This document shows, piece by piece, positions 1 through 64,000 of a DNA stretch of 64,000 nt. The position numbers and the translations under genes are program-made. The DNA is from Tubiluchus corallicola (lineage: Eukaryota > Priapulida > Priapulimorpha > Priapulimorphida > Tubiluchidae): the NCBI GenBank assembly GCA_030141605.1, contig JAQGDQ010000920.1, forward strand, positions 16,441 to 80,440. The letters run 5' to 3'. The notes beneath the pieces were generated by a model that saw nothing but the letters and a program-made list of their open reading frames with translations, did no database searches and was not told where the DNA came from. Every line of letters begins with the position of its first letter. Position 1 is the first letter of the stretch.

Positions 1-883
1 TAACTTGCATGCTGATTGGACAGTCAACAAATATAATTGACATGTTAGATGTCAATTGAAAGGTCGTGACCCAGAGGATCATGTATGTTCAGGCTATGTG
101 ATTTTGCACATTTTGCTAAAAATCTACATGATATATGCAGTAAACAATTATGTACAGTAACAATTATATATACGGTACTTAATAATGTACAAACAGAGAA
201 AATTTGTTGAAAGTCAATATAATAGCAGCATAATTGATACTGTGTGCTTCAATGCCTCAATTTAATATAGCACAGTTACCCAGTATTATTTTAATTTAGA
301 AGAACATCGATTAGTAGTAAATTAGATGCAGTCCAAAATAAAATGCACTATAGTAAGACAACATTCATGCAGCAGTTTTTTGCTGTCAGAGGTCACGCAA
401 GAGTACATGTGAGATGTCATGAAAATTGCATGCTACCTTACTCTTCTGGACATGCTGCCCTGGTTTGCACTGAAGCAGTCAAAATTAATTTACAAAGCCG
501 AGTGCTGAAGCATTATGTTCCATAGCATCATTTAATATAGGCTCTAAATTTTGTTGTACAGAAGTTATCTATTATAATTCATGGGTGGCTAAAGTAAAGT
601 AAACAATTGATAGAGTTGTAGGTCAGCCAAACTAATTGCAAAGTTTGAAATTAGGAAACGAAAAAAAACACATAATCTTTATGGTATGTAGCAGCATAGC
701 TTAAGTGTAGTTGGGGTGTCACATGTCTCAGATCTTGATTTACACATTAATTTTAATGATACTAAATAATTATAGTGCTTAATGCTTTTGTTTGCTGCGG
801 GAACTGGTGAAAACAAAGAGCACGTAAAAAGAAACTAGCTTAAATTGAGTACAATTATGCAGAAATGAATGACAATTTCAATT
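1..883. other. Non-coding, no gene seen
   Basis: AT-rich sequence. The only open frame of note is 60 codons (343-525, + strand), with no recognisable motif and no splice context that would make it an exon. I see no RNA gene or regulatory site. Confidence 0.5.
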
Positions 884-1198
884 CAATTTCAATTTATTTA
901 TCTCTTTATAGTGTTACAATAAAACATGTTAATAAAAAAATCTCTAATAAGTTTTGAAAAATGGTTAAAATGTATATATAGATCTGGAACTAGAGAAAGG
1001 ATAGCGGAAAGACTATAACGTCACCTAGTCTGCTATCCTTTACCGAATTTAGATAAAAAGATTTTTTAGACACTGGTAGGCATTAATGTTATCAATTTAA
1101 TTTAGGAAACATTAGTAATTTTTAAAATTATGACATTTTCTATATAATCCAGAGAAAAGAATATACATGTAGTTTAATTAGCGGACAACAAAATAAGG
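884..1198 (-). repeat. Dispersed repeat, probable LINE 3' end
   Basis: This about 315-bp segment is clearly similar to 27909-28219 in the same orientation. Both begin with a CAATT microsatellite followed by TTTATTTATCTC, and both carry the same pair of segments reading GAAAGGATAGCG and CTGCTATCCTTTACCGAAT. Read on the minus strand, the CAATT end is an AAATAAATTGAATTGAA tail, as found at the 3' ends of CR1-like non-LTR elements. The family assignment is inference; the repeat pair is seen directly. Confidence 0.6.
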
Positions 1199-1371
1199 TC
1201 AATCTTGATTAAACTAAAAATTGCATTTAGATTTTATGTGAAATACAGGTCAAAATTGGTATGAAATGATAAAAACAATTTGGGTTAATGACACTTTGTG
1301 CAATAAACTAAGCTAGAACATTCATTTTTCAGCGTTACAATCTTTGCAAGCGGGCTCAAGTATCGAATGTA

Positions 1372-2084
1372 GGGAGCCGAGTTGACCACTGAGCCAAGTA
1401 GACCACTTCCGGTAAAACCGATGCGCTAAAAGTAGTGTCCTACATGGGCAGCCCAAGTAGGACACTAGCGATTTTTGTCGAGAATCGGTAATTTTGTCAA
1501 ATTTTTGAAAATTTACAAATGTATATCTTACAATAATTTCATCATTATGATTAACTCCATTAATATATCATAACATTAAACCTAGTATCCAATGCTTTAA
1601 AGAGAGAAATTCTGCACACAGTTATTACAGAAATAATTGCAAATTTAAAAATGAGACAGATGCTGCTAAGCATGTAACACACATAGATCGCTAGAACATT
1701 TACTTATAAGAAAACAATTATTTGCCCAAGAGGTAGTGAAACGGATCACCTGTTTGTGAAGTGAGACAAAATCAAAAATGATATACCTTAAACAAATGTT
1801 GAATTCGCAAAAAAGTGTTTTTTTCACTTCAACAACATTAATATCGAAACCAAATTAATATTGTCCGTTCTACCAGCTCAGAATAAAATTATTTTATTTT
1901 ATTAGATGTATAATAAATTATTCAATGTGTACTAACGTTTTTAATTATTATTATTACATAAACAAGCACAACGGACGGTGTCAGTACACTTAACGACTCA
2001 ATTCGCGACCTGTCTCTAGTGCCCTACTTGGGCAGCCCAAGTAGACCAATTGGTCTACTTGGCTCAGTAGTCCACTCGGCTCCC
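1372..2084. mobile_element. Foldback/MITE-like element with long terminal inverted repeats
   Basis: The left end GGGAGCCGAGTTGACCACTG and the reverse complement of the right end (GGGAGCCGAGTGGACTACTG) form terminal inverted repeats of about 38 bp. Just inside each end is a second hairpin, TACTTGGGC-A-GCCCAAGTA or a close variant. The interior is AT-rich with no transposase. I could not identify a target-site duplication, so the superfamily is unknown. Confidence 0.75.
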
Positions 2085-3661
2085 AACATCGAAAATGCTT
2101 TACGGTTACTGGCACAGGTAAGCAGAATCATGTCACACTGGAAGGGTGATTCATTGGATGATGATGAATACTGTTGTACAAAAATTTAATTTTCGATAGT
2201 CAAAAGAACCATTGTACGTGGCTTTCGAGTGTTCTTAATTTATCGGTTTAATATAATGATGTATACATCATCGATCCAATTCAGTTTTATTTGCACAAAT
2301 ACATACAGTGTACATTAGCAAAGCAACACATGTTAAATACTACGTAAACCGAAAAAATAACTATGATGTAAAAATGAGTGTGAACTTTATAAAGCCTGCG
2401 GATCATCTCGCCTTGGTGTTAAATTCTGCAGAAGGTTTTCCACTATTTAGTATCAAAAAATTAAAACAATTTTGTGTACTTCTGCAGTTCTGGCATGTGC
2501 TGTTATTGCGAATTGCTGTGCTTTATAGATGTATAAATATGTTTTTTTGTGTTTATGAAATTTCAATTTTAATACCCTTTAGTTTAGTCGTGAGACGCAT
2601 AAATGCCAAATATTATTGAAAGTAGTGCTACTAATTGTGTCTCGATCTGTAATGATGTCAAAGGAAGCTAGGTGTGGAATGCCTGAAAACCGAAATCTGA
2701 TATTTGAAAGACTTGAAATGTGCGTGCTGCATGCCTAATGCGTTTTAAGATTGGTCGTGCATTAATGATAAAGTATCAACATGTATAATTTACAATTTAA
2801 CTATTGTTTACAATTTAATCACTAAATGACCTTACTTGTTATATAATGGGAGTCAAAGAGTTGTCCACATGTCTGTACCATTTATGTTTAGAGACCTTTT
2901 TTCAGGATAATGTAATGGTCAGGCTATACAGCAGCTCTTTCTGCTCGTGCTGTTAGTTCTATTGGAAGTCATTTTTTTTGTATTACACTTTTGTACCTCA
3001 TATACATTTGAACCTATAATATTATTGTGATTTGCAAATGTTCCTTAAACTGTTTAAAAACACCTTAAAAAGGACTTAGTTTTTTTAAAAAAAATCTAGC
3101 TTACTCGAGTGTTTATAGTCATAGGCTTAGCAGGGGTGGGCGACAGGGGGCAGTCGCTGTCTGGCACAACTATGAGAGGGCGTACCGTTCTACTAGAGTT
3201 CAATGACTGTTAATTATTAATTACTAATCCAACATTAATAAAACAAATAACAAAAGTTTTCAAACTACAACAAAATTGCCTAGTCAGAAACATTGGCATT
3301 TCTCTAAATGCCGAATGTATTATTGTGAAAACCTGTAGAGCCCTGTATCTTTGTTAATCTTTGCATGTTTTAATGCTGGAGCCGAATGTTAAAGGATTGT
3401 TGTGTTTTGCGCAACAAATGCATAGAACAGAGTTATTTTGGTGGAGTACCACAAACCAAACTGAGGGTGATTCTAAGAAAAAAATCATTTATCTTTATCT
3501 CGTCAGGTCGAAAAAGCAAAGTCAGGCCCAGGGACGCAAAAACATGAAAAGGTAGGAGGCCAGAAGTTTTTTCCCCTGGATGCTTTAAGCGCTTGCTATG
3601 TCACTGCTTATAGTGTACTTGTCTCTGTGACTATGTCTACGCAATCGAAATAAGAATGTAT
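2085..3661. other. Intergenic sequence upstream of zinc-finger gene A
   Basis: No recognisable gene. A 103-codon open frame (2308-2619) and a 64-codon frame (3361-3555) show no known domain. The segment probably includes the promoter and a 5'-UTR intron of the zinc-finger gene at 3760, but I cannot place a transcription start. Confidence 0.4.
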
Positions 3662-3674
3662 TTTTTTGTTCCAG
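3662..3674 (+). promoter_or_regulatory. Predicted 3' splice site of a 5'-UTR intron, gene A
   Basis: A T-rich tract ending in GTTCCAG is followed by ATAAG, 85 bp before the ATG of the zinc-finger gene. The paralogue at 12420 has the same arrangement (TTTATTTCAG then ATAAC, 31 bp before its ATG). The conserved position suggests a real acceptor that joins a non-coding first exon to the coding exon. Confidence 0.45.
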
Positions 3675-3759
3675 ATAAGTCAGGAAGTACTTCGTGATTA
3701 CGATCGCTTGTAATAAAAGTTGTATTTAAGACAGCAGTCTCACGATCCAAGATCACAAG

Positions 3760-4647
3760 ATGGAATGCAGTGAGGACATAGTTTACAAATGCACTTCTTG
3801 TACTGAATGTTTTTTTACTGAAGAAGTCTTCTTTGCCCACACTCGTACGTGGCATTGTAAAATACTTGTGAATACAGGTCAGAATCCTCCCGGGTTTGAG
3901 GCACCTGACTCTACTTTCTCAAGCCTCTTTGAAGTGAAAGAAGAGCCAGTAATACTAGATGATGCATGGGGTAATGAAAATGATGGCAATATATCAACCG
4001 GTGCTATTAGCTACGACAAGAGTAACAGTCAGAAAGTTTTTGAAATGTCTGTAGTTGATGCAGGCGGCGTTTCTGCCTATAGTGATCCTTCTGGAAATTC
4101 AGTGATTTCTTTGACTTCTGATGTAGTGTGTCCAGTGCTTAGTTACAGAAGTAACTTTCTTGATGCTGACTGCCATAATGCAAGCGATGAAAGCATTGGC
4201 AATGATGTTCGGCCTAAATACTCTACTACATCACTACATTCCAAACAACATTCACAGGTGAATGCATTTGAAAAGTCCTTGCAACAGACTTGGCAGTCGG
4301 CCAGTGTGAAACAGAGCTCAAAGCAAAGATGCAAACAATTTCCAAGGATGTACAGTAGGCCACATCAGAAATCTACAAATTTTTCTATTTCGAGGAACCA
4401 AAGTTTTTCAGGCCTTCAGGCAGGGCCATTCATGAGCACCAGCAAGCAACAAATCTGGTATTGTAATTTGTGTTCATATCAGACCATACGTAAACCAGAT
4501 TTGACAAAACACGTTCGCACGCATACAGGAGAAAAACCTTTTTCTTGTTCTTTCTGTGCCAAAAGCTTCAGTGATCCGAGTCCATATTACAGGCATGTAA
4601 GGAAGTGTTCTCTGCGTTTCAGTAGTTCACATAGTGTAACAGATTAG
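3760..4647 (+). CDS. C2H2 zinc-finger protein A (295 aa, single coding exon)
   Basis: Likely nuclear DNA-binding protein. Finger 1 (about residues 7-30) reads YKCTSC, twelve residues, then HTRTWH, a canonical C-x2-C-x12-H-x4-H finger at the extreme N-terminus. A Ser/Gln-rich, low-complexity linker of about 200 residues follows, with a VKEEP motif that fits a SUMOylation consensus. Near the C-terminus finger 2 (YCNLC ... KHVRTH) and finger 3 (FSCSFC ... RHVRKC, a C2HC variant) are joined by the standard TGEKPF linker. The start is the first ATG in the frame and lies just before finger 1. A paralogue at 12420-13289 has the same order of parts; most codon differences between the two finger-1 regions are synonymous, so both look maintained by selection. 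I do not recognise a named orthologue. DNA target and role are unknown. Confidence 0.85.
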   Translation: MECSEDIVYKCTSCTECFFTEEVFFAHTRTWHCKILVNTGQNPPGFEAPDSTFSSLFEVKEEPVILDDAWGNENDGNISTGAISYDKSNSQKVFEMSVVDAGGVSAYSDPSGNSVISLTSDVVCPVLSYRSNFLDADCHNASDESIGNDVRPKYSTTSLHSKQHSQVNAFEKSLQQTWQSASVKQSSKQRCKQFPRMYSRPHQKSTNFSISRNQSFSGLQAGPFMSTSKQQIWYCNLCSYQTIRKPDLTKHVRTHTGEKPFSCSFCAKSFSDPSPYYRHVRKCSLRFSSSHSVTD

Positions 4648-5300
4648 TGCTAAAAAGCAGTTACTCTGGTGCTATGCTGCTAGCTATTTTGCAGACACTA
4701 GAACTTGTGCTAACTGCTAAACGTGATAAAGGTCAATGTTAGCTGTGCCTGCGACTGTCGGGTGTATGTTTGTTTCATTCTAGTACTATCTGCTTATTAA
4801 GAACAAGGTGTGCTAAAATGTTAAAACTTAGCATTTGTACCTACACACTTCAACATGGCATTTTGGTATGGTGTGCCATTGTTCTCGAGTACAAGTTTGT
4901 TGCCTGGTGGTTGGTTGGGTGAGCACTGAGCAATGCGCAGCTGGAAGTAGATGTTTCGTATTGTTAGGAGAAATGTGTTTTACATGCTTCAAAATTGCTT
5001 CAAAGATGGTTGTTCCTCTTGTACCCAATTTAAATATCGTGTGTCAATTGTCGTTTTTGTTAGACATTTGCCATTTTTGTGTAAATACTACAATGTATGT
5101 TACTTGCCATTATGATTTCACTCACGCTGTGACACTTAATATTTCTGTTATTTCAACCATGCGCATGCAGAGATATTCTGCCATAATCAAGTTTGCTGTG
5201 CAATATGTTTTTCCTTATTCCATCAACATGAACAAAATATTGAATAAAATGTACAAGATAAATATATGAACGTATAATTAATAAACTTTGGGAACGAAAT
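4648..5300 (+). other. Probable 3' UTR of zinc-finger gene A
   Basis: The sequence after the TAG carries two AATAAA polyadenylation hexamers, at 5243-5248 and 5280-5285, so a transcript end near 5260-5310 is plausible. The open frames here (4828-5028 minus, 4835-5269 plus) overlap each other and match no domain. I treat them as chance. Confidence 0.4.
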
Positions 5301-5740
5301 TCATCTGAAAGAAAAGATGCATTGTGAAAGTCTAGTCAAGAATTTTGTCAAAATCTAATCAAGATTTTAGTCAAGAATTTTTGGATTACAGTTTACAAGT
5401 CTTGTACGGTCATTTCAACATTGAATGATAATCTTAAAATTAGAATTGAATTCATTACGGTGAGGGCCTGTATTTAATTTTTTTACTTTGGATACGACTT
5501 CAATTTTGCAGATTCTCAAAAAATATTGTTTATACATCGAACTGCACCAGCGGCTTTTATTGAAACACACGGGGCCACACACTTACTTAATCTCACGTGT
5601 ATTTACAAACTGTTTACCTTGGAGTGTCTTTGTACAAAATTAAATTCGCTACTGACTAAGTAAATATATTGACGATATTATCATTGTATACCAGGAAGTA
5701 GACTGGCACTCAGTGTAAAAATTAGATTTATAAAAGACTA

Positions 5741-6110
5741 CAGTCAACCTTGGATATAAGGGACACCTCCGGAGCAGAAAAACCCGTCCCTTATAGCTGA
5801 AGTTGAGTCAGACTGAGGGTGTATCTAGACCTGTACTTTTCTGTACTTTTACCCATATTTTTATGGATTATTGCTACACATTCAGCGCAAACGGTATTTG
5901 CTCCTTCGGAGATGCGAGATCTATATGACCGCGGAAACCAAGCTGTTCGAAGACCGAGTTTGGAACAATTCAGGTTAAAAATCGATCATAATTTCTCTTT
6001 GATCATAGGGTCAGTTATATGCGAGGTAATTTACCTGGGTTTCTATTACGCGGGACCTGAAGATATCGTCCCTTATAACCGAAAGTCTCTTATATCTGAG
6101 TACCTTATAT
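5741..6110. mobile_element. Degenerate pogo/Tigger-like MITE, left end clear
   Basis: The sequence starts TA-CAGTCAACCTTGGATATAAG, typical of the CAGT-starting ends of Tc1/mariner-pogo elements next to a TA target. It contains several CCCTTATA/GAGT motifs as in other pogo MITEs. The right end is degenerate or lost where the zinc-finger pseudogene begins. No transposase is seen. Confidence 0.5.
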
Positions 6111-6117
6111 TGAGAAT

Positions 6118-6850
6118 GTTTTTTTTATTGAAGACACTTTCTTTTCTCATAGTAGTGCACATACATGAGTATTGTCATGCACATGGCATTGCAAAATGTG
6201 AATTCAGGACAAAATCCCCACAGATTGAAGAAGCTCGGTGATCTAAAAAGCATTTATGGTGAAAAGTTTATTCAAAATGATGGATGGGGCTGAAAAGAAT
6301 GCTAATGAAGATTGTAATAGTGAAGGTAAAACAACGTTCTACACAGTAAATAATGATACGACTACTCCATGTAGCTTTTCTGTGAACACACTTTCCTACA
6401 GTAGAGTCTGTGATTTCTATCAAGCCTGGTATGTGTCTAGTAAGTTCTAATTATAATGACAGTGTTCTGGAATATGTAAATGCAAGTGATGTACTCTCTG
6501 TCAAAACTGAAGAAATTGAACAAAATTCTGGAAAACGTTTTCTGACAGATTTGTTGAAGCAAGTTTCAAGTGCAGAAACTCACTTAATCTCATCGCGACA
6601 AATAATCTTGCCTAAAAAGTCAATTCAAAAATGTGGTAAACAGTGCATCTTTGAGAAAGAAAGTGGTAAAGCTAAACAGACAGATAACCATTCATGAGTA
6701 CCAGCAAGAAGCAGCTCTGCTATTGTAATTTGTGTTCATGTCAGACCATATGCAGACCGGATTTGGCTAACCACAACTGTAGACACATGAGAGAAGCCAT
6801 TTCGATGTTCTTACTGTAACCAAGGTTTACACTGCTGCCAGCATGTAATA
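6118..6850 (+). pseudogene. Decayed C2H2 zinc-finger paralogue C
   Basis: This segment is a broken copy of the gene at 3760. Around 6120-6225 a frame-shifted finger 1 can be read (TTTATTGAAGAC ... CATGGCATTGCAAAATGTG ... CAGGACAAAATCC, matching the TWHCKILV..GQNP region of the intact copies). The middle is open for about 80 codons (6450-6697). From 6694, MSTSKKQLCYCNLCS copies the region before finger 2 almost exactly, but a stop separates it from the frame above. Finger 2 has lost its normal end (DLANHNC) and finger 3 is out of frame. No intact finger pair remains, so it is very probably non-functional. Confidence 0.75.
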
Positions 6851-8189
6851 ACACGTAAAGTAGACTCATTATTGTGAACAATGTAGAACAATACAATAGA
6901 GCGCAATAGCTAATCCTACACCCGAGAAGGACTAATGTGCTGTGTTTCATAAGTGACCTGTATAATGCCACATATATGTAATTATCATTAATTAACAGAG
7001 TAGTGTATTAACTGCAGTGTTTTAGCCAACTTGCCTTTATTCTGATAGTGTTACAGTTTCTGATTGTACAATTTTACTTGCATTTCTAAGTATGACAAAG
7101 CTCAAATGTAAAGAAATTGTAGAAAGTCTTGTTACCTGTATGGACTAAATAACCTAGCCTCGCATTGCAGAATTACAGAATTGAAGGGCTAAAATATGCA
7201 TTTACAATTTGCAAATTATAAATTCGATAATCAAAACTTTTTATTTTCATCTTGAAAAATTACGTTGCTGTTGTGTAATCAGTATAAAACTTAAATCCTG
7301 GTTGTTAGGCATTATAGTCTGTGAAGTTGCGAGCACTTTGCTTTTCACTACTAACATATTTCGCATGTGAAATTGCCACTTGTTGTGCAATTTGTTTTTC
7401 ATTCTGCTTAGATAAGCTTGCTTGAATTCAGAAAATTGACTTGATTTTGAATGACAACTCAAGCTTGGTAAATACTCAACTAAAATTCATAAGTTCAAAT
7501 TCCCATTTCTGGTTGGGAAGCAAAGATGAAAACTAGATGAATGCTTCTGGACTTTTGATTAATTAATGGCTTGAGGTTTGTACTGTTATTTTATAAAGCT
7601 ATCAAATTCTAAAATAACATGAAGCAAACCTGTGACCTTGACCCTTTATTCTAGGGCTACTGTTCATTGTCACAGTATATTTGCATTTCTTTGTTCCTGT
7701 TTGGCCTCAGAGCCAAATCTTTTACTACCACTGCCTGTTGTGACACACAGAAAATAGTGTCACAAACTATGGTGAAAGAAAACTACGCAGAAGAAGCCAT
7801 GAAGCTTAATAGCATCATAGTCGTGCGCGAGAAAGTAGGAATTGCATTCCGTCTTCACTTCAAGATTTCCCATATTCTTGCAGTTTGCTTGCTCGAAAAT
7901 TTTGACAAAGTTTTAGTTTGTGAATTATATATTTATTAATCCTTCTTATTGAAAATAATGAAAACACTGTAAAAAGTATGTAGATTGTAGCGTGTTTTTG
8001 TTAATTTATGTCTATGTCTGTTTAATAATATTAAACATTATTTCCCGGTTTTATTCAATGGTTCAGTGTTGATTCTCGTTCAGCAAGCAATCACTCTAGG
8101 AACGACTGCAGTTTCTATGTACACTGTATACAGCTTCATGTCACGAATCCACATTCATTTCTATGGCTGTAGTACACTCGGTGATTCTT
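6851..8189. other. Non-coding stretch
   Basis: No supported gene. The open frames at 6741-6971 (minus), 7247-7462 (minus) and 7667-7939 (plus, 90 codons) have no known domain and no splice context. No repeats were recognised. Confidence 0.4.
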
Positions 8190-8700
8190 CTTATGACCAC
8201 CACATTCATTTCGTATAGATCACTGGTATCACACCCCGAACTTTTACTTGACTTAAGCTACTACAGACAAATAGATGTTCAGTTTTATCTTTTTCAGTGT
8301 TACACATGCGGCACATTAAATTATTTATATGGGCACTTTTGTAGTTACACTCCAATTCCAACATATTTAATTTAATTTTCATGTAATAACTCATTTTATT
8401 CACACCTAATTCAGATATGTAATTTTGCTTTTTAAATTGACTATGTTTGAGAAGTCTCAGTTTTGTCGTTTTATTGCATTTTGCTCTGAGCTCCTCTGCT
8501 ACTTTTTTTTCCACTTTATTTTTAACCATCTTTTTCCATTCAGACTTCTTGCTTTTAATTACTTGTTCTGTATCACTACTGTTTATTTCCTAATAGTAAG
8601 CAATTTCCTAATTCCAACATTGTTCATACAATCTTTATCCATAACTACTTGTTTAGAAATTCTATCATCATCAGAATTTATTAAATGATGGTAAAACACT
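8190..8700 (-). mobile_element. LINE fragment, C-terminal part of reverse-transcriptase ORF
   Basis: The minus-strand frame 8206-8529 (107 aa) contains CRMCNTEKDKTEHLFVC, the Cys-x2-Cys ... His-x4-Cys pattern found at the C-terminal end of many non-LTR retrotransposon polyproteins. It is preceded by a basic Lys-rich stretch. The upstream part on the minus strand (to about 8700) is broken by stops. The reverse transcriptase core is not present, so this is a 5'-truncated relic. Confidence 0.5.
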
Positions 8701-11169
8701 AACTTTTTGTACTCAACTCTATTTTTAGTTGGCAAATACCGTTTTACTCAGCCTTACGATACTGCTTATTGCTATGCGCCTGCTTACCAATTTGCAAAAC
8801 GGTATGTTTGCAAAGACATATGTATTGATGCACCTCGTTGTAATAATGACAATGTCGCATAATGTCAACTTTTTCTGGAGTTCCAGAGTTCCAATTAGTG
8901 TGGGAATATGTTTTGAAAAAGTTTCTGTTTTCACCATAGCTGGTTTTAGTGTTTAGGTACTAAATATGACGTTCACTAATTGTTGTAACCTAGCTAAAAT
9001 AACTAAACGATGGTGCAAACCCGCAATTATATGCTTAGATTTTGATAACATTCTGCAGGGATGAGAATTTTCCGCGGATACGCGGAATTCTGAGTTTTTG
9101 GAAGACCAGTAGTGCCATTTTTGTAAATCGCGTAAATTCGTTGAGAAATTTTTTATGGACCCAGGACATTATTTCACAAGCTGACCGCTAGTTGGCAGGC
9201 CGTCACTTTCTTTACATCACATACATCAGCGTAACTACGTGTATATCTCTATGTATAAAAATATGGAATCAATTGTGCGGAGCTATTTGAGTCAATTGCA
9301 GACAGTTTTTATATACTTTTGCATAGGAGCGGCCAGTACTTAAGTGTTTTTGAGAAAATTAGGTATCATGTATCCTTGATAGTTGGGTATTTTAAATTAT
9401 GCATGAAACAAGGTAACTGATATTTTAAGTCCACTTAGAGGCTCTCTATGGTCACAAAATTGCAATTTGTTGCTGGCTCCAAGGGGGCTTGCTTGAACCC
9501 CATTGGGGGCCTAGGTGGCCCCAAAACCCCCGGCCTGTTTCAGAGTTTTTTGCAATTTGCAGTGAGAAAACATAGAAATCTCCTGCTTGCCTTGTTATGA
9601 AGCCTCACCCTTATTGATTTCCCAGTGGCAGTTTTGTTTTTGCTATCTTGGGGCCATAAAATTCAGTTTTTTGTCATACAATAGGTGCTGTTTATTAGAC
9701 TCAGTTGCCTAATTGATTCAAAAATGCCTGGTACGGGCTTCTTCTATTGAAATGTTTATAAAAACTGTCAGTAATTGACTCAAATGATTTCGCATAACTA
9801 AGTCAACATTTTTCCTTCTCGCACTAAAAACAACGCACTTGCGCGTGCTCAAAGAGCTTTTACTGCTTTTGTGTCATCTTTACATTGATTTTGTGCACTT
9901 TATGAGATTCATTAGAAATTTCATAAACCAACTTATTCGTGAAGAAATGGTGCAACCGTTCTTGCATGTAATTTTTAGTGATAATAAATCAGATTTGTGT
10001 GATTTTTTATTTTCTTTTGTTTTATTAATTCATTCATTTTATTTATTCTCTTGTGTAAATTAGCATTCTTAAATAATTGCACATAGGAATTTTGACATTA
10101 ATTCATTTCTAAAATTTATTTTAAGCCTTTGCAACTCATACTTACAGTCGTGACCAATTATTGGTATGTAGTCGTTATATTTGTATTTAGTAGTTTGTAG
10201 ATCGTTTTCATTCGTGTTCATTTCGACGTAGTTATTAATTCATCATAGCCAATGGCCCCTACATAGCAATCTTGCTCTATTTTTTTTTAATCAAACGTAG
10301 CATTTAGCTTTACACGGTAAGATGATGACTCATACTTCTATAGTAATAGGCTAGGCCTGTCGGCTAATCGAATCAGTCGGTTAATTAGGTCAAAACACTT
10401 CCATCCCAAAGTGAGTCTATTAAGGTCCATCTACTATATTTGAAACTCTCCGACCATTGTCAAGCTAAATTGTTGTTAAGAGTTTGTAGACATGCAATAG
10501 ACTAAATTGAGATTGAGTCTAGCAAGCTAAAGCATTGTGCAATATGTTATTTGTTAGTTTGAAACTTAGAATATTGTTAGGGAAAATGGTTGAGGTTAAT
10601 TGCATATGAGAAAAGTTGTCTAAAAAGCAAGAACATTATATTTTAGCTAATAAGTGTGTAATTTGATTCATAACTTGAGTTTTTAATCTTAACAATACCT
10701 CTATATACCCGTGTTTGTGTAATAAAATTTATAATGGTCAGGGTATTTGAGAAGTTATGGTGTTTTTTGAACAATCCATTTTTTATAATAATTAAAAATG
10801 TCAGTCTTACGAGGTTACTAGTATAGCATATCTGCACTTGGGGGTTCCCTTTATGATTCAGTAGTTAAAGAAAGCACATTAGATCACTTGTTATCACTTA
10901 TAATGACGCATGAAAATATTTTTATGTAAAGAACAGATGGCACTATATTTGAAATAGAAGACTTTCGTGCATCACGTCTTAAGGAAGCTGACGAGTTTTT
11001 AGCAGTTCATTATGGAACTTCTACTGAGGACATCTATATATATATAATTGGATATAAACAAACATTTTCTTTCTCTAGTTACCAGCATATTGCCTAACAT
11101 TCACGGATCAACACAAAATTATCTACCTTTGGTGCAAGTTGGTTGGCATCCTTCTGTGTCGGAAGACAA
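8701..11169. other. Non-coding stretch between zinc-finger relics
   Basis: No supported gene. A GC-rich patch at 9475-9535 (runs of CCCC and GGGG) stands out from the AT-rich surroundings. A motif CAGGGATGAG at 9058 resembles a hAT-type terminus but has no partner. The open frames here (8725-8937, 9839-10063, 10643-10837) have no recognisable domains. Confidence 0.4.
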
Positions 11170-11880
11170 TGGAGTGTGTGCCAAGAGAGTCAGTTATTGA
11201 TCACATTGATGGAGCTGCAGCGTCGACTGTGGCTGAGCAGTACGATCCTTGAACATCTCCTGGGCACACGCCTGGACAAGGTGTATGGAGATCCTGAGTT
11301 GTCCAGACAACAGGAACCCCTTTCTTTCTCCCTAGTGTAGACCAAAGGAAAGCGAAGCGATACGTTTGGCACCAGGTTGGCTGCCGGAGTCAGTGAGCAT
11401 GCTGCACTGGTCCGCCGCCTTCAGGGCTCCACTGGTGCAAGTAGTGACCATATTAATATTAGTTCAGGAGAGGCTTCTTCAGCTGCTAGTGCAACTTCAA
11501 CTAATTGAAACTGGCAAGTTGCAAGTTTGGGACCTGCCTCAGATCACAAATCAGTATATTTTCCCGTGCGAGGCACAAACATTTTTCCTAAGAAACTACG
11601 GAAGTCAAAACATTTACATAGACCAAAAAACAAAGCAAAATGTGAAGAAGTAATAGCAGGGCAAACACAGCTCATGAGCATCAGTAATGAATGACTATTT
11701 CACTGTGATTTGTGTTCTTACCAATCAGCAAGAAAAGATCTTTTAGAGAAACATCTCAGGCTTCGTACAGGAGAGAAACCTTTTTCTTGCCAATACTGTG
11801 GTCAAGAAGTCAAGTGACAGCAGTAATCTGGCTAAACACACCCGAACGTGTATCAAAAGACACAGCTTTAGATAAAAATT
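11170..11880 (+). pseudogene. Decayed C2H2 zinc-finger paralogue D
   Basis: A zinc-finger pair is visible near 11714-11870: CDLCSYQSARKDLLEKHL, then TGEKPFSCQYCG. It is damaged in three ways. The last His of finger 2 is Arg (HLRLR), a one-base frameshift follows CGQ so that the helix and HTRTC end of finger 3 lie in another frame, and an in-frame TGA precedes finger 2 at about 11690. Upstream, a Ser-rich linker-like frame (STGASSDHINISSGEASS) also ends in a stop. A possible start, ATGGAGTGTGTGCC at 11170, opens a frame ending at 11253. No finger 1 was found. It is closer in layout to gene A/B than to other zinc-finger types. Confidence 0.7.
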
Positions 11881-11896
11881 TTACACCAATTTAAAT

Positions 11897-12372
11897 TCTT
11901 AAAGGAAAACCAGACCCAATCTTAAATTGCAGGTCAAAGGTCAAAACAATCTACTCTTTAAAATACTGAAAGGAAGCATGCTACATTTTCAAGAATGACT
12001 AATGTGAAAGAATTATTACTACACAAGCACAATTTCACGTTCGTGCTGCTAGTTCTTGCACAGCAGTAAATTTGAAATTAGAATTTTTATCTTAAAATTT
12101 GCGAATTTCTAGCACAACACACTGCAGTAGCACTGTACTTCAATTTTCTCTTTTGCAAACACGCTTCTCGAATATTTTTGCTGTTGAGAATTATGTTCCT
12201 TTGTGATGTCATCAATACTTAGGCTCGGCCATCTTTAATTAAGATTTCAATCTATTATTTAATTATCAGAAAGGCTTTTCCAGTATTGTTGTTGTTAACA
12301 TGTGTACTCTTTATTGAACTTGAAAATGGGGTAATGTATGAAAAATCATCTTGTCTTCCTTGTACAAACCTC
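11897..12372 (+). repeat. Segment shared with VPS13 intron 21
   Basis: This stretch, ending just before the predicted acceptor of zinc-finger gene B, is similar to 56897-57497 in the same orientation. Both start TTAAAGGAAAACC, share CACACAAGCACAATTTC and GTAGCACTGTACTTCAATTT, and end ATGAAAAATCATCTTGTCTT. The distant copy has about 145 extra bases (57057-57203). It may be a transposon copy or a duplicated 5' flank of a zinc-finger gene. Confidence 0.75.
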
Positions 12373-12374
12373 TT

Positions 12375-12388
12375 TTTGTTTATTTCAG
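12375..12388 (+). promoter_or_regulatory. Predicted 3' splice site of a 5'-UTR intron, gene B
   Basis: The pyrimidine-rich tract CTTTTTGTTTATTTCAG ends 31 bp before the start codon of zinc-finger gene B and is followed by ATAAC. It matches the arrangement upstream of paralogue A. Confidence 0.45.
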
Positions 12389-12419
12389 ATAACCGCATTT
12401 TGGTTTACCTAATTAAGTT

Positions 12420-13289
12420 ATGGATATGGAGCCGCCGCTGCTTTATTACAAATGTACAGCGTGTGCTGAGTGCTTTCTGACGGAGGAAATATTCTTTGCT
12501 CATACTCGTACCTGGCATTGTAAAATTTTAGTGTGTGAAGGTCAAAATCCTGTTGTTGACACTATGTACATGTCTGAAAATGGTCATTTGTCAGCAATGA
12601 ACCACTGTGAAACACAGGAGTCTGTAAGTCATGCTGACTACAATATCACCATAAAAGAAGAGACTGATGACTTCAGCAATATTGTAAAAGATGAATATGA
12701 AAACGAAGATTGCGCGAAACGCGACGCTGATGATGGCAGCGATGACGTTGTAGTAGTAACACCTTCCTTCATTCCACCTGCTTCGTTTACTTCCGGTCAT
12801 TTGTCAGGAAGTGCACTGGTACCTTTAGCAGGTTGCAGCCGGGAAGCTGAGGAAGACAGTGTGGAAAAGAACCACGGTCAAGCGGAGATTGAACAGGACA
12901 TTAATTTTCCCGAGCAAGGGTTTTTGTCCAAGTGGCTACTGATGCAGCAGAATTCGAATAGTACCAGTTTTCTCTGCAGAAGTGGTCAACAAACTCGCAA
13001 GCAAAGGTTTTATAAGAAACCTGCAGTAAAACGGCGTATTAACAAGCCATTAAGATCAGCCAGCAACTCAACACCAGGAACACTTGGGCTGGTGAGTGTT
13101 AGTAATCAGAGACTGTGGCAGTGCAATACGTGCTTTTATCACACGAAAAGTAAACCTGATTTGATAAAACATGTGCGGTTGCATACGGGTGAAAAACCAT
13201 TCTCCTGTCCATTTCCAAGCTGTGAAAGAAGATTTAGTGATAAAAGCAACCGCAATAAACACGTTAAATCGCACACGCCCAAATACTGA
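12420..13289 (+). CDS. C2H2 zinc-finger protein B (289 aa, single coding exon)
   Basis: Paralogue of the protein at 3760 with the same plan. Finger 1 at about residues 10-33 reads YKCTAC, twelve residues, then HTRTWH, followed by CKILVCEGQNP. The acidic linker includes TIKEE (SUMO-type consensus) and runs of Asp/Glu. Basic stretches (KQRFYKKPAVKRRINK) come before the C-terminal fingers and could serve as a nuclear localisation signal. Finger 2 is CNTC ... KHVRLH. Finger 3 is CPFPSC ... KHVKSH, with four residues between the cysteines; unlike gene A it keeps the last His. The frame begins ATG-GAT-ATG, so residue 1 or 3 could start the protein. Finger 1 is the most conserved part between A and B at protein level while the codons differ silently. 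Function unknown; probably a transcription factor. Confidence 0.85.
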   Translation: MDMEPPLLYYKCTACAECFLTEEIFFAHTRTWHCKILVCEGQNPVVDTMYMSENGHLSAMNHCETQESVSHADYNITIKEETDDFSNIVKDEYENEDCAKRDADDGSDDVVVVTPSFIPPASFTSGHLSGSALVPLAGCSREAEEDSVEKNHGQAEIEQDINFPEQGFLSKWLLMQQNSNSTSFLCRSGQQTRKQRFYKKPAVKRRINKPLRSASNSTPGTLGLVSVSNQRLWQCNTCFYHTKSKPDLIKHVRLHTGEKPFSCPFPSCERRFSDKSNRNKHVKSHTPKY

Positions 13290-15089
13290 TTGCAGACATG
13301 TAGTTCTTGATCTCGAAAAGGCTTCAGACAGCAGGCTACTTGTAGTAAAGACTTGTAAAATAAGAATGAACTAAAATGCAGAAAAACAGTGAAATGTAAC
13401 CGCATTTAGATTTAAGAAAACTAATGAAAGTGTTGAGTATAAGATTACTATAATATATGGGTATTTAGCTGGCTTAGATTGAGTGCTGAGCTTTATTCTG
13501 TGCACCGTTTATGTTTCAAATGCTGTGTATGTAATAGAAATGAAAATTTATGGTCATTTGCACATTGCATTGAGAAACAATGTTGGATAATTTCTTGGAG
13601 TTCTAGTGTTGTTTTAAAGGACAAGAAAGGCCTAGTTAAAGAAAGTCAGAAAATTTTCGCTAAAGAATTATAACGGTTAGGGGCAATCTTAAGCGTTTAT
13701 CATACTCACGTTAAAAGAATTTTCTGTTTGTTTTCATTTTAAATGCTCCCGCGAGACTGTCACGGCGGCGCCATATTAGATGGCGTCACAGAACCACAAC
13801 ACAAATCTTTATAGTACACGTGCTCAGAACTCACTGCGACTATGTTCTAGTGATGTCATGCCACGTCACATGCTGGCTTTTCAATTGGCGGACTAAATGA
13901 AACATGTCTGCGCCAACGTTTACTGCAGCGGTTGAAATATTTTACAAAAATTGGAGTAAATGCGAAAACTAGAGTATTTTATTCGCTTAAGAGTACTGAA
14001 GTGATATAATTTTTTATTGCGAGTTTTCTGAGGCTTACTTTGGTTGGCCATTTTCTTGTCTTTTGAATTTATAATTTAGGTATGCTGTGATTACTTCCCA
14101 TTCTTCTTTTCTTTTATGTCGGTGGTCATTGTTGCGCTGTAGATTGACAGAGCAAACTGAGTGCGCACTAATGCTTTATAGATATGAAACAGCGCATTAA
14201 GCAGGCGTTAATTGTTCGGGCTTTAATTTCTGTACGCCGCGTAGCTAGTGGTTAAAAAAGTTCGTTTTAGTGTTGTCTGTAACTTTGTATAAATTATAAT
14301 GCAAGTGTTGTCCACTATTACAGGAAGCTACAATCTTAGTACATTTTTTGCCTTTAGAATTTTTTTGTTTATGGGCTTCTTGTGAGGCGAAGAAATAAAA
14401 AGAAAAAATTGAGAATATTTATAGTGACAGAAGTTTAGCGATGCCGAGCCTTGCCAATAAATGAATAGGTGACCGTTATGAGTACTTATTCTCTATTAGT
14501 TCTGGTTATTTCTCCAGTTAAGATGTATTCACATTCGGACATTGCTAAGACACTTCGCCATGTGCTGGTCTATGTTATATAATAGGTTGATCTCAGATGA
14601 CGTCACACTCACGTGACTCAGTAGTTTCGTCTCTCTTCACTTTTGTTTTATGCCGTAACAATGTATTTCATTTTTCTCTTATTTAACAAAGTTTTATCAG
14701 TACATACTTCATCCTGTTATGTGTCATCTTCATCCGTAATATAAGAATCTAGTATTTCATCTTACCACAACAGTGCACATTTAGTAGGCCGTACCATTAG
14801 TGCTTTTTGGGTTTTCGCTCATTGAAGCATAATGAACTTGGAATACCATGAAATAGACAAATTTTTTTAAAGTTGGAGTTCGAACCAAATATATCATGTT
14901 ATCTGACTGATTCGTGTCATTTCTTTGATCTTGTTTGAAACATGTGAATTTTGTTACTTCTTTCGGATATTTCAACAGAACCTTAATGGAAATAGCAATT
15001 GGTTTCTATTTTTTGTTTGTTTGCCTGTTTGTTTCACTATTCACTTCGTTGTACCTTTATTTGCTTAACTAGCAGGCGGGCAGTTCAAC
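13290..15089. other. Non-coding stretch
   Basis: Contains the probable 3' UTR of zinc-finger gene B. The first clear AATAAA hexamers are distant (14393, 14458), so the transcript end is uncertain. A CpG-rich patch with GACGTCA and CACGTG-like sites lies at 13745-13900 and another at 14590-14630. I see no coding exons. Confidence 0.35.
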
Positions 15090-15534
15090 TAGCAGGATGG
15101 TTAGCAGATAGTTTGGTTAGCCGTTTATACTTCATACTGATTATGCATGACTGGTTTATGCCCGATATATTGACTCATTCGGTTTTTAGTAGATCATTGG
15201 TTTGCTGGTTTATAGGTTGTGTGCTTGGTGTTGACTAGCTGATTGTTTGGTGTCTTGGTTGTTTTGTTGGCTGGTTGACTAGTTGGTTTGTAGGTTGGAT
15301 GGCTGACTGACTGACTGACTAATTTATTTTTTGGCTTCACGATTGTTTGTGCAATGTTGGCTGATTGTATGGCTAGCTGGTTAATTAAATATTGGCTATC
15401 AGGTTGACTATATAGTTGATTAGTTGCATATTATTTATCCCTATCAGCACTGACTAGGTTATTAGGTGGATGGCTTCCTGAATGGTTGGTTGGTTAAACT
15501 TAGTTATTAGTCCTCAGACTACAATGTTTTTATT
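15090..15534. repeat. TTGG-rich low-complexity region
   Basis: Dense, degenerate repeats of TTGGTTGG, GGCTGG and GACTGACTGACTGAC, consistent with a decayed simple-sequence array. No open frame spans it in a meaningful way. Confidence 0.6.
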
Positions 15535-15785
15535 GTTGATGTTTGGTTGAGTGTTTAGACAGGAATTTGTGGGGGGGGGTAGTTGTGTGTAATTGCTTGT
15601 TCATGTTGATTGTCTGCAACAACTGTAAAGTCGGTCATTTGGTCAGTTGGTTGTTTTTTTTGTTGATGTTTGGTTAAGTGTTTAGACGGGAGTTGCTTGG
15701 GTGGGTGGTTGTGTATAATTGGTTGTTCATGTTGATTGTCTGCAACAACTGCAAAGTCGGTCAATTGGTCAGTTGGTTGTAAAGT
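15535..15785. repeat. Tandem duplication, period about 127 bp
   Basis: Two adjacent copies, each starting GTTGATGTTTGGTT(G/A)AGTG and ending GTCGGTCA(T/A)TTGGTCAGTTGG, with small differences including a run of nine to ten G in the first copy. Confidence 0.8.
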
Positions 15786-18140
15786 TGAGGTGTTCGTCCA
15801 CTTTACAGCTGCTTTTTTGGAGCTTTGCCATTTAAATAGCTAGTTGCTGATTTGCTAAATGATCGAGCGAATTGGCTCATTTTGCTTGGTTGGTTAGTTG
15901 TTTTAACTTTCTTGTCTTTTCTTTAAAAGCATTTTCTAATCTCTGACTAAGTTAGTGTAATATCACTACAGCAGCTGAATCATGTTAATTATAAAGTCGG
16001 TCGCTGTCGTGTTTTCCTGTGCAACATTCTTATTAACCGTGCAGGTAGCTCGGTAATCAGTAATGCTGTTTCTATGAGAAGCTGTGGGAAGAGGTTGCTT
16101 TCTCACTGTAGTCACGTGATTCATTCGAATCGATACCGACATGCTTCTTATCGATTTCAGGCTATTCCTCACCACATTTTCAGTGTCTTGCTGTTATTAA
16201 TTGTGACTCACATACGTATGCGAAATGTTAGTTATTTAGTGCTTTGAAATTGAAGTTAATTGCTTGCCGGAGGTAGATGTAGTGCAAAAACGTAACATTC
16301 AGTCTGAGTACTTTCACTCATTAATGACGGTAAGCCCGCTAATTAAGCCGGTATATTGTTACTTCTATGCTGATCTAATGAGTTGTTATTCAGCAAAGAT
16401 GATTTATATGTATGTATTTATGGCGCGTAAAACCAGAAATGTTTTTATCTGAATGCATCGAAAGTATGCTTGCCAGTTTTGGAGCTTTCATCGATATCGA
16501 CACACACTATGGGCTTAGTTATACAAAATTTAAATTACTATAATATATAGTACCAAGTGTAACAGATTGTACAAAGAAACTTTTAACAACTGGCGTACAG
16601 TTTTTATATTTAGGTTTCTCCGTGGATATAATCAATTTGTTCAGCATGCGTCATCGTTTTTCACAATTTTTTATTACTCGATTTTCTGAAAGCGTTAGTG
16701 GCGTATTACTGTACTAGGTACGATAATTAGCATTAATTAGCATGTTAATGGCAGCACGGTTTCTTATGCGTATGGTTTATGACTGCATGTTACAGACCAC
16801 TCCTGTTTTTTGTGTATCAATGATGTAATGATGTCTTAACTTAACTGACAGTTAAATTTGTAATTCTGCAGACTTGAAACGATTTAGTGACTGTAATGCA
16901 ATGCAATCCATATTAACACAAATTTTATTCTTAATTACAATTACAGTGACAGCAAAAAGCATAACGTTTCAAATTGAGTAATGCTATCATTTTTCTTGAG
17001 ATGCAAGAATAAGAAAGAAGGGCTGTGGGAGGAATGCATGAAATTACTAATTTTTAGGGAGCTTTTTTATATTAGGTCTACTAATTAGCACGCAAAGACA
17101 ATATTCACATTTAAAAAAAGGATACACTCACTTAGAAAAACACACACATCAAATAAGAACTTAATTGTATCTCACTTTATCAGGTACTGCAGTAGTGGTC
17201 AGTACTTGCCAGTAATTTCTTATTTAATCTTGATGTGTCTTTTCATGCAACTCTACTTTTTTGTGTGTGTTTTCTTGGTGTTGTGGGATTACTCCATTAA
17301 TTGGCACTAATCTTGTCACTATAAGAATTGAGTTTGCACTATTCAACTTTAATTTTACACATACAATATTAAGCCGTGAGTACCATGTGGTACACGTATC
17401 ACATTGGAACAGATCAGTAGAAATTAATACCCATGCAGTGTATATGCGAAGCTCGCTGAGGAAAATCTCTCATTTAGTTGGAAGCCACAGTCACCCAGTT
17501 TCTTTAAAGGACAAAAATTTGAACTAGCTAAAGTTGGAATTTCTATGTGATTTGCTACCAATGATTATTATTGACGTGATCAATGGGAAAAAGCAAGAAT
17601 TAATGCCAGATATCTTGACTTGTGGCTCCATAATGAAGTTGTACTTCAGTCAACCTGGCCGGTTTTAGTGCTTATTCAATGCAGCCTTCAAATTTCATGG
17701 TCCATCTAGAGTTCTTATTTACAATGCAGTAGTGTCATATTTTGAAGCTCAGTTAAAACCTGCAAAGTGATAAAATTTAGAGAAATTATTGGGCTCACCG
17801 TAGAGGTGTAAGAGGTGTAGAGGTGACAGGATACAGTTTTCTTTTTTGGCTTGCTCCTTTATGATGTGGATATATAGGAACCTGATAGAAATATTAGAAT
17901 AGCCGCTGCAAATCGCCATAAACCCACAATTAGCTGACAAGCCTGGTTCAAATAATACAGAAAAACACCAAATAAAACGGTATATGTGAATACAATTATG
18001 TACGTTAGTAATATTATTAAAATATATAATTATTTTACTTTATATTGCAGAATTTCCTCAATTTGCCCCAAAAATTATGTCTGAGCGAGTTAAGTGTAGT
18101 TCGTGCAAAAAAATTAAAGATGAATGCTTCCAAAGCTGAA
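15786..18140. other. Non-coding stretch
   Basis: No supported gene. Short open frames at 16264-16452 and 17261-17527 have no domain or splice context. No RNA gene seen. Confidence 0.4.
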
Positions 18141-18797
18141 GGTTTCCCGTCGTGCTTAATTGCGTTTGTTTACAAACACTGCGTGTTTTCTCACTTTCTA
18201 ATTTCAGCTTTCTGCACAAAATGTGTTAGGTGTAATGGTTAACCGGTCTGCCAGACTTAATTAGTAGGCCTACTTTTCTCTCTGTCCTGTGCTAGGAATT
18301 ATAATTTTGAAACTTTTACGTTCTGTAGACTAATTAGGCGCTATTACACTTTCGCACCGCCTAGCTTTTCCTGGCCTATTGGTTGTTTTCACGCCAGAAA
18401 GCAGACCAACAGGCGTAATATACACCATATTCCCATAATATTATTGCTGCGTACGCTTTATAAGTCCAGGTTTCCCGTCGTGCTTAATTGCGTTTGTTTA
18501 CAAACACTGCGTGTTTTCTCACTTTCTAATTTCAGCTTTCTGCACAAAATGTGTTAGGTGTAATGGTTAACCGGTCTGCCAGACTTAATTAGTAGGCCTA
18601 CTTTTCTCTCTGTCCTGTGCTAGGAATTATAATTTTGAAACTTTTACGTTCTGTAGACTAATTAGGCGCTATTACACTTTCGCACCGCCTAGCTTTTCCT
18701 GGCCTATTGGTTGTTTTCACGCCAGAAAGCAGACCAACAGGCGTAATATACACCATATTCCCATAATATTATTGCTGCGTACGCTTTATAAGTCCAG
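18141..18797. repeat. 328-bp tandem duplication, essentially identical copies
   Basis: The segment beginning GGTTTCCCGTCGTGC at 18141 is repeated from 18469; I saw no differences by eye. Each copy spans the flank, the 9-bp target site and the left end of the transposon at 18665, so the duplication arose after that transposon inserted. Identity this high means either a very recent event or an assembly artefact. Confidence 0.9.
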
Positions 18798-19375
18798 ATT
18801 AAAATCATGCATTACTTACTTACAGCCGCCATTAAAAGCTGCACGTGAATAACCGTGTTTACATCACTGATGCGCAATCGCTCTCGCGCAGTGACGTGTG
18901 TGGCACTTAACCTGTATTTTTAGTTTCTTCACATAATTTATGATTATTAGGGTTGCAGCTACGAGAGTTTGTATCGTATCGCGGGTGGGCCTGGAACGGA
19001 ACAGTTATTTATCATAAATTTTATTTATTACTGTAGTATTATTACTATTAGATTATAAAAAAGTAAAGGTTTTTTCTTTATTTCGTAAATGCGGTGAAGA
19101 TGAAAGTGTGTCACGTGCCTTTAAGCTAGGCCCTGATAATGCATAAACTAGTACGAAATTCGTCACGTGACCACACACACAAACAAGATGGCGATACTGT
19201 GTCGAACTGTGAATACAGCGTAATTATTGTTAATTATGCCTAAATAAGATTAAATTACAATTAGATTAGCGGAAACATTCACTGATGACGTAAGAATAAT
19301 AGAATGATGACTTACGAGCCTAAAAACGAGTAATAACCTATAAAAAGCTAGGCGGTGCGAAAGTGTAATAGCCCC
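18665..19375. mobile_element. Non-autonomous DNA transposon, 9-bp target duplication
   Basis: The left end starts GGCGCTATTACACTTTCGCA and the right end, reverse complemented, GGGGCTATTACACTTTCGCA. Matching inverted repeats extend about 33 bp to CCGCCTAGCTTTT. The 9-mer GACTAATTA flanks the element directly on both sides (18656-18664 and 19376-19384). A 9-bp duplication and G-rich ends fit Mutator-like or Merlin elements. The 711-bp body has no transposase. A second left end with its own GACTAATTA lies at 18337 because of the tandem duplication. Confidence 0.85.
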
Positions 19376-19384
19376 GACTAATTA

Positions 19385-22029
19385 AGTCTGTAGACTATGC
19401 TAGACTAATTCAATTGCTGACCAAACTACATACTACAGTGTACTAACTTATTCATGATTACTGGAGGAAAATTTTCGGCTAAAATTGTCTGATTCATATT
19501 CAATGTGTGTAATAATACACGAAGACCAGAGTGTAAAAATACAAATGTATCAGAAGATTTGTATCTAAAAAAAAGTAAGACGTGGCATGATTGAGTGTGC
19601 TGTTAAGAGCATCAGCACCCCTGGACTATATCTAACTTTGGTGGCTAATTCAGTGGTGAAATAAATAATATTAACGTTTAACAATAATTATTGGTATTTT
19701 GGCAAAAACAAATCCTTGTTTAGCTTTTCAAGGCCACGTAATTTCATATTATATTGTTTTGTTTACTTGGTTACAAAAAAGCAGAATCATATGCACATAA
19801 TACAAATTATAAGAAAGATTTGACTTTCGAAATCAGACAGGCTTATGGGTATGATAAATGTCTTCAAGTCTGATTTGGCTAAATTTTACAGTGGCAGCCA
19901 ATACCCGTATACTTGAAATAGATCTGCATGAGTTTTGAACTGCTCACTACCCGGGTGAGTTCATGAAATCTACTGACTGAACTATTTTAAATAGTTTTTT
20001 CAAAATATTCTGTAAAAAGTTTCTGGCATTTCTTCATTATGAACTGACAGCTCCATGATGCCCTGGAATCACATTGTTGAAGTAACCGAACCTGATATTT
20101 GAAGTGATTTAAAGTTAAGCAAGGGCATACGTTCACTTATTCAGCTGTGTGGTGTGTCAGCTGCAGAACAATATTTCCTAGTCGGTGCTTTGCTACTGTC
20201 TTACAAAAGAATGTATTACAAAATTGTAAAAAAATATTTTATTCTTCCTGGTTGAGCTTTACCACTAAGTTGACTGCCACACATCCCATTTATGGCTATT
20301 GCATAATTCCACAAAGTGCACTTGCAATCTTTCATGTTTCTGCCTTTTAATGCTTTATTCATTGCACTGCATCTTCGATTAAATGTGATTGATGAGTACC
20401 GCTTTAGCTAATATAATGAAACAACGTTCCCAAGCGGGTGGAAGGAAATTTTTTCAGCTAAAGTTATGTTTACAAGCTAGCTGTCTATTAGGTATGTAGT
20501 AGGTAGTTTTTTTAACTAATTACAAAGTTACAGAAAGTAAACTCCCATTGTAATGGAAGGGCAGAGGAGTTTGTAATCACGGATAGACCATAATAAAAAT
20601 TAATGAGGTGATACAAAAAGTACAGTATGATGACACGTCTTAATTGAAAGAAGCAGTGAGTACATGCAAACCATTCATGTGTGTGTGGAAAAATACCACG
20701 ACATGCTGACTTGTGGCACTGGTATACTCAGTGTGTCATCCACCGATCTGCTGCTGCAACATCAGTTTGGAAAGCATACTTGTTTGGTATAGCCAGAATG
20801 TTTAGACCAATGGTGACTCGTAGCTAAAATTAAATGGGCATGCTGCTACAGAAAATGTTTAGCCATTGCTTTAATACTGTGTAAAACAAAACAAAACAAC
20901 ACACACGCATATATATAATTTTAATGTTGTAATTGTAATTTAAACATACAAAAATTAATAGTAAAGTTGATAAAATCCTAAACACAAAAATATTTTTTGC
21001 TTACTAATGGCCTAAATTATCGCAGTTCAAGCTTGATCCATTCACGGTAAGCACGTGACAAGCGACAATAAACTGTGTGAGTGACAGTACTTTCTCTACC
21101 TGGCCTCAGATATGTGCGCATGGCCGCATGCGTATGATAGACAAACACTGCATTCTTGGAGAGCACTGTGCTGGGCTGTGAAGCAGACGTTACTAACCTC
21201 ATGTGCTCTGGTTCTGTATAAATATAAAGAAGGAACCAAAGAAAAAAGATTTATTATATTGAATATTATCGATAATATCGAGTGAAAATAGGGGGTGCTG
21301 CGGTTTCACAATACCTATACACGAGCTGCCACTGGCTTAGACGACATTCGGTTACAGTAGTTTAACAGAAATAGTCAGTTATTTCCATCGTAATTGGATC
21401 TGCTGTAACGAATGTTTACAGTACTAGGATAACATTCTGTTAATTGTCTGTTGTCTTATTGGTTTTGCTTTTATCTCATTTTCGTCTTTTATCGGTTAAA
21501 TTTTATTGTCCTATTTACTAAATTACCATTTATCTTGCTTCGGCTTATGCATTTTATTCTATTTTAGCAATTTCTGAAGTATTATTTCTCTATTTCTCCA
21601 TCTCTATTTAAAATGTTTCTGAAAATTGTGTCATCTACCTAGAGTAAGTCAATTGTACTTTCTTTAGCTCACACATACGAAAATCTCTTACTTCTAGTCT
21701 TTTAGTACAGCAAATGATTTTTTTTCAAAATGGCAGCCGCAGAAACTTGCCAGCTAGCTGGGCTTTGTTTTTTTTTTGATGTATTGTCTAGTTTAAAAAA
21801 TGGTGTGTAATGATTGGAGTTTGAAGCTTTACTCGGCTTGAGAAATCAGATAAACTGATTTGAATAAAATATCGTGTTTTTCGTGTTTTTTGAAATTTTC
21901 GAGCTTTACGTTAACTATCTGAAATGTATTATTGCTAATGTGCCAAGAATATTTCGGTTGTTAACCGTTAATGTGTTTCGTTAATTTCGTTAATAGTAGT
22001 AATTTTCTGCTGTTTACGATCTGTGTTTA
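19385..22029. other. Non-coding stretch
   Basis: No supported gene. The minus-strand frame 21017-21202 (61 codons) and plus-strand 20147-20350 have no known domain. CA-rich and AAAAC-rich simple repeats occur near 20880-20910. Confidence 0.4.
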
Positions 22030-22830
22030 ATTGCTCCCTGTTCACAGTCACTACAAAAATTGCTTGATTACTGCGAAGAATATGCTAAACATAATGATAT
22101 TGTAATTAATGCTTTGAATAGAACAACTGCTTATTTTATTCCTAATGCATTTAAGAATGTCAGCTTTGCTAATGTAACTTTGCAATGAGAAGCGATTAAA
22201 CTCGAACATGAAGTAAAATATTTTGGTCACATAATTAAAGATAATTGTAAAGACGATGCTGATATTTTAAATCAATTGCAACTTTTTTATATTAGATTTA
22301 TATATTCTTTGCAGAAATTTTAGTTTTTGCTCGGCTGATGTCAAACATGTTCTGTTTAAATCATATTGTTGAACTTTTTACTGTTCTAAGATCTGGATCA
22401 CTTTTAATGTTGGCACTATTAGGAAATTAAGCGGCCTACTATTATGCATTGACGAAGTTTTTTGCTTACCGTAGGGGCACCACAGCATTGAGAAGATGTG
22501 TCGAAAATGGCTGTAATCATTTTAAAGTCATTTTACGCAAATTACTTTTAGTCTTCGTCAACAAGTTTTAAATTCAAGCAATGAAATCATACGCAGTTTT
22601 ATTCATAATTCTGATGTCATTTTAACTTTGAATATATTTTCCCATCGGGAATATACACATACTAACTTTTTTTTACATATTTAGCTTGCTAATCCTCTCT
22701 TCTTTGTGTAAATATTTCTTTTATTTGTCTTGTAGTCATATTTTTAATCCTAATTTTTAACTAGGCTTTGTTTATCGTTCTATGGCACTTTTTATTTACT
22801 GAAATAAATGTAAAATAAAAAATAATAAAA
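22030..22830 (+). mobile_element. LINE fragment with reverse-transcriptase remains
   Basis: Translated in shifting frames, the segment gives LQKLLDYCEEYAKHNDIVIN, then EVKYFGHIIKDN and DADILNQLQLFYIRF, then a match to the F-CS-DVKHVLFKSYC block. This order is that of the later reverse-transcriptase motifs and thumb of CR1/I-like non-LTR elements (the KYLGH and ADI..Q blocks). Several stops and frameshifts are present. It ends with an A-rich AATAAAT tail near 22805-22835. It is a dead 5'-truncated copy, related in its C-terminal part to 38895-39430. Confidence 0.75.
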
Positions 22831-23863
22831 TAAATATAAACAGTGCTGACTGTAGTGACTCTAACGTATTATCTCAGCTGTCTGCATGCTTGCATTGTCG
22901 GCTCAGGCATACTGGCAGCCTTACTTGGGTACACATTTGACATATTTGCATATATAGTGCTTTACATTATTAAATACTGGGCAGAACTATATTGTTATGA
23001 GCGAGTTGTTTAACAAATTACCGTCGTCTGCAATGTTCGTACAGTTGTTGCTGTGCCACTATATTGTTCCCCTATTGCTAGCAAATCAATATTCCAATAC
23101 ACTATGCAGCTTTGCTATATTAACTTGCCTGTGTCACTGGCGGAGAAACCTTGGATGTGAACACAGCCACTACATTAATTGCTCGTTGCTGAATCTAATC
23201 TGATGTGCATGGCTGCATCCAAGTGCAACTACTTTTCTATGGTAGCAAGCTTTAATAATAACAAGTCGTGCTAGTTGAACGATGGTCTACTTGCAAATTT
23301 GCCGACAGTGTTACCGAGTAATACATTCTACAGGCGGTGCATTCGTAACAGGTATATTCCAAGAGATTGTGGGTTGGCAGGTGAATTTGAAAGAAGAAGA
23401 AGAAGGCTGGATTTTATGCCTGAGTTGGATGGATTAAAAAATGTTAAAGAAAGAGTCGTGTTCCTGTTGAAAAACATGAATTAAAACCATTAATTGCAGC
23501 CAAAAGCTGGTGCCTCGTTAAAACCTATTATTAGATTCTAGTAGTTTAGTGTTTTATTATGTTACACGTTAGTGATTCATACTTCTTATGCTAGGCCTCT
23601 TTCTTTTTGCAAGTTGAACAAACTGTTTTTTTAAATCTAACATTATAGCGTAGAAAATACAGTTTTTATCATGCGGCAAAATTTTTCTTGTTTACAAATC
23701 AGTGTCAGCGATTTTCCCTATCGGACTTGCTAAATTTTTCAATAGCTTGTTTAGTAATGGCCGTTTTATGTTCGTTTCAGAGAGACATGACTTGGAAAAC
23801 GAAAAATACCATTTAGTCGCAATATTATAAATCTTGAAGCCGGGTTCTATTAAAGGGGCAGTC
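22831..23863. other. Region upstream of VPS13 start codon
   Basis: Probably holds the VPS13 promoter and 5' UTR, but I cannot mark a start site or TATA box. A frame at 23333-23484 (CIRNRYIPRDCGLAGEFERR ... FLLKNMN) follows a TTCTACAG acceptor-like sequence and could be a terminal exon of another gene. I do not recognise it. Confidence 0.35.
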
Positions 23864-23960
23864 ATGTTTGAGGGCGTGGTAGCTAGTCTGTTAAACAAGT
23901 ACCTTGGAAAGTATGTGCAGAACTTAGATGCAGAAAATCTAAACATCGGCATCTTTGGTG
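23864..23960 (+). CDS. VPS13: VPS13 exon 1
   Basis: Residues 1-32 and the first base of codon 33. Carries the amphipathic chorein start MFEGVVASLLNKYLGKYV and NIGIFGG. Donor GTG|GTACGT. Confidence 0.93.
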
Positions 23961-26900
23961 GTACGTATACAGTTTTGGTTATTTTTACAATTTTGTTTTA
24001 TGGAAGAATCATAATTATTACATTGTAAAGCATTATCTAACATGGGTGCTGCCAGAGTTTGAGAAATTGGACGCACAAGCAGCTAGGGGGTCTGTGAGCA
24101 TCTTCCTGCTTTTAAGCACATTTTGGAGGCCTCAAATGAGATCTAAACTGTGGTACATTAACTTCCTCAAACGAGAAAAATTCTACTTTTATAAATATAT
24201 TTTACCTACATTTACTTAGGTAATATTCATTGTATTCTATTGCAGTAGTCATATATCTTAAAGCAAGCTTCAAAGAAGTGTCCACCTGGAGTGTACGTGT
24301 GCTGTACTGATTCGTATGCACCGTGTGCTGTACTGATTCGTATGCACAGTGTGCTGTACTGATTCGTACGCATTGTGTGATAACTTTAGGGAATACTAAA
24401 AGATCAATTCTTCTTCAGAAGTTATCATACTTCACTGCAATGCATATCACCCATTACTTAAGCCTAATTCATTTAGTGTCAAGATTATCTACCCAACAAA
24501 ATGTGGGAAGTCAAACATAAAACTGATTTGAGACTGTTAAGTTTACAGCCCGCCCACTGTTCATACAAAATTTAATAAGTTTTGCCAATTTTTCCCACCG
24601 GACACAGCTAAATGGAATTTTACTGCATTTTAGACCATTTTGCGATTGATAGAAGCTATTTCCTCAGGAAAGTTCACTAGTTTAATACTCATTGTGTCAC
24701 CTCAAACTCGTGACTCATAATTTCACTACTACCGTGAAGGTGGGGGGGCAGCCCCTTGAACCTACCCCCTAAATGCAAAAGTGCAGTTACAGTTAGCTAG
24801 AAACTGTCTAGATAATGGAAATTGATAATAGAATCGACTATGTAAGTGATACACGAGCGACTTCACTATGCAAATCAGCTGACTGCTCGGGGATTGCGCA
24901 AATGAACAACCGTTGATGTTTAGTACTAAAAAACCTTCATTTACCCATTACCCATAAATATTTACCCTTAAGAAATTCTGTGGACACACATGCGTCAGCG
25001 CGTCCGCCTGTCAGTGCCCATATTAGCTAACTAGAGGAGTAAGAGGAAGCTTATTGTTGGGATTTGTTTGTTTTTATGGGGATATAATATCACTAATGGA
25101 AGGTCCTGCTGATGGGAATTCACCATTTGCTTGCCATAAATACATTTTTGAAAAAGTTTAGTACAGTTTACGTTTGACCTTAGCGAACCTTAGTGAAATA
25201 ATTAGTGTACTGATTGATCTCAAAATCTAACCCTTTATAAATGAACTATACCTAGTTTATCAGTGAAATTTCAATCTTTTTAGAGTGATGCACTCATGCT
25301 AGAAACTGTTCTTGCTCATGCACACGGAAAGATCAAACAGAGAATGAAATGTTTAGCTTTTATAAGTAATTTCCCTGATTAGTTTTCGTATTGTGCGACA
25401 CAATGATAACTACTGAAGAAGAATTGATCTTTTCGTATTCCCAAAAGTTAGCACACAATGCATACGAATCAGTACAAGCACACGATGCGTACGAATCAGT
25501 ACAGGCACACGGTGCATACGAATCAGTACAAGCACACGGTGCATACGAATCAGTACAGCACACGTACACTCCAGGTGGACACTTCTTTGAAGCTTTGTCC
25601 CGTAACGTGAGCATTTTGTTAGACATTCGTTTTTCTTGATCGATGAAACAGAAACTGGGAACATGCTCGAGTCAGCAGCGAAAACGAACATTGTCATTTT
25701 ATAAGCTCCTCAACATTTGACGATAATTGGCATTGAGATGTCACAAGATTACTGTGGCTTGGGGGCTGGTAACTAATTGGATGTATATTTTATCAACTTC
25801 ATGAGATTTTGAGTAAAAAACTTGTAACTATACCAGATTTTTTTGAAATGTGGTCTTTTCTTTGAGGCCTTGAAGCTTGGTGCTAACTGGGTGTATATTT
25901 TTTCAACTTCATGACATTTTGAGTAAAAAAACTTGTAACTATACTGGATTTTTTTGAAATCTGGTCATTTATGCAAGTTGTAATGGGGCTAAATATGCTA
26001 TAAGAATAACGTGGCATGTTGCCTAATACCCTCAAGGAGAATGTCCCAAAGTTTTTTATTCCTTAGGCCACAAAACATAATTGAATTAATATGCATATAT
26101 TCCTGGACATGTATTGATTTTGCACTTTTTCACTGTAGCCTTTAACTTGAATAGTCATTGGCTTTGTTTGGGGACAATTTGTATAAAAAAAACATTTGCA
26201 GTTAACTTATGTGTATGCTTTAGTTAGATTCTTTTAGTTACAGTGTTCTTTTATATTTTTCACTTCAGTTGAGTTGGTATTAAAGATACTATGATCGTCC
26301 TCCATGCTATACGACTCTAATTACACAAATTAATGAGCTGCAATTCATTAAAAGATATATAAAAAATTCGAATTGATTTTTATTTAAACTAGCCACTCTC
26401 TCGTATAAATGTCCAACATTAAAATCTTAAACATCTAGCAACCATAGTATCATATTTATTCTTAAATTATAAGTACGTTGAATAATTTATTATGGTACTG
26501 GTAAGATAGCTCCAGTCTCTTTAAACTACCCTATTATTGTGTTATTCACACTTGCAACACAGCCGACCCAGTTGCAGTTTGTTTAACCACAGAGTCAAGT
26601 GCACCGTTTTGCTGACTCAGTAACTCAAAGCTGTAAAATCTTCATATTCTTTTCTGTTAGCAAACATAATGTAATGCAGTAAAACAAATAACAAACCTCT
26701 TAATGCCTGTACAGCTTGTATTATGTGTGCCGCTCGATGAAGATTTTGTCTCGAAGGACACGTAATGACAAGTAGTACAATGCTCGGCGAAAAATTTATG
26801 TTGTCTGTCCCTGGGCTGTCCATTTACGTTAATGCTGCGATAATGCCTACATGCTTGGGAATTATTGGAAAAGTTCGTGCTGCCTGTTTTATGCTTTTAA

Positions 26901-29900
26901 ACTAGCATTTGTTGTTGGGGGGGGGGAGCTTCATATATTCTGCAAGCTAGGATCTAGCTCTCAAAGCCTCAAGGGAGAGATCTAGTTAGTGTACATGTTC
27001 GTGACAGTACCAGTAGCTGTTAATTCATGGAGCGAAGTTCTTGGAACTGGAACTACTTTGTAACAAAACAGAGCTTGGAACTGGAACTACTTTGTAACAA
27101 AACAGAGCTTAGAACTGGAGCTACTTTGTAACAAAACAGAGCTTAGAACTGGAGCTACTTTGTAACAAAACAGAGCTTGGAACTGGAGCTACTTTGTAAC
27201 AAAACAGAGCTTAGAACTGGAGCTACTTTGTAACAAAACAGAGCTTAGAACTGGAGCTACTTTGTAACAAAACAGAGCTTAGAACTGGAGCTACTTTGTA
27301 ACAAAACAGAGCTTAGAACTGGAGCTACTTTGTAACAAAACAGAGCTTAGAACTGGAGCTACTTTGTAACAAAACAGAGCTTAGAACTGGAGCTACTTTG
27401 TAACAAAACAGAGCTTAGAACTGGAGCTACTTTGTAACAAAACAGAGCTTAGAACTGGAGCTACTTTGTAACAAAACAGAGCTTAGAACTGGAGCTACTT
27501 TGTAACAAAACAGAGCTTAGAACTGGAGCTTTGTCACAGAGGGACTTGGAATTAAAATTAATTTCTTTTTATGTTCCATGTTAACACCTAGGAGTTAATT
27601 GTTAACTTTTGATATTTTTTAACATTTTCGACGTTTTCAACTTGCTTTCCTTAGTCAGGTATCCCATCAAAAAAAAGAAAAAGTATTTGTTTTCAAGAAT
27701 ATTTAACAGATGCCTGCTATCTTATAAGGTCATTTACCTTTTTGGATTATTCCGTGCAAAATGGACAGAAACTTATGCAGCGAATGGGAACTGAACTTAG
27801 TTCTTTTTAGTGCAAGCGAGTTAGAACTAGTTCCTTTTGCCAAAACATCAGAGGAACTATGAACTTGACTTAGTTTCTGTTGTCATGATGGTACTAGGAA
27901 CTGGAAGAATTCAATTCAATTCAATTTATTTATCTCTATAATGCTGCTATAAAACATGATTAATGAAAGAATCTTTAATAAGTTTTGAAGAATGGTTAAA
28001 ATGTATAGATCTAAAACTAGAGAAAGGATAGCGAAAAGACTATAAAGTTACTTAGTCTGCTATCCTTTACCGAATATAGATAAAATGATTTTTAGACACT
28101 GGTGGGCATTAATGTTGTCAGTTTAATTTAGGAAACATCAGTAATTTTAAATTATGACATTTGCTATATAATCCAGAGTAAGGAATATATATGTAGTTTA
28201 ATTAGCGGGCAACAAAATGTTTCTAAGAAGTTCCTAAAACTGGGGGTCGAAGTTTTACAACCCTGATAATCATTTAGAGTAATTCATTTAGTTTAGATCC
28301 TGAGGCATCTTATCCATTTTTGAACTATATGTGTTCACTGGAAGAGATAATTAGCTGTAGGCTAAAGTGTTTGTCCTCATGATTGTCGTTTATTGATCTG
28401 GCCTTTGTTACTTAACCTTGATCAGTGAGCAGACAGAGACATTATTGAAAGTGTTTTCTTACATTTACGTAGTCTGTTGTACGTCGCTTGAAGACAGAAA
28501 TGTATCATTCCATGCTTCTTCTTCTTCTTCTTCTTCTTCTTCTTTAATGAATCACACATCCAGGGACATGATTCTGCTCACCTCTCTATGCCAGGACTTC
28601 CTACATGCTGCAATGCCCCAAGTGCATTTATTTCTAGGGATCAATGCTGATGTGTTTAAATCTTTCTGTGCAAAATCTAAGTATGTTAACATTTGTCCTC
28701 CTGCAGGTTTTTTAGCTCGTTCTATGGCTTGTTGAAGAGCTATCTTCACTGGACTATCATCAGGTAGTCTAAGCGTGTGCCCAATCCATCTTAAACGTCG
28801 TCTTTTTATTTTTCTTGTCCAAGATTCTTCTTTTATTTTTTCATATAGATCTTTGTTTGAAATTTTCTGTGACCATCTAATACCCAAAATGTTTCTGTAA
28901 TTTCGCTTTTGAAATGCATCGATTTCAGCTTTATGATTTGCTTTTAATGTCCAGAGCTCAGAGTTATACAGAAATACAGTTTTCAACTAATTCTGAGAAT
29001 ATTCTAATTTTTGTTTCCAAAGAAATCTTCCTATTTTCAAAAACTTTTGTGAGTATGTACTCAAAATTCCATGCACCAGAACCTTAAAGAAGCTAACAAA
29101 GCGGAAATCTTTGTAGTGCCTTTGCTGTGTTATCCACCCGTAATTTCACGAGCTTTTCCGTTTTTACTGCAAATGCGCTTTACTGTCCGGTTAAATATTT
29201 AACGCCCAATCAATTTAGCGCGTTGTAAACAGATGTTTTCTTGAACTTTTAAAGAAAGTATGATTTTAGGTTTTTCAATTGAGTGTTGCTTAGTTAACTT
29301 GAACATGGAAAAGACAGAAATATAGATTTCATCGTAAGATTGATATTAGTGCACCAGTTGAATTTGCAGAAAAATTCACAGAATATCAGAGAAGTTTTTT
29401 GATTATTTGTTTTTCTTTGCTTATTTATCCAGTTCGCTCTATGTTTTATTTATTGTAAATGGTAAAAGAGAGCCATTTTATCTAATCCCATCTATATCTG
29501 GGAGCAGTATTGCAGATAAAACCCCTGAACCAGTTTCCATGGCTGTCACCCATCCAATTACTGCTGAACCAGTTTCCATGGCAGTCACCCGTCCAATTAC
29601 TGCTAAACCAGTTTGCATGGCAGTCACCCATCCAATTACTGCTGAACCAGTTTGCATGGCAGTCACCCATCCAATTACTGCTGAACCAGTTTCCATGGCA
29701 GTCACCCACCAATTACTGCTGAACCAGTTTGCATGGCAGTCACCCATCCAATTACTGCTGAACCAGTTTCCATGGCAGTCACCCATCCAATTACTGCTGA
29801 ACCAGTTTCCATGGCTGTCACCTATCCAATTACTCCTGAACCAGTTTCCATGTCAGTCACCCATCCAATTACTCTTGAACCAGTTTCCATTTCAGTCACC

Positions 29901-32900
29901 CATCCAATTACTCCTGAACTAGGTTCCATGGCAGTCACCCATCCAATTACTGGACGTTTGTTTACCCCAGAACTAAGTTTATATGCAATATATGGCTTTG
30001 GCTTCACAAATGTAATCGTAGATTTAATGCCACTTAGTGTTAATTGTGATTTTTTTATTTCATCTGTTACCTGTTCTTGTAGGTGATGTTGAACTGTATG
30101 ATTTGCGACTAAAGCCTGAAGCATTGGTAAGAAAATATTTTATAGTTGTTATTAACGTAGTTTTTTACCTTACTACTTTTCCAAAAAAAATTAGTATGTA
30201 CTTATTTCTGGTAAATTAGATTAGTTTTTCCATTTGGTAAATTTTATGTATAGATATTGGAGATCATTACAAATTTTTATGTCAAAATTCACTGTTAGAC
30301 ATTCTCGCTAATTTGTTTGCAAATTTTGGAAAAACTTTGTGTATTAACACCAGGCATTTGTTTAAACACTTAACTTTCAAATTAAATAACTACATTATTT
30401 ATGATTCGTGTTTCTAATGCCTAATTTAAACTTTATTGTAGGCTGAATTGGACCTTCCCATAGAGGTCAAGGCAGGCTTTGTAGGTACGAAATATTAAAA
30501 AACCTTTTATACGTGACACAAAAAGGTGGCAAAATGCAGAAATAATGCAGGCTTTCCAAAGAGAAGCAGTCCAAATGCCATGTTTAAATACAAAGTGTAT
30601 AGAAATTATAAATACTTTTGAACTTTAAACATGTAGTACATATTAAAACTTATATAAAAATTATTATATAAAAATATATGTTAGAGTTACTGTATACAGA
30701 CTATTAAAAATGTTGGAAAATTATCTTTGCTTTGGCAGAGTTTAATTATTTTGTATAAAAGCTTAAAGTTGCCCGATTTATAACATATGCAGTTGTCTGT
30801 ACAATACGTGTGTGTGTTAAATACATTCATATACTTCTTATTAAAGTAATTCATGCACCATTCAAACCCTTTATTTCTGTTGCTTTATGTAAGGTAAATA
30901 CATTCATATAGTTCTTATTAACATAATTCATGTGTCATTCACACCCTTTATTTCTGTTGCTTTATGTAAGGTTAAATACATTCATATAGTTCTTATTAAC
31001 ATAATTCATGTGTCATTCACACCCTTTATTTCTGTTGCTTTATGTAAGGTTAAATACATTCATATAGTTCTTATTAACATAATTCATGCGTCATTCACAC
31101 CCTTTATTTCTGTTGCTTTATGTAAGGTTAAATACATTCATATAGTTCTTATTAACATAATTCATGTGTCATTCAAACCCTTTATTTCTGTTGCTTTATG
31201 TAAGGTAAATACATTCATATAGTTCTTATTAACATAATTCATGTGTCATTCACACCCTTTATTTCTGTTGCTTTATGTAAGGTTAAATACATTCATATAG
31301 TTCTTATTAACATAATTCATGTGTCATTCACACCCTTTATTTCTGTTGCTTTATGTAAGGTAAATACATTCATATAGTTCTTATTAACATAATTCATGTG
31401 TCATTCACACCCTTTATTTCTGTTGCTTTATGTAAGGTTAAATACATTCATATAGTTCTTATTAAAGTAATTCATGCGTCATTCAAACCCTTTATTTCTG
31501 TTGCTTTATGTAGGATGTTATACATCTGTGGTTATATACATTCTTATACTTATTAAAGTAATTCATGCACCATTCACACCCTTTATTTCTGTTGCTTTAT
31601 GTAAGGTTAAATACATTCATATACTTCTTATTAAAGTAATTATGATTGTAGAACTTTGCTAAGTAAACGCCCTGCAATGTACTTATGTTATTATTATGAA
31701 TTTATTTCACAGCAACTCAAACATACATACAAATTGATATTACATTGAAAAAAAAAACTATGCGAGTTACTGTGAGGAGGGTGAAGGAGTATTGAGCTTT
31801 CGAGTCCTCCTCCAGATAAGTGAAACAATTGAGAATTAACATTACATTTTCATCAGTTATAACGTACATTAGAACAAAATAAGTTTTGTTAGTAACTTGA
31901 GATCAGGATGAGTAAAATTGTGAGTTAATTATACCGTTGTAGTAAGTAATTCTTTGATGCTTTTTTAAATTGATAAAGATTAAGAGTTTTCATTTCACGC
32001 GGAATTGATGACCATATTTTAATAACATTATATTTTGATGACCGTTTCATTATATTTGTTTTTCGAAGAGGGAGTACATAGTTTCCGACTGAATATCTTG
32101 TGTAATGATCATGTTGATTTGAAACTGGACTAAAGTATGACTGAAAAGCTGGTGGAAGTAGTGAATTATGATACTGATACATGAAATGAAGACAATACAT
32201 GTTCTATATTTCTTTCACTTTAAGAGTTTTAACAGACAAGTAAATTATATTTGTGGGATGGTCATACCTTCCATGATATATTAGTTTGAGAATTTTGTTC
32301 TGGGTAATTATGTAATATAGTACTTCTTATATTTTGATCTCAGGTCAGCATTTTCATTGACCATTCTATTAGGGAACTTTTAGTTCACTGTATTTATTCT
32401 GCATAGATATTTATGTCCACAAATGTTTTTGTGCCTGACTTAAATAGCTCACATGAGACAGCATTTGCTGGTAAACATGAAGATTGCATGTTTATACGAT
32501 GTTATCGACTGAATTATCTTCAGTTTCATTTGGTTAGGTGCCACCAGATGTAGCTGCTCAATACATCAGACTTTTCGTTCTAAAAAACTGAAAAGCAATG
32601 AACTCGTAGGCATCTTTGGGGATTGCATTCGAAGTTTGAAAATACGTTTTTGTGCAAATACTTGTTTAGGAGTTAACAAAGCGCTGCTTGCGGTTATGAT
32701 GGAAACTGCATAAAAATTCTATAGTATTATTCCTCATTATATTTTTAAATTGTCTTAAGCACCAGAAACGGTTTTTTACATTTTGTATTTGAAAATTCAC
32801 CAGCGCCTGACAGTTTAATACAATGTGAATTCTTATTAAATGTGTCCACATTTCTGTACAGACTAAGCATTACTTAGCTCCTGTGCAGAATGAGCTGATG

Positions 32901-35900
32901 AATGTTATTAATTATCTTTTCACAACAACAAATGTCAACAGTAGTTTATCACATTGACTGTGACCCCAACATATCTGTTATAATGATCTAAATATTGATA
33001 TTTTATACAAACAGGTAAGCTAAGTCTTAACATACCGTGGACCTCTCTCTACACTTCGCCGGTCATCGCTGACTTGGAAGAGGTATACGTCTTGGCCGCC
33101 CCAATAAGTGACCGCAAATATGATGCAGACCTGGAAAAACAGCTACTTCGTGCTCATAAACGCAGCATCCTGGAAAGCCTGGAAGTTGCTGCTCCAGAAA
33201 AAGAGGATCCCACATTTCTGGAAAAGCTTGTCACTACGATCACGAACAATCTACAGGTGTAGTTGTCTTTTTTCTGTTGTAAATGGTGATTTCTGTTCTA
33301 TACGCCATGCAAATACGAGTATTCTTATTTGTTCTAATAAAAATTTTTTAGTCAGGCCTTACGTTTACAACGGTGATACGTAATTCTGTGCACTATTTAT
33401 TGTAGATCTTCATTAGGAATATTCACATCCGATACGAGGACACGGTGACAGACAGGGAGCACCCAATCGCATTTGGAATCACCTTGCATAATCTGTCTGC
33501 TGAAACCACTAATAATAAATGGAAGCCAACTCAGCTAGACACTAGTGCAACTACAGTGTACAAGGTAAATTGTGGTAATCCGTGTGAAAGTCATGTTTGA
33601 GGTTGTAGTTCAACACTTTGTAGAAAACGAATAAAACACTGTACTACATATCTGCACAAAACTGAAAACGTTTATTAGACTACATACACATATGTAGAAT
33701 GACTGCTGCACTGCACTGAGAGTGTGAGTTAGACAGTGACTAGAAAGTAATTCCAGTCAGTATATATAGCTAGAAGTAACTATGCAAACTTGGCTTCGCA
33801 AAAACCATTACATTAAAATAGGGAGAGATCCAGTGAGTATGCATATTCACTGGACCGAACAATTATACTAGGGGTGAGTTTAGCTAGTAAAATGTAAAGT
33901 GATTAGTCAATAGATGGCAGCACCTAAAAATATACAGTTACAACTTCCACAATCCATGTGAGCATTGTAACAACATGAATATTGTAGCTGTGTAGCTATG
34001 TAGGGCAAACTAAAATAGATTTTATAATTTTGATGGTGTGGAAATAAAAATTTTGTGACTGGTACTGGAAGCTTTTTATTTTGAAGCTGTGCCATAATTG
34101 GGGGTAATACTATGCTTTGTCATTTTATTAACTAAATGTGGCACATTGACTTAACTGGCAAAACTGTTGTTAGTTTAAAAACTTTGTAACTAGATTTAGA
34201 GAAATTTATTGCTCAAGTAAATAGTAGGAGTATATTTTGTCTTGCACATTTTTAAAAAGCCTTGAATTATATGGAATTTGTTTACTTCAGAAGCAGTTTA
34301 CAATTCTCCGCACAATTTAAATACCCGAAGCCTAATCCCAACCCTAACCCCAGCTCTAACCCTAATCCTAATGTGGTTCAAGAACTGATTCGTTGTATGT
34401 GGGGAATTGTAAACTTTAGCCGCTTACTGCAAATACTGCAAATCATGTAAAGTTGTTGGTTATGAACAACTATGCCGTAATGAGTTGCCGGGTTCTTGTG
34501 TTATAAGTTTGTCGTTATCCTATCGCTAATTCCAGAACAAGCAATCTAAAACAAATTAGGACAAATACCCACTACGGAACGAATTCTGTAATCAAGCAAG
34601 CAATTCTACTATGGAATTCTCTCCCATTACAGGTTAAACAAATCAAGTCCCTATCAGCATTTAAAACAAAATTAAAATCACTAATATTAACCAGATATGA
34701 AATACCATCACAGCAGTACGACAACATACACACTAATTCAGAATTCATATATCCACGGCCATATTAATTAAATCATAACTTTTTCATTTTTTGTGCATAG
34801 TTGTAAATATGTTTGATTTTATTCGTCGTTACTTTCCATTACTGCACAGTAGTTTAGATTGCACTGACGCATTTGCCTTTAGCAGTGTAAGCTTTTATTA
34901 ACTATCACTGATTGATCATCTCTGTAAAGTATTTATCAGTGATTATCAATGTATTTTACTGGCAAATAAAGATTATATATATATAATAGTTAAGCACTTT
35001 TGTTTGGCTGTTGTAAAACTTTTAAATTATTAGCAGTGATTGGGTATTGGGTAATTTGTGACTGAGAGGTGAACATTTAATGTAAATTCACTTATATAAC
35101 TCATAACAGCTTACATGTCCAATTGTAATGCCGTTTCTTGTTGCGTGAGCTGCTAGTGTTCTATTAAACCTTGTGAATGCAAGCTACGGATAAATTACAG
35201 AATGTAAGTGACAGAAATTAATCATTTGTGTGCTTGCATACCAAAGCCATCCATAAGTCGGTATAGTTAAAACTGCATTATGGTGCTTCAAAGAAGAATA
35301 GCCCAAAAATTTTGTCAGTTTTTCGTATTTTGTAAATACCAATGCCAAATGTATTGGACTTTTATGTTTTAGCATCAATTTATCGAAAAAGTGTTCGAAA
35401 AACACTAAAAATTTAACTTTGTAGTTCCTTAACTCACTTTTCTGTCTAGAAACTAGTACTGCTATTGCAAAAAACTCCTATTTCCAAACTCCGATAGTAG
35501 CTCGTGGAAGCGGTCATTTTGCTGCATATTTTTTCTGTTGCCAAGCCCAGATCTTCGTCAGGAAGAGCCATCTACTGGATTTAAGCATAACTTCAATGTG
35601 TTTTTGCAAAGTCCTTAGCAACCAAAGTTTGCACGGCTGCTAAGTATTTTGTAGAGACGCGACAAAAAAAAAACAATGGCAAATTTTATCAGCGATTTTC
35701 TCAATATTATGTTTTTCGGTGCGTAGCTTGCACCTCTACTTCAACGTGGATTATCTCAGTTTAGAAATGACAGTGAGTGATCAACTTGGTACAAAAATGA
35801 TCCTCATGAAATGGAGATTAAAGATATGTGAACAACTAAAAAAAACTTAATTGCTGACTTATGGATGATTTTGTTATGCAAGCTCACATTTGTCGATGCA

Positions 35901-38900
35901 TTTGTTTATGTATTTATTACTCATTGTTAGAACGACTTTCATAAATGAAACTTTGCATTTAGTGAAAACTGTGTCTTATGCAGATAATCAAGTTGGAAGA
36001 ATTATCTGTCTACATGATGCCCCATTGCACGATCGACAATCTGTTACTAGCTCAAGAGGAATTTTTAAAATGGAAGATGCTTATGAAACAGTCGTTAATT
36101 ACACACACTATAAACGGAGAGAAATTTACATTTGGTAGGCACATTTTTTCTTCTCTTGCTATCAGCATTACTGCAAACTTGTCATCAAAGTCATCTGAGT
36201 TTTCGCTGATTAGCAAAAATGTTAATTTTCTAGTGACAACTGCAAGGAAAACTGCAATTAAAGGAAAACCGGATGATTGTGTAAACACTAGTTCAGAATA
36301 AAGAATGCTCTAAAATATTGAAAACTACAATAGCTTATTTTAAATCAAAGCTTAGATTAAATAATAAATACCTTGCATAGTAAAATTTCGTTAAACTTTC
36401 AAAGCTACGCGCGGCTCAATGAATCTACTAAGATTGGCAGCGGCGCCTTTTTGCACAAGCTGTGGTTAGTTTCTGACGTAAGCAATAGCTATGTTCGGTT
36501 GCCATTAATTAACTTTTTAGCTAATTATTCAAATATAAGGAACAAATGTTAACTTTTATAGGCAAGAAAATGTATATTTTGGACAGTAAATTAAAATGAG
36601 ATTGAGTCTAAAGAATCGTCCGGTCTTCCTTTAATCTTTATCAACTCAGAGCTCTCTTTGCTGAATTTTTACACACAAATTCTTTGTGGTACTGTTGTGT
36701 AAATGCCACGTGATACGTTTTAATTACCACTTCAATTTAAATAATCGATGTACCGCGGTAAAACATTCAGCACCTGCATGTAAATGTAAATATTTGAACA
36801 CAGTGAAGGACATCTGTTGGCACCTTCAGAAGAAAATGCCTTTTTAACACACTTCTGTATCCTGCAAGCTGATATTTAATGATCAGTGGCAAGGTGTACG
36901 TTCTTATGTTGATGCTTATGGCAGTACTAAAACCTAGTCCGTGCTCAAGGATAATATTTTAAGATGAGGTGCTGGACCAATAGCGTGTCTTAACCAAGTT
37001 CTGATGTGTTACTTCATTAATGACGGAAACGGCCAGAGACGAAATAGCAGATGATGCTTGTGGCAGTACTAAAACCTAGGTCGTGTTCAAGGATAATATT
37101 TTAAGATGAGGTGCTGAACCAACAACGGTACATCTTAGCCAAGTTCTGATGTGTTACTTCCTTAATAAGGGAAATAGCCAGAGGAAATAGCAGATGAAAA
37201 CGTTTCTTGTCACTAACCATGAACTTTGTTTCCTAAGCATGTAATCACGCCGCTCGATCGCATGCCATTTCCTTCTCAGTATGGTAATGAAACCTCTATA
37301 GAGTGTGAAGCTTCAACTCAATCTACAATCTTCACCAAGTAGCAACTATATGACCCCCATTATATATCCAGTTTCTATTTTTTAACGCGTATTTGTTGTT
37401 ATTTTAATCATAGTATTGAAGCCATTATCAGCTGTTGCTAAAGTCATCATTAACAAGTCCGATGACAGCAACGTACCAAAACTGCTTGTCGACTTCGTTC
37501 TACCTGACATGTTTGTTGCACTGAGTCGTCAGCAGGTGAGTACAACAGGTTTTGCAAATGTTCTTTCTACCTGCTCCATGCCAGCAGGTATGTTATGTTT
37601 TCTTGTAGCACTTGTAAGTACTTTTTTAGTTTTATCGTTTAATCTGCAAATTAAGAAAAACATACATAAAGTTTGAGCCTAATAAGTCGAAACAAAATAT
37701 TGTGTAGCAAAAAATACTCAAATGCAAAATACATAGTTAATTAAATAGTAAAAATGTAAGCTAAAGTATTATAGCACATTTTCTGACATGCGAATGCAAA
37801 TTTAGAAGTTCAGAAAAGGAGTGGTGTAATTTTCTTAATTATTTATATCATAGCAGCATATAGTTGGCTCAAAGATCAAATACATGTAGCACCAAGACAA
37901 GGAAAAATACAAATATTTGGCAACACAATAACAAAAATTAGCGCCTCAATTCACATATTAAGCTTTTAGCACGTCAGTGCTATGCTCACACCTTTTACCT
38001 GCCTTATACTCCTGCCACCTGGTGCTTGAAATTCAGGAAATATCCTCATAGCTCTTTTGCTCTTGTTTTACAGTCAATCAAAACTCGTGACCTGATACGT
38101 TGTTTGTTTTTAGTTGCTCACACTGGTCGACATGGCCGAATCTTTCCGCATGATGAACGTCAATAGACAATTTCGAAAATTTAATCCCGAAGTTGATATA
38201 ATTGGCAATGCATCGGCCTGGTGGCATTATGCTTACAAATGCGTTTTGGAGGAATACATTAGACCTTACTCATGGAGCAGAATCAAGGCACACAGGTAAC
38301 GTTTGTTTTGTTGTATTGTGTAAAATATCTGTTGTAATTGTAATGTATTATCACTCCAGCATGTATTTTTACATTACGATTCGCATTATTATCTTAAACT
38401 ATTATGCACGATTATAACTAGGAAAATGAAATATAGTTACAATAATTGTAACAGAACTACATTTGTATACTATAGCGTTGTATAGTTAGGGAAAAATTCT
38501 AAATATAATTACAAAAATTTAACAGAAGTATATTAACATAGTTACTAAACTACATAATAGTTTGTCAACAAGAAATAGATGCTGCATGGTGGTCAAGAAG
38601 CAAAGCTTGTAAGACCATCATGAAAAGTGAAAAAAACGACTCAATTTACAAGAGAGAGAATTAGAAAAACAGAGAATAGTTAAGATAAAATAATAGACAG
38701 AGATAGAGAAAAGAGAAAAGAAGTGAATTAGAAAGAAGTTAGGAAGAAATTACAGAGAAACTGTAATTGTCTATTAGTGATCCTCTGATCGATGACAGTT
38801 CTAGAAAGATTGTTTTTTTTTGTTTAGAGATCTAGAGTGTTTAAAAAAGAAAGTTTAAGTAAGAAATACGAAATAAGAAAAGTAAGAAATAGTGATTTGC

Positions 38901-41900
38901 TGTTTATGCAATTCGATATATATATTACGACAATACTCAATTTACCATGGCAGAGTCAATAAATTACAGATGAAATTTACTCACTGTTCAGTTAACGTGA
39001 AGAGACAATTGTTTAATGCTTACTGCACTACTTTTTATTGTATGTCCACTTGGAGACATTTTTATTCTTACAATCTTAGCAAACTCAAGGTTGCATATAA
39101 TGTATCAACACGGAAGCTGTTTAATTTTTGATATGATAGGAGCGCCAGATATATTTCTACTAGACTTAATATTATTTATTTTGATGTGATTCACAGAAAA
39201 TGTACATACAGTTTACACGTCAGGCTGAATAAGAGTGAAAATTTTATATGCAAGAACATTTTAAACAGTGATGTAAACTTTACTTCTGTAATTAGACGAT
39301 ATTCGCGTAGTTTGTTATATCGTTAATTGTTATTTGTGTTATTGCTGTGTGTCATGATTTATTGTATTATTTGTATTAATCTGTGATTGTGTATATGAAC
39401 TTTGTAAAGTTTGAAATAAAATATTAAATCTAATGTGTGTGTGCACTAATATACTAGTTTCTTGCAGGAAGCGATATCGGGAGTACAAGTCCTTGTACAA
39501 AAACAAACTCCGCATGCCGAAGGACATTGAGCTATTGATTGATTTACAGCGACTAGAGGATCAGTTAGACATCCCTAACATTCTGATGGCAAGAGAAGAG
39601 GCTAAACTTGAGGTTTGCAAAATCTATTTTCACTTGTTCTTTGTCAGTGTTAAGTTGCAAAAAGTTGTTAATTTACTCTCAAAGGTGATACTTCTTACTA
39701 CATACTACATACAGTAGTAGTAGTAGTGATGGTAGTAATAGGTAGCATTGGCTTGAGTCACATTTTGCTTTGAACTAATTTGAGAGTAGATGGCTCTTGC
39801 TCTTATCTTTAAAAAATTAATAAAAGTCAATATAACTAACTTATGGCAATTGTGGTTTCATACAGATAATGGTAACAGTTTTTCTGTTTAGATTGCTAAA
39901 ACTTCACCTTCCACGGTAAGAAGGATACATCCAAAACCTGAGTCAAGTTGGTGGTTTAGTAATCCTCCTGCCGTGGAGGACGAGGAACTTTACGTGCCTT
40001 TAGAAGCCGAAACCAAGTGTGAGTTCTTTTCGCTTTTGATTTTTGAAATCTGCACTCTGCTAAGCATCATACATACTCATTATTATATGCTAACTTAAAT
40101 GTAAGTTTGTAAATGCTTGTAGCAAAATTGTTTTGCAAAACTATTAGATGGTCTCTTTGCAAGTGGTAGACTTCTCCGTTTTTCAGCCGCTTTATTCAAA
40201 GTTGTTATCCAACTATTTTCATTTTGTTGTTCTAAGAACTGTTACACTCGTGTGAAGATCATGAGAAGTATTTAGCGTTCTTTTATGTAGATCCTTTGAA
40301 AAAAGCAGATACGTTAAATTACAGCTCACAATGCAAAATTTGGATAGTAGAATCACGGTTTGTTGTAAGACATTGTCAAAATAAGTTAAATGATTTTCAA
40401 CCATCAGAATTTATACTATGCCCTGTACAATAATGCAGCTAAAGTCTTGGACACCTGCATATGGTGCTCATCTCACTTGAAAAGCTTTGAAGTGATTATT
40501 TTGTTTATTGTTTTATTTGTTTCACATCAACACAAATACACTATTAATACGTTAAAAGGAACAAAAAATTATCAATAATTCGATGAATAACAAACAGTAA
40601 GATACATAGTAGGAAGTAAATTTTGGAAAAAATGATTTAAACTGTCTTCAGACGTAAACAAAGATAGTAATATCTCTACTTCCTTTAATACTGGTGACTA
40701 AACAACGTTATGTACAGCATCATTACAAGTATACTAACTTGACTCTCAAAACACTGTGGGGTTGAAAGATAAACAAGAGAATTATCGCTGTTGTATGTTG
40801 CTTAGTAAATTTGTATACAGTTTACTTTGAGCACGTAACTAGTGTAGATATGCCATAGTTCAGGTTTGCTATATATATACAAATGTAAATGTGTTGCGGG
40901 ATTAAATGTCATGTTTCATATTTTGGATGTGAATTATGAATAAAGTTTTGCTTAGGAGTTTCGAAGTTGTTTCACTGCACTTTCGTCATAGTTTTGCAAC
41001 AGTACAGCCATTGTGAATTCTACAAGATACAAACGAAGTTAATGATTGTTTATTTTGTTAAGACATTTTAACGTTTGTAATGCTTTTAATGAATCATACT
41101 GTGCATATAGGAAAATATTTGGAATCTTCGCAGACTGTTAATCGCAACCCATCAAGGTTGCAACGAAATGTGATTTTATACATTTATATTCACTGTTTTT
41201 CATTGTAGAGAATATGATTTGGTATAAATTTATAATTACCTTTATTATGTATAGCACTGTGGTCCAAACTTTCACCCGAGGAGAAAGATCAGTTAAACAA
41301 AGCTATCGGTTATACAGAGGGGGACCGAACAAGCAGCAAGCCGGCTCAGGTATATCACTAAATTTGTTTTAAATTTACATCCATATATATATATATTGTA
41401 CTACAGGGCTGTGATGAAATGAAATGTAATGCTGGCAGGGGAATACAGTAGACTTCTCAGGTGTGCATGTGAACGTGGCTTTATCTAGCACAGACTCGTA
41501 TTTGGCTTTGTGTTAGTAAAAGCCACTAGTCACGTGCACACCTGAGCTTATAAAAAGGGAATGCCTGCTGTTGACCGTTGTCAGTGGTCATGTCTTTCGT
41601 AGTATGTGCAGCTCTGTTCACATTTTTCAAGCTTTTCTCGCAAACTCTGTAGGTAAGCTGGTCGTTCCTTATTTAAAGTGTAGCATTCGATAATAAATTG
41701 TCATTTCGGCTGACTCTATTATTCAATGTTTGTTTATGGGTGAGGCGTTGAATGACACAATTAAGACATGCCGCACGGTGTGGGCCGCGGTGCCATCCAT
41801 TCTGCCTCTGTTAAAAGTGGATGGCAGTCCAATATACACACACACATATATATATATATAGTAGAATCATATGTATATATATATACTCTGAACTAACGTA

Positions 41901-43847
41901 ATAAAGGGAAAGAAAGTTGTTGATATTATTTTAAACTTTTGCTTTCCATTTCTTAAATTTGTTTATGTCAGTTGATGTGGGTTTATGTGATCATAAATTA
42001 AACATGCAGTAAACTATGTATAACTTGAACACCTGAGGACTGCCGGAAAATTTGTGTGAGTTATGCGAGGGTACGAGAGAACACAATGTTCGTAAGAAAA
42101 CAAGATTGAGTCGCTCATCAACATCAGACAAATACATCATGGCATGTGAAAATGACAAACTGAGCCTTTAATCAAATATCAAACAGTTTTTATGAATAAT
42201 CAAAAATAAAATGACTGGTCCACCTCTATTGTAGTTTGAGTAGCGTGGTTATATTGTGATCTAGTTATTAATGTGATGTTTGTTAAACCATGTTGTCCTG
42301 CTAAGGCAATACAAGAAATCTTATTATTTTTGCTGAAATTAGCAGTTAAAATTGTAATGTGGTGCACCCTTTCGCGTAGGATTTCTTGCTTGGGAGGTTA
42401 TTCGAGATAGGGGGTGTAATTTCAGTTAGATTCTTAGAAATTGTACCGGGAATTCGGTTTGAGTTAAGCAATAATTCGAGTTAGAGATTTCGAATTACGC
42501 GATGTTTGGTAAAGAGAAAAATGAAAGGAAAAATCCGTTCCAGCTGGAGACACGCGAGAATTCGAGTTATAACTGGTCAAGTTATACGTAGTCTACTGTA
42601 TTTTAAAGACTACAGTCTAGCCTCGTTATCTCGCCCCTCGTTATGCCGCCAAACTCGTCTCTCGCCATAGAAAGTACCAGGACGGATTTCCTGCTTTGAT
42701 ATTTACCTCGTTAAGTCGCCACCCTTGCTTCTCGCCCTCGCCACGTCATGCTAGGATGAGTGCTTATGTAAACCATATTCGATGTCTCTGAAGCGAAAAC
42801 TGTCTTAATCCTGAACAAAAAAAAGGAAATTTGTATTTATCATACTAATAATTCTTCAAAGACACAGCAGGAAATTGCTAATGTATTTAGTGCGAAATTT
42901 GGTGACACTGTTAGCCGGAGAAGTGTAGGAGATATAATAGCGAGTAAAGGAAAATGGATGCAAAGTTCATGGTCACAGTGGCTCAACGAAATTGCGACGT
43001 GGACAGCATTCCAATCTGGACATGGCACTTCAGCTATGGTTCACGACTGCACGATCGCAAAATGTCGTCATCACTGATGCTGTTTTGCGCGAAAAGGCCA
43101 AGCAATTTGGAAATGAACTGGGCATAACCGACTTCCAGTACTCTAATGGATGTTAATGAACTATTATGTATATACATATAGACTAACTTCCTTATATTCA
43201 CATTATCTGGCCAAAAATTTGCCCTAGACGGACAGTGGCAAGATAACGAGACTAGACTGTACTTTAGTTGTGTTAATTTGAATTGACCAAAGTTCTTTCA
43301 TTACAAAATCTCTAAATTTTTTATAACGTAATTCTTATCACGTCACATCGAGCACACCCTTTTGCTAGCTAATGTAACCCAACCACTTATAATCTAATCA
43401 CGCTTTTTACAAGATCTTTATTTTTAATTATTTTATGAATTAATTGACATAATTAATTAATTATGTTACAGTATATAGAACATAAGGTGAACCTGACGGT
43501 AGCAAACTGTACGGTGTCGCTGTCAAACTTTGAAAGAGATATATTGGTACTGTCTTGGTGTAATCTACTGCTTAGCTTGGAGAACAGAGCACCTGTGAAT
43601 GCTTTTAGGTATTAAATGTCATGGCTTCTGTGTTTCATATTTTGGTTGTGAATTATGAATAAAGTTTTGCTTAGGACTTTCGAAGTTGTTTCACCGCTCT
43701 TTCGTCATAGTTTTGCAACAGTACGGCCATTGTGAATTCTACAAGATAAAAACGAAGTTAATGATTGTTTATTTTGTTAAGACATTTTAACTTTTGTATT
43801 GGTTTTAATGAATCATACTGTGCATATAGGAATATACTTGGAAATTA

Positions 43848-43879
<32 letters not shown>

Positions 43880-46800
43880 TTTATTTAAAGTCGGCTTTTG
43901 GGTATAATAATAATAATAATAATAATAATTATTATTATTATTATTATTCTTATTATTATTATTATTTATAGATTATTTATTATTCTGTTATCAGTAATAA
44001 CCTTCTCTATATTTTGTAGAATTTCTGCTCGTACAGAAAGTTTTCTGATAGAAGGAGCGTCTATAGAACATGGTTTAGTTCCAATACTAACAGCTGATAA
44101 TACTGTTGGCACAAAAGGTGAGGATTCTTTGCATTTCTGAATAGCTGTGTCTAGTTTTCATGGAAATCACCACTCTGCTACACATAGCTAAGGAATAGTA
44201 AATGAAAGTCATTCACTTTAAGGTCACTTTTGCACTTTCAATTTTTTTTAAAGAATTTTTATTCATTGTATGTTGTAGTTTATGAAAAACGATCAACCTA
44301 TGGACTGCTTCGTTGATGTCTAATTTTTTCTTATTTAGCCTGACTATTCTTGATTTAATTATGCATTGTTTTTACACACAAAATCATTAGTCTAGTTGTT
44401 TTGTTTAGTTTACACATTCTTGTAGCTGATTAGCTAGTAGTCAAAACCAAGTAAGAAAGTGACGTAACAGTATTTTGCATAAAAACTGTTGTCTGGTTAA
44501 ATAAACAAATTGACTAATCTTCGTTACACAGCTAGTGATGAAATATATTATTATTATAATTATATAATAATTATAATTATAATTATATAATTATTGTAAT
44601 TATTATAATTATTCTTGCAGTGAAGAACATAGGCAACGAGTAAACTATTTCCATATAAGGACTTGGTGTAAAAGCAGTAATGAACTGACAATGGAGACAA
44701 GAGATTTTCATTTTTATTTGTTTTTAAAATGAATAAAGGACATTGGACTTACAATGTTTCTGTTTTATTTCTTGGATTTAGATTTATTTATTCATCCATT
44801 TAGCACCGCCAAAAAGAAAAGTTATAAAATTACTAATTAACAATGCATTGCAGTGCTATGAACGCAGCAGAAAAAATTAACTTATGAGCTACGCTCAACA
44901 TGGCTAAGACTAAATTAATGAAATAAACAACAACTGAAAAAATACGTTAAATAGATCGAAGCAAACAGAAGCAAGAAAATGATAATGACGATGTTGATGA
45001 TGATGATGATGATGACAACGATGATAACGATGGTGATATTAATGCTGATGACAATGGTGATGGTGATGACAATGATAATGAATTAACTGTTACGTTTACA
45101 AAAAGAAAAGCCATCTTAGATTTCATCCTCGGATTAAGCAACCTTAGACGTTCTGGCAATTTAATTAGTATAATTTTTCCTAATCATTTAATTAAAAAAT
45201 TACTAAATTTAATAACTGGTTTTTTATCAAAAAATTTTTATATTCATTTTTCAGTTTTCAGTTAAGTATGTAAGAAGAGCTATATTGTCATTAATTTTTC
45301 GTTTTCGCTTCAGGTTCTAGAGCGCCCCATGTGTTCTCGTTAGACTTTGAAGTGAAGCCGTTACACATACAAGCCGATTTTGCTGTGACTCTTTTGCTAG
45401 AACCTGTGGAAGTTGTGTACCATGAGGTAATAATAATTTTATTATGTGTGTGTGTGTGTGGCAGCCTCTCTGCAGTAGGCGAAAATTTCTTTCACTTTGC
45501 TTTAATATGTAGCAGAAAATATATGTTCTTGTTTAAGTGCTGCCACCTGTTTCACCTGGTTAGGTAGGTGAGTTGGCTTGAGCAGCAGTAGTCAGACGTG
45601 CTGCCACCTGTATCACCTGGTTAGGTAGGTGAGTTGGCTTGAGCAGCAGTAGTCAGACGTGCTGCCACCTGTATCACCTGGTTGGGTAGGTGAGTTGGCT
45701 TGAGCAGCAGTAGTCAGACGTGCTGCCACCTGTATCACCTGGTTGGGTAGGTGAGTTGGCTTGAGCAGCAGTAGTCAGACGTGCTGCCACCTGTTTCACC
45801 TGGTCGGTAGGTGAGTTGGCTTGAGCAGCAGTAGTCAGACGTGCTGCCACCTGTTTCACCTGGTTGGGTAGGTGAGTTGGCTTGAGCAGCAGTAGTCAGA
45901 CGTGCTGCCACCTGTTTCACCTGGTCGGTAGGTGAGTTGGCTTGAGCAGCAGTAGTCAGACGTGCTGCCACCTGTATCACCTGGTTGGGTAGGTGAGTTG
46001 GCTTGAGCAGCAGTAGTCAGACGTGCTGCCACCTGTTTCACCTGGTTGGGTAGGTGAGTTGGCTTGAGCAGCAGTAGTCAGACGTGCTGCCACCTGTTTC
46101 ACCTGGTTGGGTAGGTGAGTTGGCTTGAGCAGCAGTAGTCAGACGTGCTGCCACCTGTTTCACCTGGTCGGTAGGTGAGTTGGCTTGAGCAGCAGTAGTC
46201 AGACGTGCTGCCACCTGTATCACCTGGTTGGGTAGGTGAGTTGGCTTGAGCAGCAGTAGTCAGACGTGCTGCCACCTGTTTCACCTGGTTGGGTAGGTGA
46301 GTTGGCTTGAGCAGCAGTAGTCAGACGTGCTGCCACCTGTTTCACCTGGTTGGGTAGGTGAGTTGGCTTGAGCAGCAGTAGTCAGACGTGCTGCCACCTG
46401 TTTCACCTGGTTGGGTAGGTGAGTTGGCTTGAGCAGCAGTAGTCAGACGTGCTGCCACCTGTTTCACCTGGTTAGGTAGGTGAGTTGGCTTGAGCAGCAG
46501 TAGTCAGACTGCCATGATTTATGCTGATACATTCCAGAATTGCTAATATTTTTGTTTTCAAGATTTGAGTCTTACGTTTTTCTTGAATCTACTTCATTAC
46601 CTTAATGTTTTCATAGCTGCAACAATGTTAAGTGTTGATAATTGCTTTGAATTATACGAATAATTACTTTGTTAAACATGCGCTAACATAATATATTATT
46701 TGGATGAATCGGTTAGAAGAAATCAAAATTTATTTGTGAACTCTCAGTTTTGTAATTTTATTTTATTAACAGAAATAAAGACTTCTGTGAATACCATCAA

Positions 46801-49800
46801 GATTTTATGGAGTTTTGCTATTCACTGCAACAGTGTGTGACTCATACATTGTATTGTAAGAATGTAATATTGTGTGCCTGCTTATCCACCAAGTGTGGAA
46901 TTGGTTATTGTGGAATTGAAAAGGATTAATTAATATGGTATCCGATATAACGTGACCTAAGACGGAGCAATTGAGCAAATTATGAAGATAAAAATGACAT
47001 AAAATAGATCAATTAGTAAAGGAAAGCTGTGTTAAATATGATTTTGATTAAATTGGTGATTAAATTATTAAATTAATAATTCAAGATTAAATGCTTGATG
47101 ATGCAAGATTAAACTATCGTCGTGGATAGAAGCCCAGTTAGATGTGGCTTCACATGATCAGCTGATGTTCGACCGGCTGATTCAGAAGTAAAAATTGATG
47201 ATGTAATCTTTATGCGCAGAAGCTCACGGGGCATTACGTAGTTAGACAAATGTGTTTTGAGGCTCGCACCTCGGGGGAGATTAGGAACTGACTTGAAGAC
47301 GGAGGGTTGGAATTACTATCCTCTTATATTTACCGTGTCGTGTTTGATATTTAATAAATGTGTAGTTTATTAAATAAAGTCTTGATAGTTTGCCATGCCC
47401 ATTGTGGCTACCTCACACGCAACGCAATAAACAACAATAATCAGCAAGCAGCATTAACCACAAGAATAAATAAACTTCAACCAAATTATTTTACTCAACT
47501 GGGTGACTGAAACAAGGTGACCAGGATTAAAAACAAGATACCCAGGGTGACAACAAACTAAAAATATTGGTTTTACCGAGTTTTCGCCTTCAAATTGTTG
47601 CATTTTATCTCAAATTCTGTATTTTTCTTTACTCGTTAGCACGCCGTGTCTGAAGTTATAGGCTTCTTCCAAATACCTAATCTACGCTTGTCTGACGTTA
47701 AAGCTGTAGCTGCAAGCTACGTGGAACAGGCAGCAACTTATACAAAAGCTGGTTTATTGCACGCTATACAATCACACAAGGTACAGTACTTGTAGTACAT
47801 TTTTATAATTCATTTATTTCGGTAGGTCTATCGATGTTAAGTTTATATATCTATTTATCTGGTGTTCTACATTGTTCTCATTCTTACCTATGTAATTTCT
47901 TCCAACTGTTGTTGTTACTTTACTGTAGACATGCTTCATCATACTTGTCATCACATGCTGATTGTTAATGTGTTGGAGGGCAACAGAAAAGTACAGTCTA
48001 AACTTGTAGTACAAGCAGGTCCTATTTCAGCCTAGGCGAGGCCCGGGGAAGTGGGGCGTGTGAGGCCCCATCGGGGGGCGAGCGCTACCATGGTTGGCGC
48101 CCAGAAAATTTTTGAACTGCTAGAATGCCAGAGAAGCATTTTCGAAGAGAAAATATGGAGTTATACAGTTGTTAAAGGAAAAAACAATTGAAAGAAAAAC
48201 TGATTTATTCTCAAGACCAGTCCTTAATACTTGTCAATACTGGCAAACGGCGTGCGTGCGGCAAGAGAGAAAGAGGGGGAGAGAGGAGGCAGTATGTTCG
48301 CATAAAACAAAAAAATATTACCTTGCCGCGAGGCCCCCCTGGAGGGCGAGGCCCCGGGGAAGTATCCCCACTTCCCCCCTTGAAATAGGCCCTGAGTACA
48401 AGCAGCAAAAATGGGATGAATCTAATCTAGGATGTATATATCTAATCTAGGATGTATCGGTAGTTAGTGTTATATTGGTAGATGTAGTAGTGCTTTTTGG
48501 TCTTAAGTAAGTCTAGGTTACTATAGGACCTCATAGATTACAAAGCTGAGGTAGTCATTAATGAGGGCAAATGTACTTGTTATAACAAGATCAATTTTGG
48601 TGTCGCTGCAATTTATTTTGCGCTATGTTAATCTTATTTTGGTCAATAATCGGGCTTTCCTTGTATTTGCAAATAAGCAAGCATCTTGGCCAAGGTACTA
48701 CGTTGTTAGATGTTCATAAGCCACAGCAAAAATTTGTTTTATGCCTGTTGCCAATTAATCACTGTACATTCTAACTATGTTCTCATTATTTTCTACTTGC
48801 TAAATGTAAACTAGAGTAAGTACATTTAACAGAATCGCATAAACATCGGCATATCTTATAAGTTCATTGATAAAAGACCACACGGTTGGGTACCGAGCAG
48901 TTACCATGGACTGTATTTTTCCAATGAACGGTACTAATATTGTCAACTTGCTGTCAGTATTGTCAAGTTTGGTCGCAAACTAACTAATGTGTGATGTTTT
49001 TTTTACAGACTGTTAACCTGTTAGTTGACATCAAGTCTCCATACTTAGTTGTACCAGAATATGGCACTTTGCAACAGTAAGTCGTTTTTCTCTTTTATGA
49101 TGACACGGTTTTTTAAATCTTTTTTGTTTGATGGTAGCAGTGCAAAAAATGACATTTAATGATTCCTTTTTATCACCACATGTTTGCTAAGTACAGGTTT
49201 GCTGACTTTATTAGAACTATGGTCGTAGTGCACTATAATATGTTTGCTTGCATAGCAATATCGTCCATAAATTGGCAATTAAGCTTTTATAGTTATTCAC
49301 ATATCCTGAATCTCCATTTCATGAGGATCAGTTTGATACCAAGTTCATCACTGTATGTTATTTCTAAGCTGTGAAAATCCACATTGAAGTTGAGGTGCAG
49401 GCTGCACACTGAAAAACATAATCTTAAGAAAAATGCTGTTAGAGTTTGCCATTGTTTTTTGTTGCGTTTCTGCAAACACTTAGCAACCGTACGAAAGTGT
49501 GGTTGCTATGGACTTTACAAGAGCACATTGGAGTTATGGTTAAATCCAGTAGATGGCTCTTCCTGACCAAGATCTGGTCTTGTCAACCGAAAAAACCCAA
49601 ATCAAAATGGCTGCTTCCACGAGCTACAATCGGAATTACATGATACAAGTTTTTTTTATAATTGCAGTACTAGTTTCTAGACAGAAAAGTGGCTAAGGAG
49701 TTATAAAATTAGATTTTTAGTAGTTTTGAACATTTTCCTGATAATTTGATGCTAGACTATAAAAGTACGATATATTTAGCATTTGTTTTCATAAAAAGCA

Positions 49801-52800
49801 AAAAATTAACATTAGACCAAAATTTTGTTGCATTCTACTTTGAAGCATCGTAACATAGTTTTAACTATACCAACTAATGGATGGCTTTGGTTTGCAAGCA
49901 CATATTTAACAATTTTCAGGGGTGGATCAGTAATAGTTGTTGACTTCGGCAGACTTCGTGTTGACAGCCAGCTACAGCCAAAAGATTCATCATTGGAGGT
50001 ATGTGTAATTAGCTTTATTATAACCAATTTACTTTCTCAAAATATACAGATTTGCCTTAGAACTTTCATTGCACATTTGCTTGAGAGGGTAATTGTAGCT
50101 GTGGCATCGTTAACTTCAGGCTCCCAGTTAATCATTAGGTTTCTCCTTTTCCTCTTCTTTCTACTTCTTCATCACCAGGGAATAAAGATTGCAGTTTCTT
50201 CAATAGCATTTGTGATTAGCATAGTAAGTAATGAGCTTTATGGAATTCTTGATGAATGTGCAGCACATTATGCGAACACGCAGTACGTCAGTTTAAGTAG
50301 GAGAATTGCTTTTGTGATTAAGTTTAGCTTGAAGGTCATCAGTATATATCAATTTTCTGTGAAATATAAATTCTTATTTTTTAGCATTTTGGCTGCTGAG
50401 ATATTGCTGAGATTAATGTCACCAGGTTGTTCTGCATATTGTTCTTGTCACACAAATTGACTCATCTCATGCAGTCGCAATATATGGCCTCCAATCAATT
50501 ATAATGCTATTTTAATGTACCTCTGTGTAAATTAAACATATACTGTGGTCGTTTCTTCTCCTCTTTTCCTTCTTCCTATCCCTAATCTTACTATTTTCTT
50601 TCCATTCCGTCAAGTCTACTAACCCTAACCATTCTTTCATTCACTCATCCTCCCCTTCCTTCCTTCTTCCTATCCCTAATCTTACTATTTTTTTCCATTC
50701 CATCATGTCCACTAACCCTAACCATTCTTTCATTCACTCATCCTCCCCTTCCTTCTTTCTTCTTATCCGTAATCTTACTATTTTTCTCCATTCCGTCATT
50801 TCTACTAACCCTAACCATTCTTTCATTCACTCATTTGCGCCACCCTAACAAGTCAAGCTTTCAAGGTGTCATACATTAACTCTTTTATTTGGTTAATTTG
50901 ACTTCATCAACGTTTTTTTACCTATACTGTTTCATTTTGTTTCAATAATATTGTATGTTGATGTATTGCATATGTATTGCTGGAGTGAAATAAATTGATT
51001 GATTGATTAATTAATTGATGATTGATTGATAGATAGATTGATTGATTGATTGAGATAGATTGATAGATTGATTGACTCATCATCAGTGCACAGGAATTCA
51101 TGGCGTTTACACTTCTTTAGAATTTAATGTCGTGTTAAAGATAATTAAGGCAGGTACTTTACACCTGCATGTTGATTGGCTTGCTGTGGTTTACAGGATG
51201 CCACGATGACTGAGGTTGAGGAAAGAATGTATGATAAACTGAGCGTGAGTTTAAGAGGTCTTCAGGTTCTGTTTGCTGATCCTGGTAAGTTGACACCATT
51301 TCCAATTAATCAGTAATTTGTCCAATTAGTAGTTTCAGTTGCATATATTTTAATAACTTTTTTTTAATAAATGATAAATATTTTTCATTTCCAGTCATAA
51401 TTAGGTAATTAAGATATTTAAGATTGTAACTGATATCAGTATGATTACATAAATACCTCATGTACAGAAAAAGTGGAAATTTCTGCGACTTGACACTTTG
51501 CACAAATTGTCATTATACTAGACCACATTACTCAGTAACTCTATTAGACACTTTGCACAAATTGTCATTATACTAGACCACATTACTCAGTAACTCTATT
51601 AGACACTTTGCACAAACTGTCATGATGCTAGACCACATTACTCAGCAACTCTATTAGACACTTTGCACAAACTGTCATGATGCTAGACCACATTACTCAG
51701 TGACTCTATTAGACACTTTGCACAAACTGTCATGATGCTAGACCACATTACTCAGTGACTCTATTAGACACTTTGCACAAACTGTCATGATGCTAGACCA
51801 CATTACTCAGCGACTCTATTAGACACTTTGCACAAACTGTCATGATGCTAGACCACATTACTCAGTAACTCTATTAGACACTTTGCACAAACTGTCATGA
51901 TACTAGACCACATTACTCAGCGACTCTATTAGACACTAGCTCTGTCAGATGCTAAATGCTCATTATAAACAGTTTGCAAAACTGCCTTAATTGAAAACAC
52001 CATTGTTTGGGCTTTTAAAAACCAAATAGACATTCGAAGTTTTGATTAATTAATTTTGCTCTTTCTTGTCTTTTGTTCCCAAAAACATGACATTCCATCT
52101 AAACAATAAAACGTGTATGTCAAAAAACTACCAATAACCAAAAGATCAATAATTATACATAATTTAGCAGTTTTTACACTATAGCATTGCAGTAACTTTT
52201 GACTAATTTGTAATTTAACTAAATAACTAATTTTAAAAGTAATAAAATCATGAGCTTTCAAAACACACAACACGACAATATTTTAATGCCTTATAAATTG
52301 CCTTGTGTTCGCAAAATTCAGTCCACTCAACCAGATCAGGCCTGATCATGTGATCTGGCCTAAAATTGCCACAAGGTGGCCTGAGCAGACAACAAGAGAA
52401 GGCTGCTAAGTATGCTAAATTTCCATCACAATCATATTGTAGTGAATTTTACATTATGTGACTGAACTAACAGGACTAATGCAAAATTTATGATTTTTGC
52501 CTCAATGTTTTTTCTACTTTAGGTGCTGATTGGCATACTGCGCAGCTAGAGCAAGAAACAGAGATGCATATTGTACCTTACATGAATGTGCAAGTCAATT
52601 TATTCAACAGCATACGTCAAGATTATACAACCATGCCAAAGTAAGCTTTTGTCATGATGCTGATTTTACCAAGGCACAAAAAACCCTTACAAGATCAACA
52701 GAATGCAAATTAAGTTATTTGTATTCAAGAACAGCAGTAATAACATCGGCAGCAGACATCTGAGCAGAGAGCTGTAAAATACGTGAATGAATTTTACCTT

Positions 52801-55800
52801 CTACAGAAGATTCAAGCAAAATATCATAACCACAGCAAATGTTTTATCCATACCTTCTCCTGCACGTTGTTTCTTAGGAACTCACTCTTTTGTGTATTTA
52901 ATGGCGCTCAACACTGCCAGTTACGAAAGAGATTTTTGGTTTTTATAGGCAGAAAGTTTTTGTGACTGTCCCTGCATTGAAACTATGTATTTCTGATGAA
53001 AAGTTACTAATGCTACTAGAGTTTACACGTAGCATTCCATTGCCATCACTAAGTGGATATGAGGACTTGCCGGAAGACCTCCTGGATGCGGACAGTGTAC
53101 CTGTGTTCCGTGAGCAGTCTGTATTGGTGAGCCTGCGACAATTGTTTAGAATTTCATATAAATCAGGGGTGTGCAAACTGCGGCCCGTGGGCCACTTGCG
53201 GCCCGCCGAGAGATCTTGTGCGGCCCGCAAAGAGGCTTGTCAACGTAATGAAAGTGCAGCCCACGCGATCCAGCTGAAGTCCGTGCCAATATCGCAAAGA
53301 TAGTGCGGGTAGTTTTTTCCTCTAGATCAGATTAACCCTTACAAGACCGTTGTCACTTAATGTCACTGTCGGACATGACGAAATATATGGTTTTTAACAT
53401 AAATTTTAATAACTTCTAAAATAGTTTCTTGAGTGCAGTAGTAACGACGTGCACAAAACTTATGCAAAAAAAATCGTTATTAGGTCCTACTGTACTTGGC
53501 TCCTTGACCAAACTGCATGTGGCCAACAGGAATTGCGGGAATGTTTAATGTGGCCCGGCTAGTCAGATAATTTGCACATCCCTGATATAAATTATAACTA
53601 GTTTTCGCATGTGATGCTTACGATACGCCATATTCTACAATATGTGCAGGAAATATGGTAAAACCTTTTAAGGCTCTCTGTCTATAGTTAAAAGATAAGA
53701 ATGATTGGATCAGCACATTTGATTGTAAATCATGCATGCTATCAAACTGATATTTGATATTTAGAAGATGGCATAATTTATTGATGTAGTAATCGCTAGT
53801 TTTTTTAACTGATGCTTTGTATTTTTATATTCCATATGTATTTTTATTATATTTTTGTAAATTTTTCTAGCTCTTTTAGTAGTGCATGACATGTAGTATT
53901 TCTTAGTTTTTCATGTAAATTTTTATTTTTATATAGCATTTTATATACCGAAATGAACTTTAGCAAATAAGTAATAAATAACTGCAAATGTGATTGCTAT
54001 ATAGCCTATGATAGTCAATGGACTATCATTTTTTTATTTCTAGAATATCCTTCGGTGTTTCTCTGCTCTTTTTGCATGTCAATGTTTTTCTTTTTCTTGC
54101 ATGTTTCGTCAATTGCATGGTCAATAGAAGAAAGTTCACCAACTGAAGTCAGAGGTGTGTCTTTGGATGTCTATCTGTTTTTTGGCTCATGCTGACTTTT
54201 GGATTGCCAGTAGAATGATAACTAGTAGATTTTTTCATCATGTATAATATTGAATTACTTAGTTTACTCCTTCAGCACCGTAAGTGTTTGCTGCATTTTG
54301 CATGGCTTCATGGCAAACTGCTCTCACGAAGCAGTGATTACAGATAATTTTTGTAGGAAAATTCAAAAACAGAATCTTGTCCACCACAGCCTTCAAGGAA
54401 CTAATTAGGAAATAACTGTGTCCTTGTTCCTTTTCAAACACAGATCACAGTTTTTCCAGTGTTTCCATTCAAAAAAACAACATGTATATAATTAACTCTT
54501 TCAGGACAGCAAGTATTTGCTGCATTTTGCATGGCTTCATAAAAGACTGGTTTCACTAAGCAGCGATTACGTTATATTTGATAATTCTTGTAGGTTTCTA
54601 CTCCATGCACAATGGATTTTCATGCAAAATTTTGCTTTTGCTCACCTTTAGTCAAATTAAATATCGATTTTTAACAAAAAAGTTGCAGAGAACTTTCAGT
54701 AACTGCAGTGTTTACACTGTAGCAATGTGCAGTGTCACATTTGTATGATACTGTCTAATGCAGAAAATTTCAGAAGAAATTCCTGTTAAAAGGTGAAATG
54801 ACCTAAGTTTGTCCTTGGCTGATGTCTGATTGGTTTTCCTGGAATAGCAGCAGAACGCTGCAGGGCTTGGGCTGTAGCAAGGAGGCAGTCAATATGATCA
54901 CACAACTGTACACTAGATTAAGCTACTCTGTAGGATAAGTTGGAGTGCCTGAAAGGGGCGTTTTCCGTAATTTTATCCAATTAAATCACTTATAAATGTT
55001 TAAGCAAATAGCCTGATTGGATAGTCAACATTCTCTTGAGTAGAACACTACCTAATTTGTAATCATTTAGGTATGCTCATACAGTAGCAGAAAAGTCATA
55101 AGTCTTATAAGATCTGTTTTGAGTGTTGCCGTCCTGAAAGAGTTAAGCACGTAGTGTCAAAACCTTCATTATAATGTTATAAGGTTTTGAATCATTTGAT
55201 GTTTTCACTTTTGTGTAATTAAGCTGAATTGAAATTACAATGTATGAATGCTCAAGTAATCTACCACTAGCATTTTAGAAATTAACAGTAAAAATGTTCT
55301 TTCAATCAAATCCATATATTAATGTCATTCTTATTTTTCCAAGATGTTTTGACGAGGTTATTGTTTATTGTTTATTTTTTTCACATCAACACAAATACAC
55401 AATTAATACATTAAAGGAAACAAAAAGTTGTCAATAATTCAATGGATAACAAACAGTAAGATACATAATAGGAAGCAAATTTTTGGAAAAAAATGATTTA
55501 AACTGTCTTTAGACGTAGGTCAACCTATGGTAAACAAAGATAGTGATATCGCTACTTCCTTTAATACTGGTGTCTAAACAACATTATGTACTGCATCATT
55601 ACAAATATACTAACTTGACTCTCAAAACACTGTGGGGTTAAAAGATAAACAAGAGAATTATCGCTGTTGTATGTTGTTTAGTAAATTTGTATACAGTTTA
55701 CTTTGAGCACTTAACTAGTTTAGATACACCATAGTTTACATTTGCTATATATATACAAATGTAAATGTTACAGTGCTATAAGTAATCAGAAAACTTAATG

Positions 55801-58800
55801 TAGTATTTGTGTGAAAATTATCAGGGACATTGTTCTATAGATAATTTGAACAAAATGCTGCATCCATGTTTAAATAGAGTCATCTGTCAACTTAATGAGT
55901 CCAAAAATACTGCAGGTTTTATCATTTGTATTAAATTTTTGAATAATGGTGCTAGTAACTACTACTATAGTATTTGGTTTATCAAAAATACACTACTTAG
56001 TAGCTAAATCATTTTTTGATTGGGTAAAATATGGAAATACAAAATTATAATCTTGTAGCATTATATAGAAATATATCCGAAAAATTCAAAACTGTCCACC
56101 AATTTTGCTTTATTATCTATAGTTTATAACAGCAGTTTATATAATCAACCTTTCGCTTTACAATGAAATAGAATTGAATGCTAGATGGTTAACCAGCCAA
56201 TTTACTTTGTAAATGTATTTTCATTATTGGAGTTTGAGTAAAATAAAATAAATGAGTCATTTTTATTACAAGTACTTAGAAACATTTGTAATTAAAAACA
56301 ACACAACTTCATTAAAATTTTTACGCGAAAAAGTCATGCCAAACCTATTCATTACCTATTTGGCTTCTGCTAACTACTTAATTAATGCTTAAGTTGCTGT
56401 ATCAGTTTCTTTAACTGTCAGACGTGTGAAAACTGTGACTGTGTATGAACTTAAATTCAACCTGATATATTTTATTCTGTTCTTATAGTTAAAGTTGAAC
56501 AAAGACATGAAATACAATCTGACCACTACTGAACTGAAGCAGATCAAGCGGGCAGTCCATGTAAATTCTGCTCGTCCAGTCCTCCGCGATGAAACTGACC
56601 ATAGGGGAGCTGTTCGTAAATCATCCGATTTAGGTAAATCAGACAAACTAAGTGTTAATTCTAGAAGTTTTCCTTCTTTTTTTACAAAGGGGAAAATTAT
56701 AATGAAGTTAAATTGTTTAAAGCACTTAATTGCAAAAGCAAATTTTTATTTTGGTAAGGTAACAAAGCTGCATGTGTAAATTAATCACAGTTTGATTAAC
56801 TCATGTTGCTTCTTAGATTCTGAAAGTTGATCTTAGAATTTATCTATTTTTAAACTAATAAAGTAGTCCTAAGGTGACATTTTTTATTTATATGAGTTAA
56901 AGGAAAACCGGACGCAATCTTAAGTTGTAGGTCAAAACAATCTACTCTTTATAGTATTGAAAGGAAACGTACTATTTTTTCAAAAATGACTTACGTGAAA
57001 GAATTATTACCACACAAGCACAATTTCGCCTTCGCGCCACTAGTTCTTCGCGGTTACATGCATTTTGGCATTCGCTAGTTAGACAGGCACTAGTACCTGC
57101 ATTTCGGAAAGCGTTGCACAAAAACAGGTGCTGTACCTCTCAGTTCACATATGTTAGTTTGTGGCGAGCTACACACGTTCAACAGCTCATGTGTGAGCAC
57201 AGCAGTGAATTTGAAATTTGAATTTTTATCTTAAAGCTTGCCTAGTTTTAGTACAGCATGCTGAATATCTTCTAGTAGCACTGTACTTCAATTTTCTCTT
57301 TCACAAACACATCCAACACACTCGTGGAATGTTTGTGCTAATGTTTGTGTCTTTGGGTTTGTCTGCTGGTATTTAAGATTTTAATCTATTATTTAACTAT
57401 CAGAAATGCTTTTGCAGTATTAATTATGTTAAAATGTATACTTTTTATCGGACTTGAAAATTTGGTAGTATATGAAAAATCATCTTGTCTTCCTTTAAAA
57501 CAAAATTTTGCTTGAAAATAGATTGGTCCTTTTACTATGTGATGTATTTTTTGTTTGTGTGCTCCACTTTGGCTTGTCATTAGTTGGTAAAGCAAATAGA
57601 AATGCTGTAATCCTTTGTCTGTTGTTCCCATTAATATTCCCATAATTTTCAACATCACATGGGGTACATTTGAACATGTACAGATTTGAATGTTCCTGTA
57701 TCAGTTTTGAAATTCTTAGAGAAATCAAATACAAGATTGTATCTTGAATGTGGTTATCAAGATATTTATTACTTTGCTAAGGTAACAAATTCACTTAAAG
57801 TACAAGTAAACCCTTCATAAACATAAAGCTTAAAAACTTCGTCTTGAAATTTTATATCACTTACATACTGCCTTTTTCCATACAGAATTTCAATCGGCAG
57901 TCACGCTGTAGTGTAAAACATGTAAATTTAAACTCCTGTGGTTAGATGCAGCCATTTTGACGACAGGTCATTTGAAATAAGTTTAGATAAGATCGTGTAA
58001 ACTTTGAAAATTATAATCAGAGCATTTGTAGCGCACACGTCACTAACTGAATAAAATTTTAAATTACGTATCTTGTCAATAAGACGGTTAGTGGGTGGTG
58101 CACCCCGGAGGTGAGTCAATGACATTTCACCAATTGGTGAAAACATTTTAAATAATTAGTAATTTCCTTTTCTAGTTACATAAGTCTTTCAAGCAGGTAA
58201 GCAAAATGTTAAGTAGCATAACTTTTCATGGAAAGTTTTTTGGGACATAATTTAACATTTCCTTTTCTTCCCTTAATTTATGTTTGTGTCGTTATATAAT
58301 GGCGACTTTGGAACAGTTATTGTGGGATATTTAAAACGAAGACAAACAAATATTCCTTTCAATACGAGTAAGATATATGCATAAAATTGCCATAAAATAA
58401 TATAGTTTTTTTAAGGCGATTTTTCTGAAGCCTACTACAGGTACCCCCTTTCTTGTCCTTTAATTCATTCGTTAGTTTAATTAATTGACATAGTATTATT
58501 TTAATTCAGACGAGCTGTTCTTTTCTGCATCTGATCAGTCTGAAGAAGATGAGGATGTGAATTTTAAGGATAGCACCATATTTGATGAAAGCACGAGTCA
58601 ACAGAATACGGTTGACAGATTACTCAGGTGTGTAAAGTCATGTTTTGTACTTTGTGAATATTCCTGCCTCAATTACCTGCGTTATCTTTGTTTTCTTTCT
58701 AATTAGCTAAAACATCATTATATACTATTACTACACCCGTCACTTTGGTAATAAACACAAGCTAAAACATCAATATATACTATTACTACACCCGTCACTT

Positions 58801-61800
58801 TGGTAATAAACACAAGCTAAAACATCAATATATACTATTACTTCACCCGTCACTTTGGTAATAAACACAAGCTAAAACATCAATATATACTATTACTTCA
58901 CCTATCACTTTGGTAATAAACACAAGCTAAAACATCAATATATACTATTACTTCACCCATCACTTTGGTAATAACAAAGCTAAAACATCAATATATACTA
59001 TTACTTCACCTATCACTTTGTAATACAGTAAAACATCAATATACTATTACTTCACCCATCACTTTTAAAAATATAAAACATAATACTTATTCATCACTTT
59101 TAATAAACAAAGCTAAAACATCAATATATACTATACTTCACCATCCTTTTAATAAACACAAGCTAAAACATCAATATATACTATTACTTCACCCATCACT
59201 TTGGTAATAAACATAAGCTAAAACATCAATATATACTATTACTTCACCCATCACTTTGGTAATAAACACAAGCTAAAACATCAATATATACTATTACTTC
59301 ACCTATCACTTTGGTAATAAACACAAGCTAAAACATCAATATATACTATTACTTCACCCATCACTTTGGTAATAAACATAAGCTAAAACATCAATATATA
59401 CTATTACTTCACCTATCACTTTGGTAATAAACACAAGCTAAAACATCAATATATACTATTACTTCACCCATCACTTTGGTAATAAACATAAGCTAAAACA
59501 TCAATATATACTATTACTTCACCTATCACTTTGGTAATAAACACAAGCTAAAACATCAATATATACTATTACTTCACCTATCACTTTGGTAATAAACACA
59601 AGCTAAAACATCAATATATACTATTACTTCACCTATCACTTTGGTAATAAACACAAGCTAAAACATCAATATATACTATTACTTCACCCATCACTTTGGT
59701 AATAAACACAAAAGAAATTCATTCGAGGTGAATTCAGTTAACCAACTAGCACTTTTTCACTAAGACTTTGTTTAAATTGATTTTGAAAGGCAGGAATTTT
59801 TATGTTTATTTCATAGATTTGAATTCTGCCCGTGTTTGGGCTTTCAAAATCAAATAGAAATTCGAAGCCTCGATTAAGTTTTGCTCTTTCCTTGCTTTTT
59901 ATTACCCAAAACATGTCATTCCATCTACACATAAGAAATTAGTGCCAAAAATAACAAATAAACAAATAACAAAAAACAACAATAGCCAAAAGTCAGTTTT
60001 ACGTAATTAAGAGTTATACACTGCACTGTCGTATTAATTAATACCTAGCTGTTATTTTAAACTAAATTTAAGTTTCTTAAAGTAATTAGAGGTTATACAT
60101 ACGTTATTAGCCCCAAATCATAAACAGATAACGATAATATCTTGTTAACTTATCATGACACGTCTTCTCTTCAGAGTACGCCTCTGATCCAGATCAAATT
60201 GATCATGTGATTAGGCCAAAAATCGCCACAAGGTGGCCAAAGTCGACAACAAGCGAAGTCTGCTAAGTACGCTAATGCAAGATTTCCAGTACAGCCCGTA
60301 TGTAAAGAGAGGTTGCTTATATCCATTGTTGCATCACTTCGCAACGTTGCAAGCAAGGCGATGTAAAGCACTCAATGTAGTAAAATGTCATGCTAATCCT
60401 ATATCAGCTTCGTTAATTTTAAATTTTTGTTATAGTATCTTATTTCATTTCTATCATTTCTTATAGTAAGCTATGAATTGTCAGTATTTTGTACTTCTGT
60501 AACATATCAGTTAAAGGTTAAACATAAATGGCAAAATTTGGCTACGTAAGTATAAAGAAAGTACAGGAAGTACAGGAAGTCCTTAACGAGTCCCCATTTA
60601 GCGAGATTTTATTAATAATAATTTTAATTATGTGACACTTTTGTCATTTAATAACGAATTGTTTTGTTTTAACCATAATTTGTTTACGTTCCTCTAAGCC
60701 AATTTTTGTTTTTCAAAAACTTTTTACCTAATTTCATGCTTTAGAACAGTAAATATGGTTTTATTCTGTTCTAAAAACACACTGGTATTGTACACAGTGT
60801 AATTATTATACGAGTATGTATGTTTTTGCTTCCCGACTGACCACTAAGGGCCAGCCATTTGTATCAAGGGAGACCTGGGAGCAAGGAATTTTGTCTGCAG
60901 CTAGTTACTATAGTAACCAGATAAAATTCCCAAGGTTGCCCAGTGATTGGCTTTGTCTCTGCTGCAGCGTTTATTGTTTAATTGTTGTCTAGACTTAAAT
61001 GTTAACGAAAGAAGCTAGATTAGTAAGACGTATAGGTGGTTTCAAGTAAGCAGAAAGAAATTAATCAGTAGAAACATGAATGAAACTCGTAAAACCTTTA
61101 ATTTATATGATTTAAGCAACATTGATCTTTGCCTCTGGAACGTATCTCAGTTCTGTTACATGGAAGTCTTGGCTTCGTTTAATGACGTTTCACTTAACAT
61201 TGGTCATTGGAGCGCATTAGCTTCGTTAAGCGAAGACTTGCTGCTTTGTCTTTATGTCAAGTAAATTAAAAAAAGAATATTTTATGATAATAACACTTGC
61301 TATCAAAATTTTTTTCCTAGGGAAGATAGTACGCTTTTAAGGCCATTTGGCTAGCCATGTTACCAGCTTAATATACAGCTGTTAGTCTTGTTAACCTCAC
61401 ATAAGTATTTGCATGAACAACTAAATAGCAACATGAATGATGACAGGTGGCTAGAGTTACTTACATCAGACAATGCCGGTAGCTTTTCATGCTAAATTAT
61501 AGCACTTAACATTATTATTTTGCTGTTTCATAGGAAAATAGCATTTTATATTCGCAGGTTTGTTCTTGGTGAGTTTGTCATCCATCTGTCACGATCGCTT
61601 GCACATGCTGAACGACCATACATGATGCTGAGGTTTGATAGGATGTATGCAGACGTAGCATTAATGACGTACGGCATGGCGGTACATGCTAGCTTGGGCG
61701 GCGTGCAGCTTGTCGACAAGATAAATACTGGGTCTTCTGGTGAATACTTGGAGTTAATCAGTTCTCGTATTAATAGTGAACTGTTTTCTGTCGTATATAG

Positions 61801-61804
61801 AATG
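23864..61804 (+). CDS. VPS13: VPS13A/C-type bridge-like lipid transfer protein, N-terminal 987 residues over 23 exons (gene continues beyond window)
   Basis: VPS13 proteins are rod-shaped lipid channels that move phospholipids between membranes at contact sites (ER with mitochondria, lipid droplets or endosomes). Exons, listed separately below, join in consistent phase with GT-AG introns to 2961 coding bases. The N-terminus MFEGVVASLLNKYLGKYV begins the chorein domain (about 1-120). IPW at 68-70 and HIRYED at 149-154 are family hallmarks, followed by RKFNPEV near 307, AWW at 321-323, SPEEK..AIGY at 444-457 and a FFAT-like ELFFSASD at 859-866. Alignment by memory to VPS13A and VPS13C is nearly collinear to this point, while VPS13B and VPS13D fit much less well. 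The remaining two thirds of the protein (VAB, ATG2-C and PH-like regions) must lie to the right of position 64000. The start is the first ATG after an in-frame TAA at 23828. Introns range from 149 to 6122 bp. Confidence 0.95.
24261..25602. mobile_element. Foldback element with 170-200-bp inverted arms, VPS13 intron 1
   Basis: The left arm (24261-24430) and the reverse complement of the right arm (25405-25602) share AGCTTCAAAGAAGTGTCCAC and AAAAGATCAATTCTTCTTCAG. Between these lie two to five tandem copies of a roughly 24-bp unit containing TGTACTGATTCGTATGCA. No transposase is present and no target duplication was found. The open frames in the right arm are products of the tandem unit. Confidence 0.75.
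25757..25976. repeat. Imperfect tandem duplication, period about 110 bp
   Basis: Two adjacent copies containing TTTTGAGTAAAAAACTTGTA and TTTTTTTGAAAT(G/C)TGGTC. Intron 1 of VPS13. Confidence 0.7.
25977..27039. other. VPS13 intron 1, unremarkable part
   Basis: AT-rich intron sequence with a run of ten G near 26918-26928. No exon or repeat was recognised. Confidence 0.4.
27040..27530. repeat. Minisatellite, 34-bp unit, about 14 copies
   Basis: Nearly identical units built from AGAACTGGAGCTACTTTG and TAACAAAACAGAGCTT. The first two units carry GGAACTGGAAC variants; the last is truncated. Lies in VPS13 intron 1. Confidence 0.95.
27909..28219 (-). repeat. Dispersed repeat, second copy of 884-1198
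   Basis: Starts with ATTCAATTCAATTCAATTTA and keeps the GAAAGGATAGCG ... CTGCTATCCTTTACCGAAT pair of the first copy, ending near GCAACAAAATG. Probable 3' end of a CR1-like LINE on the minus strand. Confidence 0.65.
28514..29000 (-). mobile_element. LINE fragment, C-terminal part of ORF2, (GAA)n tail
   Basis: The minus-strand frame 28552-28986 (144 aa) reads FLYNSELWTLKANHKAEIDA, FQKRNYRNILGIRWSQKISN and RRRLRWIGHTLRL. These are the YGSE.W, FQ-R-LR-ILGI-W and R-LRW-GH-LR landmarks that follow the reverse transcriptase in a widespread animal LINE group. The 3' end is a (GAA)10 microsatellite on the minus strand. 5'-truncated. Confidence 0.85.
29527..29951. repeat. Minisatellite, 39-bp unit, 11 copies, in-frame
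   Basis: Each unit contains GAACCAGTTTCCATGGC and CACCCATCCAATTACTGCT. Because 39 is a multiple of three, long open frames arise on both strands (13-residue repeat EPVSMAVTHPITA on +, VIGWVTAMETGSA on -). A single-base deletion near 29709 shifts the + frame. It ends 130 bp before VPS13 exon 2. I see no splice sites that would add it to VPS13. Confidence 0.9.
30083..30126 (+). CDS. VPS13: VPS13 exon 2
   Basis: Residues 33-47 (DVELYDLRLKPEAL). Acceptor TTCTTGTAG, donor TTG|GTAAGA. It enters in phase 1 and leaves in phase 0. The 44-bp size is compatible with the family's small early exons. Confidence 0.92.
30442..30484 (+). CDS. VPS13: VPS13 exon 3
   Basis: Residues 48-61 (AELDLPIEVKAGFV), the conserved LP-ΨKΨG segment of the chorein domain. 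Acceptor TTTATTGTAG, donor TAG|GTACGA. Confidence 0.92.
30815..31640. repeat. Minisatellite, 77-78-bp unit, about 10 copies
   Basis: Units contain AAATACATTCATATAGTTCT and CCCTTTATTTCTGTTGCTTT. Variants lack one T after GTAAGG. Lies in VPS13 intron 3. Confidence 0.93.
31690..32350 (-). mobile_element. LINE fragment, end of ORF2 on minus strand
   Basis: The minus frame 31925-32200 reads LPPAFQSYF, HDHYTRYSVGNYVLP, RSSKYNVIKIWSSIPREMK and FKKASKNYLL. This is the characteristic last 80 residues of jockey/CR1-like reverse-transcriptase ORFs. The 3' UTR ends near 31695 with an AATAAATTCATAATAAT tail on the minus strand. Confidence 0.8.
33015..33256 (+). CDS. VPS13: VPS13 exon 4
   Basis: Residues 62-142, with KLSLNIPWTSLYTSPV, EEVYVLAAP and FLEKLVTTITNNLQ, the core of the chorein domain. 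The acceptor ACAG is followed at once by GTAAGC, so the exon start itself looks like a donor. Phase and homology place the boundary here. Donor CAG|GTGTAG. Confidence 0.94.
33406..33564 (+). CDS. VPS13: VPS13 exon 5
   Basis: Residues 143-195: IFIRNIHIRYEDTVTDREHP and FGITLHNLSAETT, one of the most conserved VPS13 blocks. Acceptor TTATTGTAG, donor AAG|GTAAAT. Intron 4 is only 149 bp. Confidence 0.95.
33565..34288. other. VPS13 intron 5, left part
   Basis: No exon or clear element. A 62-codon minus frame at 33907-34095 has no known domain. Confidence 0.35.
34289..34421. mobile_element. Short TIR element with telomere-like core, copy 1
   Basis: The left end AGAAGCAGTTTACAATTC and right end GTGGGGAATTGTAAACTTTA are inverted copies of the ends of the element at 62020-62921, placed in reverse orientation. 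The core is a few degenerate CCCTAA units (CCCAACCCTAACCCCAG ... CCCTAATCC). Flanks TTTACTTC and CTTACTGC are similar but not identical, so the target duplication is doubtful. Total about 133 bp. Confidence 0.8.
34490..34985 (+). mobile_element. LINE fragment, end of ORF2 and 3' UTR
   Basis: Translates as RTNTHYGTNSVIKQAILLWN, SLPLQVKQIKSL and SAFKTKLKSLIL before a stop at 34767. It is another jockey/CR1-like C-terminus but of a different lineage from 31690-32350. It ends AATAAAG followed by an (AT)n tail. Confidence 0.75.
35227..35888 (-). mobile_element. MITE-like TIR element, copy A, VPS13 intron 5
   Basis: About 660 bp. The ends GCTTGCATACCAAAGCCATC and (reverse complement) GCTTGCATAACAAAATCATC form inverted repeats matching at about 25 of 28 positions. 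The whole unit is an inverted copy of 49241-49905. Shared internal landmarks include CCAGTAGATGGCTCTTCCTG and AGTACTAGTTTCTAGACAGA. No transposase, and the target duplication is unclear. Confidence 0.85.
35984..36134 (+). CDS. VPS13: VPS13 exon 6
   Basis: Residues 196-245 (IIKLEELSVYMMPHCTIDNL ... NGEKFTF). It fills the family position between the chorein core and the LKP.SA block, but lacks the YWN found there in vertebrate VPS13A. Acceptor CTTATGCAG, donor TTTG|GTAGGC. It was chosen because it is the only stretch in this intron that restores phase and homology. Confidence 0.8.
36911..37195. repeat. Tandem duplication, period about 142 bp
   Basis: Two copies containing GGCAGTACTAAAACCTAG and AAGGATAATATTTTAAGATG, about 85-90% alike by eye. 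VPS13 intron 6. Confidence 0.85.
37414..37535 (+). CDS. VPS13: VPS13 exon 7
   Basis: Residues 246-286: LKPLSAVAKVIINK and VALSRQQ. Acceptor TTAATCATAG, donor CAG|GTGAGT. Confidence 0.92.
38114..38295 (+). CDS. VPS13: VPS13 exon 8
   Basis: Residues 287-346, including RKFNPEVDI and AWWHYAYKCVLEEYI ... SWSRIKAHR, the conserved WW-Y/A and W-I-HR landmarks. Acceptor GTTTTTAG, donor CAG|GTAACG. Confidence 0.95.
38895..39430 (+). mobile_element. LINE fragment, C-terminal part of ORF2
   Basis: Translates as VKRQLFNAYCTTFYCMSTWR, LSKLKVAYNVSTRKLF and, after a stop, SARYISTRLNIIYFDVIHRK and HVRLNKSENF. This is the AYC-FYG-LW ... KL-VAYN ... block of I/CR1-like elements, the same family as 22030-22830. 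Ends with a GAAATAAAATATT tail. VPS13 intron 8. Confidence 0.8.
39468..39612 (+). CDS. VPS13: VPS13 exon 9
   Basis: Residues 347-395 (RKRYREYKSLYKNKL ... ELLIDLQRLEDQLDI ... AREEAKLE). Acceptor TTTCTTGCAG, donor GAG|GTTTGC. Confidence 0.94.
39892..40018 (+). CDS. VPS13: VPS13 exon 10
   Basis: Residues 396-437, a variable region with SSWWFSNPP and an acidic stretch. The donor AGT|GTGAGT at 40018 is a perfect consensus and gives the phase needed by exon 11; the GT two bases earlier does not. Confidence 0.88.
40498..40893. repeat. Dispersed repeat pair with 55358-55770
   Basis: About 400 bp in VPS13 intron 10. It is near 88% identical by eye, in the same orientation, to a copy in intron 20. 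Shared landmarks include CACATCAACACAAATACAC and GAGAATTATCGCTGTTGTAT. No coding potential. Element type unknown. Confidence 0.8.
40905..41115. repeat. Dispersed repeat pair with 43606-43845
   Basis: A 210-240-bp segment from ATTAAATGTCATG to GAATCATACTGTGCATATAGG, also found from the exon 12 donor onward. VPS13 intron 10. Confidence 0.85.
41255..41349 (+). CDS. VPS13: VPS13 exon 11
   Basis: Residues 438-469: LWSKLSPEEKDQLNKAIGYT, the family's L(S/T)PEEK..AIGY block. Acceptor ATGTATAG, donor CAG|GTATAT. Confidence 0.93.
41400..41740 (+). promoter_or_regulatory. Hairpin, TATA box and AATAAA: LTR- or promoter-like block
   Basis: Two inverted arms of about 27 bp (CTCAGGTGTGCATGTGA ... GTGGCTTT at 41456-41482 and its partner at 41519-41546) are followed at once by TTATAAAAAGGG (41549-41560) and, about 135 bp on, AATAAA (41692). 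The spacing resembles U3-R of an LTR. No target duplication, primer site or second LTR was found, so this may be a solo LTR or chance. Confidence 0.3.
42007..42598. mobile_element. Tigger/pogo-like MITE
   Basis: The left end CAGTAAACTATGTATAACTT and the reverse complement of the right end, CAGTAGACTACGTATAACTT, are inverted repeats. The right side is followed by TA; the left flank is TG, so the TA duplication is only partly kept. The interior has GAGTTA-type repeats and no transposase. VPS13 intron 11. Confidence 0.75.
42613..43259 (+). mobile_element. Tigger/pogo element reduced to the transposase DNA-binding domain
   Basis: TA-CAGTCTAGCCTCGTTATCTC and its inverted partner GATAACGAGACTAGACTG-TA delimit a 647-bp element with a TA duplication. 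Inside, + strand frames read KKKEICIYHTNN, QQEIANVFSAKFGDTVSRRS and IIASKGKWM (psq-type helix-turn-helix), then in another frame LQLWFTTARSQNVVITDAVL and KAKQFGNELGITDFQYSNGW (CENP-B-type helix-turn-helix). A frameshift in poly-A and another between the two domains break the frame. No DDE catalytic domain remains. Confidence 0.9.
43472..43608 (+). CDS. VPS13: VPS13 exon 12
   Basis: Residues 470-514 (YIEHKVNLTVANCTVSLSNF ... SLENRAPVNAF). Acceptor TATGTTACAG. The donor TTTTAG|GTATTA is weak after the GT and sits at the edge of a repeat copy (43606-43845). Confidence 0.88.
43606..43845. repeat. Dispersed repeat, second copy of 40905-41115
   Basis: Starts at the exon 12 donor and shares TGAATTATGAATAAAGTTTT and GCCATTGTGAATTCTACAAG with the copy in intron 10. 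Confidence 0.85.
43849..43970. repeat. (AAT)n / (ATT)n microsatellite, palindromic
   Basis: Runs of AAT are followed by runs of ATT, so the tract can fold on itself. It ends about 50 bp before VPS13 exon 13. Confidence 0.9.
44020..44117 (+). CDS. VPS13: VPS13 exon 13
   Basis: Residues 515-547 (RISARTESFLIEGASIEHGL ...), matching the family segment just after the repeated beta-groove strand. Acceptor ATTTTGTAG, donor AAG|GTGAGG. Confidence 0.9.
44547..44620. repeat. ATT/AAT-rich palindromic simple repeat
   Basis: Alternating TTATTA, TAATTATA and ATAATTAT blocks with self-complementarity, in VPS13 intron 13. Confidence 0.7.
44973..45083. repeat. GAT/GAC-rich microsatellite
   Basis: Degenerate (GAT)n with GAC and AAT units. 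One frame reads a run of Asp/Asn/Gly, but flanking VPS13 exons already join in phase across it, so it is not taken as coding. Confidence 0.75.
45314..45426 (+). CDS. VPS13: VPS13 exon 14
   Basis: Residues 548-585, ending LLLEPVEVVYHE, the counterpart of EPLEIIYD in VPS13A. Acceptor TTCGCTTCAG, donor GAG|GTAATA. Confidence 0.93.
45540..46510. repeat. Minisatellite, 60-61-bp unit, about 16 copies, each with a splice-donor consensus
   Basis: Units contain GCTGCCACCTGT(A/T)TCACCTG, GGTAGGTGAGTTGG and GAGCAGCAGTAGTCAGACG. Every unit has TAG|GTGAGT, a full 5' splice-site consensus, and two CACCTG E-boxes. Long minus-strand open frames here are repeat artefacts. VPS13 intron 14, starting 114 bp after exon 14. 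Confidence 0.95.
46511..47639. other. VPS13 intron 14, right part
   Basis: Contains a segment (about 46890-47420) with TGTGGAATTG at its start, a GGGGGAG patch and two AATAAA signals, reminiscent of an LTR but without supporting ends. No exon seen. Confidence 0.35.
47640..47780 (+). CDS. VPS13: VPS13 exon 15
   Basis: Residues 586-632: AVSEVIGFFQIP ... LSDVKAVAASYVEQA ... GLLHAIQSHK, aligning with the VEFF and TGLLYIIE.QK blocks. Acceptor ACTCGTTAG, donor AAG|GTACAG. Confidence 0.94.
48016..48394. mobile_element. hAT MITE with perfect 8-bp target duplication
   Basis: CAGGTCCTATTTCA at the left and TGAAATAGGCCCTG at the right are inverted ends of hAT type. AGTACAAG flanks both sides (48008-48015 and 48395-48402). 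The interior is unusually GC-rich (GGCCCGGGGAAGTGGGG) and has no transposase. VPS13 intron 15. Confidence 0.93.
48403..49008. other. VPS13 intron 15, right part
   Basis: Short direct repeat TATATCTAATCTAGGATGTA near 48420-48455; otherwise nothing recognised. Confidence 0.4.
49009..49076 (+). CDS. VPS13: VPS13 exon 16
   Basis: Residues 633-654 (TVNLLVDIKSPYLVVPEYG). Acceptor TTTTTTACAG, donor ACA|GTAAGT. Confidence 0.93.
49241..49905 (+). mobile_element. MITE-like TIR element, copy B, ends next to VPS13 exon 17
   Basis: The left end GCTTGCATAGCAATATCGTC and reverse-complemented right end GCTTGCAAACCAAAGCCATC are degenerate inverted repeats. It is the same element as 35227-35888 in opposite orientation. 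The right terminus is about 15 bp from the first base of exon 17, so the element supplies most of the branch-point region. Confidence 0.85.
49920..49998 (+). CDS. VPS13: VPS13 exon 17
   Basis: Residues 655-681 (GGSVIVVDFGRLRVDSQ), the conserved LLLDLG-type strand. Acceptor AATTTTCAG lies about 15 bp after the end of a MITE (49241-49905). Donor GAG|GTATGT. Confidence 0.93.
50545..50842. repeat. Tandem repeat, about 107-bp unit, 3 copies
   Basis: Units contain CCTAATCTTACTATTTT and ACTAACCCTAACCATTCTTT. Pyrimidine-rich on the + strand. VPS13 intron 17. Confidence 0.85.
50870..51078 (+). repeat. Probable LINE 3' end with (GATT)n tail
   Basis: GTGAAATAAATTGATTGATT followed by a long, degenerate (GATT)n/(GATA)n tract, typical of CR1/L2-like 3' ends. 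No coding part remains. Confidence 0.5.
51197..51284 (+). CDS. VPS13: VPS13 exon 18
   Basis: Residues 682-710 (EERMYDKLSVSLRGLQVLFA), matching the MDRAYDSF...QLL block of VPS13A. Acceptor GGTTTACAG, donor CTG|GTAAGT. Confidence 0.93.
51485..51945. repeat. Minisatellite, 55-bp unit, about 8 copies
   Basis: Units contain GACACTTTGCACAAACTGTC and GACCACATTACTCAG. VPS13 intron 18. Confidence 0.93.
51993..52425 (-). repeat. Dispersed repeat pair with 59831-60285
   Basis: Both copies start TGTTTGGGCTTT, include GACATTCCATCT or CATTCCATCTAC, and end near CGCCACAAGGTGGCC(or TT) ... CTGCTAAGTA. Same orientation. On the minus strand both read a similar short peptide (SCFW..K.RK.K.N..FE.LF), hinting that the source element was coding on that strand. 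Family unknown. Confidence 0.75.
52523..52640 (+). CDS. VPS13: VPS13 exon 19
   Basis: Residues 711-749 (GADWHTAQ ... MHIVPYMNVQVNLFNSI), matching D-W ... ILVP-NL-L. Acceptor TCTACTTTAG, donor AAA|GTAAGC. Confidence 0.92.
52949..53126 (+). CDS. VPS13: VPS13 exon 20
   Basis: Residues 750-809: KVFVTVPALKLCISDEKLLM ... FTRSIPLP, the ISD-KL..ΨΨ..IP.P landmark. An acidic loop follows. Acceptor TTTTTATAG, donor TTG|GTGAGC. Confidence 0.94.
53164..53584. mobile_element. hAT (Charlie-type) MITE with perfect 8-bp target duplication
   Basis: The ends CAGGGGTGTGCAAACTGCGG and (right) GATAATTTGCACATCCCTG are inverted. ATATAAAT flanks both sides (53156-53163 and 53585-53592). Internal GGCCCG repeats are typical of Charlie-like ends. 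No transposase. It begins 38 bp after VPS13 exon 20. Confidence 0.95.
53593..54491. other. VPS13 intron 20, middle part
   Basis: No exon. Around 54262-54360 a segment resembles the left end of the neighbouring TTAA element (CTCCTTCAGCACCGTAAGTG, then TTTGCTGCATTTTGCATGGC), so a partial second copy is likely. Confidence 0.5.
54492..55146. mobile_element. piggyBac-like MITE with TTAA target
   Basis: TTAA-CTCTTTCAGGACAGCAA at the left and TTGCCGTCCTGAAAGAG-TTAA at the right are near-perfect inverted ends flanked by TTAA. The interior (647 bp) has no transposase. TTAA targets are typical of piggyBac. Confidence 0.85.
55358..55770. repeat. Dispersed repeat, second copy of 40498-40893
   Basis: Carries 18 extra bases near 55519 (TAGGTCAACCTATGG) relative to the intron 10 copy. 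Confidence 0.8.
55771..56488. other. VPS13 intron 20, right end
   Basis: AT-rich, no exon or repeat recognised. The open frame 55807-56007 has no known domain. Confidence 0.4.
56489..56633 (+). CDS. VPS13: VPS13 exon 21
   Basis: Residues 810-857, a poorly conserved linker (LKLNKDMKYNLTTTELKQIK ...) leading to the FFAT-like motif. Acceptor GTTCTTATAG, donor TTAG|GTAAAT. It is supported by phase and position more than by homology. Confidence 0.82.
56897..57497 (+). repeat. Copy of the zinc-finger gene B 5' flank, VPS13 intron 21
   Basis: Similar to 11897-12372, including AACAATCTACTCTTTA and ATGAAAAATCATCTTGTCTT. It contains an extra block of about 145 bp (57057-57203). Confidence 0.75.
57498..58509. 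other. VPS13 intron 21, right part
   Basis: No exon other than exon 22 at its end. Minus frames 57389-57658, 57495-57734 and 57928-58146 have no domains. Confidence 0.4.
58510..58627 (+). CDS. VPS13: VPS13 exon 22, FFAT-like motif
   Basis: Residues 858-896: DELFFSASDQSEEDEDVNF and a Ser/Thr/Asp-rich tail. ELFFSASD occupies the position of the FFAT motif of human VPS13A (about residue 842), with Ser in place of Asp at core position 4. Acceptor TTAATTCAG, donor CAG|GTGTGT. Confidence 0.9.
58700..59710. repeat. Minisatellite, 55-bp unit, about 18 copies
   Basis: Units contain AGCTAAAACATCAATATATA and CATCACTTTGGTAATAAACA. Copies near 59000-59150 are shortened and damaged, then regular copies resume. 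VPS13 intron 22. Confidence 0.95.
59831..60285 (-). repeat. Dispersed repeat, second copy of 51993-52425
   Basis: See the partner entry. This copy keeps a 64-codon minus-strand frame (59738-59932) across its first part. Confidence 0.7.
60876..60941. repeat. Interrupted palindrome with perfect 14-bp core
   Basis: GTTACTATAGTAAC is a perfect palindrome, enclosed by GGAATTTTGTCTG and CAGATAAAATTCC (12 of 13 complementary) and weaker outer complementarity. The core fits the RFX X-box consensus. Confidence 0.65.
61534..61804 (+). CDS. VPS13: VPS13 exon 23 (last in window)
   Basis: Residues 897-987 (KIAFYIRRFVLGEFVIHLSR ... ELFSVVYRM), matching the FKIRFEV..VLIEF block and the following strands. 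Acceptor TGTTTCATAG; another AG at 61556-61558 would keep phase but drops conserved residues. Donor ATG|GTAAGG. Coding continues past the window. Confidence 0.92.
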
Positions 61805-62019
61805 GTAAGGGGCACATTTCTAGTTGATTATTCTAAGTCTGATTTTACTAAACAATTGGTATGTCATGCATGATTTAAATAAATATTATGCCAATAAATT
61901 TCAGCTTTTATTACTGATCGGCCTCGATCCACTATTTTATGAATTCACAAAAGATACAACTATTTGAAAGTTTGCAAATATGATTTCTTGCGTTTTTTAG
62001 AACCTCAATATATAATTTT

Positions 62020-62921
62020 GGCTAAAGTTTACAATTCCCCACACACAACAAATTAGTTTGTGGGTTTAGAAGTGCTTTAGGCTTAGGGTTAGTGTTGGGA
62101 TTAGGGTAGGGTTATGGTTAGGGTTAGTGTTAGAGTAGGGTTGCGGTTAGGGTTAGGGTTAGGGTTAGGGTAGGGCTATGGTTAGGGTTAGGGTAAGGGT
62201 ACGGTTGGGCTTCGGGTAGGGTTAGGGTAGGGTTAGGGTTAGGGTTAGGGTAGGGCTATGGTTAGGGTTAGGGTAAGGGTACGGTTGGGCTTCGGGTAGG
62301 GTTAGGGTTAGGGTAGGGCTATGGTTAGGGCTAGGGTAAGGGTACGGTTGGGCTTCGGGTAGGGTTAGGGCTATGGTTAGGGCTAGGGTAAGGGTACGGT
62401 TGGGCTTCCGGTAGGGTTAGGGTAGGGTTAGGGTTAGGGTTAGGGTAGGGCTATGGTTAGGGTTAGGGTAAGGGTACGGTTGGGCTTCGGGTAGGGTTAG
62501 GATAGGGTTAGGGTTAGGGTAGGGCTATGGTTAGGGCTAGGGTAAGGGTACGGTTGGGCTTCGGGTAGGGTTAGGGTAGGGTTAGGGCTATGGTTAGGGC
62601 TAGGGTAAGGGTACGGTTGGGCTTCGGGTAGGGTTAGGGTAGGGTTAGGGTTAGGGTTAGGGTTAGGGTAGGGCTATGGTTAGGGTTAGGGTAAGGGTAC
62701 GGTTGGGCTTCGGGTAGGGTTAGGGTTAGGGTTATTGTAGGGCTATAGTTAGGGCTAGGGTAAGGGTACGGTAGGGCTTCGGGTAGGGTTATGGTTGGGG
62801 TTGGGGTTAGGGTAGGGTAGGGTAGGGTTAAGGTTAGGGTAGTGTTATGGTTAGGGTTAGAGTTAGGGCTAGGATAAGGGTTAGGGTGTTTTAATTATGT
62901 GGGGAATTGTAAACTCCTTCC
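62020..62921. mobile_element. TIR element with telomere-like (TTAGGG-type) body, copy 2
   Basis: Left end GGCTAAAGTTTACAATTCCC and reverse-complemented right end GGAAGGAGTTTACAATTCCC share GTTTACAATTCCCCACA. The octamer ATAATTTT flanks the element exactly on both sides (62012-62019 and 62922-62929). The body, 62085-62890, is degenerate TTAGGG/TAGGG repeat with a higher-order unit containing GGGTACGGTTGGGCTTCGGG. No open frame of note. VPS13 intron 23. Confidence 0.88.
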
Positions 62922-63555
62922 ATAATTTTGAACTTTTAAAAATTCTATTATGTATTTTGATAACTGAAAAAAGTGAAAGATACACTGAGTAATGGTTTTA
63001 TACTTGCGAAATGTTTCATTTAACATAACTTCTGTTTCAAGGACCATTAAGTGTCATAGAAACTTAATAAAAACAGTTTTGTGTCTAACACTTTTCAGCA
63101 CTTTTAAATTGGTTTGGTTGAGGATTTTTGTTCACTAAATAACTGAAATAGTTTGTTGTAACAATATAACTTATAATAGTTCAGTGTGTGTTTTGATTAG
63201 CTTAAGTTAACATACCGTTCTTACCTGTAAGATGGTGACATCTGGCTTCAATATTAGCATCCTAGTTTTAAATACCTGTCATTCAAATTTCAATGTATTC
63301 AAAGCAGTGATGACGTGTTGACAAATTTTCTGTGTAATTCACTTAATCGTAATCGATCTTTTGATAAGAAAGGAGTTTATTTAACGGGATTTATATATTT
63401 CATTCCAGATAGAATGTATAATTTGGGAAATGGCATCTCAATACGTATCAAATATAAAGTGAAATGATGAAAGGGCTGTAATGATGGTGCACGAACAATA
63501 AAATGTACTAAGCAGTTCTCGACTTTGTTTGTTTGTTTGTCACCATACAGATACA
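62922..63555. other. VPS13 intron 23 between two telomere-like arrays
   Basis: AT-rich, with a GTTTGTTTGTTTG run before 63540. No exon recognised. Confidence 0.4.
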
Positions 63556-63989
63556 ATTAGGGTAGGGTAGGGTTAGGGTAGGGTTAGGGTAGGGTTATGG
63601 TTAGGATTAGGGTACGGTTGGGCTTCGGGTAGGGTTAGGGTAAGGGTAAGGGTTAGGGTTAGGATTGGGGTTGGGGTTAGGGTTAGGGTTGGGGTTGGGG
63701 TTAGGGTTTGGGTTGGGGCTGGGGTTTGGGTAGGGTTGGGTTGGGTTAGGGTTAGGATAGGGTTATGGTTATGGTTATGGTTAGGGTTAGGGTTAGGGTT
63801 AGGGTTCGGGTTAGGGTTAGGGTAAGGGTTAGGGTAGGGTTAGGGTTAGGGTTCGGGTAGGGTTTGGGTGCGGTTGGGGTTGGGGTTGGGATGGGGTAGA
63901 GTTAGGGTTAGGGTTGGGGTTAGGGTTCGTGTAGGGTTAGGGTTAGGGTTAGGGTGTTTAAATTGTGTGGGGAATTGTAAACTCCTTCC
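63556..63989. mobile_element. Telomere-like array with right end of the same TIR element, copy 3
   Basis: Degenerate TTAGGG repeat, including the GGTACGGTTGGGCTTCGGG higher-order piece of copy 2, ends in GTGGGGAATTGTAAACTCCTTCC exactly like copy 2. The left GGCTAAAG end is missing, so this copy is truncated or its left end has diverged. Confidence 0.8.
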
Positions 63990-64000
63990 ATAATAGAACA

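Follow-up and report, generated by a model that had tools for sequence, protein, structure and literature searches.

The DNA analyzed here, hereafter called the window, is a stretch of 64,000 nucleotides of Tubiluchus corallicola contig JAQGDQ010000920.1 (G000:C2329:16441-80440). Positions given without a contig refer to this window, whose last base, 64000, is also the end of the contig. Positions 62020 to 62921 hold what is very probably one copy of a family of non-autonomous, MITE-like DNA transposons whose two 24-bp ends can be told apart and whose core is of the TTAGGG type. This copy (copy 1) begins with an exact left end of the L type (GGCTAAAGTTTACAATTCCCCACA, 62020-62043, plus strand), which is followed by a left subterminal region (62044-62076, plus strand) and by a degenerate TTAGGG-type array (62077-62887, plus strand). 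The array includes 47 TTAGGG hexamers and has a higher-order unit, whose marker GGTTGGGCTTC occurs eight times at a spacing of 52-86 bp. A right subterminal region (62888-62897, plus strand) leads to an exact right end of the R type (62898-62921, minus strand), which reads GGAAGGAGTTTACAATTCCCCACA when reverse-complemented. Profiles of the two ends match at 62020-62062 with 53.2 bits (L) and at 62921-62877 with 51.0 bits (R), and both ends start with GG when read inward.

The initial annotation described this array as enclosed by inverted repeats and by an exact 8-bp duplication. The duplication is as described, with ATAATTTT present on the left flank (62012-62019) and again on the right flank (62922-62929), and an 8/8 match at the spacing of copy 1 is found for 0.016% of random window pairs. 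Taken alone, the flank repeat of this copy could be read as 9 bp, but the signal in the family is 8 bp. The description of the inverted repeats holds in part. Ends of 24 bp are indeed present and agree at 20 of 24 positions, but identity is restricted to the inner 17 bp, with four of the seven outer bases being different. This 17-mer core has five matches in the window at up to three mismatches, versus 0.29 expected. With both of its 17-mers and its duplication intact, copy 1 is among the better-preserved members of the family.

Two relatives had been pointed out in the same window, and both are real. Copy 2 is a complete 133-bp element in reverse orientation (34289-34421, minus strand) that has the same two distinct ends, with the R end at 34289-34312 and the L end at 34398-34421. 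Its two TTAGGG hexamers are oriented relative to the ends as in copy 1. The flanks of copy 2 match at 2/8 positions when the boundary is fixed and at 7/8 once its ends are moved by 1 and 2 bp, although chance alone produces 7/8 or better in 2.8% of cases if shifts of up to 2 are allowed. Copy 3 has a TTAGGG-type array (63557-63955, plus strand), in which the copy-1 markers GGTTGGGCTTC and GGCTTCGGGTA recur, and a right end of the R type (63966-63989, minus strand) that scores 58.4 bits and lies 11 bp from the end of the contig. The end profile gave no left end for copy 3, whose left flank shows no similarity to that of copy 1. We therefore rejected copy 3 as a complete element and regard it as a truncated or cut copy, given that the window end is also the contig end. 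The GGCTTCGGGTA variant is common to all three copies and recurs in the right end at another genomic locus (L052).

Elsewhere in the window, scans with Rfam (at the gathering threshold) and for tRNAs over the 64 kb gave no match. A Pfam search with the three plus-strand frames of 52.0-61.9 kb yielded nothing at an E value of 0.01, and among seven window frames searched with Pfam, only C2H2 zinc fingers rose above the cut-off, in one frame. A PDB search with one window frame gave no match. The frame with zinc fingers (3730-4647) is related to a second open frame (12417-13289), in which the same families fall below the cut-off. Both carry the FFAHTRTWHCKIL motif near their start, and they are perhaps tandem paralogues. 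Other repeats in the window include a 93-bp minisatellite of 2.9 copies (50566-50834), which has CTAACCCTAACC in its units and lacks a family end, a 328-bp unit in tandem duplicate with 100% matches (18140-18797), and a long inverted repeat (24265-25595) with arms of 65 bp (100%) and 74 bp (93%) that overlaps minisatellites of 26-27 bp.

The family was sought in the assembly to which the window itself belongs (343.5 Mb, 2344 contigs), in which pattern counts are lower bounds and the reversed pattern of each search served as the control. The exact 17-bp core occurs at no fewer than 360 places. At up to three mismatches, the 24-bp left end was found at a minimum of 826 places (85 exact) and the 24-bp right end at a minimum of 766 places (63 exact), and each reversed control gave 0. 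The left and right counts overlap in part, with 10 of 63 exact-core ends lying within three mismatches of both patterns. The initial annotation had proposed a family with these ends and had named two outcomes that would speak against it, namely a scarcity of other copies and the confinement of the ends to chromosome-terminal repeats. Instead, the ends number in the hundreds, and many copies lie deep within contigs, as with those at 303-879 kb of contig C147 (1.44 Mb).

For closer study, we took the first 63 exact-core places among the 100 listed of the 360, which fall in 60 regions. Forty of these regions were 5 kb in length and 20 were 0.8-1.1 kb, the latter being too short for the longest elements. 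End profiles were built from 41 left and 36 right sequences, and none of their scores in reversed sequence reached 8 bits. At 12 bits, a left-right pair was found in 53 of the 60 regions, and the remaining seven were unpaired. Removal of two extra copies of an identical 85-bp body left 52 distinct end-sampled elements, to which we added two from the window and three from repeat-sampled loci for a set of 57. Two members of this set, both from locus L022, form a tandem duplication and are not independent. Lengths in the set range from 85 to 1117 bp, with 47 elements at 101-205 bp; 51 of the 57 are no longer than 300 bp (median 145). Thus, the family has the features expected of MITEs in that its members are short, have terminal inverted repeats and a target duplication, and are represented by hundreds of ends. 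Short, hexamer-rich bodies leave little space for a gene, and the family elements are presumably non-coding.

The family appears to be mostly old, since the 47 partner ends, which had not themselves served as exact seeds, depart from the copy-1 type on average at 4.1 of 24 positions; this mean leaves out ends that have decayed beyond recognition by the profile. Local growth is also evident. At L022 (2301-2668) a whole family element is duplicated in tandem, and at L052 (approximately 2407-2820) a single right end precedes four consecutive left ends, spaced 87-100 bp apart; both are cases of tandem growth of the family. Separately, an identical 85-bp element with common flanking 8-mers occurs in L012, L015, and L071 (G000:C2, C14, and C457), and exact left ends lie at one and the same coordinate, 160163, in contigs C457, C628, and C2254. 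These coincidences suggest redundant contigs or a larger repeat.

Tabulation of the flanking 8-mers bears out the 8-bp duplication as a trait of the family. Across the 57 elements, eight positions stand out, and at every one of them the two flanks are identical in 34-38 elements. The four preceding positions give counts of 20, 12, 5, and 12 of 57, and the six that follow give 9, 10, 13, 21, 19, and 14. Because identity is raised at exactly eight positions across the family, the 8/8 match of copy 1 belongs to a family-wide 8-bp rule. Thirty elements match at 6/8 or better, 20 at 7/8 or better, and 10 at 8/8, versus 0.92%, 0.07%, and 0.012%, respectively, for shifted flanks of the same elements. 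When only the 52 end-sampled elements are considered, the corresponding numbers are 29, 19, and 9. Copies lacking the duplication had been named as a further outcome that would count against the proposal. On this point the duplication holds as a family rule, but 27 of the 57 elements, copy 2 included, match at fewer than six positions. Age and small indels may account for these low matches.

With the left end placed first, the bodies of the 57 elements together hold 350 TTAGGG hexamers and not a single CCCTAA, while shuffling the letters of the interiors yields 11.5 TTAGGG on average and 21 at most. At least one TTAGGG is present in 54 elements, and the other three have neither TTAGGG nor CCCTAA. 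The first hexamer has a preferred phase. At the right junction 41 of the 54 show it, and at the left junction 32 of 54 do, where one sixth would be expected. Furthermore, a 29-bp right junction, TTAGGGTATTTAAATTGTGTGGGGAATTG, recurs at 642 or more genome places at up to three mismatches (38 exact; control 0). Among the 51 short elements, TTAGGG is the commonest core hexamer (172 counts), although the core is degenerate and GGATTA-type variants lie close to the left junction. Five of the six elements longer than 300 bp contain 21-56 TTAGGG, and the sixth (L056, 679 bp) contains only 2.

Given the one orientation, the preferred junction phase, and the recurrent right junction, most copies seem to derive from a founder in which hexamers were already present, and separate additions by telomerase would explain them poorly. 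Long arrays look mostly like expansions in place, because long elements are few and mostly rich in TTAGGG. The proposal that the array moved as a unit is therefore sustained by the fixed ends, the 8-bp duplication, the single orientation, and the junction phase.

The identity of the transposase is the point at which our reading departs from the initial annotation, which had suggested a hAT- or P-like enzyme acting in trans. Duplications of 8 bp are typical of both superfamilies, and the 8-bp signal is confirmed in the family. The ends of hAT elements usually begin with CAG or TAG, and those of P elements begin with CA. However, among the 63 exact-core ends, whose choice did not depend on their terminal bases, 44 begin with GG and 19 lack it; CA is found at one of the 63 and TA at two. 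The commonest outer 7 bp are GGCTAAA (14/63) and GGAAGGA (9/63). In the 20 elements with duplications of at least 7/8, GG is present in 13 left and 17 right ends. The consensus of the end profiles is no independent evidence for GG, since it was made from ends filtered for the outer bases of copy 1. An element moved by a hAT or P transposase would be the same kind of mobile unit, but given its termini this attribution is unlikely. MULE-type elements with GG ends may also be candidate movers.

A Merlin-type transposase fits the ends better. The Merlin superfamily, as described in PMC8101967, is distinguished by inverted repeats from 24 bp, 5'-GG termini, and target duplications of 8-9 bp. Copy 1 has all three features. 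Because the GG found at most termini and the 8-bp duplication agree with this description, we prefer Merlin over hAT or P, and, judged by these sequence features, the family probably works like a Merlin MITE. Under this model, a trans-acting transposase, in all likelihood a member of the Merlin (IS1016/IS1595-like) superfamily, would recognize the shared 17-bp core, cut at the GG termini, and insert the element with an 8-bp stagger.

The initial annotation also called for a full-length element with the same ends and a transposase. The Merlin domain (PF12762, DDE_Tnp_IS1595) is found at seven places in the assembly, two of which are in bacterial-looking sequence, and none of the seven is linked to family ends. 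Within the 3.2-3.4 kb around each place, there was no family end at up to four core mismatches, and three core matches with 5/17 mismatches are at the level of chance. The visible edges of the animal-like Merlin elements differ from the ends of the family. One of these places, L034 (G000:C763:23352-23750), has an open frame of 363 aa with an IS1595/Merlin domain, and its DNA is approximately 90% identical to parts of L033 and L036. Frames of up to 202 aa exist in three unpaired loci and in L031 (L014 and L023 contain N).

TTAGGG is the telomere motif of most animals, and interstitial telomere repeats are usually taken to be scars of chromosome fusion or products of telomerase-assisted break repair. 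We therefore also approached the matter from the repeats themselves. The (TTAGGG)4 sequence has at least 181 matches in the genome, and the 100 that were listed form 29 clusters. Twelve of these (L079-L090), the last among those listed, were chosen regardless of ends. At 7 of the 12 places there is a family end that scores 12 bits or more and includes the inverted repeat. The end counts correspond to approximately one end per 216 kb, at which density approximately 1% of 2.4-kb stretches would contain one by chance. Both ends are found at L079, L084, and L088, a right end at L081 (at 13.6 bits the weakest) and L083, and a left end at L086 and L089. The other five places (L080, L082, L085, L087, and L090) have no such end; L082 is cut by the end of a contig, and at L085 the match, of 9.3 bits, is confined to the array portion of the right profile. 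Two further listed clusters, in contigs C44 and C403, sit in elements that had been found by their ends and were left out of this comparison. Interstitial TTAGGG-type repeats within end-sampled regions include L020 (C44, near 424.9-426.0 kb of 462 kb), with 56 TTAGGG, and L042 (C147, near 790.8 kb of 1.44 Mb), with 4. These data agree with the earlier suggestion that the family seeds interstitial telomere-type repeats.

Some (TTAGGG)4 arrays in this genome probably have origins other than the family. At L090 (G000:C1553:910-1017), a perfect TTAGGG array that lacks family ends grades into AAGGTT-type hexamers. Contig C1672 has a CCCTAA array at 1818-1913 and a TTAGGG array at 47503-47598 (G000 coordinates), both of which are perfect and have the orientation expected of two chromosome ends. 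The (TTAGG)5 sequence is also present in the genome, but its reversed-pattern count is large.

Several accounts of how TTAGGG came to lie at these sites can be weighed against these observations. Deposition by telomerase or break repair, or survival from chromosome fusion, would explain TTAGGG at internal sites, and for arrays without family ends, such as those at 5 of the 12 (TTAGGG)4 places, this origin stands. As an account of the elements themselves it is very improbable, for it is opposed by the fixed ends, the 8-bp duplications, the one orientation, the junction phase, and the hundreds of copies. Moreover, the absence of CCCTAA means that no head-to-head arrangement exists inside any of the 57 elements; the initial annotation had likewise argued against a fossil fusion. 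An equally improbable notion is that the copies spread within larger duplicated segments rather than by transposition. The flanks common to L012, L015, and L071 and the tandem duplications at L022 and L052 are what such spreading would produce, but elsewhere the flanking 8-mers vary between elements and tend to match within an element.

A more serious alternative is that the core resembles telomeres by coincidence, having been born inside the element as a hexamer microsatellite that was never telomeric. We hold this to be quite possible, though doubtful. Its commonest hexamer is exactly the animal telomere motif, which speaks against coincidence, but the degeneracy of the core and the GGATTA-type variants near the left junction are consistent with it, and MITE-borne microsatellites of other motifs have been described (as covered in PMC9659126). 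In the reading that we favor, a single founder element would have gained a short run of TTAGGG, either captured from a telomere or grown out of a hexamer that arose by chance, and transposition would then have scattered this run. Some arrays could later have lengthened in place by slippage or unequal exchange to give higher-order repeats as in copy 1. We consider the chances evenly balanced that one capture of telomere repeats made a Merlin-type MITE the chief vehicle by which interstitial telomere repeats spread in this genome, with hundreds of oriented inserts, some of which were later expanded in place to kilobase arrays.

If the capture reading is true, then internal TTAGGG is the footprint of a transposon and is no evidence of chromosome fusion. 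Internal TTAGGG in this genome need not mark fused chromosomes, and a transposition route for interstitial telomere repeats is backed here by ends, target duplications, and copy number. A simple screen can precede any use of interstitial repeats in karyotype arguments, which is to check for ends and an 8-bp duplication. Hundreds of oriented inserts also offer material on the timing of array expansion, on array stability, and on the influence of arrays on breakage.

Known systems share parts of this arrangement. The MoTeR retrotransposons of Magnaporthe are mobile, contain telomere-like repeats, and can leave internal telomere sequence, but they are telomere-dwelling retrotransposons, unlike the inverted-repeat elements with 8-bp duplications described here. 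Xmix and Xstir of Xenopus reportedly differ from the family in having other ends and a non-telomeric motif. As here, the Xmix MITE/Xstir system involves a MITE that carries tandem repeats and seeds simple repeats at new sites (Hikosaka and Kawahara 2004, as cited in PMC6947457 and PMC9659126). In Lepidoptera, too, a short-motif array is moved inside a MITE-like element, where (GTCY)n microsatellites hitchhike (Coates et al. 2011, as cited in PMC9659126 and PMC6947457), the motif being GTCY rather than TTAGGG. PMC9659126 and PMC6947457 describe repeats carried by MITEs in Xenopus, moths, and bivalves. The CMITE of corals, as presented in PMC2872659, is similar to the family in that it is a MITE of approximately 100 bp with a conserved interior that forms tandem arrays, and it is estimated at about 1600 copies; unlike the family, it has TTAA duplications and is linked to piggyBac. 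Merlin elements differ from the family in encoding a transposase, but PMC8101967 reports tandem repeats inside certain Merlin families and suggests Merlin as a spreader of proto-satellites; its text has no word starting with "telomer". A MITE with a TTAGGG body had no report in the literature searched, which was covered mostly at the level of titles and abstracts with few subscription journals and makes this a weak negative. MITEs with tandem repeats are thus already known, and, as far as these searches reach, the body of telomere hexamers is the new part.

Two minor observations concern viral contigs and bacterial-looking sequence. Possible relatives in viral contigs were rejected as chance matches, because the three loci with an exact 18-mer all have the same surrounding sequence and contain 0-1 TTAGGG. 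At L032 (G000:C2335) and L035 (G000:C827), matches to IS1595-type transposases lie among bacterial-looking genes, and these are perhaps bacterial contigs in an animal assembly.
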